A DNA stretch of 64,000 nucleotides, taken from contig NC_065536.1 of the NCBI RefSeq assembly GCF_932294415.1, positions 2,170,001 through 2,234,000 of the forward strand. Direction: 5' to 3'. The position numbers were made by a program, and so were the translations under genes. The stretch comes from Quercus robur (lineage: Eukaryota; Streptophyta; Magnoliopsida; Fagales; Fagaceae). Of this stretch, positions 1-64,000 are shown in pieces. The notes beneath the pieces are model-generated. The model was not told the DNA's origin, did not search any database, and saw only the letters and a program-made list of their open reading frames with translations. Position 1 is the first letter of the stretch. Each line of letters opens with the position of its first letter.

Positions 1-4
1 TAAA

Positions 5-98
5 TAATAAGTCATTTTTTCTTCAACAAATAACAAAGACACGTCACCATAAATAAGTCATTTTTTCTTCAACAAATAACAAAGACACGTCACCATAA
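5..98. repeat. 46-bp tandem duplication
   Basis: Two consecutive near-identical 46-bp units begin the window; the word gtcattttttcttcaac starts at 11 and again at 57. The unit is AT-rich, has no coding signal and is probably a recent slippage or tandem duplication. Confidence 0.85.
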
Positions 99-217
99 TG
101 CTATGGCCTCAACACCCACCTCTCTCTTTCATTTTTCTGTTATTTTTGAGATTTTTTGGATAATTAATTTTTTTATAGGTTGGATAATTAATTGTTGTAT
201 ATTCATTAAAAAAAAAA

Positions 218-662
218 TTGTTGCATAAAATATTGTGAATTAAAATGTATAAAAAATGACAATTTAAATGTAAAAATATAGTAGTTAATATGAAAGATAG
301 GGAGTTAATCAAATATTTAATTCCACATTAAAAAGGTGAGAGACTCTTTTATTTATTTATTTTTTTAAATGTGGTGATTAATAGGCTAAAATGTATTAGA
401 GTAAATATTGGACCAAATACGTGCGTAGGAACCAATCACGTAAGTTCTATAATAATTGTTGTATAAAATATTGTGTAATTAAAATGTATATAAAACGACA
501 ACTTAAATGTAAAAATATAATAGTTAATATAGAAGATATGGAGTTAATCAAATATTTAATCTCACATTAAAAAGGTGAGAGACTCTTTTATTTTTTTTAA
601 ATGTGGCGATTAATAGGCTAAAATGTATTGGAGTAGATATTGGACCAGATACATGCGTAGGA
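218..662. repeat. ~210-bp imperfect direct duplication
   Basis: Segments 218-430 and 456-662 align along their length with scattered differences. Both start with ttgttg(c/t)ataaaatattgtg and end at tgcgtagga, separated by about 25 bp. Both are AT-rich and non-coding. The divergence makes this older than the 46-bp duplication beside it. Confidence 0.8.
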
Positions 663-2042
663 AAATGTGAAGAGAGAAGATTTTCACCCATTTCATGAAC
701 TAGCATTTGGGCTTATTTATTTCTTCAGAAACTCATTATCATCATTTATATAGTAATTAAAAGCATTCTTTATTATGAATGCCTTTTTTAAATGAAAATA
801 CATTTTAAAAATAGAAATATTTAGGATTCAAATAATAAAAATAAAAGATACTCATACATATATTTGAGGAACCATATATATTTGTTTTAGATGGAAAGAT
901 AGAGTGCTTAGAACATGTTTACTAAGATAAGAGTCTTCTTCAATAATAACCAAGAAAAAAAATGTGTTCTTTTTATTTAAAAAAAAAACATTGTGTATAC
1001 TGTATATAATCTCCTTATCAAACGTCTTCATCATTTGTATAGCAATTATAAGGATTCTTTATTATTAATGCCTTTTCTAAAAATATTGTGTATATAACCT
1101 TCTTATCAAATTTCTAGAAACAATTTGAATAATGATTATTACACATTACTGTACGCACTCGGTATAAAAGTGTGGATATCTACCCCTACAAAATGTGGAC
1201 ATTGAATAGTTTTCATGAAAAGAACGTACCATATTGGAGAGAATGTAAACTTCTGGATCTATAATTTGAAGAGTGCTGAGTCCAAAGCCATTGGTTCAGC
1301 TTCAGAAGGACACATTATCCCAAGACCTATCTATGTATTCTATCACTCAAAATAAGAAGCTAAGTTGAGAACCATTTATCGGCCTCTCATCTTTGTATTA
1401 GAATTTAATCATTACGCAGTCACTTGGTAAAGGAGGTCAGGCCTCTTTGAGTACCTTATAAATGATACCCCGATCACATTTTAGCCAAGATATGTCTTAT
1501 GAGAACTTTTAGCCCTCATTTTAGCTAACGATTTAATGATACGAACGTGCCCAAATACTAGGTTAGTCGTAATTGGTGAATGGAGGCCTAGGGCTAGGAC
1601 TCAGTCTTGAGCCTACACAAATTACAACCAGTCAACAAACCCTTTAATGAGCCAACTACAAACTACTGACAAAACTACTTTGCATCATTAGGGATCATTT
1701 ATAAACCCTGGGAATGGTTGGTGACCATAATATCAGGACAAGGGCCATATTCCCAACTGTACTGGAATGTACGTATCAAATATTAGAGTAATAATTTCAT
1801 CCTAAGTAATCTTTAAGATGTTATATTGTTATAATTAGAATAAAAATGCTTTCACTTTAATTTATCATTAGTACTATTTTTATTATTTACTAATCACAAG
1901 ATGTCATATCAACATTTTATATTTTAGAAAAAAATTTATAAAAAGTATTTCGCTTGTATACTTATTATTGTTTAATTTAATAGCATCTACTGGTTTTCAA
2001 CATTAGTTCAAACCTTTATGAATAGGTAGTAAACCAAAAACA
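663..2042. other. Intergenic, no gene recognised
   Basis: AT-rich DNA with no open reading frame resembling a known family. The part from about 1180 to 1770 has a more balanced base composition and may be an old transposon remnant, but I found no terminal repeats or protein similarity to name it. Confidence 0.5.
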
Positions 2043-2051
2043 AGTCCTTCA

Positions 2052-2232
2052 GAGTAATACTAGGGACACAACTTTTACAATAATTTTTACTACAATTTTT
2101 ACCACAACTTGCTCAAGTGACAAGTTGTGAGTGATGGAGTAAAATTATAGGTCTACAACTTTACCACTCACAACTTACCACATGAGCAAGTTGGCAAAAA
2201 TTGTGGTGAAAGTTGTGTCTTGAGCATTACTC
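2052..2232. mobile_element. MITE with 9-bp TSD (MULE-type)
   Basis: A 181-bp element with inverted ends: the left end starts GAGTAATACTAGGGACACAAC and the right end, read on the other strand, starts GAGTAATGCTCAAGACACAAC. The next ~25 bp of the arms also pair imperfectly. The flanks are agtccttca (2043-2051) and aatccttca (2233-2241), a 9-bp duplication with one mismatch. Nine-base duplications are the Mutator-superfamily signature. There is no coding capacity, so it is a non-autonomous MITE. Confidence 0.7.
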
Positions 2233-2241
2233 AATCCTTCA

Positions 2242-3215
2242 TGTTGTTTTATAGTACTTGAACTGAAGCAACAATCCTTGAACTTACATTATTCTTGAGA
2301 AACAACTTACATTATTCTTGGTGATTCATTTCAACTTAATTTTATTTTTCTGATCATAACATGTTCTGGACATTACCACTATTGAACCATTAACATCTAA
2401 CCTATTTGTTAGTGATAATATCATAATATGTATAATAAAAAAAAAAAAAAAAAACGTATTGGTGTTTCCTTTCTCCCTTTTTTCTAAGGATTTAGCATGG
2501 GCGGACATATGTAGTATCTTTGTTGGCTAAGGGGGCGCAAAATTACTTAGGTATAGTCGATGTTGTATCTTATATTCCTCAACTGAATTCAACCATATAG
2601 TTGTATTAATCAATACAACAAAAAGGTGTTATTTTAAGACAATTTATTTAGGGTGAGTGTGCACTTCTTATTTTCTGCGTCCTATATAATGTGCTCATTT
2701 TATTAGTCTGGCTACTTTCATCTTATAAAAGTTCGCTTATGCAATGATTAATGGCCAGGGCAAGGCTAACTATAGCTTTAGTGACATTATTTTAAAACGG
2801 TTCATATAAAAACTATAGGCAAATGAGTTGCAATTATACTTTTCTTGTCATTTGGAAAAAGAAATGGTAAATGGACTAATTAGAAAAAAAAATGGCAAAT
2901 GGATTTTCAAAGGTCGTTATGGCAGTGACACCTTTTGCCAAGTTTACAGCAAATGGACGCCTACTGATCCTTGTTGTAAGGTGGCATGCTTGAAAGTTTC
3001 CTCAAAATATATTTATGTACAAACCAAGGCATGTCAAACTCAAGCACGTCGTGATACCATATTAATTTCATAGGAAACTATCAGTCAGTTTTCCTCACCA
3101 AAGGCCATGGTTTTGTACACCTAGCTTTGTGGGCTACCTCATAAATTATAAACAAAAATGGATCATGATATACGTTCATTGAAGTTCACCTTTTTTTTTT
3201 ATCTGTTTGAGGTTG

Positions 3216-3249
<34 letters not shown>

Positions 3250-3642
3250 TTGCAAAATACAATCATGTTAAACCAAGTACAAGGACAAAACTAAAAACCA
3301 GATATAAAATAGATAATAATGTAGATGGACTTTGTTCACATAAAAGTAATGGAAAGCCAAGTCAAGACCTCACATTCTCAAAAAAGCAGCAAACATTCCC
3401 AAAGGTGAAAACTTTATTTTCTACCAAATATAAAGTCCTAACACTACAGGATTTGACCCTAACAACACCATCAAGACCCAAAAGACTAGAAACTCACAAG
3501 AAAAAGAAAAATAAACAAAGCACAAAGCAACTAGCTAGTAGATCTCAAACTACTAATACCTAAAACAAGTCCTAACTCTGAAAGACCTCAAACAAGACCA
3601 GCAAGCCAGAGACCCTATTGTGCATCCATGTCCTTCATTCTT
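2242..3642. other. Intergenic with (GA)n microsatellite
   Basis: No gene is recognised. A (GA)n tract lies at about 3219-3246. Reading frames through this tract and the K/T-rich sequence after it show no family resemblance and look like chance. The stretch just left of 3643 is the likely 3' untranslated and downstream region of the minus-strand glycine-rich protein gene. Confidence 0.5.
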
Positions 3643-3942
3643 TCATGGTGGTGAGCCAACACCAATGGGAATACCACTACCAGGGATTGTGGGGAGGATT
3701 GGAACACAGCCACCTGGGAAGAAAGTACAAAAGCTTGATGGACCAGAGCCAGAGCCAGAGCCAATGCCACCAGCAAAACCTGGACTTGGAATGGAGCCAC
3801 CAACCCCACCAATGCCTCCAAGAAAGTTCTGAGGGTGTTCGACCTTGTCATTGCTCTTGAGTTGCCTTCCTCCTTCAACATCAGATGAAAGGACTAGTAG
3901 CAGGATGGTGAGCATCAAAAACACCTTAGTTACTCTCTCCAT
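3643..3942 (-). CDS. Small secreted glycine-rich protein
   Basis: A single-exon frame of 99 residues. Residues 1-24 form a good signal peptide (basic MERVTK, then a leucine-rich core, ending near DVEG), so the product is probably secreted to the wall or apoplast. The mature part begins GGRQLKSNDKVEHPQNFLGG and continues as Gly/Pro/Ser-rich sequence with a GSGSGSG run, a short CTFFPGGC segment holding the only two cysteines, and a PGSGIPIGVG tail. This layout resembles plant putative cell-wall glycine-rich proteins, a compositional rather than enzymatic class, so no reaction can be assigned. A TATA-like CTATAAG lies about 113 bp upstream. The frame is intact and the start is the only ATG that gives the signal peptide. 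It stands alone, and the nearest gene is the peroxidase array. Confidence 0.72.
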   Translation of the reverse strand: MERVTKVFLMLTILLLVLSSDVEGGRQLKSNDKVEHPQNFLGGIGGVGGSIPSPGFAGGIGSGSGSGPSSFCTFFPGGCVPILPTIPGSGIPIGVGSPP

Positions 3943-4054
3943 CTTAACACAAACACAACTCTCTGAAGTCTGAATACCCTAGCAATGCTCTCTCTCTCTC
4001 TCACTTTCAAACACACACTCTACAATGAAGAGAAGCTTGGTCATATACACCCAT

Positions 4055-4061
4055 CTTATAG
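4055..4061 (-). promoter_or_regulatory. TATA box of glycine-rich protein gene
   Basis: CTATAAG on the minus strand, about 113 bp before the ATG at 3942. A CT-rich leader sits between them, as is common in plant promoters. Confidence 0.5.
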
Positions 4062-5225
4062 TACCAAGCTTTTCCATTTAAAGAAGGGTCTCTATAACTC
4101 TCAATTTGCTTAGCTTATGGTATGGTCGGGGATGGAAAAGAAGTGAGAGTAGTCACTAAATGCAAATTAAATTATATAGTCCTTTGGGAAGGGATATAAC
4201 ACACACCAAACAACCAACTTACTTGAAGTTACTAGCTAACCATGAGTTGGTAATTTGTTCACATAAATGAGTGGTGGATTAAAAAATTGTACATTTTGTA
4301 GCTAGGTATAAGTATAACTGCATTTTTGTCTAACTTATTTTTTGAACCCAATAAGTCAATTACAAAAATAAATTCAAACGTAAATAGCTATTTCACAACA
4401 AATGGAAGCATTTAGGTTGCTTTTAGCACATTCCATTATTTGGTAGTAAGTGATGAATTTCATTTCCATAATCCATTCCAACGTTTAACCCAAGAAAACA
4501 TCCTCTTATTTTTGTTGGTCTGTAACGTATGTTTCGTGGCAAGGATTTATGATACCTATCTGATAGGATAGGAATGTCCAGAGAAGCATCCATGTTGAAC
4601 AAAAAGTGACCATCTCTTAGCCAAAAATAATAAAATAAAATTTTAAAGAAAAAACCATCCATATAGTACAAAGGATTTAACATAACTTATATATGGTATT
4701 GGTCTTGAATTTATGACGATCCTAGCTACCTAACAATAAATGAATAGCGTAAAGGAACTCTGAAGATTTTTCTTCTTGACATAATGGCTACTTTACCCTC
4801 CAGTAAATACTTTTCCAAATTCTTGAACTGTCGTTCACTAGTTCATATATCCACCCCCACCGATACATTTCTATTATAGCGGGGTAATATTTAACTGTTG
4901 CGCAGCTTTGTCGCAAAAATTAAATTTGCCATCATTACGTATACTATATTGAAAGCGAAACTCTATAGAAAGGGATTAGTTTAATGTGAATTCAATAGTT
5001 TATATAATTCATTTTTCAGTGGTTGGTCGGAAACTTGGAATCAATAAAATAGGAAGTATGGACGATTAATTTCTGCCTCTTTTGGTGAATGAAATGATAT
5101 GCTCCACATATGTGCCGAAGAGGGCTAGTTTTCAAAAAAATTTGTAACTCATTGTCATTATTTTCTTCCAATAGTAAGAATTAAGGTTCAAATATCTTCA
5201 CTTGTTGTAAAACACACACACATAG

Positions 5226-5300
<75 letters not shown>

Positions 5301-5628
5301 CAACTGCAATTTTTATTGAATTTGATTGAATGAAAACTAGAATAATCAAGTTAGGGTCAGCTAATTAGTAAATAGCCTTTTCAAATCATTTTGTTTGTTT
5401 GTGCTATATTCACTTTACACATTTTTTGTATCAATTAAAAAAAAAAAAAAAAGATAGAGTTATGCACGTTTTTGTAACGTCACAAATACAAATTTATATT
5501 ATTATTTTCTCACCAGAATTTATTCAAAGGCTTACAGAAGAACTTATTTATACTTGAATCATCCTTTTAAGAATGAAACCGTGTAAGTAATAATACAGAA
5601 TAATTTCAATTGCTACACAGCCTATAAT
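4062..5628. other. Intergenic; 3' flank of peroxidase copy 1; (TA)n(GA)n tract
   Basis: No gene is recognised. A compound (TA)n(GA)n microsatellite spans about 5227-5299. The last ~350 bp (ttgaatttgattgaatgaaaa, then tcagctaattagtaaatag) recur left of exon 2 in the other peroxidase loci, so they belong to the duplicated unit. Confidence 0.7.
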
Positions 5629-6612
5629 TTAGTTCACAAACTTACAGTCTTTCCTAATTTCACCCTGGCTCCCTGTGATCACTTCAATGTAACCCATTTT
5701 CACCATAGCTGCTCCAAACTTATAAGCCCATATTTCACCTTGCTTTGCATTATTCTTGACAATTTCAACCGTTGAAGAGCTGCTCAAAAGAGTTTGATCA
5801 GAGGTTAATAATCCATTGTGATTCTTCAAATCTGTATAGTACTTATTATCAAGCCTATGTGGTGTAAGTACATCAAGGGGCACAGTTATTGGATAGTCAT
5901 TGCCAGCATTTTTTGGACACTTGGTCTTTAAGGCTCTAGCAAATTTGGGATCCATTGAAGGATCTTGTGGATGTGTTGCATTGAAAGTGTATAGCCGCTT
6001 TGAGAAAGAAGAACAATGTGACACGCCTATAGAATGTGCCCCAGAAAGTGTCACCATTTCATCAAGACTAAGGCCTTTTTTAGAAAACCATTTTTTGAGT
6101 TTCTTGGCATTGAAGTCAAATGCTGGAAGGTTATTGTTAGGCTCATCTATGTGGGAAACCCTGCCATCACGGCGTCCTGATGGTACCATGTAACTTATGC
6201 CTCCAACTTTGTAAGCACTGTCACGAGCAGCAAATGCAATAATATCTGCACAAGAAACTGTTTGTGGGCATTGAGCTTCAAGTTGAGTCTTTGCCTCATA
6301 TATCACTTCAAAGCCTCGTAAGGGTTTGTTCGCTAAATTTTCCTTCTCTGCTTGGTTTCCAGGTGTTGACTCCAATAGGATAGAGGCATCACAACCCTAG
6401 CATAGATAAAATGGGAAAAATATGATTTAACTCTAACATCTTAGTAGCATTCAAAGTATTCTTTTAAACCCCCACCCCCCCCCCCCCCCCCAAAAAAACC
6501 TTAAAATATTGGAATATGACGCAATAATTATCTTATGTATCGGATATAATCTATCATTTTTTTTTAAGTATGTAGATCCCCGACTATGTTGTCGAAGTAT
6601 TCTTCTCGCCAA

Positions 6613-6645
<33 letters not shown>

Positions 6646-8265
6646 CTTCAAATTTTGGCACATAACTACATCTATATACGATAATTATATATGTAGTGGA
6701 CAAATGCAGTACGCCTTTGATTATAGATGGTAATTCATGTTTACGTGTTATATTGACTTATGAGTATTTGGTTGTATAGGCGTTTATTAATTGTGTTAAG
6801 ATTTCTTGACAATAACATGATCTGTTTATTAAATAGGTTAACATGATACAACCTGACACGACTAGTCTGACAAATAAATCATGCAATCAAAGTTAACACA
6901 TTTACTTTACACGAATAACCTATTTGCAATTCTCAAATTTTATAAAATGAAAAAAGTACACAATTATATTGCAAACAAAATTCTTCTAAAAGTTTAAAGA
7001 TTTGAAACAAAGTCACAAACAATTAAAATATAATTATAACTATAAATTTTGAAGAGTAAATTTATCAAATTAACCTTAAATTAAATGGATCAAAATGAGT
7101 TCAAACAGGTTTCACATGTTAAACTTGAATTAAATAGGTTAATTCATGTTAACCCGAATTTGACCCGAACTCGTCAAAATTAAATTTTAAACTTCTAATA
7201 TTGACACCCCCCCCTACTCTGATAGCAAAGAGATATTTGTTTCATCTATATTATGGGGATCTGCTCTTAAAGCAAGTTCAACAAAAGTCGTGGGTTAGAC
7301 ACCTGATGCTATATACTGTCCGTTAAGATGAACCTTTCTTCCGTGACACGAACCAAAAAACTAATATCTTAGAAGCTTGTTCCCGTAATGGTCCCGTAGC
7401 TCAGTTGGTTAGAGCGTTGGTCTTATGAGCCGAAGGTCGCGGGTTCGAGCCCCGCCGGGACCATTTCTCTCTCCGAATTTTTTATTCTAGCATTTTTTTA
7501 AGGTAGCCTATATATAGCATAATAGCAATGCGCAATTATGTTTGACTTGACTCTCTCTCTCTCTTTGTTCTTCAAACATAACAAATATGACTTCGAAATT
7601 AACATGTACAAGAAGCTTAACAAAACAAAAAAGAAAAAGAAAAAAAAAGAGCAGATTCTATTGAACATAAGATGTTGATGGATCTTGAAAATGACTTTGA
7701 AACGTGCATATATAAGAGGCTTAACAAAATAACAAAAACAGATTATATTGAACAATTGAACATGTTAATAGGTCTAAAAAAGTGTCTTTGAATGCTTGAG
7801 AAGCTTAACAGACAACAAAAGCAGAAGCTATTGAACACGACATGTTAATGGGTCTTGAAAATGACTTTGAAACATGCATAAGAATCTCAACAAATAACCA
7901 AAAAAAAAAAAAAAAACTATATTTCGAGCATAATATGCTCATGAGTCTAAAAAGTGACTTTAAGAAATAGCAAATTAACAGATTCTATATATTGAACGTA
8001 ACAATTAAGTTGATTGGTGTATTGCAAAATTGAGCTAGCATACCCTGACAAAACAGTCATGATAATGCATTCTGATGATGGCAGCAGCTAGGCCAGGGTT
8101 CTTTGACACAGCTTTGTTCACAGTGTTTCTCACAATGGTCTCTGCAGAAGGACAAGTTGATTGATAGTAACCCACTTTGAGTAATGATGGCATGGCCAGT
8201 GACACTGACACCATCATAGACATAGTAACAAAGAGAACCAAGCAAATTTTGATGGTTGTTGCCAT
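5629..8265 (-). CDS. Class III peroxidase, copy 1 (intact)
   Basis: Two exons, 8044-8265 and 5629-6396. The intron 6397-8043 runs GTATGC to CTAG and is phase 0 inside FVR|GCDAS. Translation gives 329 residues, normal for the family. Residues 1-25 are a signal peptide, so the enzyme is secreted; it uses H2O2 to oxidise phenolic and similar donors through a haem. Visible catalytic parts are distal Arg65 and His69 in [20 protein letters not shown], and proximal haem ligand His195 in LSGAHSIG. All eight disulphide cysteines are present. Odd points are Tyr68, where the other readable copies have Phe, and an intron about ten times longer than its paralogues, which holds a tRNA gene on the other strand and a minisatellite. 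It is closest to peroxidase-5-like proteins; the exact subgroup is uncertain. Confidence 0.9.
6475..6643. repeat. Poly-C and (AAT)n tracts in intron
   Basis: A poly-C run at about 6475-6490 and an (AAT)n tract at about 6613-6643, both inside the copy 1 intron. They contribute to its expansion. Confidence 0.8.
7390..7463 (+). tRNA. tRNA-Ile (anticodon UAU)
   Basis: A complete 74-nt cloverleaf. The acceptor GGTCCCG (7390-7396) pairs perfectly with CGGGACC (7456-7462), with discriminator A. The D-arm is GCTC/GAGC. The anticodon arm is TTGGT/GCCGA around loop CTTATGA, putting TAT at 7424-7426. The T-arm is GCGGG/CCCGC around TTCGAGC. No intron is present, and a T6 run at 7478-7483 is a plausible Pol III stop. 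UAU reads the AUA isoleucine codon. Base 37 is G, where A is normal for tRNAs reading ANN codons, and two anticodon-stem pairs are G-T, so its activity is not assured. It lies antisense within the first intron of peroxidase copy 1. Confidence 0.9.
7478..7483 (+). terminator. T6 Pol III terminator
   Basis: Six T residues, 15 nt after the tRNA 3' end. Four or more T suffice for RNA polymerase III termination. Confidence 0.6.
7570..7990. repeat. ~105-bp minisatellite in copy 1 intron
   Basis: Four or so imperfect repeats of roughly 100-115 bp. Each carries gaacat..atgttaatgg, cttgaaaatgactttgaaac and aagaggcttaacaaa. It sits between the tRNA gene and exon 1. No reading frame runs through it. 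Confidence 0.75.
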
Positions 8266-8388
8266 AGTTACTCTACAACTGATCAAATACTGTAAAGAGT
8301 GAATGATGAATAGGCGAAAAGAGCAAAGAAAGAACAATATATATTATAAGCAAGTTGGAGATGAAGGGAAAGGTCGATGTTAACCAAG

Positions 8389-8396
8389 TATATATA
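8389..8396 (-). promoter_or_regulatory. TATA box of peroxidase copy 1
   Basis: TATATATA on the minus strand, about 124 bp before the ATG at 8265. It occupies the same place as TATAAATA in the paralogues. Confidence 0.65.
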
Positions 8397-9357
8397 GGCA
8401 AGAAAATAGTGAAGATAAGATTGGCATGCAGTTTTACTTTTACACAAAAACGCGTATAGCTACATGGAAGAAAAACTTGAAGCTGTATAAGTTTGAGGGT
8501 TTCCGAGGTACGTAATTACTTAAAAGGAAACAGTCTTCAATGGCTCATTAATTTCAAGTAGCTTATTTTGTACAAGATCTTTTAGCCTATTAGATTTTTA
8601 GTGGTTGGTGATGTATCTATCTTCTTTGACTTTCAAAGAACTCAGCTTGACAATGGAGAGAATAAGAAGGCAAAATAATCTTCATACCCCTTCATGCGTT
8701 CATAATATGCAGACTGGGTCAGTCATTCATATTTGAGCTTAATTTTCAGAATCATTAGGGTTATAGTTTCTCTTCACGTGTTAACAACTTGATTAGGACA
8801 AGAAAATGGATGGAAAAGAACCGAAAGGAATATTAGTGCATCCCACTAATACTATTCTACTGTTTGAGAACTCTTCAGAAGAGAAGAATGGAACAAGTCT
8901 AATAGGGAAAATGCTGATCATTTTCCTAAATACTGAAGAAGAAATATAATATAAAGGGACTTAATATTAAATATATGTATATTTATTTACTTTTCATTCT
9001 TTAAAAAAAAAAAAATTCAAATAGACTGGAGAAAAATGAGAATAAAAAAGTAATTATTTTTCTATTTCATTCTATTTTCATTAAAATTTACTTATTTCAT
9101 TTCATTTGATATATATAGTGTTTATAAACACCCATAATAGAGTATAACTTATTAGACAAATTAATTTAAGAAGGAACAAGTATGTATTGCAATTGGGAAA
9201 ATAGGTTACCAAACAAGTAATTATTTATTATTTTCAAAGTTTTACAATGTGATACTTCGTCTCTCACATTAATTAGATTTGTATGATAATATTCACCATT
9301 CATATAAGATAAAGGAGTACTGTGTTCCTCTACTTTGAGAGTATCTAGTAATTTTCC
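8397..9357. other. Upstream flank of copy 1 (shared with paralogues)
   Basis: No gene. The landmarks (agtttgagggtttc, cttggcaatgg-type words, gattaggacaag.aaatgga) recur upstream of every other full peroxidase locus, which shows the promoter side was duplicated with the genes. Confidence 0.7.
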
Positions 9358-9365
9358 GTGATTAA

Positions 9366-10276
9366 TAGGGGTGGCGCTCGCTGACTTACCAAAAAAAAAA
9401 AATATATATATATATTATATATAATATTTTTATATTTATTTTGTTTTGACCCTCCTAAAATAAAATTTTCAACACTTTGACCTTAATTTTTTTTCTAAGT
9501 ACAATTGAAATAAGCTTAAATAGGATCCTCTTACCAATATCTTAGCATTTTTAAACAAAGAAAAAAAAGCCCAACAATAAACCAATTTGATCTAAAACCT
9601 TGAAAAAAAAAAAGTTGCTAAATCTAAATGTATTTTTAATTTGTTGTTGAGTGGAGACTGGGGGCGGGCATGGTATAAGCCAAGAGTGATTGGGTGAAGA
9701 CAAAAGCAATTGTTAACATAACAAAAATTTTCTTAGTCCATTTGGGAATGATTTATCTTACTTTTTGCTAAAAGTAGTATAAATAATAGGTAAAAGCTAA
9801 ATAAAACAAGTAAGGACTCACATGAGACTTGCATATAGCAAGAAAAAAAAGAGAGAGCAATAAGCTCACATATAATCAAGACTCAAACACACAATAAAAT
9901 TACAAAGAACAATAGTTGTTAAAGTTGAGTTCAATTGTTAAATAAAAGAATCATAAAGAGTAAAGACAAACTAATAGATAAAATAATTATGAGCAATAGT
10001 AATTAAAGTTCACTTAACAATAATAATTAATATGTTTATTGTATTTATAAACAATAAATGATTTTTAAGATTTCATCTTAGCAACAATAATTAATATGTT
10101 CATTGTATTATGAAACAGTATGCCAAATAAAGTAATAGTTTATCTTTTATTCTCTTGCATGCTAGTACTATGGTCAAATTTGTAATAAGAAAATCTCGTA
10201 GACTATAAAATTCATTTCCTATAAAAAATTCATCTATTTTTTGACACTCCTAAAAATAATTCTAGAGCTGCCATTG
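9366..10276. mobile_element. Non-autonomous hAT element, 911 bp
   Basis: It is flanked by a perfect 8-bp duplication GTGATTAA (9358-9365 and 10277-10284). The ends are TAGGGGTGGCGCTC on the left and, on the opposite strand, CAATGGCAGCTCTAG on the right, degenerate versions of the plant hAT terminus CAGGGGCGG. The interior is AT-rich with no transposase. Paralogues read straight through the site (for example ccatgattaagcatgac near 30300), confirming an insertion. Confidence 0.8.
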
Positions 10277-10652
10277 GTGATTAACCATGACAAATTAGCT
10301 AAATATATCCCATTGATCAAGTAGCTACATTTTAAAATTAATTGGAACCCACTTAAGATGACCATTTAAGTGTCATCCATAGGGAAGAGTTCGTTCTTAG
10401 CCTAATGAAATACCTTTCTCGGCTTACAAATCCCAGCTTTAATTTTATGGATTAATACATATGGCTAACTATGAAAAAACAACTAGTTTCTTAATTAGTT
10501 CAACCATTCAGTGTTTATTGCACCTTCGTAATTATTTCAGTTATGTTAGAAAACCTATTAATTAATAGATAAAAGCATACTCCAACTAATTCACAAAAAG
10601 TACTTTATTTTATTTCAATTGAATTTTGTAACAAAAGATTTGTTATCCCTAA

Positions 10653-11434
10653 TGTAAGGACAGAATTTGGATTAGACCCAATATAGGGTTAGGTTTAGCC
10701 TAACAAGCCCAAACAATGAATTTATAGAGCGTGGGTAAAAAAACTAGTTCTATTTGGTAAGAAAGACAAAAACAGTTGTTTATTTAAGATAATCAAGCAC
10801 AAGTGAAATGAGAAAAATTGTCTTCGGCACAGTCCAATGAGCTATACTATAATATCCAGTTGATGATCAATGTTACATGAGTTCAAAGGATTATTACCAA
10901 GATTACTTGACTTCTCCCTCTCCTTTCTTTAGGCCACTTCTCCATGCTATATACTATAATTTTGGTATCATCCCTACTATACACATGTAGGTTAGTTTTT
11001 AGGAATTTCTTCTTGTCCCATCCAACACCTCCCAGAACCTTTAACTAGTAGCTGTAAAAGGCTGTTTAACCACTGTTTAGGTATTACCTTCACATTAATG
11101 CGGCCAGAGAGTTAGCTGAGATGCATTTAATGTGGAGGTTACAGCCTTTGAAGATATTTGTTGCCTCTCTTTACTCGTCCCTTATCCAATATTCGACTTC
11201 TAATTGTGATGCAATCTTAAAGAGTGTCTAGGATGATAAGACATTCTTACTGACCTCGGATTTTTATTTCCGAGATGATTTTTCTCCTCGGACATATTTT
11301 GGACTATCATACACAATCCTTATTTTTTCTTCTCATACCATTCTCATAATAACCTTATTTGACCATCCTCGGATTGGGCCATAGGCCCAATTCATACAGC
11401 TTTAATAGTATCTTCTGGCTAATTGGCCCCCACA
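10653..11434. mobile_element. Solo LTR, 782 bp
   Basis: It begins TGTAAGGACAG and ends GGCCCCCACA, with a perfect 5-bp duplication CCTAA at 10648-10652 and 11435-11439. TG...CA ends with a 5-bp duplication and no internal region mark a solo LTR left by LTR-LTR recombination. No coding region is present, so the family (Copia or Gypsy) cannot be assigned. It is a fossil. Confidence 0.8.
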
Positions 11435-11439
11435 CCTAA

Positions 11440-12363
11440 ATTTTAAATTTTAACTTTAGCCTTTAACATAGAATGTTTCTAATTACTTTCAAAGATATTT
11501 ATATAGTTTATCTAATAGATATGGGAATCCCCTATTCTTTTTCTTTTAATTATTACTTATCAAAAAAAAAAAAAAAAACCCAAGGCCTCTATTCTATTAG
11601 TCTTTACCTCATGGAAAACATGAAATAAAGTAAATTGAAAAAGGGATAAAAAACCATATCAAAAAGATGTGATATTGAGAGATTTGCCCTATATGTGTAA
11701 ATAAAAATTGAGTCTATCTTTATTCAGAGTAGAGCATAAACCTTAAAATATTAACACTGAAAAATTCACATAAAATTTCACTTATTACTCCATCACATTG
11801 AATGACAACTCACCTAATTTGGCCCCACCGCAACATAGAAATTAGATTGGGGTACGAAAATTACAAAAGGTTTTCAGTGGCTATAGAATGGATCGTAGCA
11901 CAAACTTGGGAAAATTTGTTGCCATCCTATATCATGTTCAATTTTTTATTAGTTCATTTAGTTGAGAATGCACTATGCAGCTGTAAATGTCATGAATTAG
12001 TAGTGTTATTAAGATCTCTCATTTCGATAATCAAATAAAGGATTTCTTTCTTTCTTTCTTGGGGAAGGGGACATAATGACTAGCCAAAGAAAAACCGATG
12101 TTCATGCATTTTAATTTTAGCAGCATATTACTATCTAAAAATAAAAACATTTTCACTCAGATTTTAGATTTTACTTTTTATTTAATTCTTTTCCAAATTT
12201 CACCTTTTTCAAAATACAAATATAATTTAGAACAATTTAAGGAAAAAAAATCAGTGAAAAGATAAATAATTTGATACTAAATGCAAACTTAGGGGTACAA
12301 TTACCAAGTGCGTTATAACTTGATGGTATTGTTTACCTAAATGACAAGTTATTATTATAAGAA
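11440..12363. other. Intergenic flank, duplicated type
   Basis: No gene. The stretch from about 11690 onward matches the distal flanks of other units (attcacataaaatttcac, catcctatatcatgttca, gaataaaggatttctttc-type words near 21780-21940 and 37550-37700). Confidence 0.6.
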
Positions 12364-12921
12364 CTAGAATGTAACTCATGCAAATGCATGAATGCATTTA
12401 AAATTAAACACAATTTTTATTATAAAAATATAAATAATAAGTCAAATCATTAAAAAAATATCATGTAATACATGCATTAATGTATACATATAGATACATT
12501 TAAAATCAAATACAATTTTTATCATAAAAATATAAATAATTAGTCAAATTTTTTTAAAGTAAACGTAATTAATTACATATTAAAATTCTTACCTAAATTT
12601 AATACTATTTATGCTTTTTTTTTTTTTTAATAAGAAAGAATATGTGGTGATTTTTATTTAGATTATGTGATTGGTTTTTCTTTTTAATTTTATAGTTTAT
12701 CAATATTAGATTCTTAGTATTTTACAATACTCATCTTGACACAAAGATTAAAAAACTTAAGTGGACACATGGAACAAACTTAAGTGAATAATTATGGAGT
12801 GTGGTCCTCATATATATTTAGACATATAATGCAAAATTGGATTCTAATTTCAAATTCTAATTTAACTTTCTTTAAGTTTTGCCTCTTAATATCTATAAAT
12901 ATATATATATATATATATAGA
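12364..12921 (-). mobile_element. Helitron A1, 558 bp, minus orientation
   Basis: Read on the minus strand it begins TC (12921-12920) and ends CTAG (12367-12364). The 3' end is preceded by the hairpin CATGCATTTGCATG. It sits between A (12363) and T (12922) without duplication. The flanks joined together read ttattataagaattaataataa, exactly as at about 30794-30811 and 63068-63085, two empty paralogous sites. There is no RepHel gene, so it is non-autonomous. Confidence 0.85.
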
Positions 12922-13093
12922 TTAATAATAATAAAAAGGTAGATCATCAGGTATTATAAAAACTAGCATGTAACCCATGCAAACGCATGAATGCATTTAA
13001 AATTAAACACAATTTATATTATAGAAATATAAATAATTAGTCAAATTATTTATAATAAAAAATAGCGTGTAACACATGCATATGTATAGATAT

Positions 13094-13776
13094 TGTGGGG
13101 CCCGAAATCTGAGGTCCCAGCCCACTTTGTGTTGAGGGCCCAAAGCCCAGGCCAAGGAGCCCTACTGCCGAGGACGCGCAATGAAAGCTCCTTGAAGGCC
13201 CAAGGATGTGGCCGAGGACGATCTCACGCTCAACACCTCACAAAACACCTGAAGAAAAGGACAAACTTAGTACAAGAGCAGTACAAGGAAGAAAGCTGCC
13301 AACACCGTAATGTGGATCCCTGCGTCTGACAAGCCCATACTGTAGACCTTACTATTTAACTTTTCCCAACCACCCCCAACTACTCTGATGTATGGATTGA
13401 TAGGACGAGTCATTACCCCCAAAAAGGAAAAATTGACACGTAGACGAGAGACGGGAAGTAAACACTGGTATAAAAGGGGAAGAGAGCCAGGGGAGAGGGG
13501 GGGAGACAGAAAGAAACTACAAAAAAGAAGAATGGGAAGAATGTGATGCTCCTCGGACTAAGTCGAGGAGTCAAACCCTTCAGGCTACATCGATGTAAGG
13601 CTTAGCTATTCAGGCCAAACCTACCTTTGTATGAGCTCCCATAAAATCAGGACCAGACCGCTGCCCTTCGACTAAGGGCAAGCCTTTCAAGCCCACTCTC
13701 TACAAATTATATTGTTTGGGCCTATTACACACGAACTCAATATCATTCTTGGGTCGTTAAAAATCGTGTCCCTACA
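13094..13776 (+). repeat. 5' LTR
   Basis: A 683-bp direct repeat of 15698-16390 with TG...CA ends. Confidence 0.9.
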
Positions 13777-14869
13777 ATTGGCGCCGTCTGTGGGAATGCT
13801 TGTGCATTGGCGCCGTCTGTGGGAAGGCTTGTGCATTGGCGCAAGTGGCGGTGGAGTCAAATCTCTATCAAGCAGAGGTCCAAGAAGTTTCCTCCATTTC
13901 CAGCGACATGCAGTTGTTGCTCCAACATAAACTTCCGCTAGGGGTTACGCCTTGCAGTGCCAATGGCACGGGTAGCTCTAGGGGCTTCCAACCTCAAGCT
14001 AACTCTCCCCACCTTGGTCGAGGGGCTAACCTTTGAAAAATAAATACAAAGAAAAACTACTTAAAAGAAAAAATACAAGTTTTGGACAGAACCAAGGCCT
14101 TGTATGGTTCTCGGACTCAAGCCTATGGGGAAACCAACTACTTAAAAGAAAAAATGCAAGTTTTGGACACAACCTGGACGTTATATGGCACTTAGAATCT
14201 ACCCTGGAGAGGAGTTACCCATTGATAGTAGGGTTAACCCATGGACTGAATGGGATCCCCAGTCTACCCTCGGATCCTCAATACCAAGGGAACTAATGCG
14301 ACTATCATAGGGTCAGGTATTATCAACAGCACGGCCAATGTCCCTCACTGCTCGGCAGCCCTCTCGGACGGTTTATTTAGGGTTTATCGTTCTCGGGCGG
14401 TCGCCTTGCACACGTTGCGGAGCACTCAGCTGTTATCTCGGTTAGTTTCATGAGTTTAATCTACTGTGAGTTAGCATTATTATACTTGATATTGTCTATA
14501 AGTTCGAATTAATAGGATTCTGTTTCAGGGTTTCCTGCTCTAAGTATCATTAAAGAAAAATATAAATGTAGTATCCCATTCACAAAGTAGTTGTTGCAGA
14601 AAAAGAAAAATATTTAAAAGGAAACAAATCCATTTCTTATTAAGACAAAGAAACAGTACAGCGTACAATGAAAGAGCTGAAATAAGCTCATACTGAAACT
14701 AACTACATAAGCGAAAAGAAAAGATACAAGGGAGTGAAAAAAAAGCCGAAGAAGAAGTGCAGAGAAGAGACGTGCTGCCGTTCCAAAATTTTGTCTAAGG
14801 AAACCATTCCTCAATACTTTTACATGCCTATAACTCAGGTAGCAAAAGAGCCCAACTTGGGGCTTGCAC

Positions 14870-14971
14870 CGTTGAAGAAAAGGTGCAGAGAGTCTGACTT
14901 TGGGCTACCACCGTTGAAGAAAAGGTGCAGGGAGCCCAACTTGAGACCAGCACCGTTGAAGAAAAGGTGCA
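14870..14971 (+). repeat. Short internal repeat module in LTR element
   Basis: Three units of about 42 bp, each containing ccgttgaagaaaaggtgca, inside the non-autonomous LTR element. Other internal duplications are the primer-site region (period 29 bp, from 13777) and ctacttaaaagaaaaaat (14056 and 14138). Confidence 0.8.
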
Positions 14972-15697
14972 AGGAGCTGGAAGTTGATGAGCCTCCACGT
15001 AACCATGCCTGCGATAGAGCAGACGGCGTTGATGGCGGAAAACCTTACTCCTGACGCACCAAGAATCTGGTGCGACCAGTACCTGCTTCGGATTTTGACT
15101 GAAAGCGGGAGAAATACCATTTCCCCCTTGTCAAGACGGAAGATTATCTTGAATCTGTGCCTCCCCTGTCCAGACCACGTCACCTTGAGTCTCGGAAGGA
15201 CCCGGCGCCTCTGTGGCGGATGTAGTTCCTTTACCCCTGCCCGTGTCTCAAACATATTGCACAAAGGGTGGATAACGCTGAATATGAAAACTGTGATTAT
15301 AGCTGAAGGATTATGATTTTGAAGAGAGCCGAAGGGTTTGTATGTAAGGAGAATAACCTCCTATCCTATTTATATAAAAGGTAAGGTGGTGACATTCAAT
15401 TCGTGCAGCTTTCCAAGGAATGCTACGGACAAGGCAGACTTGGCTCAATTTCCAACATCATCCGCAGCTGTAGGATCTGAAGATCCTCGTGAAGGCGCGT
15501 CTCGAATACTGAAACGTCAAAGGACTCCGCGTGAGTGAATAAAGGAATGCCTCTTAATTTGGCACGTCTCACATGTAAATGGAAAAACACAAATATTAGT
15601 AGAGTACAGAATTTGAGTGAGCCATGATGTGGGCCCAACATCACCAAAACCCTCCTCCCCAACTAAAAAATCGGGCAGCAGGATTTTGAGGGGCTAT

Positions 15698-16390
15698 TGT
15701 GGGGCCCGAAATCTGAGGTCCTAGCCCACTTTGTGTTAAGGGCCCAAAGTCCAGGCCAAGGAGCCCTACTGCCGAGGACGCGCAATGAAAGCTCCTTGAA
15801 GGCCCAAGGATGTGGCCGAGGACGATCTCACGCTCAACACCTCACAAAACGCCTGAAGAAAAGGACAAACTCAGTACAAGAGCAGTACAAGGAAGAAAGC
15901 TGCCAACACCGTAATGTGGAGCCCTGCGTCTGACAAGCCCATACTGCAGACCTTGCTATTTAACTTTTCCCAACCACCCCTAACCACTTTGATGTATGGA
16001 TTGATAGGACGAGTCATTACCCCCAAAAAGGAAAAACTGACACGTAGACGAGAGACGGGAAGTAAACACTGGTATAAAAGGGGAAGAGAGCCAGGGGAGA
16101 GGGGGGGAGACAGAAAGAAACTACAAAAAAGAAGAATGGGAAGAATGGGAAGAATGTGATGCTCCTCGGACTAAGTCCGAGGAGTCAAACCCTTCAGGCT
16201 ACATCGATGTAAGGCTTAGCTATTCAGGCCAAACCTACCTTTGTATGAGCTCCCATAAAATCAGGACCAGACCGCTGCCCTGCGACTAAGGGCAAGCCTT
16301 TCAAGCCCACTCTCTACAAATTATATTGTTTGGGTCTATTACACACGAACTCAATATCATTCTTGGGTCGTTAAAAATCGTGTCCCTACA
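15698..16390 (+). repeat. 3' LTR
   Basis: A 693-bp copy of 13094-13776, preceded by the purine-rich ggattttgaggggctat. Confidence 0.9.
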
Positions 16391-16836
16391 GATACATTTA
16401 AAATTAATATTATCTAAAAAAATTAAAAATTAAAAACAATTTTTATCATAAAAATATAAATAATTAGTCAAATTATTATTTTTTAAGTAAACAAATTAGT
16501 TATATATTAAAATTCTTTCATAAATTTAATACTACTTATTGTATTTTTTTTTTCTTCTGATTTTAATAAGATAGAATGTGTGGTGATCTTTCTTATGTGG
16601 TAATTTTTATTGAGTATATGTGATTTTTTATATTTTATATTTTTTTTATAAATTTTATAGTTCATTAATATTAGATTCTTAGTGTTTTGCACTCATTTAA
16701 CTCACTTGGCAGAAAGATTAAAAAACTTAACTGGACACATGACACAAACTTAAGTGGACAATTATGGTGTGGTCTCCACATAAATTTAGACATATAGAGC
16801 AAAATTGAATTCTAATTGAACTTTTTCTAAGCTTTG

Positions 16837-16869
<33 letters not shown>

Positions 16870-16873
<4 letters not shown>

Positions 16874-18567
16874 TGGGTTCAAGTTACACCTGGTGTAACA
16901 TGACAAGAGTTACACTATTTGTAGACCATAGATTTGTAATTGATCTAATGGTTAAAAAAATAATATTAAATGCTAATTGACTTACACCTCATTCACTTAA
17001 TCAATAGCAATTTTGTTTCTCTCTCCTTATTTATTATTTAAAACCTTTTACATATATTCCTTTTTTTGCCAATGACTTTTCAAATATATTTGCAATACTT
17101 TTTTTTTTTTTTTAATTGAGTTCATACTACTCTGTTTTCTTTTTTCTTTTTTTTTCCTTCTTTTAAGCTGGTCATACTCTTATAGTCTTATCAATTGTGA
17201 ATATATATCCTGTCTCCTTAAAAATAAATAAATGGCTAAATGTTGTTTAATGACGGACCAAGCTTGTAATTTTTTGATCTGAGATAGAATTTAATCTTCA
17301 CATAGACAATGCGAGACCAAGGTACTCTGTATTTCCCTCAGCAGTTTTTAATCTAATGACTGACCAAGCTTGTAATTTACTCGATGCCACTAGTGCTAAT
17401 CTAATTTATGTTAGATTTTTTGTCCCTTCAGAAGATGTGTCTATCATTCGCAATTGTAAATGGGACGTGGCTGGGTTCCTTGAGCTATTTGGATGCCTTT
17501 AACTAGGCTTTCCATCTAATGTCTTGCAAAAGTTTGAAGAGAGCTTCCATGACTGAAATTAATTGGGCTTCTGACCTGGATTTAGTTCGAGAAGTAAAAT
17601 ATGACACTCGCATCCATTTTCTATTTCGTGCACTCAGGAACTCATGGAAATATTTTGAACCATCTGCTGATGTATTTGAAGATTTATGAGAGTATAAAAG
17701 ACACTAGTGCAAATAGGCTACACAGCCAACCCGTGTGCTCTTTTTTACCACCAAAATAAATTCTCTTTTGGCCAGCACACAACAATTTTCATATCAAAGC
17801 TAAATTTCTATTCCTATAAACTTGAACCATAAACTTTGTCAGCAAGTTCAAGTGAATCTAATTTCAACTATACCCAAAACAGGGTTCCTATTCTCATGAG
17901 TGAGAGCTATGTTTAAAGTTCATAATTGACAGACTTTTCATCTTACAAAATTTGTGGGATAAAAGTGAAGAATATAATTTAGATCGGTCTAACTAAAATT
18001 AGCTTATTAAAGAGAATGAGAAATAAAAAAAATTACTGGGTGATTGCAATACTCATGGGAAAAATAGAAACACCAACGAACCCGTGTTTTTGGCAAAACA
18101 ACCACTTATTTGGGCTGAAACAATGAGCAGCACACTAGAGGAGACAACTTGTCAACTACAAACATGTGAAGGTAATACCATGGAGTTTCTTTTATGTGAA
18201 AGAATAAGCCCATGGTGTCCTAACAACAACAATTATATCCACTCTCCATCCAAGTCTGCAAAAAAAGCACAACAATTCCTAAGCTAAGGTTTACTTAAAA
18301 ATGATTTAATAGGAATATTTAAGATATTCCGGGGAAATGTGTAGTACGAACTCAACCCAAAAAAAAAAAAAATATTGCAAATATATTTATAAAGTTATTG
18401 GAAAGAAAAGGAGTATATTTAAAAGGTTTTAAATAATAAATAAGGAGAGAGAAACAAAATTGTTATTAATTAAGTGAATGAGGTGTAAGTCAATTAGCAT
18501 TCAATGCTATTTTTTTAACCATTAGATCAATTACAAATCTACGGTCTACAAATGGTATAACTTGAAC

Positions 18568-18574
<7 letters not shown>
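16870..18574. mobile_element. Long-TIR DNA element, ~1.7 kb (MULE-like)
   Basis: Inverted arms of about 240-265 bp, 16870-~17136 and ~18339-18574. Both begin GAGATGGGTTCAAGTTA, share ccgtagatttgtaattgat-type sequence and run inward to gagttc.tactac. The left arm has about 30 extra bases near its tip. The ~1.2-kb interior has no recognised transposase. Microsatellites abut both ends, (TA)n left and (TC)n right, so the target duplication is masked. Long arms suggest a Mutator-like or foldback element; the class is not proven. Confidence 0.65.

Positions 18575-18654
<80 letters not shown>
18571..18654. repeat. (TC)n(TA)n microsatellite
   Basis: An uninterrupted (TC)n tract of about 70 bp followed by (TA)n, directly abutting the right arm of the long-TIR element. 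Confidence 0.9.
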
Positions 18655-19029
18655 AATAATACAAAAAGGTTGATGGTCAACTGTGAATTTTACATATTAA
18701 AATTTACTGAATAAAAAATCAAACTCTAAATTAGTGTCAGCTAATTGGTAATAGCACTTCAAATAATTATGTTTGTTTGTGTTACATTCACTTCACACAT
18801 TTCGGTATCAATGAAGATAATCCATAACATCCACAAACGAATGCTTTGCACATTTTGTAACATCCAACAAATACCAATTTACCCCATTAATGTCTCAACA
18901 GAATTTACCCAAAAACTTTCAAAAGAACGAATTTACACTTGAATCTCAACATAGAAAAATGAAACAAAAATGTAAACAAATCATACAAAAAAGTTTCAAT
19001 AGTCACACAAATAAACCTATAATATATAT
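18655..19029. other. 3' flank of peroxidase copy 2
   Basis: Non-coding. It matches 30868-31258 and 63129-63523 closely (aaaaggttgatggtcaactg, then cattttgtaacatccaacaa), so it is part of the duplicated unit. Confidence 0.75.
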
Positions 19030-20192
19030 CTAATTCACAAACCTACAATTTTTTCTTATCTCTCCCTGGCTTCCTGTAAGCACTTCAATGTAACCCATTT
19101 TTACCATAGCTGCTGCAAACTTATATGCCCATACTAGATTATGTCTTGCATTATTTTTGACAATTCTAACCGTTGAAGGGTAACTCAAAAGAGATTGATC
19201 AGAGGTCAATAAGCCACGGCGCTTCTTCAAATTTTTATAATACTTACTATCAAGTCTATATGGCGTAATTACATCAAATGGTACTGTTGGATCATTGCCA
19301 TTATTTGCATTTTGTGGACACTTGGTCTTTAAGTCTCTAGCAAATATGGGATCCATTGAAGGGTCATGTGGATTTGTTTCACTGAAATTATATAATCGCT
19401 TTGAGAAAGAAGAACAATGTGACCTTCCAATGGAATGTGCCCCAGAAAGTGTCACCATTTCATCAAGATTAAGTCCTTTTTGTGCAAATCTTTCTTCGAG
19501 TTGCTGAGCATTGAAGGTAGGAAATGGAAGGTTTTGATTGGGCTCATCTTCACGTGATATCCTGCCATCACGGCGTCCTGATGGTACCATGTAATTTATG
19601 CCTCCAACTTTGTAAGCACTGTCACGAGCAGCAAATGCAACAATGTCTGCGCATGAGACTGTTTGTGGACAGTGAGCTTCAAGTTCAGCCTTTGCCTCAA
19701 ATATCACTTCAAAGCCTCTTAAGCTTGGATTGTTGGCTGGATTATCTTTCTCAGCTTGATTTCCAGGGGTTGAATCAAGTAGGACAGAAGCATCACAACC
19801 CTGGCATAGATAACATGTACAATATGATTTAATTCCACATCTTAGTAATTAAGCAGATTTTAAGGTATGCTCTTTTAGCGGAGAAAAAAAAAAGCAAAAG
19901 GGGCTACAAATTTAGGTACAGTTTCTGTTAAACATATAACAAGTTAATTGGTGTTGCAAAGAGCTAATTAACATACCCTGACAAAACAGTCATGAAAATG
20001 CATTCTGATGAGGCCAGCAGCTAGGCCAGGGTTACTTGACACAGCTTTGTTCACAGTGTTTCTCACAATGGTCTCTGCAGAAGGACAAGTTGATTGATAG
20101 AAACCCACTTTGAGTGATGGCATCGCCAGTGACATTGACACCATCATAGACATACTAACAAAGAAAACCAAGCAAAATTTGATTGTTGCCAT
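19030..20192 (-). CDS. Class III peroxidase, copy 2 (intact)
   Basis: Exons 19977-20192 and 19030-19800 with a 176-bp intron (GTATGT...CCAG), phase 0 in FVR|GCDAS. The product has 328 residues. The signal peptide covers about residues 1-23. Distal Arg63, Phe66 and His67 are in RMHFHDCF, and proximal His194 is in LSGAHSIG. All eight structural cysteines are present, including QCP/SCAD-type, SHC, TKCP and the final NCRFVN. Expected activity is H2O2-dependent oxidation in the apoplast. An in-frame ATG six codons upstream (20210) is possible, but the chosen start gives the cleaner signal peptide. Differences from copies 7 and 8, such as LKKRRG and HNLVW, suggest an older split. TATAAATA lies about 141 bp upstream. 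Confidence 0.92.
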
Positions 20193-20332
20193 AGTTACTC
20201 TACAACCCAAATATACCGCAATACTCTAATGAGGGAATGAATAAGACTGAGAGTAAAGAGCAGAGAAAGAACAGATAAAGAAGAATATTATAAGCAAGAA
20301 GGAGATGAAGATAAAGGTTGTTGTTAGCCAAG

Positions 20333-20340
20333 TATTTATA
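20333..20340 (-). promoter_or_regulatory. TATA box of peroxidase copy 2
   Basis: TATAAATA on the minus strand, about 141 bp before the ATG. The same motif is at 27075-27082, 45012-45019 and 54656-54663 in paralogues. Confidence 0.7.
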
Positions 20341-22087
20341 GGAATGAAGTTAGTGAAGATGGGACTGGCAGTTTTACTCTGTAAACCAAAACTATTGCTG
20401 TATAGAAGAAAGACTTGAAGCAGTCTAAGTTTGAGGGTTTCTATGGTAACAAAGAGGAAACAGTCTCTTTGGCTCACTCCAACGCACAGTAGCTTATTTT
20501 ACACGATCTTTTATCCTATTAGCCTATTAGAAATTGAGTGGGTAGTGATGCATTTATGTTCTTTGGCTGTTAGGGATGTCAACTTGGCAGTGGGGAGGGT
20601 AAGAAGGTAAAATAACGTACGTATATATAATATCTGCATCTTTGGTTGTTAGGGATGTCAACATGCATCTAATGCAGACTAGGTCAGTGAGCTCAATTTT
20701 CTGTATCTTTGTATAGTTTTTCATGATATTTTAATATCTTGATTAGGACAAGGAAATGGATGGAGGTGAACCGATGGGGATAGTGGATCCCATCATTATT
20801 CTACCCTGATAGTTTTTCAAGAGAGTGGAAGGTAAGAAGTTAGGAAAAATGATCACTTTTCTCAATAATTAAGAGAAATAATTTTTTTTTGTTCCTATAT
20901 TTTTATTTGATAGTAGGTGCCATCCCTATTTAAAAAGGAAAGAAATAAAATATAAGAGATTTAATAGTAAAACTTTTTTTTTCTTTTCATTTTATTTTAT
21001 AAATTTTAAATAGACTAGGGAACTAGTATTTAAATATATATATATATATATATATTTTTTTTTTCTTTTCTTTTCTATTCCATTATATTTTTATAAAAAT
21101 CTATTTATCTCATTTCCTGCACTTATAATATATACGTATGGAAGCATTTTCCATATAAATAAAAAGTATTACAATTGAGAAAACAAGTGATCAACCAAGT
21201 AATATATTATTAAATATTTTCAAAATACAATAATATACTCTCTCCTCTCACATAATAGCAATGGGGCCTATTTATTAAATTTATAGTTTAATCTACCATT
21301 CATATATTAGAGGAGAGAATATCTAATAATTTTCATGATTAAGCATAACAAACTAGCTAGGTCTCCCATTGAGTAGCTAGCATTTCATTATCAATTGGAA
21401 CTCATTTTAGATGATCATTTATGTCACCTAAGGAAAAGGTCGTCTTTAATTGATGAAATGTCATTCTCAACTTACAAATCCAAACTTTTATTTGGTGGAT
21501 TAAGACAAAATGAATAGTTGTGAAAATACAACTTGTAGCTTAGTTCAACCACTCAATGTTTCTCGCACCTTTAATTCTTTGTAATTTTTTTAGTTCGGCT
21601 AGATAAAAATTCCACATAAAATTTCATAGACTCCCTCACATTGAATATAACCATTCACTCGATATGAGACCACCAAAACACCTAGTTTAGAGAGGGTGTG
21701 AATATTTCTGTGAGCACAAACTTATAGTAATATTTTTCCCATTTGACAATTGTACATATAATGGGCCACATAAAAATCAATGGGCAAGTTGTTCACATCC
21801 TACATCATGTTCATAATTAGTTATTAGTTGGAAAAATGCACTGCATGCATCAAGTGATTGTAAATGTCCTGAATTTGTTGTGTTATTTAAGAAGAGCTTT
21901 GATTGTGTTGATGAAATAAAGGATTTCTTTCATTTTTCTTTCCTTCATTCTTTTCTTCTTCTTCTTTCTTTATTTCTTTATTTTTTATTTTTTATTTTTA
22001 TAATTTTTATATTTTTTTTAAGAATTAGGGTTCAAATCTCCTATCCCCCATCTACCATCTACTATCAATTAAGAAAAAAGAAACTAA

Positions 22088-23087
22088 GGGCCTATTTGGT
22101 TTGGTGCTAACTCAATTTTCATATCTCAACACTCAAATCTCAAATCTCATCACTCAAACTCATTACTCAATTCTCATATCTCTAACTCAATTTTCCCATA
22201 ACTCTATTGGTAGTGTGTTTGGTTGGATTCTTAGTGGTATTTCAATTCAAAAACTCAATTTTAAGTAAAGTTGTGGGACCCACAAAAATAATGCTCAGCA
22301 AAATGCATCCTCTCCACTTCACATCTTCATCTCTTTAAACAAAACCCAATGGCTACAACTTGAAGATAAAAGAAGAACGCAAAGTGAAAAAAAAAAAAAA
22401 AAGAAGCTTTAATCTCATAAAATAAACCTAGAAAATGAAGCCAAAAGATCTCAGTTTTAAGGGTTTGGTGTTGATATTTGAAGCTCTGATCTCATGTGAT
22501 AAACCCAGCAAGTAGCACAAATATCACAAACCCAGAAAATACCCAAAAAAAAACTAAAATAATCTAGTCTGAAAATCAAAGCCAAAACCCATCTAGTAAA
22601 AAGAAAAAAAAATTGATGTAAAGAAAGAAAGAAAAAAATCAGTGTGAAGAGATGAAGAAAAAAAGAAGAAGCAGCTGTGAAGAAACAAAGAGAGAAAAGA
22701 GAAGAGAAGTGGTGGTGTAGTGCAGAAGGAAGAAAAAAATAAAAAAAATAGAAAGAAAGAGAGAACCAGGCGTGTGACCTGAAGAAGAAAGGAAGAAAGA
22801 AAGAAAAATAGGAAAGAGAATTGATGTGACAAGACTTTAGGTGGGTTCCATTATTTTTATGTATTTACTAAAATGCCATGTAACTCATAACTTGGAAACG
22901 TGAAAACACCAAAATTGTGTTTTCAATTTCCATCATCCAAACTCAAAATTTTGAGTTTTTGAGTGATGGAAACAAACATCCAAAACTAATCCAAACATTG
23001 CATCATTTGTGGGACCCATGAGTTTTGGATGATGGGTCATGAAAATTTAGTGATATCACTCAGTTTTTGGACTATCCAAACAAGCCT
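22088..23087. mobile_element. Tourist-like (PIF/Harbinger) element, 1000 bp
   Basis: It is flanked by TAA at 22085-22087 and 23088-23090. The ends GGGCCTATTTGG and, on the other strand, AGGCTTGTTTGG are imperfect inverted repeats. The duplicated partner near 37838-37855 lacks it and reads actaaataa across the junction. A TAA duplication and GGCCTGTTTGG-type ends fit PIF/Harbinger non-autonomous elements. The interior is purine-biased and non-coding. Confidence 0.75.
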
Positions 23088-24476
23088 TAAATAAGTGAAT
23101 TAATGGAATATTTATTAGGATAATAATCTTGTTGTTGAATTAGAAAAATATGGTAATTTCAAGGGGGTTCAGGAACCCTTTTGTGCTGGTTTTATTTAGC
23201 TAAGGTAACCTCAATGAAAGAAAAAAAATAGAAAAAAGAAAAAAAATGCACAGTATTGGGCTTTAAAGCCCAATGAGATCCAAGGTTTCTACCAACCCAA
23301 CAAATTAACAAAAAACTCCCAAATCCAGCCGTTCAAGTAGAAAGCCTGTAACATGGTCCTAAATTAATCAAATGGTTCCTAGGTTTCTACTTTTGAAAGA
23401 AGTAACTTGAGCCACAGCCCAAATCTTCTAGCAATGCATTAGAGCCTCCTCAAGTAAAAAATTCTTAGGCAACTTTATCCTACATTCTTTCAACACAAGC
23501 CGAAGGCCTAAATCCAAGACCCAAGCACCACCCAAAATAAATAAATAAAACTCACAAAAGATTAAGTGTTAGAAACCTAATTCCAACATTGATAAAAAGA
23601 GAGTCTACAGAGTTATAATTAATAAAATGTTGTTCAGTTAAGTGTTAGAACCTAATTCCTATCACAATTCCCAAGTACCACTAGTTTTGATATAGTATCA
23701 CTATCTCCATTTTCTTTTTTAGGAACCAACATGTTTTAGCCTTCACTAACTCACGAGAAATTATTCACTCCCACAATCTTTTTGCAAGAGTGAATAATTT
23801 CTTGTAGAGTTCACTCCTCAAAGAGGAGGTGTGAGTCCTAATGTGAGACCTATGTAGGACTCAAAACTTTTGTGAGGGGGGGAGGACTCCTCTCGTAGGA
23901 CTAAAAAATTTCTTCTAACTCACGGTGTCACTTATCTAGTCTTCATAGCAATTAATTATTTTACGCAAACAACTTGATTGAAAACAATATTACATATTAA
24001 ACCATGATATAGTAAAATGAGATTTACATCATTTGAAAGTAAATTAAACTCTAAAAAATGGATTAGTTTAATGTAAATTCAATGTTTCACATAATTTATT
24101 GCTCAATAGTTGGTGGAATTAATAAAATGAGAAGTTTGAAGAGTTAATTTTGCCACTTTTTGTCTTTAGTGAATGAAATAGTACACTTCATGTAAGTACC
24201 AAAGTTAAAGGGACAACTATCAAGAGCCTTATAACTAAATAGTATTGTTTGATTCCCCCAAAGGGGAGAACTTAAGTTTGATTCCCTCATTTATTATATA
24301 AAAAAAGGTAGAGAGTTATACATTGAATTTGGTTGAATGAAAATCAAAATCTATAAGTGCAGGTAAGCTAATTAGACAATAGCTCCTTCAATTTATTTAT
24401 TTATTTTTTGTGTTGCAATCACTACTGCAAACATTTTTTTTTAATGATTTTTTTCAAAAGATAATAATAAAATTAA

Positions 24477-24578
24477 AAAACAAGGTTATAAATAAAGTAA
24501 TGAACATAATTTTTAAGTTCCACTTTATTAAAAAACAAGGTTATAAATAAAGTAATGAACATAATTTTTAAGTTCCAC
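24477..24578. repeat. ~54-bp tandem duplication
   Basis: The stretch aaaaaacaaggttataaata through taagttccac is present twice in a row. The partner region near 39585-39640 has it once, so this duplication is later than the segmental copy. Confidence 0.8.
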
Positions 24579-24754
24579 GCACGAATGCTATGTAGATTTT
24601 GTAACATCCAACAAATACGAGTTTATCCCATTAAATTTTCAACAAAACTTGTTCAAAAAACTTACAAAAAGAATTAATTTACACTTGAATCATTAGTAAA
24701 TAATACAAAATAATTTAAATTGTCACATGACTCATAGCAACAAACTTATAATAT

Positions 24755-26929
24755 CTAGTTGACAAACCTACAACTTTTCCTAATCTCACCCTGGCTTCCT
24801 GTAAGCACATCAACATAACCTATTTTCACCATAGCTGCAGCAAACTTATAAGCTTATGTTTCAGTTTGCCTTGCATTATTCCTGACAATTCCTACCATTG
24901 AAGGGCTGCTCAAAAGAGATTAATCAGAGGTCAATAAGCTATGGTGGTTCTTCAAATTTATATAGTACTTATTATCAAGCCTATATGGTGTAAGTACATC
25001 AAGTGAGTACAGTTGGATCATCATTGCCAGCATTTTGTGGACACTTGCTCTTTAAGTCTCTTGCAAATATGGGATCCATTGAAGGGTCTTGTGGATTTGT
25101 TTCATTGAAAGTATATAACCGCTTTGAGAAAGAAGAATAATGTGACCTTCCTATGGAATGTGTCCCAGAAAGTGTCACCATTTCATCAAGACTAAGTCCT
25201 TTTTGTGCAAATCTTTGTTCTAGTTGCTGAGCGTTGAAGGTACGTGGTGGAAGGTTTTGAATAGGCTCTTCTTCAAAATATAAGAATAAGTCCCACAATA
25301 GACAATACCTTAAGCCAACATGAGACGTTTGGTGCCTGAAACACTTAACTCTTCTTCTTTTTTTTCGCTCTCTTATTGCTTCCCATCATCTCTGTCTCAA
25401 TCTCTACAATATCAAACAGTGACGCTCCACACGTCACAAACCAATCAACTAATGTCTTTATAACTCCAACGTACAAACCAAAGGATAACATGAGGGGTGA
25501 GGACCACCAAAAGCGGTGGCAACTGTATATGCGGGAGTTACTCTGTGATATATATTTATGTCCGATCAAAAAAGAGACAGATATCCGCACCGACTAGACT
25601 AGTAACTGTGCACTGGCTGAGTCCATCATCAGGAAGCTTAGAGTGTATATATAGTAATAAATACACTGTATAGTATACCATACATAGAAAACATAGGAAA
25701 TGTTATTTAACTCTACAGTTTAGTAATTAAGAAACGTATAGTCAGGGGCGGCCCAACATAATTAAGGGCCTAAGGCGAAAAATTTATGCGGGGCCTTTAA
25801 TATGTAAATATTAATTAAACAAAATTATTTAATACTAATCAAATTAAGGTTAATTTGATACATTAAATACATAAATAATACCAACTAGACTAATGTTAAT
25901 TTTATATAGAGAATTGAATATCATAGTTGAATTATAAATATTAATAACAAGAAATAAAAATATATTGCGATTAAAAAAGATACTTTATTTAGGATATAAG
26001 ACGATACTAGTTAAATAAAATTGTAATCTAATTTTTAATTTTATATTTTGATTTTAAGAGAGAGAGAGAGAGATAGATATTATTTGGTATATAGTTTTGT
26101 AGGATATTAGTTTACAAAAATCAAAGTCTTAAACTATTAGAGGAGATTAATCTATAATTGATGATTTAACACATTTGTAACATCTTTTTGAAATATTTTA
26201 GGGTTTCAATTGAGTTAAGGTTCTATTGGTCTCGTACTTTGAGAGTCTTAATAAAAATGAAAAATAAAAATGGCTAATTAAAAGTACTATAAAATGTTCA
26301 AAATATAATGTGATAATGTCACTTATTGGTGAATTTCATCAATTTAACTAATGAATGTTTATATCACGCTTTTTTGTGATTAATAACATGACAATTTGTA
26401 AGCCAATAGTAAAATTTGTACATCACTAATAAAAAAAATGTACAACCTTTAGAAAATATATATAATTTTATAAAAATTTGGGTTTTTAACTATAAATAAT
26501 GGGGTCTTTTTTTTCAAAGAAATTTTTGTTTTTTTGGTGGGGCCTTAGGCCTAGGCCTAACTTGCCTAGGCCTTGAGCCAGCCCTGCGTATAGTATAAGT
26601 ATATTCTTTTAGCGGAGGAAAAAAAAAGGGAAATGGAGAAGGGGCTATAAATTGAGGTACAGATTCTGTTGAAGCTATAACAAGTTAGTTGGTGTTACAA
26701 AGAGCTAACATACCCTGACAAAACAGTCATGAAAATGCATTCTGGTGAGGTCAGCTGCTAGGCCAGGTTTGCTTGACATCGCTTTGTTCACAGTGTTTCT
26801 CACAATGGACTCTGCAGAAGGACAAGTTGATTGATAGTAATCCACTTTGAGTGATGGCATTGCCAGTGACATTGACAACATCATAGACATAGTAACAAAG
26901 AAAACCAAGCAAAATTTGATGGTTGCCAT
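24755..26929 (-). pseudogene. Class III peroxidase, copy 3 (pseudogene)
   Basis: Exon 1 (26714-26929) is intact and encodes a normal signal peptide and [10 protein letters not shown]. Exon 2 is broken. Its first ~80 codons, from GCDAS through the SCADI region, are missing, replaced by about 430 bp of unrelated DNA (25275-25700). A frameshift lies near 25003. Nonsense codons occur at 24920-24922 (Gln to TAA) and 24854-24856 (Trp to TAA). The remaining part also has Tyr for the Cys in SHCSSF and Thr in SGTHSIG. The stop at 24755 is retained. The intron remnant carries an 844-bp hAT element. The TATA box at 27075 survives, so a short transcript is possible. Confidence 0.9.
25743..26586. mobile_element. 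Non-autonomous hAT element, 844 bp
   Basis: It lies in the intron of peroxidase copy 3, between perfect 8-bp duplications CGTATAGT (25735-25742 and 26587-26594). The ends are CAGGGGCGGCCCAA and, reversed, CAGGGCTGGCTCAA. The interior is AT-rich with ggcctaggcctaacttgcct near the right end. No transposase is present. The exact duplication implies a fairly young insertion. Confidence 0.88.
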
Positions 26930-27074
26930 TGTTAAGCTACAACCCAAATATGAAAAACCCCAATACTGTAAAGAGTGAATGAATACGACTTAGAGAAAAG
27001 AGCAAAGAAAGAACAGATAAAGAAGAATATTATAAGCAAGAAAGAGATGAAGATAAAGATTGATGCTAACCGAG

Positions 27075-27082
27075 TATTTATA
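27075..27082 (-). promoter_or_regulatory. TATA box of pseudogene copy 3
   Basis: TATAAATA is preserved in the position conserved with copies 2, 6 and 7. Confidence 0.6.
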
Positions 27083-27838
27083 GGAAAGAATTAAGCGAAG
27101 AAACAGTCCTCTTTGGCACACTCCAACGTACAGTTGCTTAATTTACAAGATCTTCCATCCTATTAGCCTATTAGCTTTTGAGTGGGTGGTGATGTATTTT
27201 CTTTGACTTTCATGGATGTCAACTTGGCAATGGAGAGGGTAAGAAGGTAAATTAACGTACGTACATACCCCACATATATACATGCATGTTATGCATACTA
27301 GGTCAGTGAGCTTAATTTTCAGTATCTTTCACTTATTGTTTAGGGGTTCTAGCTTTTCATGATATTTTAACAACTTTGATTAGGACAAGGAAATGGAGGA
27401 AAAGAACTGAAAGGAATAGTGGATCCCACCATTATCTTCTGTTCGAGAGTTTTTCAAGAGAGAGGAATGGAACCAGTTATAGGGAAGATCAATTTCCTCA
27501 ATAATTAAGAGAAATGAATTTTTCGTCACTCTTTTTTTATTTATTTAATAATTCAATAGTTGGCAAAGAAAAACTTGAACACTGGATATCTTTGTTAGAA
27601 GATCCATAGATGCCATCCCTATTTAAAAAGGAAATAAATAAAATGTAAGAAATTAATAGTCAAAAACTATTTTATTTTTCATTTTATTTAATAGATTTCA
27701 AATAGACTAGGAAACTAGATTTTTTTTTTTTTTAATCTATCTATTTCTATTCCATTTTATTTTTATTAAAATTTATTTTTCTCACTTCCTGCCTGCACTA
27801 TACAAATATATTGAGAAAATAAGTGACCAACCAAGTAA
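27083..27838. other. Upstream flank of copy 3
   Basis: No gene. It has the same promoter-side landmarks as other units. From 27597 (atccatagatgccatccct) it is co-linear with 39987 onward. Confidence 0.7.
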
Positions 27839-29729
27839 TCTATATCTATATAATAACTAATAGCCGAAACGTTTGACCTTTTGTTGACTTTACCTTATTG
27901 CGCCATGTGGCTACATATATTTATGCCACACAACTACATTTAAAAACCAAACAATTGTGTCATTTCTTTTTGCAAAATAAGACACTGAACAATTGTATCT
28001 TTTGGAATTTTAAATAACTAACCACAACCAAAAGAAACAAATCATTACACTGCATCATACTGTTGTTTTCCCTCGGTACATATAAATATAACCGGATTGC
28101 AAAAAAACTGCAATTTGCAAGCACTTATTCTTTTCCAACTGCACACCTTTGTCTCTGAAAAAAATCGTTGACAATCTCAATGCCAATATAGCAAGTGATC
28201 AACTTGTTCATGAAAATCACTGGCACTTCCGAGTCATTACCACTAAGTAAACTGGAGGTGCATTTTCGTCCTTATTTATCACTTCATTCTGATCTACCTT
28301 TGTTTTTCTACTATTTCTTTTATATTTTGGCAACTGATTATGTTGTTTTTCAAGGAGTACTCTTGAATCATTGTTGAAGAAAATGGAACAATTACCGTCG
28401 GCAATGATGATGGTACACCACATTATTTATATTTATTAACCTCAAAATTGTCTAACACTAACAGAAGTTGACTTCTCTTTAAAAAACTATATTGTTTCAC
28501 TGGATACAAGCACCATACAATTGTAAAACAAAGACACAAAAAACATAGAAGAAAAAAAATAGAAATGCCAAAATAATAAAATCTTAATTTCATGATCTGA
28601 TGCGTCTCTCTACTTCTCAACTTTACCGGTCCAAACTCCACCAAACCCAACAGTTTCCTATTTTTCAATTTTTACAGCAATTGATAGAAGAAGAGGAAGA
28701 AGAAGATGAGAATGAAAGCAGTGGATGATCTTATTGTGGGGGAAAAGAAACATAAATAAAATGAAAAATTGAAAACATAGGAGAGAGTTACAGAAGCACT
28801 ATGAGAGAAAAAGAGGTTTAAAAAAAATAAGGAGACGAGAGAATGTCACAGAAAAGATAAGAATGAAGAGAATTAAGAAAGGGAAAGAATTAAAAAGATA
28901 AAGAAAAAGTGGCGTTGTAGAAGAGGAGATGATAGTCACGTGAGGGAGTTGAGTTTTGCTTCTTCAGCAACTTTTAAGCAGAAAGGCAACTTCTTGGAAG
29001 GTACACATAAAATACCATTCCATCCTTACTTTTATTATTTTATACAAAAAATAATAATAATAAATTTGTTTCATTTATTTATTTCATCTTTCACTTGGGC
29101 TTTGGTTTCCAACTATCTCCCAATAGTGTTATTAGAATATTTGTGTTATGTGACTCTAACAGTTAGATCTACACAGTTTCCTTTTAAATTGGTATGGGCA
29201 TATAATATACTACAAAGACTAAAGTAATACTTAGACGTGTATATTGTATAGATTTTTGTACATTGCTGATTCAATATTAATCACAAAATATTTTTTTTAA
29301 ATGATAATTTAAAATTTTATTTATGCAATTAGTTTTTTAGGCCTAAATTTATTATGTTCTTGATATCAATTAATTACTTTCTATAAAAAAATTTCCAATT
29401 AACTATGAATATATATATATATATATATATTTAAAATATTAAGTCATTTTCTTATGTCCTTTTATTATTTTCTTTTAGTTATATAATGTTATTTATTACC
29501 TATTTATGATTACATTTTTTTTTTAAATGATTCCAATGCTTGTTGTGGATATATATAGCCATCGACCCATCTCCTCACAAGCATTCCATGCATCTATGCT
29601 ACGTTGCTAACTATTTTTCTTTTTTAAGTCTTAATAGTAACTATTTAAACTCAAATATAATGTTTTTTTTTTTCCCTTCCAAACTCATTCAGTAATTTAA
29701 CCCGTGCATCGCACAGGTTAAACGACTAG
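27839..29729 (+). mobile_element. Helitron B, 1.9 kb, plus orientation
   Basis: It begins TCTATATCTATATAATAAC at 27839 and ends CTAG at 29726-29729. Just before the end is a 9-bp-stem hairpin AACCCGTGC-ATC-GCACAGGTT. It lies between A (27838) and T (29730) with no duplication. The paralogous empty site near 40238 reads ccaagtaattattcaat, exactly the two flanks joined. No RepHel protein is visible. The interior includes coding-looking but unrecognised stretches (for example 28423-28668, minus), which may be chance or captured. Confidence 0.88.
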
Positions 29730-30443
29730 TTATTCAATATTCTTAAAACACAGTGATATGCTTTTTTTTTTTTTTTTAATACAACATAGAAATTCTACAC
29801 TAACTTAATCTAAATGTATATGTATGAGAAGCTCCCTTCTGAAGACTTGAATCCTAACCCTTACCTCCAACACCCCACAAGCACTTAATACTTGTGGAGT
29901 GACTTAATACTCTATAAATATATATATATATATATATATATCAAAACATTAGTGTAACTTAATTAAGCTTTCTATTCTTTCTTGATTCATCAATAAAGTT
30001 CACATTTTATTTAGAATGCTCTTAATTTAATATTGGTATTAGAGTATAAAATCCTAAGTTTAATCCTTATTTTATCTACTCTACCTCCCATTTAAAATTC
30101 TACGTGTTGGGTCTCATCTATTAAAAGGTAGTTTTGGCCCACATGTGAGAAAGAGTGTTAGAATTGTATGGGTAAATAGTTAAATTTACCATATATATCT
30201 TGATAATTTAATATTTTGGAACAATCGGTAATTTAACACTAATTAAATTTGTAGTTCAATTTGCCATTCACATATTAGAGGAGGGAATACCTAAAAATTT
30301 CCATGATTAAGCATGATAATTAGCTAGGTCTTCCATTGACCAAGTAGCTAGAATTTCATCATCAATTGGAACTCATTTAAGATGATCATTTATACATCAT
30401 TCTTCCATTGACTCTTTTTTTTTTTTTTTCTCACTGGGTTTGG

Positions 30444-30486
<43 letters not shown>

Positions 30487-30835
30487 GGGTTCGGTGAGTT
30501 TGGGTATTGGGGGTTGAAGGGGAAAAAAAAAAAAAAAGTAAAAGCTGCACCAAATTATAGGTATGAGGCCCATAAATAGTTGAAAAATATTGAGTGATGA
30601 CAAATGAGTGATGGTGCCTAACGGGTGGGGTGTAGAGAGTTGGGGTATTTTAAGTGATGAGTGACAAAAATTGAATGATAAGTGATGAGTGACCATTTTT
30701 TTTAACCAAACAAGCCCTAAGTGCCTTATAACTCAATAGTATTGTCTACTTCTCTCGATACAGAGAACTTAGGTTTTAAATAACCATTTATTATTATAAG
30801 AATTAATAATAATAAAATGGTATATATCTCCAGTT

Positions 30836-30867
<32 letters not shown>

Positions 30868-31258
30868 AGTTGATAGTCAACTGTGAATTTTATGTATTAA
30901 AATATATTGAATAAAAAATCAAAATCTAAATTAGGGTCAGCGAATTGGTTAATAGCACTTTCAAGTAATTATGTTTGTTTGTGTTACAATCACTTCACAT
31001 ATTTTGGTATCATTAAAAAAAAAAAGGTCTTAAAAAAAGCTATGAACATAAACCTCAAGATCCACAAATGAATGCTTCGCACATTTTGTAACATCCAACA
31101 AATACCAATTTATCCCATTAATGTCTCAACAAAATTCACTCACAAACTTTCAAAAGAACGAATTTACACTTGAATCAACATAGAAAAATGAAACAAATAC
31201 ATAAGCAAATCATACAAAAAAGTTTCAATAGTCACATAAATAAACCTATAATATATAT
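29730..31258. other. Intergenic flank with homopolymer-rich insertion
   Basis: No gene. 29730-30385 parallels 40239-40890. 30390-30710 is a T-rich block (poly-T near 30452-30483) ending ttaaccaaacaagccct, a Tourist-like terminus, and is absent from 40861 onward. 30700-31258 is the 3' flank of copy 4 and is repeated at 62970-63523. Confidence 0.65.
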
Positions 31259-32413
31259 TTAGTTCACAAACCTAAAATTTTTCCTTATCTCACCTTGACT
31301 TCCTGCAAGCACATCAATGTAACCCATTTTTACCATAGCTGCCCCAAACTTACAAGCCCATGCTTGACCGTGCCTTGCATTATTTCTAACCATTTCAACT
31401 GTTGAAGTGCTGCTTAAAAGAGATTGATCAGAGGTCAATAAGCCATGGTGGTTCTTCAAATTTTTATAGTACTTATTATCAAGCCTATATGGTGTAAGTA
31501 CATCAAGAGGTACTGTTGGACCATTGCCATTATTAGCATTTTTTGGACACTGGGTCTTTAAGTCTCTAGCAAATATGGGATCCATTGAAGGGTCTTGTAG
31601 ATTTGTTTCACTGAAATGGTATAATCGCTTTGAGAAAGAAGAACAATTTGACCTTCCAATGGAATGTGCCCCAGAAAGTGTCACCATTTCATCAAGACTA
31701 AGTCCTTTTCATGCAAATCTTTCTTCTAGTTGCTGAGCATTGAGGGTAGGTGGTGGAAGATTTTGATCGGGCTCATCCTTATGTGATACCCTGCCATCAC
31801 GGCGTCCTGATGGCACCATATAACTTATGCCTCCAACTTTGTAAGCATTGTCATGAGCAGCAAATGCAACAATGTCTGCACATGGGACTTTTTGTGGGCA
31901 TTGAGCTTCAAGTTCAGCCTTTGCTTCAAATATCACTTCAAAGCCTCTTAAGCTTGGATAGTTGGCTTGATTGTCCTTCTCGGCTTGATTTCCAGGGGTT
32001 GAATCAAGTAGGACAGAAGCATCACAACCCTGGCATAGATAACATGTACAATATTAAACTCCACATCTTAGTAATTAAGTAGCTTATAAGGTATATTCAG
32101 AGAAAAAAACAGAAGCAAAAGGGACTACAAATTTAGGTACAGTTTCTGTTAAACATATTGCAAGTTAATTGGTGTTTCAAAGAGCTAATTAACATACCCT
32201 GACAAAACAGTCATGAAAATGCATTCTGATGAGGCCAACAGCTAGGCCAGGGTTACTTGACACAGCTTTGTTCACAGTGTTTCTCACAATGGTCTCTGTA
32301 GATGGACAAGTTGATTGATAGAAACCCACTTTGAGTGATGGCATCGCTAGTGACATTGACACCATCATAGACATAGTAACAAAGAAAACCAAGCAAAATT
32401 TGATTGTTGCCAT
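31259..32413 (-). pseudogene. Class III peroxidase, copy 4 (one nonsense codon)
   Basis: Exons 32198-32413 and 31259-32029 with a 168-bp intron and good splice sites. The frame is full length except for a TGA at 31709-31711 in RFA*KG. Copy 7 has CGA at this codon, so a CpG transition is the likely cause. Other losses point the same way: Phe replaces the last conserved Cys (KNFRFVN), and the AARDS motif reads AAHDN. The haem ligands RMHFHDCF and LSGAHSIG survive. The TATA position reads AATAAATA instead of TATAAATA, and a 3.6-kb hAT transposon sits 167 bp before the ATG. It is probably a recently silenced gene. Confidence 0.88.
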
Positions 32414-32579
32414 AGTTACACTACAACCCAAATACCACAATACTCTAATGAGGGAATGAATAAGACTGAGAGTAAAGAGCAGAGAAAGAACAGCTAAAGA
32501 AGAATATTGTAAGCAAGATGGAGATGAAGATAAAGGCTGTTGTTAGCCAAGTATTTATTGGAATGAAGTTAGTGAAGAT

Positions 32580-35500
32580 CTGGGATGCACGGACGCGGCT
32601 CCCAGGCCGGCGCACCCGCGTCCGACGCGGTGACGTGGGAGGGACGCCGCAGACCGCGCGTCCGTCCCACGTCGTGCCGCGTCGCGCCACGTGGCGGATC
32701 CTGATTCAGGCCGACGCGGGCTGACGCGGCCAAAGTCGGCGCCGACGCGGCCGAAATCGGGCCGACTCGGTCCGTATCAGCCTATATCGGCCGAAATGGC
32801 CGAGTCAGGCCGAAATTCAAAAAAAAAAAAAAAAAAAAAAAAGGTGCAAACGCACCGTTTGACTTAAGGGGTCTTAACCTAAATACCCAGACCCCTTAAG
32901 TCACTCACACTTCAGCCAAAATTCCTCTCTCACTTCGTCCCTCATCTCTTTCTCTGTGTGCTTCACTACTTCGTCCCTCATCTCTGTGTGCTTCACTGCT
33001 TTGTCCCTTATCTCTGTGTGCTCTGTCCATAGTGATTGCTGTGTGCACACTACACTACTTCAGCCTTTAGGTGTGCTCTCTCTGCTCTTTTCTTGAATTT
33101 TTATTCTTTGTTCTTTACTATTTCTCTCTTTCAAATTGCTTAGAAATAAATTTGTGAATCTGAAAATTTATGTGCTTGACTGCTTGCTGTGTTTTTTTGC
33201 TTGTTTTTTCAATTCTTGTGGGAGTTAAAGGGTTTTGTTAACCTATGATTTGTGATTTGTGGTTTGTGGGAGTTAGGGTTCTGTGTTTTTTTTGCTGTGA
33301 ACCTGGTTGCTGTGTTTTTTTTTACTGTGAACTTGGTTTGATTTATCATTAATTTATTTAGTTAATAGTTATTATTTGTAGGTTATTTGTGGGGAGTTAA
33401 AGGGTTTTTTTTGGTTTTGTGGTTTTGTGTTTTTTTGCTGTGAAGTTCACAGTGTGAACCTGGCTGCTGTGTTTTGTTGCTGTGAACTTGGTTTGATTTA
33501 TCATTAATTTGTAGGTTAAATTGAATCTATTGAATTTACAATGGACGAAGTTAATAGCACAGAAAGTTCACAAGAAGTATCAAATGCTGAATCCCCTCTT
33601 TGGCAGTATGTGACTAAAGTAGAAAAACCAGCTGGTGCATCTGTGAAATCTGGTGGAAACACATATTTTAAGTGCAACTATTGTGATATAGTTTTTATGG
33701 GATCCTATTCTAGGGTTAAGGCTCATTTATTACAAATTTCTGGCAAAAGTATTAGAGCATGCCGTAATGTGTCAAAGAGCCATAGGTTGGAAATGCAGCG
33801 AATGCATGATCAAGTTGAGGCTAATAAGTTAGAGTAAGAACAGAGAAGTCATATTCCCTTACCCCCACCTCCCCCAGGCCGTGGGATACCTATTTCCCCA
33901 TTTCGGAGACAAGAAGGGAGTGATAATAGTCATAGTACAAATCCGGTTGATGCTAAGAGGAGGAAGGTGACTATGAATACTACTTTGGAGAAAGCATTTC
34001 AGAATAATGCTAGACATGATTTAGATAGTAGAATTGCTAGGATGTTTTACACCGGTGGGCTTCCGTTTAACTTTGCAAGGAACCCACATTATCGTAGTTC
34101 CTATGCATTTGCTGCTACTCATAGCATTCCGGGTTATCTTCCTCCTGGATACAATGCTTTGAGAACAACACTTTTGCAAAAGGAAAGAGCTCATGTTTAA
34201 AGACTCTTGAAACCAATTAAGGACTCTTGGCTTGAAAATGGTGTAAGTATAGTTTCTGATGGATGGTCAGATCCACAAAGGAGGCCTCTTATTAATATTA
34301 TGGCTGTATCAGATGGGGGTCCAGTGTTTATAAAGGCAATTGATGGGTCAGGTGAGTTCAAAGATAAGCATTACATTGCTAGGGTGTTGAAAGATGCTAT
34401 AAAAGAGATTAGACATGAAAAAGTTGTCCAAGTCATCACTGATAATGCAAATGTGATGAAGGCTGCTGGAGCTCTTATTGAGGGTGAGTATCCTAAAATA
34501 TTTTGGACACCTTGTGTTGTCCACACTCTCAATCTAGATTTGAAGAATATTTGTGCAGCAAAAAACACTGAAAAGAATGAAGTTACATATGAGGAATGTA
34601 GTTGGATTACACGTGTTGCTGATGATGCATCCTTCATACGTGTTTTTATCATGAACCATTCTATGAGGTTGGCAATGTTTAATGAATTTTGTCCATTAAA
34701 ATTGCTCCAAGTTGCTGATACTAGATTTGCTTCGGTGGTTGTAACGTTGAAAAGGTTGAAGTTGATAAAAAGATGCCTTCAAGCCATGGCTATTAGTGAC
34801 CAATGGGCTTCTTATAGGGAGGATGACGTTGGAAAAGCTCAAAAGGTGAAAGATATGATTCTAAGTGATCTTTGGTGGGATAATATTGATTATATCCTTG
34901 AATTCACGGCACCCATTTATGATATGCTACGAATAGCCGACACAGATAAGCCTTGTCTTCATCTTGTGTATGAGATGTGGGATTCCATGATAGAGAAGGT
35001 GAAAGCAGTGATATATCGGCATGAAGGCTTGGAAGAGGATCAATATAGCTCATTTTGGGGTGTGGTGTATGATATACTCATTGATCGGTGGACTAAAAAT
35101 TCTACACCACTACATTGCTTGGCTCATTCCTTAAATCCTAAGTAAGTACATTTATTATCTATTTTCCTTAGTTCACCCTTTTAGTAAAACATACGTTTGA
35201 TCTATATTTGTTTTTTAATCTTTAACTAGGTATTACTCCATTGAATGGATTTCGGAGAATCCAAAACGTATCCCTCCACATCGGGATCATGAAATTTCTA
35301 TGGAAAGAAGCAAGTGTTTGGAGCGATACTTTGAAGATGAGAATGACTTAACGGTGGTGAAGTATGAGTTTGCTAAATTTTCAGGAGGGAGGTTTCCTTC
35401 ACCAAGTGCCTTGATCGATAGGTGGACCTTACTACCTTTGGTTTGGTGGCAATACCATGGCTCCGCATTTCCAACTCTTCAAACCCTTGCCCTTAAACTT

Positions 35501-36219
35501 CTTGGACAACCTTGCTCATCCTCATGTGCTGAGAGAAATTGGAGCACGTACAAATTCATTCATTCCTTAAAAAGAAACAAAATGGCTCCTGCACGCGCTG
35601 AGGATTTGGTATATGTGCATTCTAATCTTCGACTCTTGTCAAGGCGCAATGAAGAGTACATACATACCGCAACAAAGATGTGGGATATTGCAGGAGACTC
35701 TTGGAATGAGAGCGACATGCATGGAGGAGCTGGAATTCTTGAGAATGCAACTCTTACACTTGATGAGCCAGAGTTGGAGGCTATAGTTATTGGGAATGTT
35801 AACACTAGTGCTACTACTAGTGAAAGTGAAGTTCGAAGTGAAGCCATTGATCTTGAGGATGATGATATTTGTGTTTGATTGTCTTGTTGATTACCTTTTA
35901 TTTTGTTTTAGTTTCAAACTTATGAGTTGTATTATAATTTCCAAACATCATGGAATGTTTTAGTTTCAATCTTGTGGATTATATTTAATTTATGAACATC
36001 ATGTTTTAGTTGTTATCTACTATTGCTCTTAAATTTGGTATTTGTTTATATAATGTGAAAAAGTAAAAGTATGCTTAGCAATATATTAAACATATATTAT
36101 AAAAATATTTTTAATAATTTTTTAATCGCCGAGTCCTGCCGCACCCGCACCTACCTTTTTCAAAAATTGCCGAGTCCCGCACCCGCACCCGAGTCCCGAA
36201 ACGCACCCGTGCTTCATAG
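32580..36219 (+). mobile_element. hAT transposon, 3640 bp, near-complete
   Basis: It has an exact 8-bp duplication GTGAAGAT (32572-32579 and 36220-36227). The ends are CTGGGATGCACGGACGCG and, reversed, CTATGAAGCACGGGTGCG. Subterminal regions are GC-rich with repeated gacgcgg / cacccgcacc words, plausible transposase-binding sites. Inside is a BED-hAT transposase gene (33541-35878). Copy 2 shows the empty site at 20353-20360. The insertion separates the promoter of peroxidase copy 4 from its upstream region. Confidence 0.92.
33541..35878 (+). pseudogene. hAT transposase (BED zinc finger), two stops
   Basis: The start is at 33541. The N-terminal BED finger has CNYC, a His in KAHLL and a Cys in IRAC (about residues 40-80). 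Then come a DUF659/hAT N-terminal region (SWLENGVSIVSDGWSDP), the RNase-H-like core (ITDNANVMKAAG, FWTPCVVHTLNLDLKNI) and a C-terminal hAT dimerisation region (LALKLLGQPCSSSCAERNWS). An 88-bp GT-AG intron (35142-35229) restores LNPKYYS. Two in-frame TAA codons, at 33835-33837 and 34198-34200, break an otherwise continuous ~750-residue frame. It would bind the element's ends and catalyse cut-and-paste movement; as written it cannot make full-length protein. Confidence 0.88.
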
Positions 36220-36227
36220 GTGAAGAT

Positions 36228-39200
36228 GGGACTGGCAGTTTTACTCTGTAAACCAAAACGTGTATTGCTACATAGAAGAAAGACTTGAAGCTATCTAAGT
36301 TTGAGGGTTTCAATGGTAACAAAGAGGAGACAATCCTCTTTGGCTCACTCCAACGTACAGTAGCTTATTTTACAAGATCTTCCATCCTATTAGCCCATTA
36401 GAAATTGAGTAGGTAGTGATGCATTTATGTTCTTGACTGTTAGGGATGTCAACTTGGCAATGGGGAGGGTAGGAATGTACAATAATGTACGTATGTATAT
36501 ACCCCACAGACATGCATCTATTGCAAACTAGGTCAATGAGCTCAATTTTCTGCATCTCTATATAGTTTTTCATTATATTTTAACATCTTGATTAGGACAA
36601 AGGAAATGGATGGAAGAGATGTACTGAAAGGGATAGTGGATCCCACCATTATTTTTTTATTCTACTGTTTGATAGTTTTTTAAGCGCGTGGAAGGTAAGA
36701 AATTAGGGAAATGATCATTTTCCTTAATAATTAAGAGAAATAATTTTTTTTTGTTCCTAATTTATTTTATTCGATTGTAGGTTCCATCCCTATTTAAAAA
36801 GGGAAGAAATAAAATCTAAGAGATTCAATAGTTAATATATATATATATATATATATTTTTTTTTTTTTCATTTTATTTTATAGATTTTCAAATAGACTAG
36901 GAAACTAGAATTAATATATATATATATATATCCTTTTCTATTCCATTATATTTTTTTATCTCATTTCATGTATAGTATTATAATTGAGAAAACAAGTGAT
37001 CAACCGAGTAATTATTCTGTATTTTCAAAATATAATAATGTGCTCTCTCCTTTCACATAATAACAATAGGGCATATTAAAGGACAGAGTGCCTAATAATT
37101 TCCATGATTAAGCATGACAAACTACCTAGATCTCCCATTAATTGACCAAGTAGCCAGCATTTCATTATCAGTTCGAACTCATTTTAGATGATCATTTATT
37201 TGTCATCTTAAGGAAAAGGTCCTCTTTGATGGGTGAAATGCCATTCTCAACTTACAAATCCAAACTTTTATTTGGTGGACTAAGACAAAATGAATAGTTT
37301 TGAAAAGACGACTTTTGGCTTCATTCAACCCCTTAACATTTCTCACACTTTTCTTCATAATTATTTTAGTTCGGCTAGATAAAAATTCCACATAAAATGT
37401 CACTTACTCCCTCACATTGAATAACCATTCACTCGATATGAGACCTCCAAAAAACCTGGTTTAGAGAGGGTGTGAAAATTTCCTTGAGCACAAACTTAGA
37501 GTAATATTTTTCCCATTTGACAATTGTACATATAATGGACCACAGAAAAATCAATGGGCAAGTTGTTCACATCCTACATCATGTTCATAATTATTAGTTG
37601 GAAAAATGCACTATATGCATCATGTGGTCGTAAATGTCCTAAATTTGTTGTGTTATTTAAGAGGAGCTCTGATTGTGTTGATGAAATAAAGGGTTTCTTT
37701 CATTTATTCTTTCCTTCATTTTTTTTTTTTTTAAATAATGTTAACATAGCCTGTTCCCTTTAAAAAAAAATAAAAAAATTAAGGTTCAAGTCTCCTATCC
37801 CCCATCTATCATCTGCTATCAATTAAGAAAAAAAAAACTAAATAACTAAATTAATGGAATATTTATCAGGATAATAATCTAGTTAGTTAAATTAGAAAAA
37901 TATAGTAGTTTCAAGAGGGTTGATGACCCCTTTTGTTCTGGTTTTATTTAGCTAAGGCAACCTCAATTGAAAAAAAAAAAAAATGCACAGTATTGGGCCT
38001 CAAAGGCCAACGAGATCCAAGGTTTCAACCAACCCAACAAATTAACAAATAACTCCTAAATCCAGCCTTTCAAGTAGAAAGCCTGTAACATAGTCCTAAA
38101 TTAATCAAATGGCTTCCAGGTTTCCACTTTTGAAAGAAGCAACTTGAGCCACAGCTCAAATCTTCTAGCAATGCATTAGAGCCTCCTCAAGCCTAAAATT
38201 CCTGGGCAACTTCATCTGAAATTCTTTCAGCACAAGCCAAAGGCTTAAATCTAAGACCCAAGTACCACCCAAAATAAATAAATAAAACTCTCAAAAGGTT
38301 AAGTGTTAGATACCTAATTCCAACATTGATAAAAAGAGAAAGTCTATTGAGTTATAATTAATTAGACTCATCATACGTGTTTTACGCGTGCAATAATTTT
38401 CTTTTTTATTTATTTGTTTTTTTAGTTTAGTGTTATAATGTTTAAAGTGATAAACAAATAACTGTGTGTGTGTGTGTATTTAAGAAAGAGGTAAGTTAAT
38501 GTGGAATACTGTTTAAAAATGAGATAAAGATAGTGTCCTATGTTTTAGGTCAAATAAAGAAGATAAAGGAAAAAGCTTAAAATTTGGGAACAATAAATTA
38601 CTCTTTTAACCAATTTGTGTTTTTTAATTTGAAATTATTTAATTAAAAAATAAAGGCATTTTAGAGTTTTTTTAAGAATTTGTGTGAGAGTATTTTCGTA
38701 CACTAAAAATTGAAACCCGAATAGAGAATCATGTTATTAATAGTATAGATAAAATGTTGTTTAGTTAAGTGTTAGAACCTAATTCCTATCACAATTCCCA
38801 AGTACCACTGGTTTTGATATACTAACACTATCTCCTTTTTCTTTTTCAGGAACCAACATGTTTTAGTCTTCACTAACTCATTAGAAATTATTCACTCCCA
38901 CAATCTTTTTGTAGGAGTGAATAATTTCTTGTAGAGTCTTCACTTCTCAAACAGGAGGTGTGGGTCCCAATGTGTGACCTATGTAGGACCAACACCTTTG
39001 TGAGAGGAGGTAGGACTCCTCCTGTAAGAGTAAAAATTTTCTTCTAACTCATGGTGCCACTTATCTAGTCTTCATAGCAATTAATTATTTTACCCAAATA
39101 ACTTGATTGAAAACCATATTACATATTAAACCATTATATAGTAAAATGAGATTTACATCGTTTGAAAGTAAATTAAACTCTAAAAAATGGATTAGTTTAA

Positions 39201-39812
39201 CATAAATTCAATGTTTTAGATAATTTATTGCTCAATAGTTGGTGGAATTAATAAAATGAAAAGTTTGAACAATTAATTTTGCCACTTTTGGTCGAAATAG
39301 CACTCTTCATGTAAGTGCCAAAGTTAAAGGGACAACTATCAAGAGCCTTATAACTAAATAGTATTGTTTGATTCTCTCAAAAGGGAGAACATAAGTTTGA
39401 TTCCCTCATTTATTATATAAAAAAGGTAGAGAGTTATACATTGAATTTGGTTGAATGGAAATCAAAATCTGTAAGTGCAAGTAAACTAATCAGACAATAG
39501 CTCCTTCAATTTATTTATTTATTTTTTTGCAATCACTACTGTAGACATTTTTTTTAATGATTTTTTTCAAAAAGATAATAATAAAATTATAAAACAAGGT
39601 TATAAATAAAGCAATGAATATAATTTATACGTTCCACGCACGAATGCTATGTGGATTTTGTAACATAAAACAAATTCAAGTTTATCCCATTAATTTCTCA
39701 ACAACATTTGTTCAAAACACTTACAAAAGAATTAATTTACACTTGAATCAATAGTAAATAATACAAAATAATTTCAATTGTCACATGACTCATAGCAATA
39801 AACTTATAATAT
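36228..39812. repeat. Segmental duplicate block (partner 20341-24754)
   Basis: The upstream flank of copy 4 resumes at 36228 after the hAT and runs co-linear with 20361-24754, down to the 3' end of peroxidase stub copy 5. No gene is present. It lacks the Tourist-like element and carries one Helitron. Confidence 0.85.
38362..38749 (-). mobile_element. Helitron C, 388 bp, minus orientation
   Basis: On the minus strand it begins TCTATACTATTAATAAC (from 38749) and ends CTAA (38365-38362), preceded by the hairpin ACGCGT-AAA-ACACGT. It lies between A and T without duplication. The empty site at 23622/23623 in the duplicate block reads gttataattaataaaatg, the flanks exactly joined. It is non-coding. 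Confidence 0.82.
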
Positions 39813-39988
39813 CTAGTTCACAAACCTACAATTTTTCCTGATCTCATCCTGACTTCCTGTGTGCACATCAACGTAACCCATCTTCACCATAGCTGCAGCA
39901 AACTTATAAGCCCATGTTTCACCTTGCCTTGCATTATTCCTGACAATTCCAACCGTTGAAGGGCTGCTCAAAAGAGATTCATCAGAGA
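39813..39988 (-). pseudogene. Class III peroxidase, copy 5 (C-terminal stub)
   Basis: Only the last ~58 codons remain, from [15 protein letters not shown] to NCRFVN and stop. At 39988 the gene jumps into sequence equal to 27597 onward (atccatagatgccatccct), which lies upstream of the promoter in copy 3. One deletion therefore removed the rest of the gene and its promoter. The residues kept include the last conserved Cys and read without a stop. No promoter or start codon remains, so this is a relic. Confidence 0.9.
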
Positions 39989-42115
39989 TCCATAGATGCC
40001 ATCCCTATTTAAAAAGGAAATAAATAAAATGTAAGGAATTAATAGTAAAATTATTTTATTTTTCATTTTATTTAATAGATTTCAAATAGACTAGGAAACT
40101 AGATATATATATATATATATATATATTTTTAAAATTTATCTATTTCTATTCCATTCTATTTTTATTAAAATTTATTTGTCTCACTTCCTGCATGCAATAG
40201 AAAAATATATTGAGAAAACAAGTGACCAACCAAGTAATTATTCAATATTCTTAAATACAATGATATGCTTTTTTTATATATACAACATAGAAATTCTACA
40301 CTAACTTAATCTAGGTGTATAAGTGTATGAAACTCCCTTTTAGAGACTTGAATCATGTCCCTTGCCCCCCACACCACACAAGCACTTAATATTTGTGGAG
40401 TAACTTAATACTGTATATATATCAAAGCATTAGTGTAACTTAATTACGCTTTCTATTCTTTCTTGATTCATCAATAAAGTTCACATTTTATTTAGAAAGC
40501 TCTTAATTTAACATGGCATCAGAGTATAAAATCCTGAATTCGATCCTCGTCTCCTCTACTCTACCTCTCATTTAAAATGCCACGTGTTGGGTCTCATCTA
40601 TTAAAAGGTAATTTTGGCCCACACGTGAGAGAGTGTTAGAATTGTGTAGTTAAATAATTAAATTTACCATATATATCCTAATAATTTAACATTTTGGGAC
40701 AATCGATAATTTAACACTAATTAAATTTGTAGTTAAATTTGCTATTCACATATTAGAGGAGGGACTACCTAAAAATTTCCATGATTAAAAGCATGATAAT
40801 TAGCTAGGTCTCCCATTGATCAAGTAGCTAGCATTTCATCATCAATTGAAACTCATTTAAGATGATCATTTATACGTCATTCTAAGGAAATAGTCTATTC
40901 TCTATCCTATGAAATGAATTTCTCAGCTTAGTAATTCCAACTTTTATTTCGTTGACTAAAACAAAATGATTAGCTGTGAAAAGATAACTTGTAGTTTAGT
41001 TCAACCACTTACTGTTTCTCACACCTTTCTTCATAACTTTTTTAGTTCGGATAGATAAAAAATTCACACACTCCGTCACATTGAATAACCATTCACTTGA
41101 TATGGGGATACTAAAACACATGGATGAGAGAGTGGGCATGAAATATTTTGTGAAATTTTTTGGTAAGTAATTAAAGAATTATCGTAATATTTTTTTCCAT
41201 TTGACAACTGTATAATGGATCATAAGAAAATCCGTGGGCTATTTGTTCACATCATGTTCAGAATTATTAGCTGGGGAAATGCACCATAATGCATATCTTG
41301 TGGTTGTAAATGTCTTGAATTTGTTGTGTTATTTAAGAAGAGCTCTAATTTCGCGGATGAAATAAAGGATTTTTTTCATTCATTCATTCATTCATTCATT
41401 TTTTTTTTGGTGGGAGAAGGGGGTAATGACTAATCCAAAGGAAAAGTGATGTTCAAAATTTTTTACTCTGTCTCTCATTAGATAACTGAATTAATGGACT
41501 ATTGAAAAGGGTAATACCTTTTTTATTATTATTAATAATCAGATAACTAGGTAGTGCAAGCTCAATGGAAATTATAAACAAGACGGCACAGTATTGGGCC
41601 TCAAAGCCCAATAAAATCCAAGGTTTCTACCACATGACATCAGGCTCTAACAATACAACAAATTTACAAATTACTCCCGAATCCAGCCATTCAAGCAGAA
41701 AGCCTCCAACATGGCCCATTCTACTACTTTTGAAAGAAGCAACTTGAGCACCACAGATCAAATCTTCTAGAAATGCACTAGAACCACCTCAAGTAATATA
41801 AATTCCTAGGCAACTTAATTATAAATTCTTTCAGCACAGATCAAGGGCCAAGATCTGAGACCAAAGCACATAAATAAATAAAGACGCCCACTAAAGGTTA
41901 ATGAGGTCAACCTAATTCTTACATTGATAAACAGAGAAATTCTATCGATTTATAATTAATTAATAACGTTGTTCGCTTTAAGTGCTTGAAACCTAATTCA
42001 TATAATGAGTCCAAGAAACTTATTTTAAGAACCAACATGTAATTCGTCACAACATGTGTTACTAACTCACAAGAAATTATTTACTCTTATATGAGGAGTT
42101 TTTACTCCTCAACAT
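39989..42115. other. Intergenic flank, duplicated type
   Basis: No gene. 39989-40890 parallels 27597-27838 plus 29730-30390, and the remainder parallels 37290-38350. An (ATTC)n tract occurs at about 41379-41400. Confidence 0.7.
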
Positions 42116-42126
42116 GAGGTGTGGGT

Positions 42127-42930
42127 GTGGGGATTCCGGTATGAGGTCGGCTTTGTCACTGTCAAGGAGCTGCTGCTATGGATGATAGATGAAGATGAAG
42201 ATAAATCCCTGGAACTTCTAGCTTTTACGGCATGGGGTGTATGGAACCAGAGGAACAGAGCACGTTTAAAGTTGCAGTCCAGCCCGCTTCATCAGGTTGC
42301 TGCACAATCACGGATTAGTCTGGTGCAATACCGAGCTGATTTGCAAGTTTCAGAGGTACAAGTGGGGTGTAGCGGCAGGGGGGGAAATAGATGGACGGCA
42401 CCGCCAAACGGTTTTGTTAAAATAAACTTTGATGGAGCAAATGCCGAATCCTCAAGGCTGTCTGGTGTGGGAGTAGTGATTCGAGACTCGGAGGGTGCTG
42501 TTTTGGCTTCTTGTGCAGAGAAATTAAATCAACCGTTCAAGGCAGAAGATACGGAAGCCTTGGCTGCATTGAAGGCTTTGTCCTTCGCACACGAGCTGGG
42601 CTTCCAAAATATTGTCCTTGAAGGTGATGCGTTGGACTTAATTCAAGCGTTGAAGGCACAAGAACAGAACTTATTGCCGTGGGGTCTGCTGGTAGAAGAT
42701 GTGAAAGAGTATGGAACAAAATTTAGAAGAATATTGTATTCTCATGTTAAGAGAAATGGCAATAGTGTAGTTCATAATTTGGCCAAACATGCTTTATGTA
42801 TACCAGATTATCAAGTTTGGATGGAGGATGTTCCATCCTATATTGTTCAGTTTTTACAGATGGATGTAACTCATTTATGTTAATGGAATTTCATAAGTTC
42901 TTTCTCAAAAAAAAAAAAAAAAAAAAAAAA
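42127..42930 (+). mobile_element. 5'-truncated LINE (L1-type) with poly-A tail
   Basis: It is flanked by an 11-bp duplication GAGGTGTGGGT (42116-42126 and 42931-42941) and ends in A24 (42907-42930). These are hallmarks of target-primed reverse transcription. A single frame runs to a TAA at 42881-42883. It carries the C-terminal RNase H domain (RVT_3 type) of plant L1 ORF2, with acidic residues in NFDGA, EDTEALAAL and EGDALDLI, preceded by the WGVWNQRNRARLK linker. Everything upstream (endonuclease, RT) is missing. The ATG at 42119 lies in the target duplication and is not a real start. The paralogue near 38955 is empty. Confidence 0.88.
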
Positions 42931-42941
42931 GAGGTGTGGGT

Positions 42942-43739
42942 CCTAATATGGTATCCTTGGTAGGGCCCACACTTTCCAAGAGAGGAGGGAGGACTCCTCC
43001 CACTGGAGTGAAATATTTCTTCTAACTTATGGTGCCACTTATCTAGTTTTCATAGCAATTATATTACATAAACAACTTCATTGAAAAATACAGAGTAAAC
43101 CATATTTAAAATGAGATTTACATCATTTTGAAAGTAAAACTCTAAGAAAATGGATTAGTATCATGTAATTAAATTCAATATTTCTCATAATTCATTGTTC
43201 AATAGTTGTTGGAATCAATAAAATGGGAAGTTTGAACAATTAATTTTTGCCTCTTATGGTCTTTGTTGAATGAAATTGTATGCTTCATATGTAAGTGCCA
43301 AACTTAGGGGGACTAACTATTAAGAGCCCTATAACTCGATAGTATTGTCTGTGTGGGAGGGGGGGGGGGGGTGGTGTAAAGGGTTATATATTGAATTTGG
43401 TTAAACGAATAATCAATATCTAAGTTCGGGTAAGCTAATTGGACAATAGCTCTTCCAAATATATTTATCTTATTTTATTATTATTTTTTTTGCGTTATAT
43501 TCACTATTGCAAACATTTTTGTATGATTTTTTCAACCAAAAAAAAAAGAGGTTATAAATAAGTAATAAACTTAATTTTTAAGTTCCACGCATAAATGGTA
43601 TGCATATTTTGTGACATCCAACAAATACAAGTTTATCCCATTAATTTCTCAACAAATTTTATTCAAAAACTTACAAAAAAATGAGTTTACACTTGAATCA
43701 TGTTGAAGAATGAAACATTGTAAGCAAATAATACAAACG
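42942..43739. other. 3' flank of copy 6
   Basis: No gene. Duplicated-type flank with a poly-G run at about 43360-43371. At its right end about 100 bp are missing relative to paralogues, including the peroxidase stop codon. Confidence 0.65.
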
Positions 43740-44872
43740 TAACCCTGGCTTCCTGTAAGCACCTCAACGTAACCCATTTTCACCATAGCTGCTCCAAACT
43801 TATAAGCCCATGTTTCACCTTGCCTTGCATTATTTTTGACAATTCTAACCGTTGAAGGGTTGCTTAAAAGAGATTGATCAAAGTTTAACAAGCCATAGTG
43901 GTTCTTCAAATTTTTGTAGTACTAATTATCAAGCCTATATGGTGTAGCTACATTAAGTGGTACTGTTGGGCTGTTGCCATTTCCAACATTTTGTGGGCAC
44001 TTGGTCTTCAAGTCTCTAGCAAATATGGGATTCATTGAAATGTCTTGTGGATTTGTTTCACTGAAATTGTATAATCGTTTTGAGAAAGAAGAACAATGTG
44101 ACCTGCCAACCGAATGTGCCCCAGAAAGTCTCACCATTTCATCAAGATTAAGTCCTTTCTGCGCAAATTTTTCTTCGAGTTGCTGAGTATTGAAGGTAGC
44201 TAGTGGAAGGTTTTGAATAGGCTCATTTTCACGTGACACCCTACCATCACGGCGTCCTGATGGAACTTTGTAACGTATGCCTCCAACTTTGTAAGCACTA
44301 TCACGAGTAGCAAATGCAATAATGTCTACACAAGAAACTGTTTGTGGGCATTGACCTTCAAGTGCAGCCTTCGCCTCAAATATCACTTCAAAGCCTCTTA
44401 AGCTTGGATTGTTGACTGGACTATCTCTCTCCGCTGGATTTCCAGGGGTTGAATCAAGTAAGACAGAGGCATCACAACCCTGGCACAGATAACATAAAAA
44501 ATATGATTTAACTAACAACTTAGTAATTAAGCAGCTTATAAGGTTTATTGTTTTAGCAGGGAAAAAATGAAAAGAAAAGGAGAAGGGTCTGCAAATTTAG
44601 GTACAGGTTCTAGTAAACATATTACAAATTAAGTGGATTGCAAAGTGCTAACATACCCTGACAAAACAGTCATGAAAGTGCATTCTGATTAGGCCAGCAA
44701 CTAGACCAGGGTTGCTTGATACATCTTTGTTCACAGTGTTTCTTACAATGTTGTCTGCCGAAGGACAAGTTGATTGATAGTAACCCACTTGGAGTGATGG
44801 CATCGCTAGTGACATTGTCACCATCATAGACATAGTAACAAAGATAACCAAGCAAAATTTGATGGTTGCCAT
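43740..44872 (-). pseudogene. Class III peroxidase, copy 6 (pseudogene)
   Basis: Exons 44657-44872 and ~43740-44479 with a 177-bp intron. Exon 1 is intact with RMHFHDCF. Exon 2 has TAG at 43922-43924 where paralogues have Lys (DN*YYKNL). A ~100-bp deletion removed the last eleven codons, including the final conserved Cys and the normal stop. Conserved SCADI reads SCVDI and AARDS reads ATRDS. The proximal His motif LSGAHSVG survives. TATAAATA at 45012-45019 is intact, so it could still be transcribed. The losses in the C-terminal disulphide and the nonsense codon argue against function. Confidence 0.9.
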
Positions 44873-45011
44873 AGTTACTCTACAACCCAAATACCCTAAT
44901 ACTGTAACGAGTGAATGAATAAGACTCACGAGTAAAGAACAAAGAAAGAACAGATAAAGAAGAATATTATAAGCAAGAAGGAGATGAAGATAAAGGTTGT
45001 TGTTAGCCAAG

Positions 45012-45019
45012 TATTTATA
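45012..45019 (-). promoter_or_regulatory. TATA box of pseudogene copy 6
   Basis: TATAAATA in the conserved position about 140 bp before the ATG. Confidence 0.6.
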
Positions 45020-46517
45020 GGAATGACCTTAGTGAAGATGGGACTGGCAGATTTTCTTTGAAAACTAAAACGTGTATTGCTGCATAGAAGAAAGGCTTGA
45101 AGCTATCTAAGTTTGAGGGTTTCCATGGTAACAGAGGAAACGGTCCTCTTTGGCTCACTCGAAGATCTTTCCATCCAATTAGCCTCTTAGGTTTTGAGTG
45201 GGTAATGATGTATTTAAGTTTTTTGACTTTCAGGGATGTCAACTTGGATTTTTTTTTTTTGTTGGGGGGGGGGGGGGGGGGGGGGTAAGAAGGTAAAATA
45301 ACGTACGTGTATATATATATAACCCAAGTACATGCATCTTATACAGACTAGGTCAGTTAGCTTAATTTTCAGTATCTTTGTTTACAGGTTTTACTTTTTC
45401 ATGACATTTTAGCATCTAGATTAGGATAGGGAAATGTATGGAAGGGAAAGGGGTAGTGGATCCCACCATTATTCTACTATTTGAGAGTTTTTCAAATTTC
45501 AAGAGAGCGAGAAAGGTAAAAAGTTAGGGAAAATTATCATTTTCCTCAATAATTAAAGAGATTTTTTTTTTTTTGTTCCAATTTTATTATTCAGTGGTAG
45601 GTGCCATCAAAGAAACAAAATATAAAGAGATTTAATAGTAAAACTATTTTTTTTTCTTTTCATTTTATTTTATAAATTTCAAATAGACTTGGAAACTAGA
45701 ATTAAATATATATATATATATATATTATTCTATCCTTTTCTATTCAATTATATTTTTATAAAAATCTATTTATCTTATTTCATGCATTCATTATATATAT
45801 ATATATGTGTGTGTGTGTAGTATTACAATTGAGAAAACAAGTGATCAATTGAGTAACTATTCAGTATTCTCAAAATATAGTAACATGCTCACTTCTCTCA
45901 CTTAATAGCGATGAAGTTATTAAATTAATAGTTTAATCTACCTTTAACATATTGTAGGAGAGATTACTAAATAATTTCCATGATTAAGCATGACAACTAG
46001 TTAGGTCTCCCATTGACCAAGTAGCTAGCATTTCATTATCAATTGGAACTCATTTAAGATGATCATTTATATGCCATCCTAAAGAAAAGTTCATTCTCTA
46101 TTTGATGAAATTCCTTTCTCAACTTATAAATCCCTACTTTTATTTCGTGGACCAAGACAAAATGAATAGTTGTGAAAAGACAACTTTTATAGCTTAGTTC
46201 AACCAATCCATGTTTCTCGCACCTTTCTTTGTAATCTTTTTTTTTTTTCTTTTTGGTTCGGCTAGATAAAAAATTCACATAAAAGGTTACTGAGGTCTCC
46301 TTTTTTATTGATTTATAATTAATAATTAATATAATGTTATTTAGTGTAAGTGTTTGAAACCAACATTCCCAGGAACACCTATTTTGGTATGCTAGTAGTA
46401 TCTCCTTTTTCCTTTTTAGGAACCAACATTCAGTCAACCACAACATGTTTTAGCCTTCATTAAGTGCAATTGAATTAGTCTATGTAAAATAGAAAAAGTG
46501 GTGAATTTTACACATTT
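45020..46517. other. Upstream flank of copy 6 (partner 54664-56110)
   Basis: No gene. Co-linear with the upstream flank of copy 7. A poly-G run is at about 45266-45285. From about 46466 the sequence leaves the shared flank and enters a nested insertion complex that lasts to about 52515. Confidence 0.7.
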
Positions 46518-46585
46518 TGTATCACACCCTGAACCCAAAAAGATCCAAAGCAAGGGAAAAGAACCATTAGTAGAGAGACTGTAGA

Positions 46586-46637
<52 letters not shown>

Positions 46638-49052
46638 CCACAGGATGAGAATATATAATCATACTAAAATCTCCACATTACAAGTCAGATCTTTATAACA
46701 CACTTACGAATAATAACTAAAAATAATGTGCCTCCATGTAATACAGGAATGTATTACAAAACTTCAATTGGATTACACAAAGTCACAATCTTAGCAAGAA
46801 TAAGGAACCTTAACATCGAGTTTAGGCCTACCATGCCTAAGGCTAACAAACCTCAAGTGCCTAACCTTCTATGGAATTAATCAAGACCTTGTTGAACATA
46901 GTAAGATCAAGTCACCAACTATTAACAGTACAAGTCTCCAAATTTAACATGGCACTCCAATCATCACCAATGAAGTAAGCTCCATACTTGAGGTATAGCT
47001 AATTGATCTAAAAAACTGTTAGAGGGTGAGATGAGCTAAAACCCAGTAAGTAACTTAATTAATGGGGGTGGAGGAAATGCAAGTCTCATGATGATGAACA
47101 GTATACAAAACACGTTTTAGTTTAGAAAATTTCTAACTGAATCTTGCAAGATCATTTTCTATAATAATATGACAAGAATGATTAAATGATAAAACACAAA
47201 GTTTCTCAAAATAATGCCATAAAACTATATACTATAATCTATGAGCACTAATAATATAATTCCAAAGGCATAAAATCTAACATGCCGTAATTTATCATAA
47301 ATATACCACACTACCATATAGACTGGTTAGGGGATCCACTCATTCACAATTGGCATGATATTGTCCTCTATGGTATGCAGTCTCTTGGCCGCATAGGTAG
47401 CAGCCTCACCTATACCCTCAAGGTTTTGTCTCTCCCCTAATGGGGAACGCATTAAATAGGACCTCTTTTGCATGTGGCCTTTTGGCCCCATGGGCAGCAA
47501 TCTCACCCACACACAATCAAGGAACCTCTTTCCCCTGTAAGCAACAGGAAAGAACATGTCATCCAAAGCGAAAAGACTACAGAAACCAGATCGACTGATC
47601 ACTAGGAAATCACACAATGGCATAAGGTTAAAAAAACATAAAGCTCACAAGTTACATGTACTTTCAAATACATAGTTTATATTCAGGTAATTTCAGAAAA
47701 ACTTTAAATAATCTAACTTTCACAAAGTTTTAAAGGTTTTCAACTTTATTCTTGTCAAAAAGATTTTCTATTAGTTTCCCAAATAACAAGACAAGATAAG
47801 CATCTTTAAATTTTCCAATACACCATAAAAAAATCAATGAATTTCGTATGAAAGATTAAATAAAAAATGCTCATATTTTCCATGTCAACAATTCATGCAT
47901 TTCCCCAAATGCAATACCAAATATAATTCACTTTTCATATATAATAATATAAAATAGGGTCATAACAGAACACTTTTTAGAAAAACATAGTTCCACAAAT
48001 AATTTCCCAAAATGTGTTTGACCCAAAAACAACGTTTATGCAACATGGTTATTTTTCAAAAATCCCATTAAAAAGTTACTTACCTTGCAACCCGCAAAAA
48101 GCCTAATTCTCTAAGCTCCAAAGAAGATTAGCTAGAGTCTAAACAATATCAAGCAAACCAATCACAATAAGTATAAAACTTGAAATTATATCTAGCTACA
48201 AACTAGGAATTGCCAAATAAGCAATTGATTGGGCAAGCCTAGTATTTAAACTCATCAATAATGTATTCCTCTTCCAAAGTTTCTCAACAATTTAATTCAC
48301 AAGGCATAGGCTCCAATTTATAAAATTAACCCATTCAATGTATTATCTCTAACATCAAAACCTCAACACCTTCTAAGTACTTCCTACAAGATTTACATCA
48401 CATCAACAAGAGACCCATGATACCAAAAATCATAATAACCTCCAAGGCAAACAATTTGAATACTTAACTAGCTCCAAATAATCAATAAAAAATTATACTC
48501 ACCGTTTATTTCACATTAAGAAGCCAAAACCCCAAAATCTTCACCACTTAGTCACCATTGTAAAAATCATATATCCACTCATCAAATAATTCCATCAATA
48601 CAACCCATACATATAAACACATGAATATCACTTTCAAAGTTCATAAATCACGTGAATATTATTATCAAAACTTGGACAAAAATAAATAATTAACCTCATG
48701 CAAAAGTACAAAACCCACAAAAAAAATTAGAAAATTTTACCTCAAATAAAAGGGATGAAAATGCTTAGAGTTTCCTAAGGTTTTGCAGATGACCTTGCTG
48801 GAAAAATAATGGTGGAGATGGTGGTATGAAGTGGCATCGTTGGGAGAGTAGGAGGAAGTTTGAGAGAAGTGTGTATGTTTAAGTGAAGAGAAAAGAAAAG
48901 AAAGCAAATGAGAATAAGAGGGATGGCCGGCTGAGAGAGAAGAGATATTTGTGTAATGAGTGGTGGGGGTGATGGGATAGGTGGGGTATGTGGGACTCAA
49001 ATTTTTTTGTGTCCATACCTTTTTTTTTTCCCCCTAAAACTGGGACGTTACA
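46518..49052 (-). mobile_element. Probable large solo LTR, ~2.5 kb
   Basis: It is bounded by TGTATCACACC on the left and GGGACGTTACA on the right, giving TG...CA ends in either orientation. The word ACATTTTG brackets the insertion (46512-46519 and 49050-49057), so a target duplication is present, but its exact edge is ambiguous. A run of about 47 T lies near 46591-46637. No retroelement protein is recognised. The best reading is a large solo LTR of a Gypsy-type fossil in minus orientation; a different insertion type cannot be excluded. Confidence 0.5.
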
Positions 49053-49749
49053 TTTTGGCTCAAAAATTACTCATATTAGCGGGTTTATAATACTGTATCT
49101 ATGCAAAAATGTTACAATATATATATATTTATATAGTTACTGTAACTTTTTATTTGATTATTTTATTTGATTTCTCTCTCTTCACTCAGCCTTGTCAGAT
49201 CTCTTCTCTCTTTCATTCCATGCCTCTCTTCTATGCCCAGAGAAAGAAGAATGAAGAAGAGGAAAAAGGAAGACCAAATCATCACCACCGTAGCCCTGCA
49301 ACACTGAAACCTAGCACCACCCATCCACCCACTAACCATTACAACAAATCATCATAATAAAAAAAAAAAAAAAAATCAATCCAAAATAAGTGGAAATCAA
49401 ATCAAAATAAACTCAAGCCTATCCTAAATCCAACTCAAAATCAACCAAAAACATAATTAACTCAAAACAAAATACAATGGAAAACCTAAATCAGCCCAAA
49501 CCCCAAGCCGTCGCCTCTGCCAAGGAAGCTCACCGCTGCCATGAAAGAGAGTGACAACGAGGCTCTGGTGGAGAGATACTTTTCAAATTTGAGAAATCCA
49601 AAACCTAGCCAGCATTGCCGTTGCCTCAGCCTTGGAGACACGTGGCTACTGTCGTTGCTACCATGAGAAGGATGAGGCTCGGATGGAGAGAGTTTTCAGA
49701 TTGATGATTTGAGTTATGGGGGCCAGTTAGAGAGAGCGAGAGTTTTTTA
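49053..49749. other. Unclassified repeat segment between insertions
   Basis: The segment between the probable solo LTR and the Pack-MULE, without a recognised gene. Together with 46466-46517 and 52247-52515 it appears to be one ~1-kb older insertion, since the flanking copy 6/copy 7 paralogue (about 56120) lacks all three parts. Confidence 0.45.
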
Positions 49750-49758
49750 TAAAAGATA

Positions 49759-50298
49759 GGGATAATTACACATAACCCACCTGTGGTTAGGGCGAAAATC
49801 ACTTTGCCTACCCGTGGTTTGAAAAGTATCACTTAACCCACCTGTGGTATGTTTCCGTCAATCTCCGTAACCCACCTCAAGCCCAGCCGTTACAAAAACA
49901 CCTCTTAACACCAAAACACAACATAACACGAATCAAAACACCCAAAACTCAGAAACTTTTCAAGAGAGAGACTTGTGGTGAGATCAACGTGTTCTTCGTG
50001 GTTTTTATATCTCTTTTTCAGCATCACTCACCCGCAAATCCCTACTCTCTTTCAGTTTCATGGGGTTTTCTCGCAGACCCATTTCGCATTCCACCCGAAT
50101 TCCCACAAACCCAGTTCAGATTAGTGGGTTTCGTACTTGTTCTTCGTGCCACTCTTACTCTCACCCGTTGAGTTCTAGCCATGGAGCCGAGTTTAAGAAT
50201 TTGGGCCGTTTTGAAATGCGATTTGGGCAACTGGGTTTTGATCATTTTCTAGTTTCTACAGTTTTGAATGGTGGGTCGGGTGGTTATGGGCAACTGGG

Positions 50299-50329
<31 letters not shown>

Positions 50330-52237
50330 AATTCGAGGAGTTAGCCAAAGGGTTGAGGGAGGCAATGAGGAAAACTTCTATCTTTCTTTTCTCTCTATTG
50401 TGAACCCATAACCACTGGCCACCGTGATTTCTGCAAAAAAAAATAAATAAATAAAGCACACCCATGAATCTGTAATAAGGTTGATCTGGCGAACCTATAC
50501 TAGTAACTTAATTCGATAGTAACCCATCAAAAGCAAAAGTGATTTATAATGGAATAAACCAGCTGCCTAGATTGAAAAAAGAAAAAAAGAAAAGAAACTT
50601 GCAATAACATACAAAGAGATGGGAGTCACCTCAATGTGTAGAAGATATAAATCAGAGTCTATAACCAGGTTTTGTTCCTTATGAAATATCCATCGTGGCA
50701 CAACTTTATTAATCCAATGACCATAGTTTCTTGGGAAGCTCCATATCAATCTGCTACTCCCTGGACTAACTGGAATGGAAAAAAAAATTTAAAAAAAATT
50801 CCTTCTGCACAGATGTATCCTACATCAACCAAGATTTACATAAATAGAAGTACTAAGGAACGAAAAATGAAATACATAAGTAAGAATTAACCAAAAATTT
50901 TGTTTATCATCTATGTATAAAAGATTAATCAATCTAATAGATAACCTTTCTGGTTCCAGCTGATGATTCAGATCCATTAGCTTGATCCTCAGGCTTAAGA
51001 GATGCATAAACCAAGTATGGGGCAATAAATGTGCATCTGCTCCATTCCTGAAACTGTACTATATTGAACCCATTGCCGTCCAACTTTTCAATCTTAAATT
51101 CAATCGGTGTGCACCCCTCTCTATCAGCCTCCGCTGTGAAGGTAACTTGGTTTCAGTCATAAATAAAGAAATCAAAACTTATTGGCAGAACATAAGGATT
51201 ATTCAAAACTTCACTGTTTTTGGATGGTAGAATTTCCTTTACTCTATAATGTGCATAAGGAACATGAGCAGGATCCATAAGATTCTCAATCAATACCTCA
51301 TATCTGAATTTGTAAAAAATCAATATATTCCCAATCAGATCTGCTAAAGAGAAAGGAGGTAAGATATAAAAAATAAAAAATAAAAAAAAGAAGCAAAGCC
51401 CAAATTCAGGTGCCCAACTTTTAGTGATACACACATTTGAAAACCTTCCATATGATATTTATGCCAAATGAAAAGAAAGAAGAAACCATTTACAATCAAT
51501 CAAAAAGATATGAACTTTCTTATGACATTTGCCAAAATGAAATTATAAAATATTAATACTTTGTCCTTCAGCATTACAGGTGCCTAAAAGTTATAAAACA
51601 TATAGCAGGAAAAAAGGCTAGATATGGTTTCATAAGTAGAAAAAATAGAATCTATATTTTCCAAGATAACAGGTTTTTGTCAGAAGATAGTGGCAGACCA
51701 TACCCATTAGGAATATCTCTATTTCCCATTAAGTTAGTATATGAAAGATCATCTATTTCTGGAATGTAGGGGGGTTTCTTTTCCACAAGAATATCTTTGT
51801 ATAAAAAAAAAAAAAAATAAAGCACACCCAAATGCAAAAACCAACAAAACCCACAAATGGTGACACAAAACCACCAAATGGAGAGCCACAACTCATTAAT
51901 GGCGAGAAAATTTGTAACCACTTATGGAGAGCCAGAACCATCGTGATGAGATGAAACCACCGGGCCAGGATAGGCTGAAAAAGAGATATAAAAATCACGA
52001 AGAACACGTTGATCTCACCACAAGTCTCTCTCTTGAAAAGTTTCTGAGTTTTGGGTGTTTTGATTCGCGTTATGTTGTGTTTTGGTGTTAAGAGGTGTTT
52101 TTGTAACGGCTGGGCTTGAGGTGGGTTACGGAGATTGACGGAAACATACCACAGGTGGGTTAAGTGATACTTTTCAAATCACGGGTAGGCAAAGTGATTT
52201 TCGCCCTAACCACAGGTGGGTTATGTGTAATTATCCC
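49759..52237. mobile_element. Pack-MULE, 2479 bp, 264-bp TIRs
   Basis: The arms are 49759-50022 and 51974-52237, both 264 bp, near-perfect inverted repeats starting GGGATAATTACACATAACCC. The flanks are taaaagata (49750-49758) and taaaagaaa (52238-52246), a 9-bp duplication with one mismatch, as expected for Mutator-like elements. No MURA transposase is present. The interior carries exons and introns of a host Rieske-oxygenase gene on the minus strand (50630-51800), making this a gene-capturing non-autonomous element. Confidence 0.9.
50630..51800 (-). pseudogene. Captured PTC52/PAO-like Rieske oxygenase fragment
   Basis: Four exon-like blocks lie in gene order on the minus strand. Block a (~51705-51800) has KKPPYIPEIDD and MGNRDIPNG, with donor GTATGG at 51703. 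Block b (from 51303, after TTCAG) has YEVLIENLMDPAHVPYAHY. Block c (~50946-51133) has ADREGCTPIEFKIEKLDGNG and CTFIAPYLVYASLKPEDQ, with donor GTTATC. Block d (50630-50769) has SPGSSRLIWSFPRN and VVPRWIFHKEQNLVIDSDLY. These match the middle and C-terminal part of chloroplast PTC52 / pheophorbide a oxygenase proteins, downstream of the Rieske centre. Retained introns show capture from DNA, not mRNA. The N-terminal Rieske cluster and the C-terminal membrane anchors are absent, so no enzyme is made. Confidence 0.85.
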
Positions 52238-52246
52238 TAAAAGAAA

Positions 52247-53356
52247 CCATGAGATATGGTTTAGAAAAGAGGGAGAGTGTTTTAAAGTGGGTTAATAAAA
52301 TAATAAAAAAAGAATAAATTATTACTATTTAAAGTTTCAACGTGGGTTAATAAAATAATTAAAAAAGAATAAATAATTATTATTTAAAAAAAAAAGAGTA
52401 TATAATAGATAGACTTATGTGATTTTTTGTAAAATATCTGTGTAAAATAGAAAAAGTAAGTTCTAATGTTAAAATAGTTTTTTTTTTTTTTTTTTTTAAA
52501 GACTAATGTTAATGCTCTAACTCATGAGAAATTATTTACTCCTCCTCACTCTTCAAACATGAGGGGTGGGTCCCAATATAGGACCCATGGTAGGGCCTAC
52601 ACCTTTTATGAAAGAAGGGAGGACTTCCCTTATTGGGGTGAAAAATTTCTTCTAGCTTATTGTGCCACTTATCTAGTCTTTATAGCAATTAATTTATATA
52701 AAATACTTGACTAAAAAAACATATTACAAAGTAAACCATATTTAAAATGAGATTCACGTCAATGGATGAGTTTCATGTAAAGTCAATTTTTCACATAATT
52801 TTTGCATCTTTTAGTCTTACTCGGTGAAAGATATTGTACGCTTCATGTAAGTGCCAAAGTTAAAGGGGCAACTATCATGAGCCCTGTAACTCGATAGTAT
52901 TGTCTGAATCTTAAAAAGGAGAACTCAAGTTTGAATCCCCTATATATTATATTAAAAACGAAGTTAGAGGGTTATTTATTGAATTTGGTTGAATGAAATA
53001 TCAAAATCTAAGTTAGAGTCAGCTAATTGGACAATAGCACTTTCAAAAATTTGTGTATTTTTATTTTTATTTTTTTATGTTACATCCACAGCAAACGTTT
53101 TTGTATGATTTTTTCCAAAAATAAAAACATGGTTGTAAATAAAGCAATGAAAATAATTTTCAAGTTCCACGTACAAATGCTATGCACATTTTGTAACATC
53201 CAATGAATACAAGTTTATCCCATTAATTTCTCGACAAAATTTGTGCAAAATCTTACAAAAGAATCAATTTACATTTGACTCAACATTGAATAATGAATCA
53301 ATCTAAGAAAATAATACAAAATAATTTCAATAGTCACACCAATAAACCTATAATAT
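52247..53356. other. 3' flank of copy 7
   Basis: No gene. The first ~270 bp belong to the nested insertion complex. From about 52515 the sequence is the shared peroxidase 3' flank. Confidence 0.65.
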
Positions 53357-54514
53357 CTAGTTCACAAACCTACAATCTTTCCTAATCTCACCTTGACTTC
53401 CTATAAGCACATCAACGTAACCCATTTTCACCATAGCTACTGCAAACTTAAAAGCCCATGTTTCACCTTGCTTTGCATTATTCTTGACAATTCCAACCGT
53501 TGAAGGGCTACTCAAAAGAGATTGATCCGAGGTCAATATGCCATGGTGGTTCTTCAAATTTATATAGTACTTATTATCTAGCCTATTTGGTGTAAGTACA
53601 TCAAGTGGTACAGTTGGATCGACATTGCCAGCATTTTGTGGACACTTGGCCTTTAAGTCTCTAGCAAATATAGGATCCATTGAAGGGTCTTGTGGATTTG
53701 TTTCACTGAAATTGTATAATCGCTTTGAGAAAGAAGAACAATGTGACCTTCCTATAGAATGTGCACCAGAAAGTGTCACCATTTCATCAAGACTAAGTCC
53801 TTTTCGCGCAAATCTTTGTTCGAGTTCCTGAGCATTGAAGGTAGGTGGTGGAAGGTTTTCAATAGGCTCATTTTCACGTGACACCCTACCATCACGACGT
53901 CCTGATGGAACTTTGTAACTTATGCCCCCAACTTTGTAAGCACTGTCACGAGCAGCAAATGCAATAATGTCTGCACAAGAGACTGTTTGTGGGCATTGAG
54001 CTTCAAGTGCGGCCTTCGCCTCAAATATCACTTCAAATCCTCTTAAGCTTGTATTGTTGACTGGACTATCTCTCTCTGCTGGATTTCCGGGGGTTGAATC
54101 AAGTAAGACAGAGGCATCACAACCCTGGCATAAATAACATTGAAAATAAGATTTAACTCTAACAGCTTAGTAATTATGTGGCTTATAAGGTATATTCTTT
54201 TTGCGGGAACATAAAGGAAAAGTAGAAGAGTGCAAATTTAGGTACAGATTCTAGTGAACATATAACAAGTTAACTGGTGCTGCAAAGTGCTAACATACCC
54301 TGACAAAACAGTCATGAAAATGCATTCTGATGAGGCCAGCAGCGAGACCAGGGTTGCTTGATACGGCTTTGATCACAGCGTTTCTCACAATGGTCTCTGC
54401 AGAAGGACAAGTTGATTGATAGTAACCCACTTTGAGTGATGGCATCGCCAGTGACATTGACACCATCATAGACATGGTAACAAAGAAAACCAAGCAAAAT
54501 TTGGTTGTTGCCAT
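53357..54514 (-). CDS. Class III peroxidase, copy 7 (intact)
   Basis: Exons 54299-54514 and 53357-54124 with a 174-bp intron, phase 0 in FVR|GCDAS. The product has 327 residues. The signal peptide covers residues 1-23. Distal Arg63, Phe66 and His67, [12 protein letters not shown], proximal His194 in [12 protein letters not shown] and all eight structural cysteines are present. It is predicted to be a secreted H2O2-dependent phenol oxidase. It is nearly identical to copy 8, including exon 1 ([14 protein letters not shown]) and the intron, so the two are the youngest pair in the array. Own features include RFARKG, GNVDPTV and [17 protein letters not shown] is at 54656-54663. Confidence 0.93.
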
Positions 54515-54655
54515 AGTTACTCTACAACCCAATAAATACCGCAATACTCTAACGAGTGAATGAATAAGACTCGAGTGAAACAAGAAAGAAAGAACAGATA
54601 AAGAAGAATAGTTTAAGCAAGAAGGAGATGAAGATAAAGGTTGTTGTTAGCAAAG

Positions 54656-54663
54656 TATTTATA
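54656..54663 (-). promoter_or_regulatory. TATA box of peroxidase copy 7
   Basis: TATAAATA on the minus strand, about 142 bp before the ATG. Confidence 0.7.
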
Positions 54664-56519
54664 GGAATGAAGTTAGTGAAGATGGGACTGGCAGTTTTTC
54701 TTTGAAACCAAAACGTGTATTTCTGCATAGAAAAAAGGCTTGCAGCTGTCTAAGTTTGAGGGTTTCCATGGTAACAAAGAGGAAACAGTCCTCTTTGGCC
54801 CACTTGAAGATCTTTCCATCCTATTAGCCTCTTAGGTTTTGAGTGGGTAATGATATATTTATGTTCTTTTGACTTTCAGGGATGTCTACTTGGCAATGGG
54901 GAGGGTAAGAAGGTAAAATAACGTACGTATATATATATATATATATATAACCAATGTACAGGCGTCTTATGCAGACTAAGTCAGTTAGCTTAATTTTCAG
55001 CTTCTTTGTTTACGGGTTCTACTTTTTCATGACATTTTAATTAACACCTTGATTTGGACAAGGAAATGGATGGAAGTCTGAACTGAAAGGGATTGTGGAT
55101 CCCACCATTTTTTCTACTGTTTGAGAGTTTTTCAAGAGAGAAAGGAAAAAAGTTAGGGAATATGATCATTTTACTTTAAAGATTTCAAGTACACTAGGAA
55201 ACTAGAATTAAAAATATATATTTCTATCTTTTTCTATTCAGTTATATTTTTATAAAAATCTATTTATCTCATTTCTTTTATTCATTATATATATGTTATG
55301 TGTGTATGTATAGTATTACCATTGATAAAACAAGTAAACAATCGAGTAATTATTTAGTATTTTATATATATATATATATATATAATAGAAATTCTATCAT
55401 AATCTAATCTAAGTCTATATGTATGTAAAACTCACTCATGGAGATTTTAACTCCAACCATTACCCTCCACACCCTATAAGCACTTATACTTGTGGAGTGA
55501 CCATTATTCCAAGGGTGTGCAGTGGTATTATTCTGTATTCTCAAAATATAATAACATGCTCTCTTCTCTCACTTAACGGCAAGGAGGTCTACTTATTAAA
55601 TTTATAATTTAATCTACCATTGACATATTGCAGGAGAGAGAACTTAATAATTTCCATGATTAAGCATGACAACTAGTTAGGTCTCCCATTGACCGAGTAG
55701 CTAGCATTTTATTATCAATCGAAACTCATTTAAGATGATCATTTATATGTCATCCCAAGGAAAAAGTCAATTCTCTGTTTGATGAAATGTCTTTCTCATC
55801 TTATAAATCCCTACTTTTATGTTGTGGACTAAAGACAAAATAAATAGTTGTGAAAAGACAACTTTTATAGCTTAGTTCAACCACTAAATGTTTCTCACAC
55901 ATTTCTTCGTAATCTTTTTTTTATAGTTTGGTTAGATAAAAAAATATAAATAAAAGGTTACTAAGGTCACCTTTTTTATTGATTTATAATTAATATAATG
56001 TTGTTCAGTGTAAGTGTTTGAAACCAACATTTCTCAAGACGCTTGTTTTTGGTATGCTAGCAGTATTTCCTTTTTCCATTTTAGGAACCAACATTCAATC
56101 AACCACAACATGTCTTAACCTTCACTAACTCATGAGTAATTATTCACTCCTCCTCTCTTTTCAAATAGGAGTGGTTCCCAATGTGGGATTGATGGTAGGG
56201 CCTACAACTTTTGTGAAAGAAGGGAGGACTCCCCTTGTTGGAGTGAAAAATTCTTCTAATTCATTGTGCTGCTTATCTAGTCTTTATAGCAATTAATTTA
56301 TATAAAACATATTACAACATAAACCTTATTTAAAATGTGATTTATGTCATTTGAAAGTAAAACTTTACAACAAAAAAAAGGATTAGTTTAATGTAAAGTC
56401 AATGTTTCACATAATTCATTGCTCAATCATTGGTGAAAACAATATTATGGGGAGTTTGAACAATTAATTTTTACATCTTTTGGTCTTACTTGGTGAAAGA
56501 AATTGTACGCTTCACGTAA
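54664..56519. other. Upstream flank of copy 7 (partner 45020-46465)
   Basis: No gene. Co-linear with the flank of copy 6. It includes a copy (about 55380-55530) of a dispersed block also seen at 29790-29920 and 40290-40420 (agaaattcta..actaacttaatcta, cacttatacttgtggagtga). Confidence 0.7.
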
Positions 56520-57015
56520 GTAAATCTATCACAATTACCAAGCTAGGCTCTGACTCCATAGACTTCCTTGATCTGGATCTTGTTCTCACATGAACCATTT
56601 GTTCATGCCTTGATCTTCAGTACGCTTGATAGTTGACGATTTGGCAGCAACTTTACTCCACCATTACTAGCAATATGGATTTGATCTTCGGTAGGTGCTT
56701 ATAGAGTTAGAAGATTACAGAACCTCACAGATCTCACATGAGTATCTCACGACTTAAAAAACGTGTATTAAAGTTTCCCATTTATACCTAGCAATGTTGG
56801 ACTCAAATTCTAAACATTTCGTGGGCTGTTGGGCCTAATTTAAAAATCTGTCAAATTGTAGTTCCATTGGTCGAGCTTGATAGTTTCTAAATTCTTCTTT
56901 TTGCCGCTTGTATGTTCTTGAATCTTAACTCGTATAAATTTGATTAATGTCTAAAACACTTCTAAGACACTAAGATCTTATACTAGACATATTTTTGTTC
57001 TCGGTTTTTCCAACA
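56520..57015 (-). mobile_element. LTR-like fragment (fossil)
   Basis: Read on the minus strand it starts TGTTGGAAAAACCGAGAAC near 57015, contains a TATAAATGG word in its middle, and runs to about 56520, where the shared flank resumes. Its style resembles the LTR at 63524-64000, both with agaagtgttttag. No target duplication or coding part was found. The family (perhaps Copia) is a guess. Confidence 0.4.
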
Positions 57016-58354
57016 TACAATAAAATTATAACCTAAACATTTATGACTAAATATTTAAAACCTAAAAGGGGGTATTATTAAGGTAATTAGATGCTCATAC
57101 ATTTTAATATTAAGTGAATAACTAAATTAATGGATATTTATTATAATAATAAGAAAAATTTTATAGATACACTCAATTTAACAATATGCTTGGATGTACT
57201 CGTGATTAGTGCACAACAATTTCACTCTTTCATCAATTGTTAATGGTGAGCCCATATGTATGTGATGAATTCAATTACAAATTAATATTCAAATATGTTG
57301 TGAAATTAGGTGTGAATTTGAGTATGTCTATAAATGGATTGTGATAATAATAGTTAATAGAATAATATGGTGGTTTCAACTTTCAAGGGTGTTCAATTTT
57401 GTGTGGCTAAGCCCCACAACTCATTTGGCAATTTATTTAAGAGGCTAATACCTGTACTCGAACTCAGGACATATTACTTTTAATTAAAGGAAATTTCTAT
57501 CACACTAAGGCTAGACCTCAAATCACTTACCTGGTCATCATAGAAATTGTGTTATATAAACAACATGATTGATAACATGTTTCAAAATAACCCATTTTTA
57601 AAATGGGATTTACATAATTTGAAAGTAAAACTATATTAAAAAAAAGGATTTACATCATCTAAATTTAATGTTTCACATAATTCACTATTCAGTGGTTGGT
57701 AGATTCAATAAAATAGGAATTCTGAACAATTAAAAGTTTCCTCTGTTGTTTTTTAGTGAATGAAATTGTATGATTCTAATGTAAGTGCCAAAGTTAGAGG
57801 GAGAACTATCAAGAGCTCGATATTATTGTCTTATTCTCCAAATAGGGAGAACTTAGGTTTGGAATCCTTCCTTTATTATATGGAGTACATAAAAGAACAG
57901 GGTAGAAAGTGAAACTGCAATTTTTATATCTTCAATTTGGTCGAGTGAAAAATAAATATCTTGAATATAGTTGAATAACAAATCAAAATCCAATTTAGAG
58001 TCAGCTATTGGATAATAACTCTTTCAAAAAATTTTGTTTCTTTGGGTTACATTCACTACACGCATTTTTGTATAATTCCCCCCCCCCCCCCCCCCCCAAA
58101 AAAAAGGAGGATGTAAATTAAGCAATGAAAAAAAAAATCCATTAATAAAGCAATGAAAAAGAGGTTTTTAAAAAGAGCTATGCACATTTTGTAACATCCA
58201 ACGAATACAAGTTTATCCCATTAATTTCTCAACAAAATTTGTTCAAAAACATGCAAAAGAATGAATTTACATTTGAATTAACATTGAATAAGGAATTAAT
58301 GTAGGAAAATAATACAAAATAATTTTAGTAGTCACACCAATAAACCTATAATAT
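57016..58354. other. 3' flank of copy 8
   Basis: No gene. Shared 3' flank of the duplicated unit from about 57560 on; poly-C at about 58078-58097. Confidence 0.65.
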
Positions 58355-59512
58355 CTAGTTCACAAACCTACAATTTTTCCTGATCTCACCCTGACTTCCT
58401 GTAAGCACATCAACGTAACCCATTTTCACCATAGCTGCTGCAAACTTATAAGCCCATATTTCTCCTTGCCTTGCATTATTCCTGACAATTCCAACCGTTG
58501 AAGGGCTACTCAAAAGAGATTGATCAGAGGTCAATAAGCCATGGTGGTTCTTCAGATTTATATAGTACTTATTATCAAGCCTATTTGGTGTAAGTACATC
58601 AAGTGGCACAGTTGGATCGACATTGCCAGCATTTTGTGGACACTTGGTCTTTAAGTCTCTAGCAAACATAGGATCCATTGAAGGGTCTTGTGGATTTGTT
58701 TCACTAAAATTGTATAATCGCTTTGAGAAAGAAGAACAATGTGACCTTCCTATAGAATGTGCACCAGAAAGTGTCACCATTTCATCAAGACTAAGTCCTT
58801 TTTGCGCAAATCTTTGTTCGAGTTCCTGAGTATTGAAGGTAGGTGGTGGAAGGTTATCAATAGGCTCATTTTCACGTGACACCATACCATCACGGCGTCC
58901 TGATGGAACTTTGTAACTTATGCCTCCAACTTTGTAAGCACTATCACGAGCAGCAAATGCAATAATGTCTGCACAAGAGACTGTTTGTGGGCATTGAGCT
59001 TCAAGTGCGGCCTTCGCCTCAAATATCACTTCAAAACCTCTTAAGCTTGGATTGTTGACTAGACTGTCTCTCTCTGCTGGATTTCCGGGGGTTGAATCAA
59101 GTAAGACAGAGGCATCACAACCCTGGCATAAGTAATATTGAAAATATGATTTAACTCTAACAGCTTTGTAATTATGTAGCTTATAAGGTATATTCTTTTT
59201 GCGGGAACATAAAGGAAAAGCAGAAGAGTGCAAATTTAGGTACAGATTCTAGTGAACATATAACAAGTTAATTGGTGCTGCAAAGTGCTAACATACCCTG
59301 ACAAAACAGTCATGAAAATGCATTCTGATGAGGCCAGCAGCGAGGCCAGGGTTGCTTGATACGGCTTTGATCACAGCGTTTCTCACAATGGTCTCTGCAG
59401 AAGGACAAGTTGATTGATAGTAACCCACTTTGAGTGATGGCATCGCCAGTGACATTGACACCATCATAGACATAGTAACAAAGAAAACCAAGCAAAATTT
59501 GATTGTTGCCAT
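58355..59512 (-). CDS. Class III peroxidase, copy 8 (intact)
   Basis: Exons 59297-59512 and 58355-59122 with a 174-bp intron, phase 0 in FVR|GCDAS. The product has 327 residues with the full family layout: signal peptide, distal Arg63 and His67, [12 protein letters not shown], proximal His194 and eight cysteines ending in NCRFVN. Small differences from copy 7 ([31 protein letters not shown]) keep it functional-looking. It has the simplest upstream region of the array. The TATA position reads TATAAATG (59655-59662), slightly off the consensus seen in copies 2 and 7. The reading frame happens to stay open upstream of exon 2 through the intron, which is fortuitous. Confidence 0.93.
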
Positions 59513-59654
59513 AGTTATTCTACAACCCAAATATCACGTTACTGTAAAGAGTGAATGAATCAGACTCAGAGAAAAGAGCTAAGAAAGAACTGATAATTAA
59601 AGAAGAATATTATAAGCAAGAAGGAGATGAATATAAAGGTTGATGTTAGCCAAG

Positions 59655-59662
59655 CATTTATA
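59655..59662 (-). promoter_or_regulatory. TATA-like box of peroxidase copy 8
   Basis: TATAAATG on the minus strand, in the same position as TATAAATA in other copies. Confidence 0.6.
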
Positions 59663-60433
59663 GGAAAGAAGTTAGTGAAGTTGAGTCTGGCAGAAGAAAA
59701 CAAAAACGTGTATTGCTGCATAGAAAGAAAAACTTGAAGCTGTCTAAGTTTGAGGGTTTCCATGTTAAGAAAGAGGAAACAGTCTCTTCTTTGGCTCACT
59801 CCACCAGCAGTTTCTTATTTTACTAGTTTTGGAGTGGGTGGTCAAGCGTTTATCTTCTTTGACTTTCATGGATGTCAAACTGGCAATGGTTAGGTAAAAT
59901 AACTATACATATTTAATTTGCAGACTAAGTCGATGAAATTTTCATTATCTTTTTCTTACTACTATTTTGGGTTCTTGACTTCTGGCTTTACATGACGTTT
60001 TGGTTTTATTTTTTGTCCCTATTTGGAAAGGATAGAAATAAAATACAAGAGATCCAATAGTAAAATTTTATATTTATTGCCTTTTCGTTATTTTTATATA
60101 TAAAAAAATTTTCAAACTGACTGTAGCAAAAAAAATTAATTTTTTTTTTCAATTGCTTTCTATTTTTTATTCAATATTTAATTATATTTTTATTCAATTT
60201 ACTTATTATTATTAAGCATTTATTGCCAGCGGGAACAAGTAGGAAAACGCGTGATTAAGCATGCTTGACCAAGTAGCTGGCTTTTATGCATTGATGGGAA
60301 CCCATTTTAGGTGACAATTTAGTTTAGCATGCTTGACCAAGTAGCTAGCATTTTTGTATAATGGGAACACAATTTACAGTGTGCTACCTATTAAAAAAAT
60401 GATAAATATCATCTAAATTTATCCATAAATGCA
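59663..60433. other. Upstream flank of copy 8
   Basis: No gene. The promoter-side landmarks of the unit are recognisable to about 60350, but the flank is shorter and more diverged than in other units. Confidence 0.6.
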
Positions 60434-60636
60434 GGGTTTATTTAAGATCTGCTTATTTTGCTGAAACTAAAAACTTTTTGCTGAAAGTAAGGTAGATAAA
60501 AGTAAAAGTTAGCTGAAAAAGAACAGTAAGACCCATAAATTGTATCAAAAAGTGCAGTGAGACCCATAAATAGTAGTAACAATTAAATAAATAGTAGAAT
60601 AAACTAGCAACTTTCATCAATGCCAAACATACACGC
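60434..60636. mobile_element. MITE, hAT-like family, copy 1
   Basis: It contains the string of words ttttgctgaaact, ctttttgctgaaagta, aagttagctgaaa, agtgagacccataaatagta and aatgccaaaca, a MITE type common in plants. The boundaries are approximate. It is similar to 60796-60967 in the same orientation. Confidence 0.6.
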
Positions 60637-60795
60637 AATGTGCTACCTATGGCTGTAACTATTATTTAAGATTTCTGATTTCACTCTTTCTTTTTTCTTT
60701 ATCTGTTTTCTTTTTTCTTTAGTTGAGAATCCATAGAAAATTTGATGTTCATACATTTTAATATTAAGTGGATAATTGAATTAATGGATATTTAG

Positions 60796-60967
60796 TGTCG
60801 GTTTAAGAACAGTTTCTTTAGCTGAAACTGGAATTTTTTTACTGAAAGTATTATAGATATAGCTAAAAGTTAGCTGAAATAGTATAGCGAGACCTATAAA
60901 TAGTACCAAAAATAAGCTGAATAGTGAAATAAACTAGCAAAAATAATCAATGCCAAACGCACGCTTA
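60796..60967. mobile_element. MITE, hAT-like family, copy 2
   Basis: Same word order as 60434-60636 (agctgaaactgg, ttactgaaagta, aaaagttagctgaaata, gcgagacctataaatagta, caatgccaaacgcac). Boundaries approximate. Confidence 0.6.
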
Positions 60968-61120
60968 TTATAATCAATGCGCCCCCCCCCCCCCTCCCAA
61001 AAAAAAAGAAGCTAGTATATTAAATTTTCGTTCTAATAGCCCCCCCCCCCCAAATTAAAAATAAAAATAAAATAATTGGTATACGAATGCAATCTGAAAA
61101 AATAACCGACAAACTCTCAC

Positions 61121-61158
<38 letters not shown>

Positions 61159-61234
61159 CATGTATAAAACTGACAAACTAAAAACTACAAAATAAAAAAT
61201 AAATATGGACTGAAAACCTAAATTACAATTCTCA
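60968..61234. repeat. Poly-C and poly-A/(TA)n tracts
   Basis: Poly-C runs near 60982-60995 and 61040-61050, then A15(TA)n near 61121-61158. No gene is present. Confidence 0.75.
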
Positions 61235-62967
61235 AATTTTTACCCTAACCTCACTGTTCCTCCACTCAACCTCATCAACGCCTCCATCACTGCTGCTGCT
61301 GTTGTATGTTCTTTTCCTTAGATCAGATCTAGACTGTTGCTGCTACTGCTCCTCCTCAGATTCTTAATCACAGTCACACACAAGTCTGGTAAATCTAAGA
61401 AATTTCTCTCTTGAGATCTCCATTGGTGAAGGGCATAAATTTGAAGAGCTCAGCATAGTCCACCGTTCAAAATGTCAGGATTTATGTGGGACGAAGTGCC
61501 ATCACTAAAGAAAGAGGAAACCTATTGACAAAGAGTGAGTTGTTCCGTCGATGATGTTAATATAGGTTTGCGAAGGATTCTCGCCCATGGCTGTAGGACC
61601 ATCTGTACTAATTTTGGCTTAGCAATGCTATTTGGCGAAGAGGAAGGAACCTTTGTGAAAAAGGAGTGAAACTTTGTTATAGGAGGATGGTGTTTTAAGC
61701 GACATCCTATTGTTGATGTACTGGTTCAAAAGGTTGAGCCATTATTCTCATTGAAGTTGAAGCTCATTTCAAACCCGACACCCATTATTTCCGATAATGG
61801 CAATGCTTGGAAATTAGTTTTCAATGCAGCTATGCTTGACTTTGAGTTGGCCATCTTGTTGGAGGTAAATTGTCCCCATTGTTTGCTGTAAATTTGAATG
61901 GGCGAATTGGGTCCAGATGAGGAGATGATGATGAACGAGACATTAACGATGCTTCAATTTTTTAGTTGCTTTATTGTTGGCCAACTTGGTGAGATTGTGT
62001 TTGCCAAGATTAGTTTTGATGAAGCCATATCCATGAGCAACATTGCTAGTTGCCTTAGGACAACTTATTTGAGATGGAACAAAGCAAAGATATCACTTGG
62101 TGATATAATAAAGAGGCGTGACATAGCTGCTATATGTGATGGCAGTCCCCAGTATTGTGTTCTTGTGGTGAATGTGAATAAAAATGTAGAGTCACAAGTT
62201 GTTTTCACTTCATGCCTATTGTAATGATGAGAAAAGTGTTGGCAAAGCCATGATTAATGATTTCCATAGAGTGTCTATTGTTTGATCATGGTACTGCCCA
62301 TCCATAATAGCCTTTGCATCTTAGGCCTTGATGGGAAAAATTGACCATAATAGCATGAGAAGACGCCTTGTAAGATGGATGTTGTATATGCTTAAAGAGA
62401 TGAATAGCGCAACTTGTAAGCAAGTGGGAGGTTCTTCTTTGATGCACGTCTATAATAGGATATTATATAATGAGACTTGTTGTGCCGAGATGCTTTTGCA
62501 TGTGGCAATGTCACATCCACTATTCTTTCTACATTGTTGTAACATACTAAAAATGGTACATGGACAGCAATTTCGTTTGTTTGAGAATGAAGCCGCAACT
62601 TTTTTGGCAAGTCAAAACTTGATGTGACAAGTCAAAACCTGCTACCACCCCTTCTTGTCATATCAATAGGAGTTCTTGAGTGCGCCACTTTTCCCTTTTG
62701 TGTGGAATAAGTGTTCTTTAGAAGGCTACACCATTATTGAGCGGGAACTTGTAACTCACTTAGTAAGTCACAGTTCTTCTCCATTTTCTTTTCTTGATTG
62801 CATATAATAGTATATTAAGCGAGCTGTACTTGGTTTCTTGTAAGATGACTTTGGCTTAGACAATTATGGTGCTATTGTTGGGAGTTTCATTCTCAAGGCC
62901 AATCTCATTACCAATGCATCATTTTCTGAGGTTGAAGCCGCTGTGGACACTTTTCCCTTTTGTGTGG
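61235..62967 (+). pseudogene. Unrecognised degenerate coding-like region
   Basis: The base composition rises to coding-like, and open stretches at 61898-62224 and 62328-62627 (plus strand) are separated by stops and frame changes. The first contains SNIASCLRTTYLRWNKAKIS and the second MRRRLVRWMLYMLKEM. I do not recognise a family. It may be a retained gene fragment or part of an unclassified transposon. A 23-bp direct repeat (62686-62708 and 62948-62970, cacttttcccttttgtgtgg...) lies at its right end, exactly where the peroxidase-unit flank begins. Confidence 0.35.
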
Positions 62968-63523
62968 AATTTTTTAACCAAACAAGCCCTCAGTGCCTTA
63001 TAACTCAATAGTATTGTCTACTTCTCTCGATGCAGAGAACTTAGGTTTTAAATAACCATTTATTATTATAAGAATTAATAATAATAAAAAGGTAGATATC
63101 TCCAGTTATAATAATAATAATAATAAAAGTTGATGGTCAACTGTGAATTTTATGTATTAAAATATATTGAATAAAAAATCAAAATCTAAATTAGGGTCAG
63201 CGAATTGGTTAATAGCACTTTCAAGTAATTATGTTTGTTTGTGTTACAATCACTTAACATATTTCGGTATCATTAAAAAAAAAAAAAAAAGGTCATAAAT
63301 AAAGCAATGAACATAAACCTCAAGATCCACAAACGAATGCTTTGCACATTTTGTAACATCCAACAAATACCAATTTATCCCATTAATGTCTCAACAAAAT
63401 TCACTCACAAACTTTCAAAAGAACAAATTTTCACTTGAATCAACATAGAAAAATGAAACAAATACGTAAGCAAATCATACAAAAAAGTTTCAACAATCAC
63501 ACAAATAAACCTATAATATATAT
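62968..63523. repeat. Ninth copy of the peroxidase 3' flank
   Basis: Co-linear with 30700-31258 (aaccaaacaagccct, gccttataactcaatagta, tgatggtcaactgtgaattt, cattttgtaacatccaacaa) up to a few bases before the stop codon position of copy 4. It breaks at 63524 where an LTR begins. Confidence 0.85.
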
Positions 63524-64000
63524 TGTTAGGTTCTAAAGACTTAGGTTTTTTTGTATTTAGAACTCTAATGTGTATTGTTGGCAAACCATGATCAAAACAA
63601 TGTGTTTAGAAGTGTTTTAGTCTTGCTCAAAGTTGTATATTTTATGTAAAGTTGGAATCGAGCTAATGCAGAAAGTATTGTGCATTTCGATCTGGCTCGG
63701 TCGATCGAAGCTTAGGCTCGATTGATCGAATCTCGGGCAGAATGTTTTTTTCTGCAGATTTCCAACTCAACCCTAGTTGTTTAAAACGTTTAGGATTTTC
63801 TAATTTGTCATAAGTATAAAGGCAAACCCTAGCCACGTTTTAGTGTTGCTCATATTGATGTTTGTGTAAATCTCTTGTGAGATCTAGAGCAGTTTTCTTT
63901 TACACAAACTTAGGGTTTTCAAGGAGGAGATTTTATCTACACCTTGATAATCAACTCGGTTACTGCCATTGAAGCTTAAAGAAAACACAAGCGGGTATGC
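63524..64000 (+). mobile_element. LTR start of a retroelement, cut by window edge
   Basis: The shared flank ends at tataatatatat and the sequence TGTTAGGTTCTAAAG begins. It continues with ctcggtcgatcgaagctta and other LTR-like sequence with no coding region. The TG start at a clean breakpoint supports the start of an LTR; the other end and any second LTR are outside the window. Copia affiliation is a guess. Confidence 0.5.

Follow-up and report, generated by a model that had tools for sequence, protein, structure and literature searches.

How did exons of an oxygenase gene, with their introns, come to stand among the peroxidase-like genes of Quercus robur? The question is raised by an element of 2479 bp at positions 49759-52237 of the 64,000-nucleotide stretch that we analyzed (contig C3:2170001-2234000, hereafter the window). 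The initial annotation had interpreted it as a Mutator-like element that captured genomic DNA of a PTC52/pheophorbide-oxygenase (PAO)-like gene. To trace its evolution we compared the element with its relatives and with possible donor genes across the genome (785.7 Mb, 42 contigs).

Structure and genomic setting of the element

The components of the element are listed in Table 1. Its ends read GGGATAATTACACATAACCC, and the two 264-bp inverted arms (TIRs) described earlier were confirmed at the same places, identical at 261 of 264 positions with three mismatches. The near-perfect 9-bp target site duplication (TSD) was likewise found, with eight of nine bases agreeing between TAAAAGATA and TAAAAGAAA. 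A single match of 8/9 is weak in AT-rich DNA, so we carried out a family-wide control. A TSD of at least 8/9 was present in 28 of the 30 delimited family copies as against 41 of 870 mismatched pairs of left and right flanks, which backs the duplication in the window.

The element overlaps four ORFs of 95 aa or more. None of the four reaches a Pfam curated cut-off, so none matches a Pfam transposase family, in agreement with the initial annotation. Their best sub-threshold match, VanA_C (E=0.001), falls on the oxygenase exon of the cargo. We also followed the single-TIR locus L044/L050 10 kb further and found no partner TIR over about 12 kb, and inspection of this stretch by eye, without a Pfam scan, revealed no transposase-like ORF.

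Thus, the element combines long TIRs (the threshold of at least 100 bp follows a passage of PMC3310237), a 9-bp TSD, host-gene fragments, the lack of its own transposase, and mobility. The latter is evident from four full copies and five derivatives at separate sites, each with its own duplication. By structure it is a non-autonomous Pack-MULE: a well-preserved case of a known process, not a new kind of element.

The location in a peroxidase cluster was also recognized correctly. Peroxidase-like ORFs, which we take to be of class III, lie on both sides of the element, and all four that we tested match PF00141. Of the two that border the element, one has a reading frame ending at 53357, and the element lies about 1.1 kb downstream of this ORF. 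Tandem ORFs of this type extend over window positions 5629-59248; the recognised ones are all on the minus strand, and some look truncated or frameshifted. A search for a paralogous empty site with the joined flanks gave no match across the insertion point within the window. Beyond the flanks and one short right-flank repeat, peroxidase-downstream matches begin about 280 bp from the insertion point.

Two other regions of the window contain ORFs of different origin. At 33520-35878, separate ORFs encode a zinc-finger-like N-terminus, a DUF659 middle part (PF04937, E=2.9e-39) and a C-terminal part, presumably of a hAT-type transposon. At 42095-42883, an RNase H-like ORF (RVT_3, PF13456, E=6.7e-26) adjoins a peroxidase gene and is probably a retroelement remnant.

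Table 1. Components of the Pack-MULE and its target site, in window positions
Feature	Positions	Strand	Basis
Left TSD copy, 9 bp, TAAAAGATA	49750..49758	.	flank comparison
Left TIR, 264 bp, begins GGGATAATTACACA	49759..50022	+	arm alignment
First (older) captured piece, Mpv17/PMP22 5' leader and 5' part of exon 1; donor C35:35691571-35691841 (L048), 93%; ATG at 50060	50019..50289	+	alignment
Acceptor segment, left copy, (A)nTAAATAAAGCACACCCA; final 5 bases ACCCA are microhomology with the PTC52-like donor	50435..50464	+	junction alignment
Second captured piece, PTC52-like, pheophorbide-oxygenase type, 1338 bp with introns; donor C1:9550466-9551805 (L013)	50465..51802	-	alignment
Segment absent from L018-L022, 659 bp, 4-bp junction microhomology AGAT	50621..51279	.	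copy alignment
Captured exon D, part of PaO domain, 190 bp, frameshifted in window copy	50630..50819	-	reading of copies, Pfam
Captured exon C	50946..51133	-	reading of copies
Captured exon B, codes for YEVLIENLMDPAHVPYAHY	51215..51303	-	reading of copies
Captured exon A, 5'-truncated, splice donor GG/GTATGG intact	51704..51801	-	reading of copies
Acceptor segment, right duplicated copy	51803..51830	+	junction alignment
Right TIR, 264 bp	51974..52237	-	arm alignment
Right TSD copy, 9 bp, TAAAAGAAA	52238..52246	.	flank comparison

Two captured gene fragments and their donors

The larger captured fragment belongs to a family that we take to be PTC52 rather than PAO proper. The initial annotation had proposed a check, an intron-level match to a gene of the same genome. 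The search returned a donor on C1 that spans the introns and is 98.4% identical to the cargo over 1343 aligned columns, introns included. The capture of intron-containing genomic DNA by a Mutator-like element is supported by this match, not refuted. Ungapped differences from the donor amount to 19, 18, 21, and 16 of 1335 sites in the four full copies (1.2-1.6%).

The four minus-strand exon blocks had been placed in the right order, and we corrected the start of exon D, which lies at a G[C/T]AG acceptor before GATACATC and not at an internal CCAG near 50770. The introns between exons A-D keep GT..AG in all four full copies. Translation of the blocks, another proposed check, gave a match of the joined exons A-D (in the L011 reading) to Pfam PaO (PF08417, E=5.3e-19). 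Upstream of the captured part, the donor has an exon that matches the Rieske domain (PF00355, E=1e-20). This exon is outside the capture, and the captured part itself is the catalytic/PaO region. At its right end the cargo is cut within a donor exon.

Exon D is damaged by a stop or frameshift in three of the four full copies. An in-frame TAA after GAATTTTTT is common to the donor, L010, and L012, the latter two having one further stop each; exon D is open in L011 alone, where a T-to-A change seems to have opened it. Exon 5 of the donor, too, seems to contain a frameshift. Probably the TAA was already there at capture and the donor is a decaying tandem paralogue. Four other C1 loci within about 66 kb match the cargo at 89.8, 88.5, 82.1, and 80.7%, which makes the donor one of at least five members of a tandem array. 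The intron-1 splice site is AT in the donor but GT in all four full copies and all four paralogues, indicating that its loss postdates the capture. Nine differences between copies and donor are fixed; when polarised with L014 and L015, eight trace to changes of the donor and one to a change of the copies.

How much genetic distinction has accumulated in the exons as compared with the rest of the cargo? Divergence from the donor at exon and non-exon sites, respectively, is 8/563 and 11/772 in the window copy, 10/563 and 8/772 in L010, 9/563 and 12/772 in L011, and 8/563 and 8/772 in L012. Exons and non-exon sequence have diverged alike, and no working PTC52-like protein is to be expected from these copies.

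Two features of the C1 array concern the genes themselves. Between the Rieske exon and exon A, at about 5740-8600 of L013, a long run of repeated short ORF motifs (RPFPQRNLGKNKTMRGMGPK and similar) has expanded an intron of the donor gene. The end of exon B reads ACA/GATAAG in L014-L017 as against ACA/GTGAAG in the donor and the Pack copies, so the array neighbours may be without a canonical splice site there.

The initial annotation had treated the remaining interior as plain element DNA. This was not the case, since the segment from 50019 to 50289 (element positions 261-531) is another gene fragment, derived from an Mpv17/PMP22 gene. At the C35 donor locus the ORF MGFSRRPISHSTRIP... is followed by exon 2 and the downstream exons in place. 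The donor exons from L048/L049, when joined, match Mpv17_PMP22 (PF04117, E=1.1e-21); the captured exon 1 by itself has no Pfam match and sits upstream of the domain. Five copies without the PTC52-like piece (L032, L034, L036, L040, and L041) keep a longer stretch of the Mpv17 locus, up to 462 bp plus a piece of about 70 bp. This suggests that the leader and exon 1 were taken, with part of intron 1, before the PTC52-like piece. Judged by the distribution of both pieces among copies, the element is a double capture in which the Mpv17/PMP22 piece is older and common to the relatives.

The Mpv17 exon-1 ORF that starts at window position 50060 is open in all four full copies and has early stops in L018, L020, L022, and L029. 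Twelve copies combine a long ORF with the matching start codon, a set that excludes these four and the start-less copies, and in these 12 the pN/pS relative to the donor lies at about 0.6-1.4. These values give no sign of constraint on the ORF. In L024 and at about 50288-50330 of the window, GGGCAACTGGGTTTT from the Mpv17 exon reappears just before a poly-T tract. This recurrence would mark the place where the short lineage lost the remaining exon, and is possibly a second template-slip scar.

Copies in the genome and junctions of the capture

The whole-element search of the genome returned at least 155 matching pieces, and the best 40 of 1499 first-look candidates were scored; all copy counts are therefore lower bounds. 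The 40 loci examined comprise 35 element loci and five of the C1 array. Thirty of the 35 were delimited, L044 is a single TIR, and L045-L048 were left undelimited. At least four full copies with captured DNA, 2479-2494 bp long, are present: L009 in the window, L010 on C6, L011 on C41, and L012 on C39. At least five deletion copies (L018-L022, 1815-1855 bp) have in common the loss of element positions 863-1521. At least eight close relatives (L023-L030, 1099-1151 bp) match the element to the left and to the right of the captured piece and do not have the piece itself, and L031-L043 are more distant members of the family.

The phylogenetic tree, which includes 17 of the 30 delimited copies and is based on the element without its captured piece, separated capture-bearing from capture-free copies with moderate support (76) and joined the deletion copies L018-L022 in one clade (93). 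These five were compared piecewise. The relationships of the full copies disagree between the element arms and the captured piece, so that exchange between copies has likely taken place.

Another young subfamily, with uneven TIRs, is represented by L045, L046, and L047 (C40, C35, and C6). Its members are about 1.6-1.7 kb long and have one 246-bp and one approximately 120-bp matching end. L045 and L046 are 99.9% alike over 1669 bp, and L047 shares about 850 bp at 99%.

If the PTC52-like piece was gained, then its junctions can be read against the uninterrupted sequence of the relatives. Capture-free relatives have ...CTGC(A)nTAAATAAAGCACACCCAAATGC... at the acceptor. The acceptor motif AAAGCACACCC occurs exactly once in all eight close relatives and, with up to two mismatches allowed, once in 20 of 21 capture-free delimited copies, L043 having two weak matches. 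All nine capture-bearing copies have two occurrences where these are expected, and in L019 the left occurrence has two mismatches. The left junction (marked here by a slash, as is the right one) is ...CCCA/TGAATCT in all nine, with the acceptor of L019 altered just upstream, and the right junction is ...TTTGTAT(C) / (A)n(T/C)AAAGCACACCCAAATGC in all nine as well. At the left junction the donor reads AGAACCCATGAATC, which leaves a 5-bp microhomology, ACCCA. Since both junctions and the doubled acceptor are common to all nine copies, one capture event explains them all.

We also considered a hairpin-induced break at the acceptor. The folding of the poly-T/poly-A stretch of L024 did not surpass that of dinucleotide shuffles (z 0.46), and this candidate was rejected.

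Origin of the element and possible consequences for the donor

The reading that we prefer, with a probability of about 85%, is that the non-autonomous Pack-MULE was built in at least two rounds, with the PTC52-like piece gained by microhomology repair with a template switch, and was mobilised in trans. The comparison of copies shows a long-TIR element that had acquired the leader and exon 1 of the Mpv17/PMP22 gene on C35, together with part of intron 1, and shortened forms of it exist. One short form then gained 1338 bp of the C1 PTC52-like paralogue at an A-rich acceptor (...AATAAAGCACACCCA). We infer the order of the two captures from which copies carry what. The loaded element is present at no fewer than four sites, and a version without the internal 659 bp at five more or above.

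At the acceptor, a break was presumably filled by repair synthesis along the element, with a template switch into the donor at ACCCA. Synthesis would then have been rejoined to the other element end, and as this end would itself have been copied past the break, the acceptor would be duplicated. A MULE transposase supplied in trans would move the element. The PTC52-like exons would make no working protein, and any effect they have would act via RNA from the arms. For animals, template switching with microhomology, the latter being one sign of it, has been put forward to explain such captures (in a passage of PMC8277862), and gap repair has been proposed for MULEs (in a passage of PMC4858842).

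Can the same arrangement arise in another way? In a tandem insertion, two elements would flank the C1 donor segment and lose their inner ends, after which the outer ends would mobilise the host DNA between them. This route, published for Pack-CACTA (passages of PMC13317346 and PMC8616336), could leave overlapping element sequence on either side of the host DNA. However, 9.3 kb around the donor contain no trace of the element family, one junction has the 5-bp microhomology, and in an element about 1.1 kb long the two breakpoints are separated by no more than about 30 bp, a proximity that would be improbable for independent deletions. We regard the tandem route as unlikely. The initial annotation had named a simple inverted duplication as one finding that could overturn its own interpretation. 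Neither this nor an ordinary segmental duplication with chance inverted ends has anything in its favour except the presence of inverted arms. Capture-bearing copies occur at nine places with the same ends and their own 9-bp duplications, which rules out both, and relatives without the captured piece have these ends too; the chance of either duplication is close to nil.

Microhomology repair with a template switch would account for how the exons were gained, and we can ask further whether they serve as a functional new gene or as a selected regulatory antisense gene. The retention of GT..AG in introns 1-3 and of the open Mpv17 exon-1 ORF in all four full copies, together with the open exon D of L011, speaks for such a gene. 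However, exon D has a stop or frameshift in the three other full copies, the pN/pS of the Mpv17 exon lies at about 0.6-1.4 (12 copies) with early stops in L018, L020, L022, and L029, and exon and non-exon divergence are alike. Moreover, the five derivatives without exons C and D and most of B still spread. A function of this type is very improbable.

The donor gene itself could have been affected by the capture. Among nine sequences, private changes of the C:G to T:A type make up 4 of 5 in the donor and 11 of 14 in the four full copies. The paralogues L014-L017 have 18 of 78, and Fisher tests against them gave p values of 0.016 and 0.0001, respectively. When the outgroup rule is relaxed, 7 of 8 donor changes are of this type, all of these in CHG/CHH context. 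Element singletons outside the cargo are C:G to T:A in 87 of 121 cases over 17 copies, which would be the expected mark of a methylated transposon. With the same excess in donor, copies, and element, the donor appears to mutate like a transposon since the capture. This is a weak hint of silencing in trans, in which small RNAs from the arms or the captured copies would have led to methylation of the donor. That the capture began such silencing is a doubtful proposition in our view; if true, the GT to AT loss in donor intron 1 would be a direct scar of it.

Several observations weaken the silencing interpretation. The numbers are tiny and the paralogue branches are older, and methylation of a dying pseudogene may have other causes. 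The changes did not localise to the captured interval when those before and after capture were pooled, 17/53 in the flanks versus 15/43 inside, a comparison of low power. In the same flanks the paralogues have 35/120 C:G to T:A changes, with L015 as high as 15/33. The pre-capture control gave 11/36 with uncertain polarity, as the outgroup paralogues fall on one side, and we preferred the private-change control. In maize, raised siRNA and methylation at Pack-TE donors have been reported (Muyle et al. 2021, via a passage of PMC8616336), and the possible epigenetic footprint on a donor gene is a similarity to that case, although here it is deduced from a handful of substitutions alone.

It is useful to compare the element with known gene-capturing transposons. 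It is similar to the Pack-MULEs of rice in its long TIRs, 9-bp duplication, gene fragments taken from elsewhere, sometimes from more than one locus, amplified copies, and mostly pseudogene cargo. Rice Pack-MULEs have been reported to favour GC-rich DNA, in contrast to the AT-rich cargo (32% G+C) found here. Pack-CACTA elements belong to a different superfamily, by TIR and duplication details. In Arabidopsis they also mobilise host exons within a TIR element (Catoni et al. 2019, via passages of PMC13317346 and PMC8616336), but no flanking element is present here in the 9.3 kb around the donor locus. The multicopy Pack-TIRs of animals, for which a passage of PMC8277862 describes gap filling (FoSTeST), resemble our element in breakpoint microhomology, filler within a TIR element, and later amplification; ours differs as a plant MULE-type element with the acceptor duplicated on either side of the filler. 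In distinction to the rice elements (Jiang et al. 2004, via PMC8903248 and PMC13317346), a single genome here still contains relatives without the capture, the two donors, and the deletion derivatives. Our literature search, of incomplete coverage, met no account of this capture, and we do not claim its absence from print.

Formation of Pack-MULEs is usually inferred from the end products. As far as the compared loci indicate, the intermediates are unusually complete within one genome. With relatives, both donors, the loaded element, its derivatives, and the junctions side by side, it is possible to read directly in which order the events took place and what signature the repair left. In the C1 array one member has been captured and at least four neighbours have not, so the array provides internal controls for feedback from a captured fragment on its donor gene.
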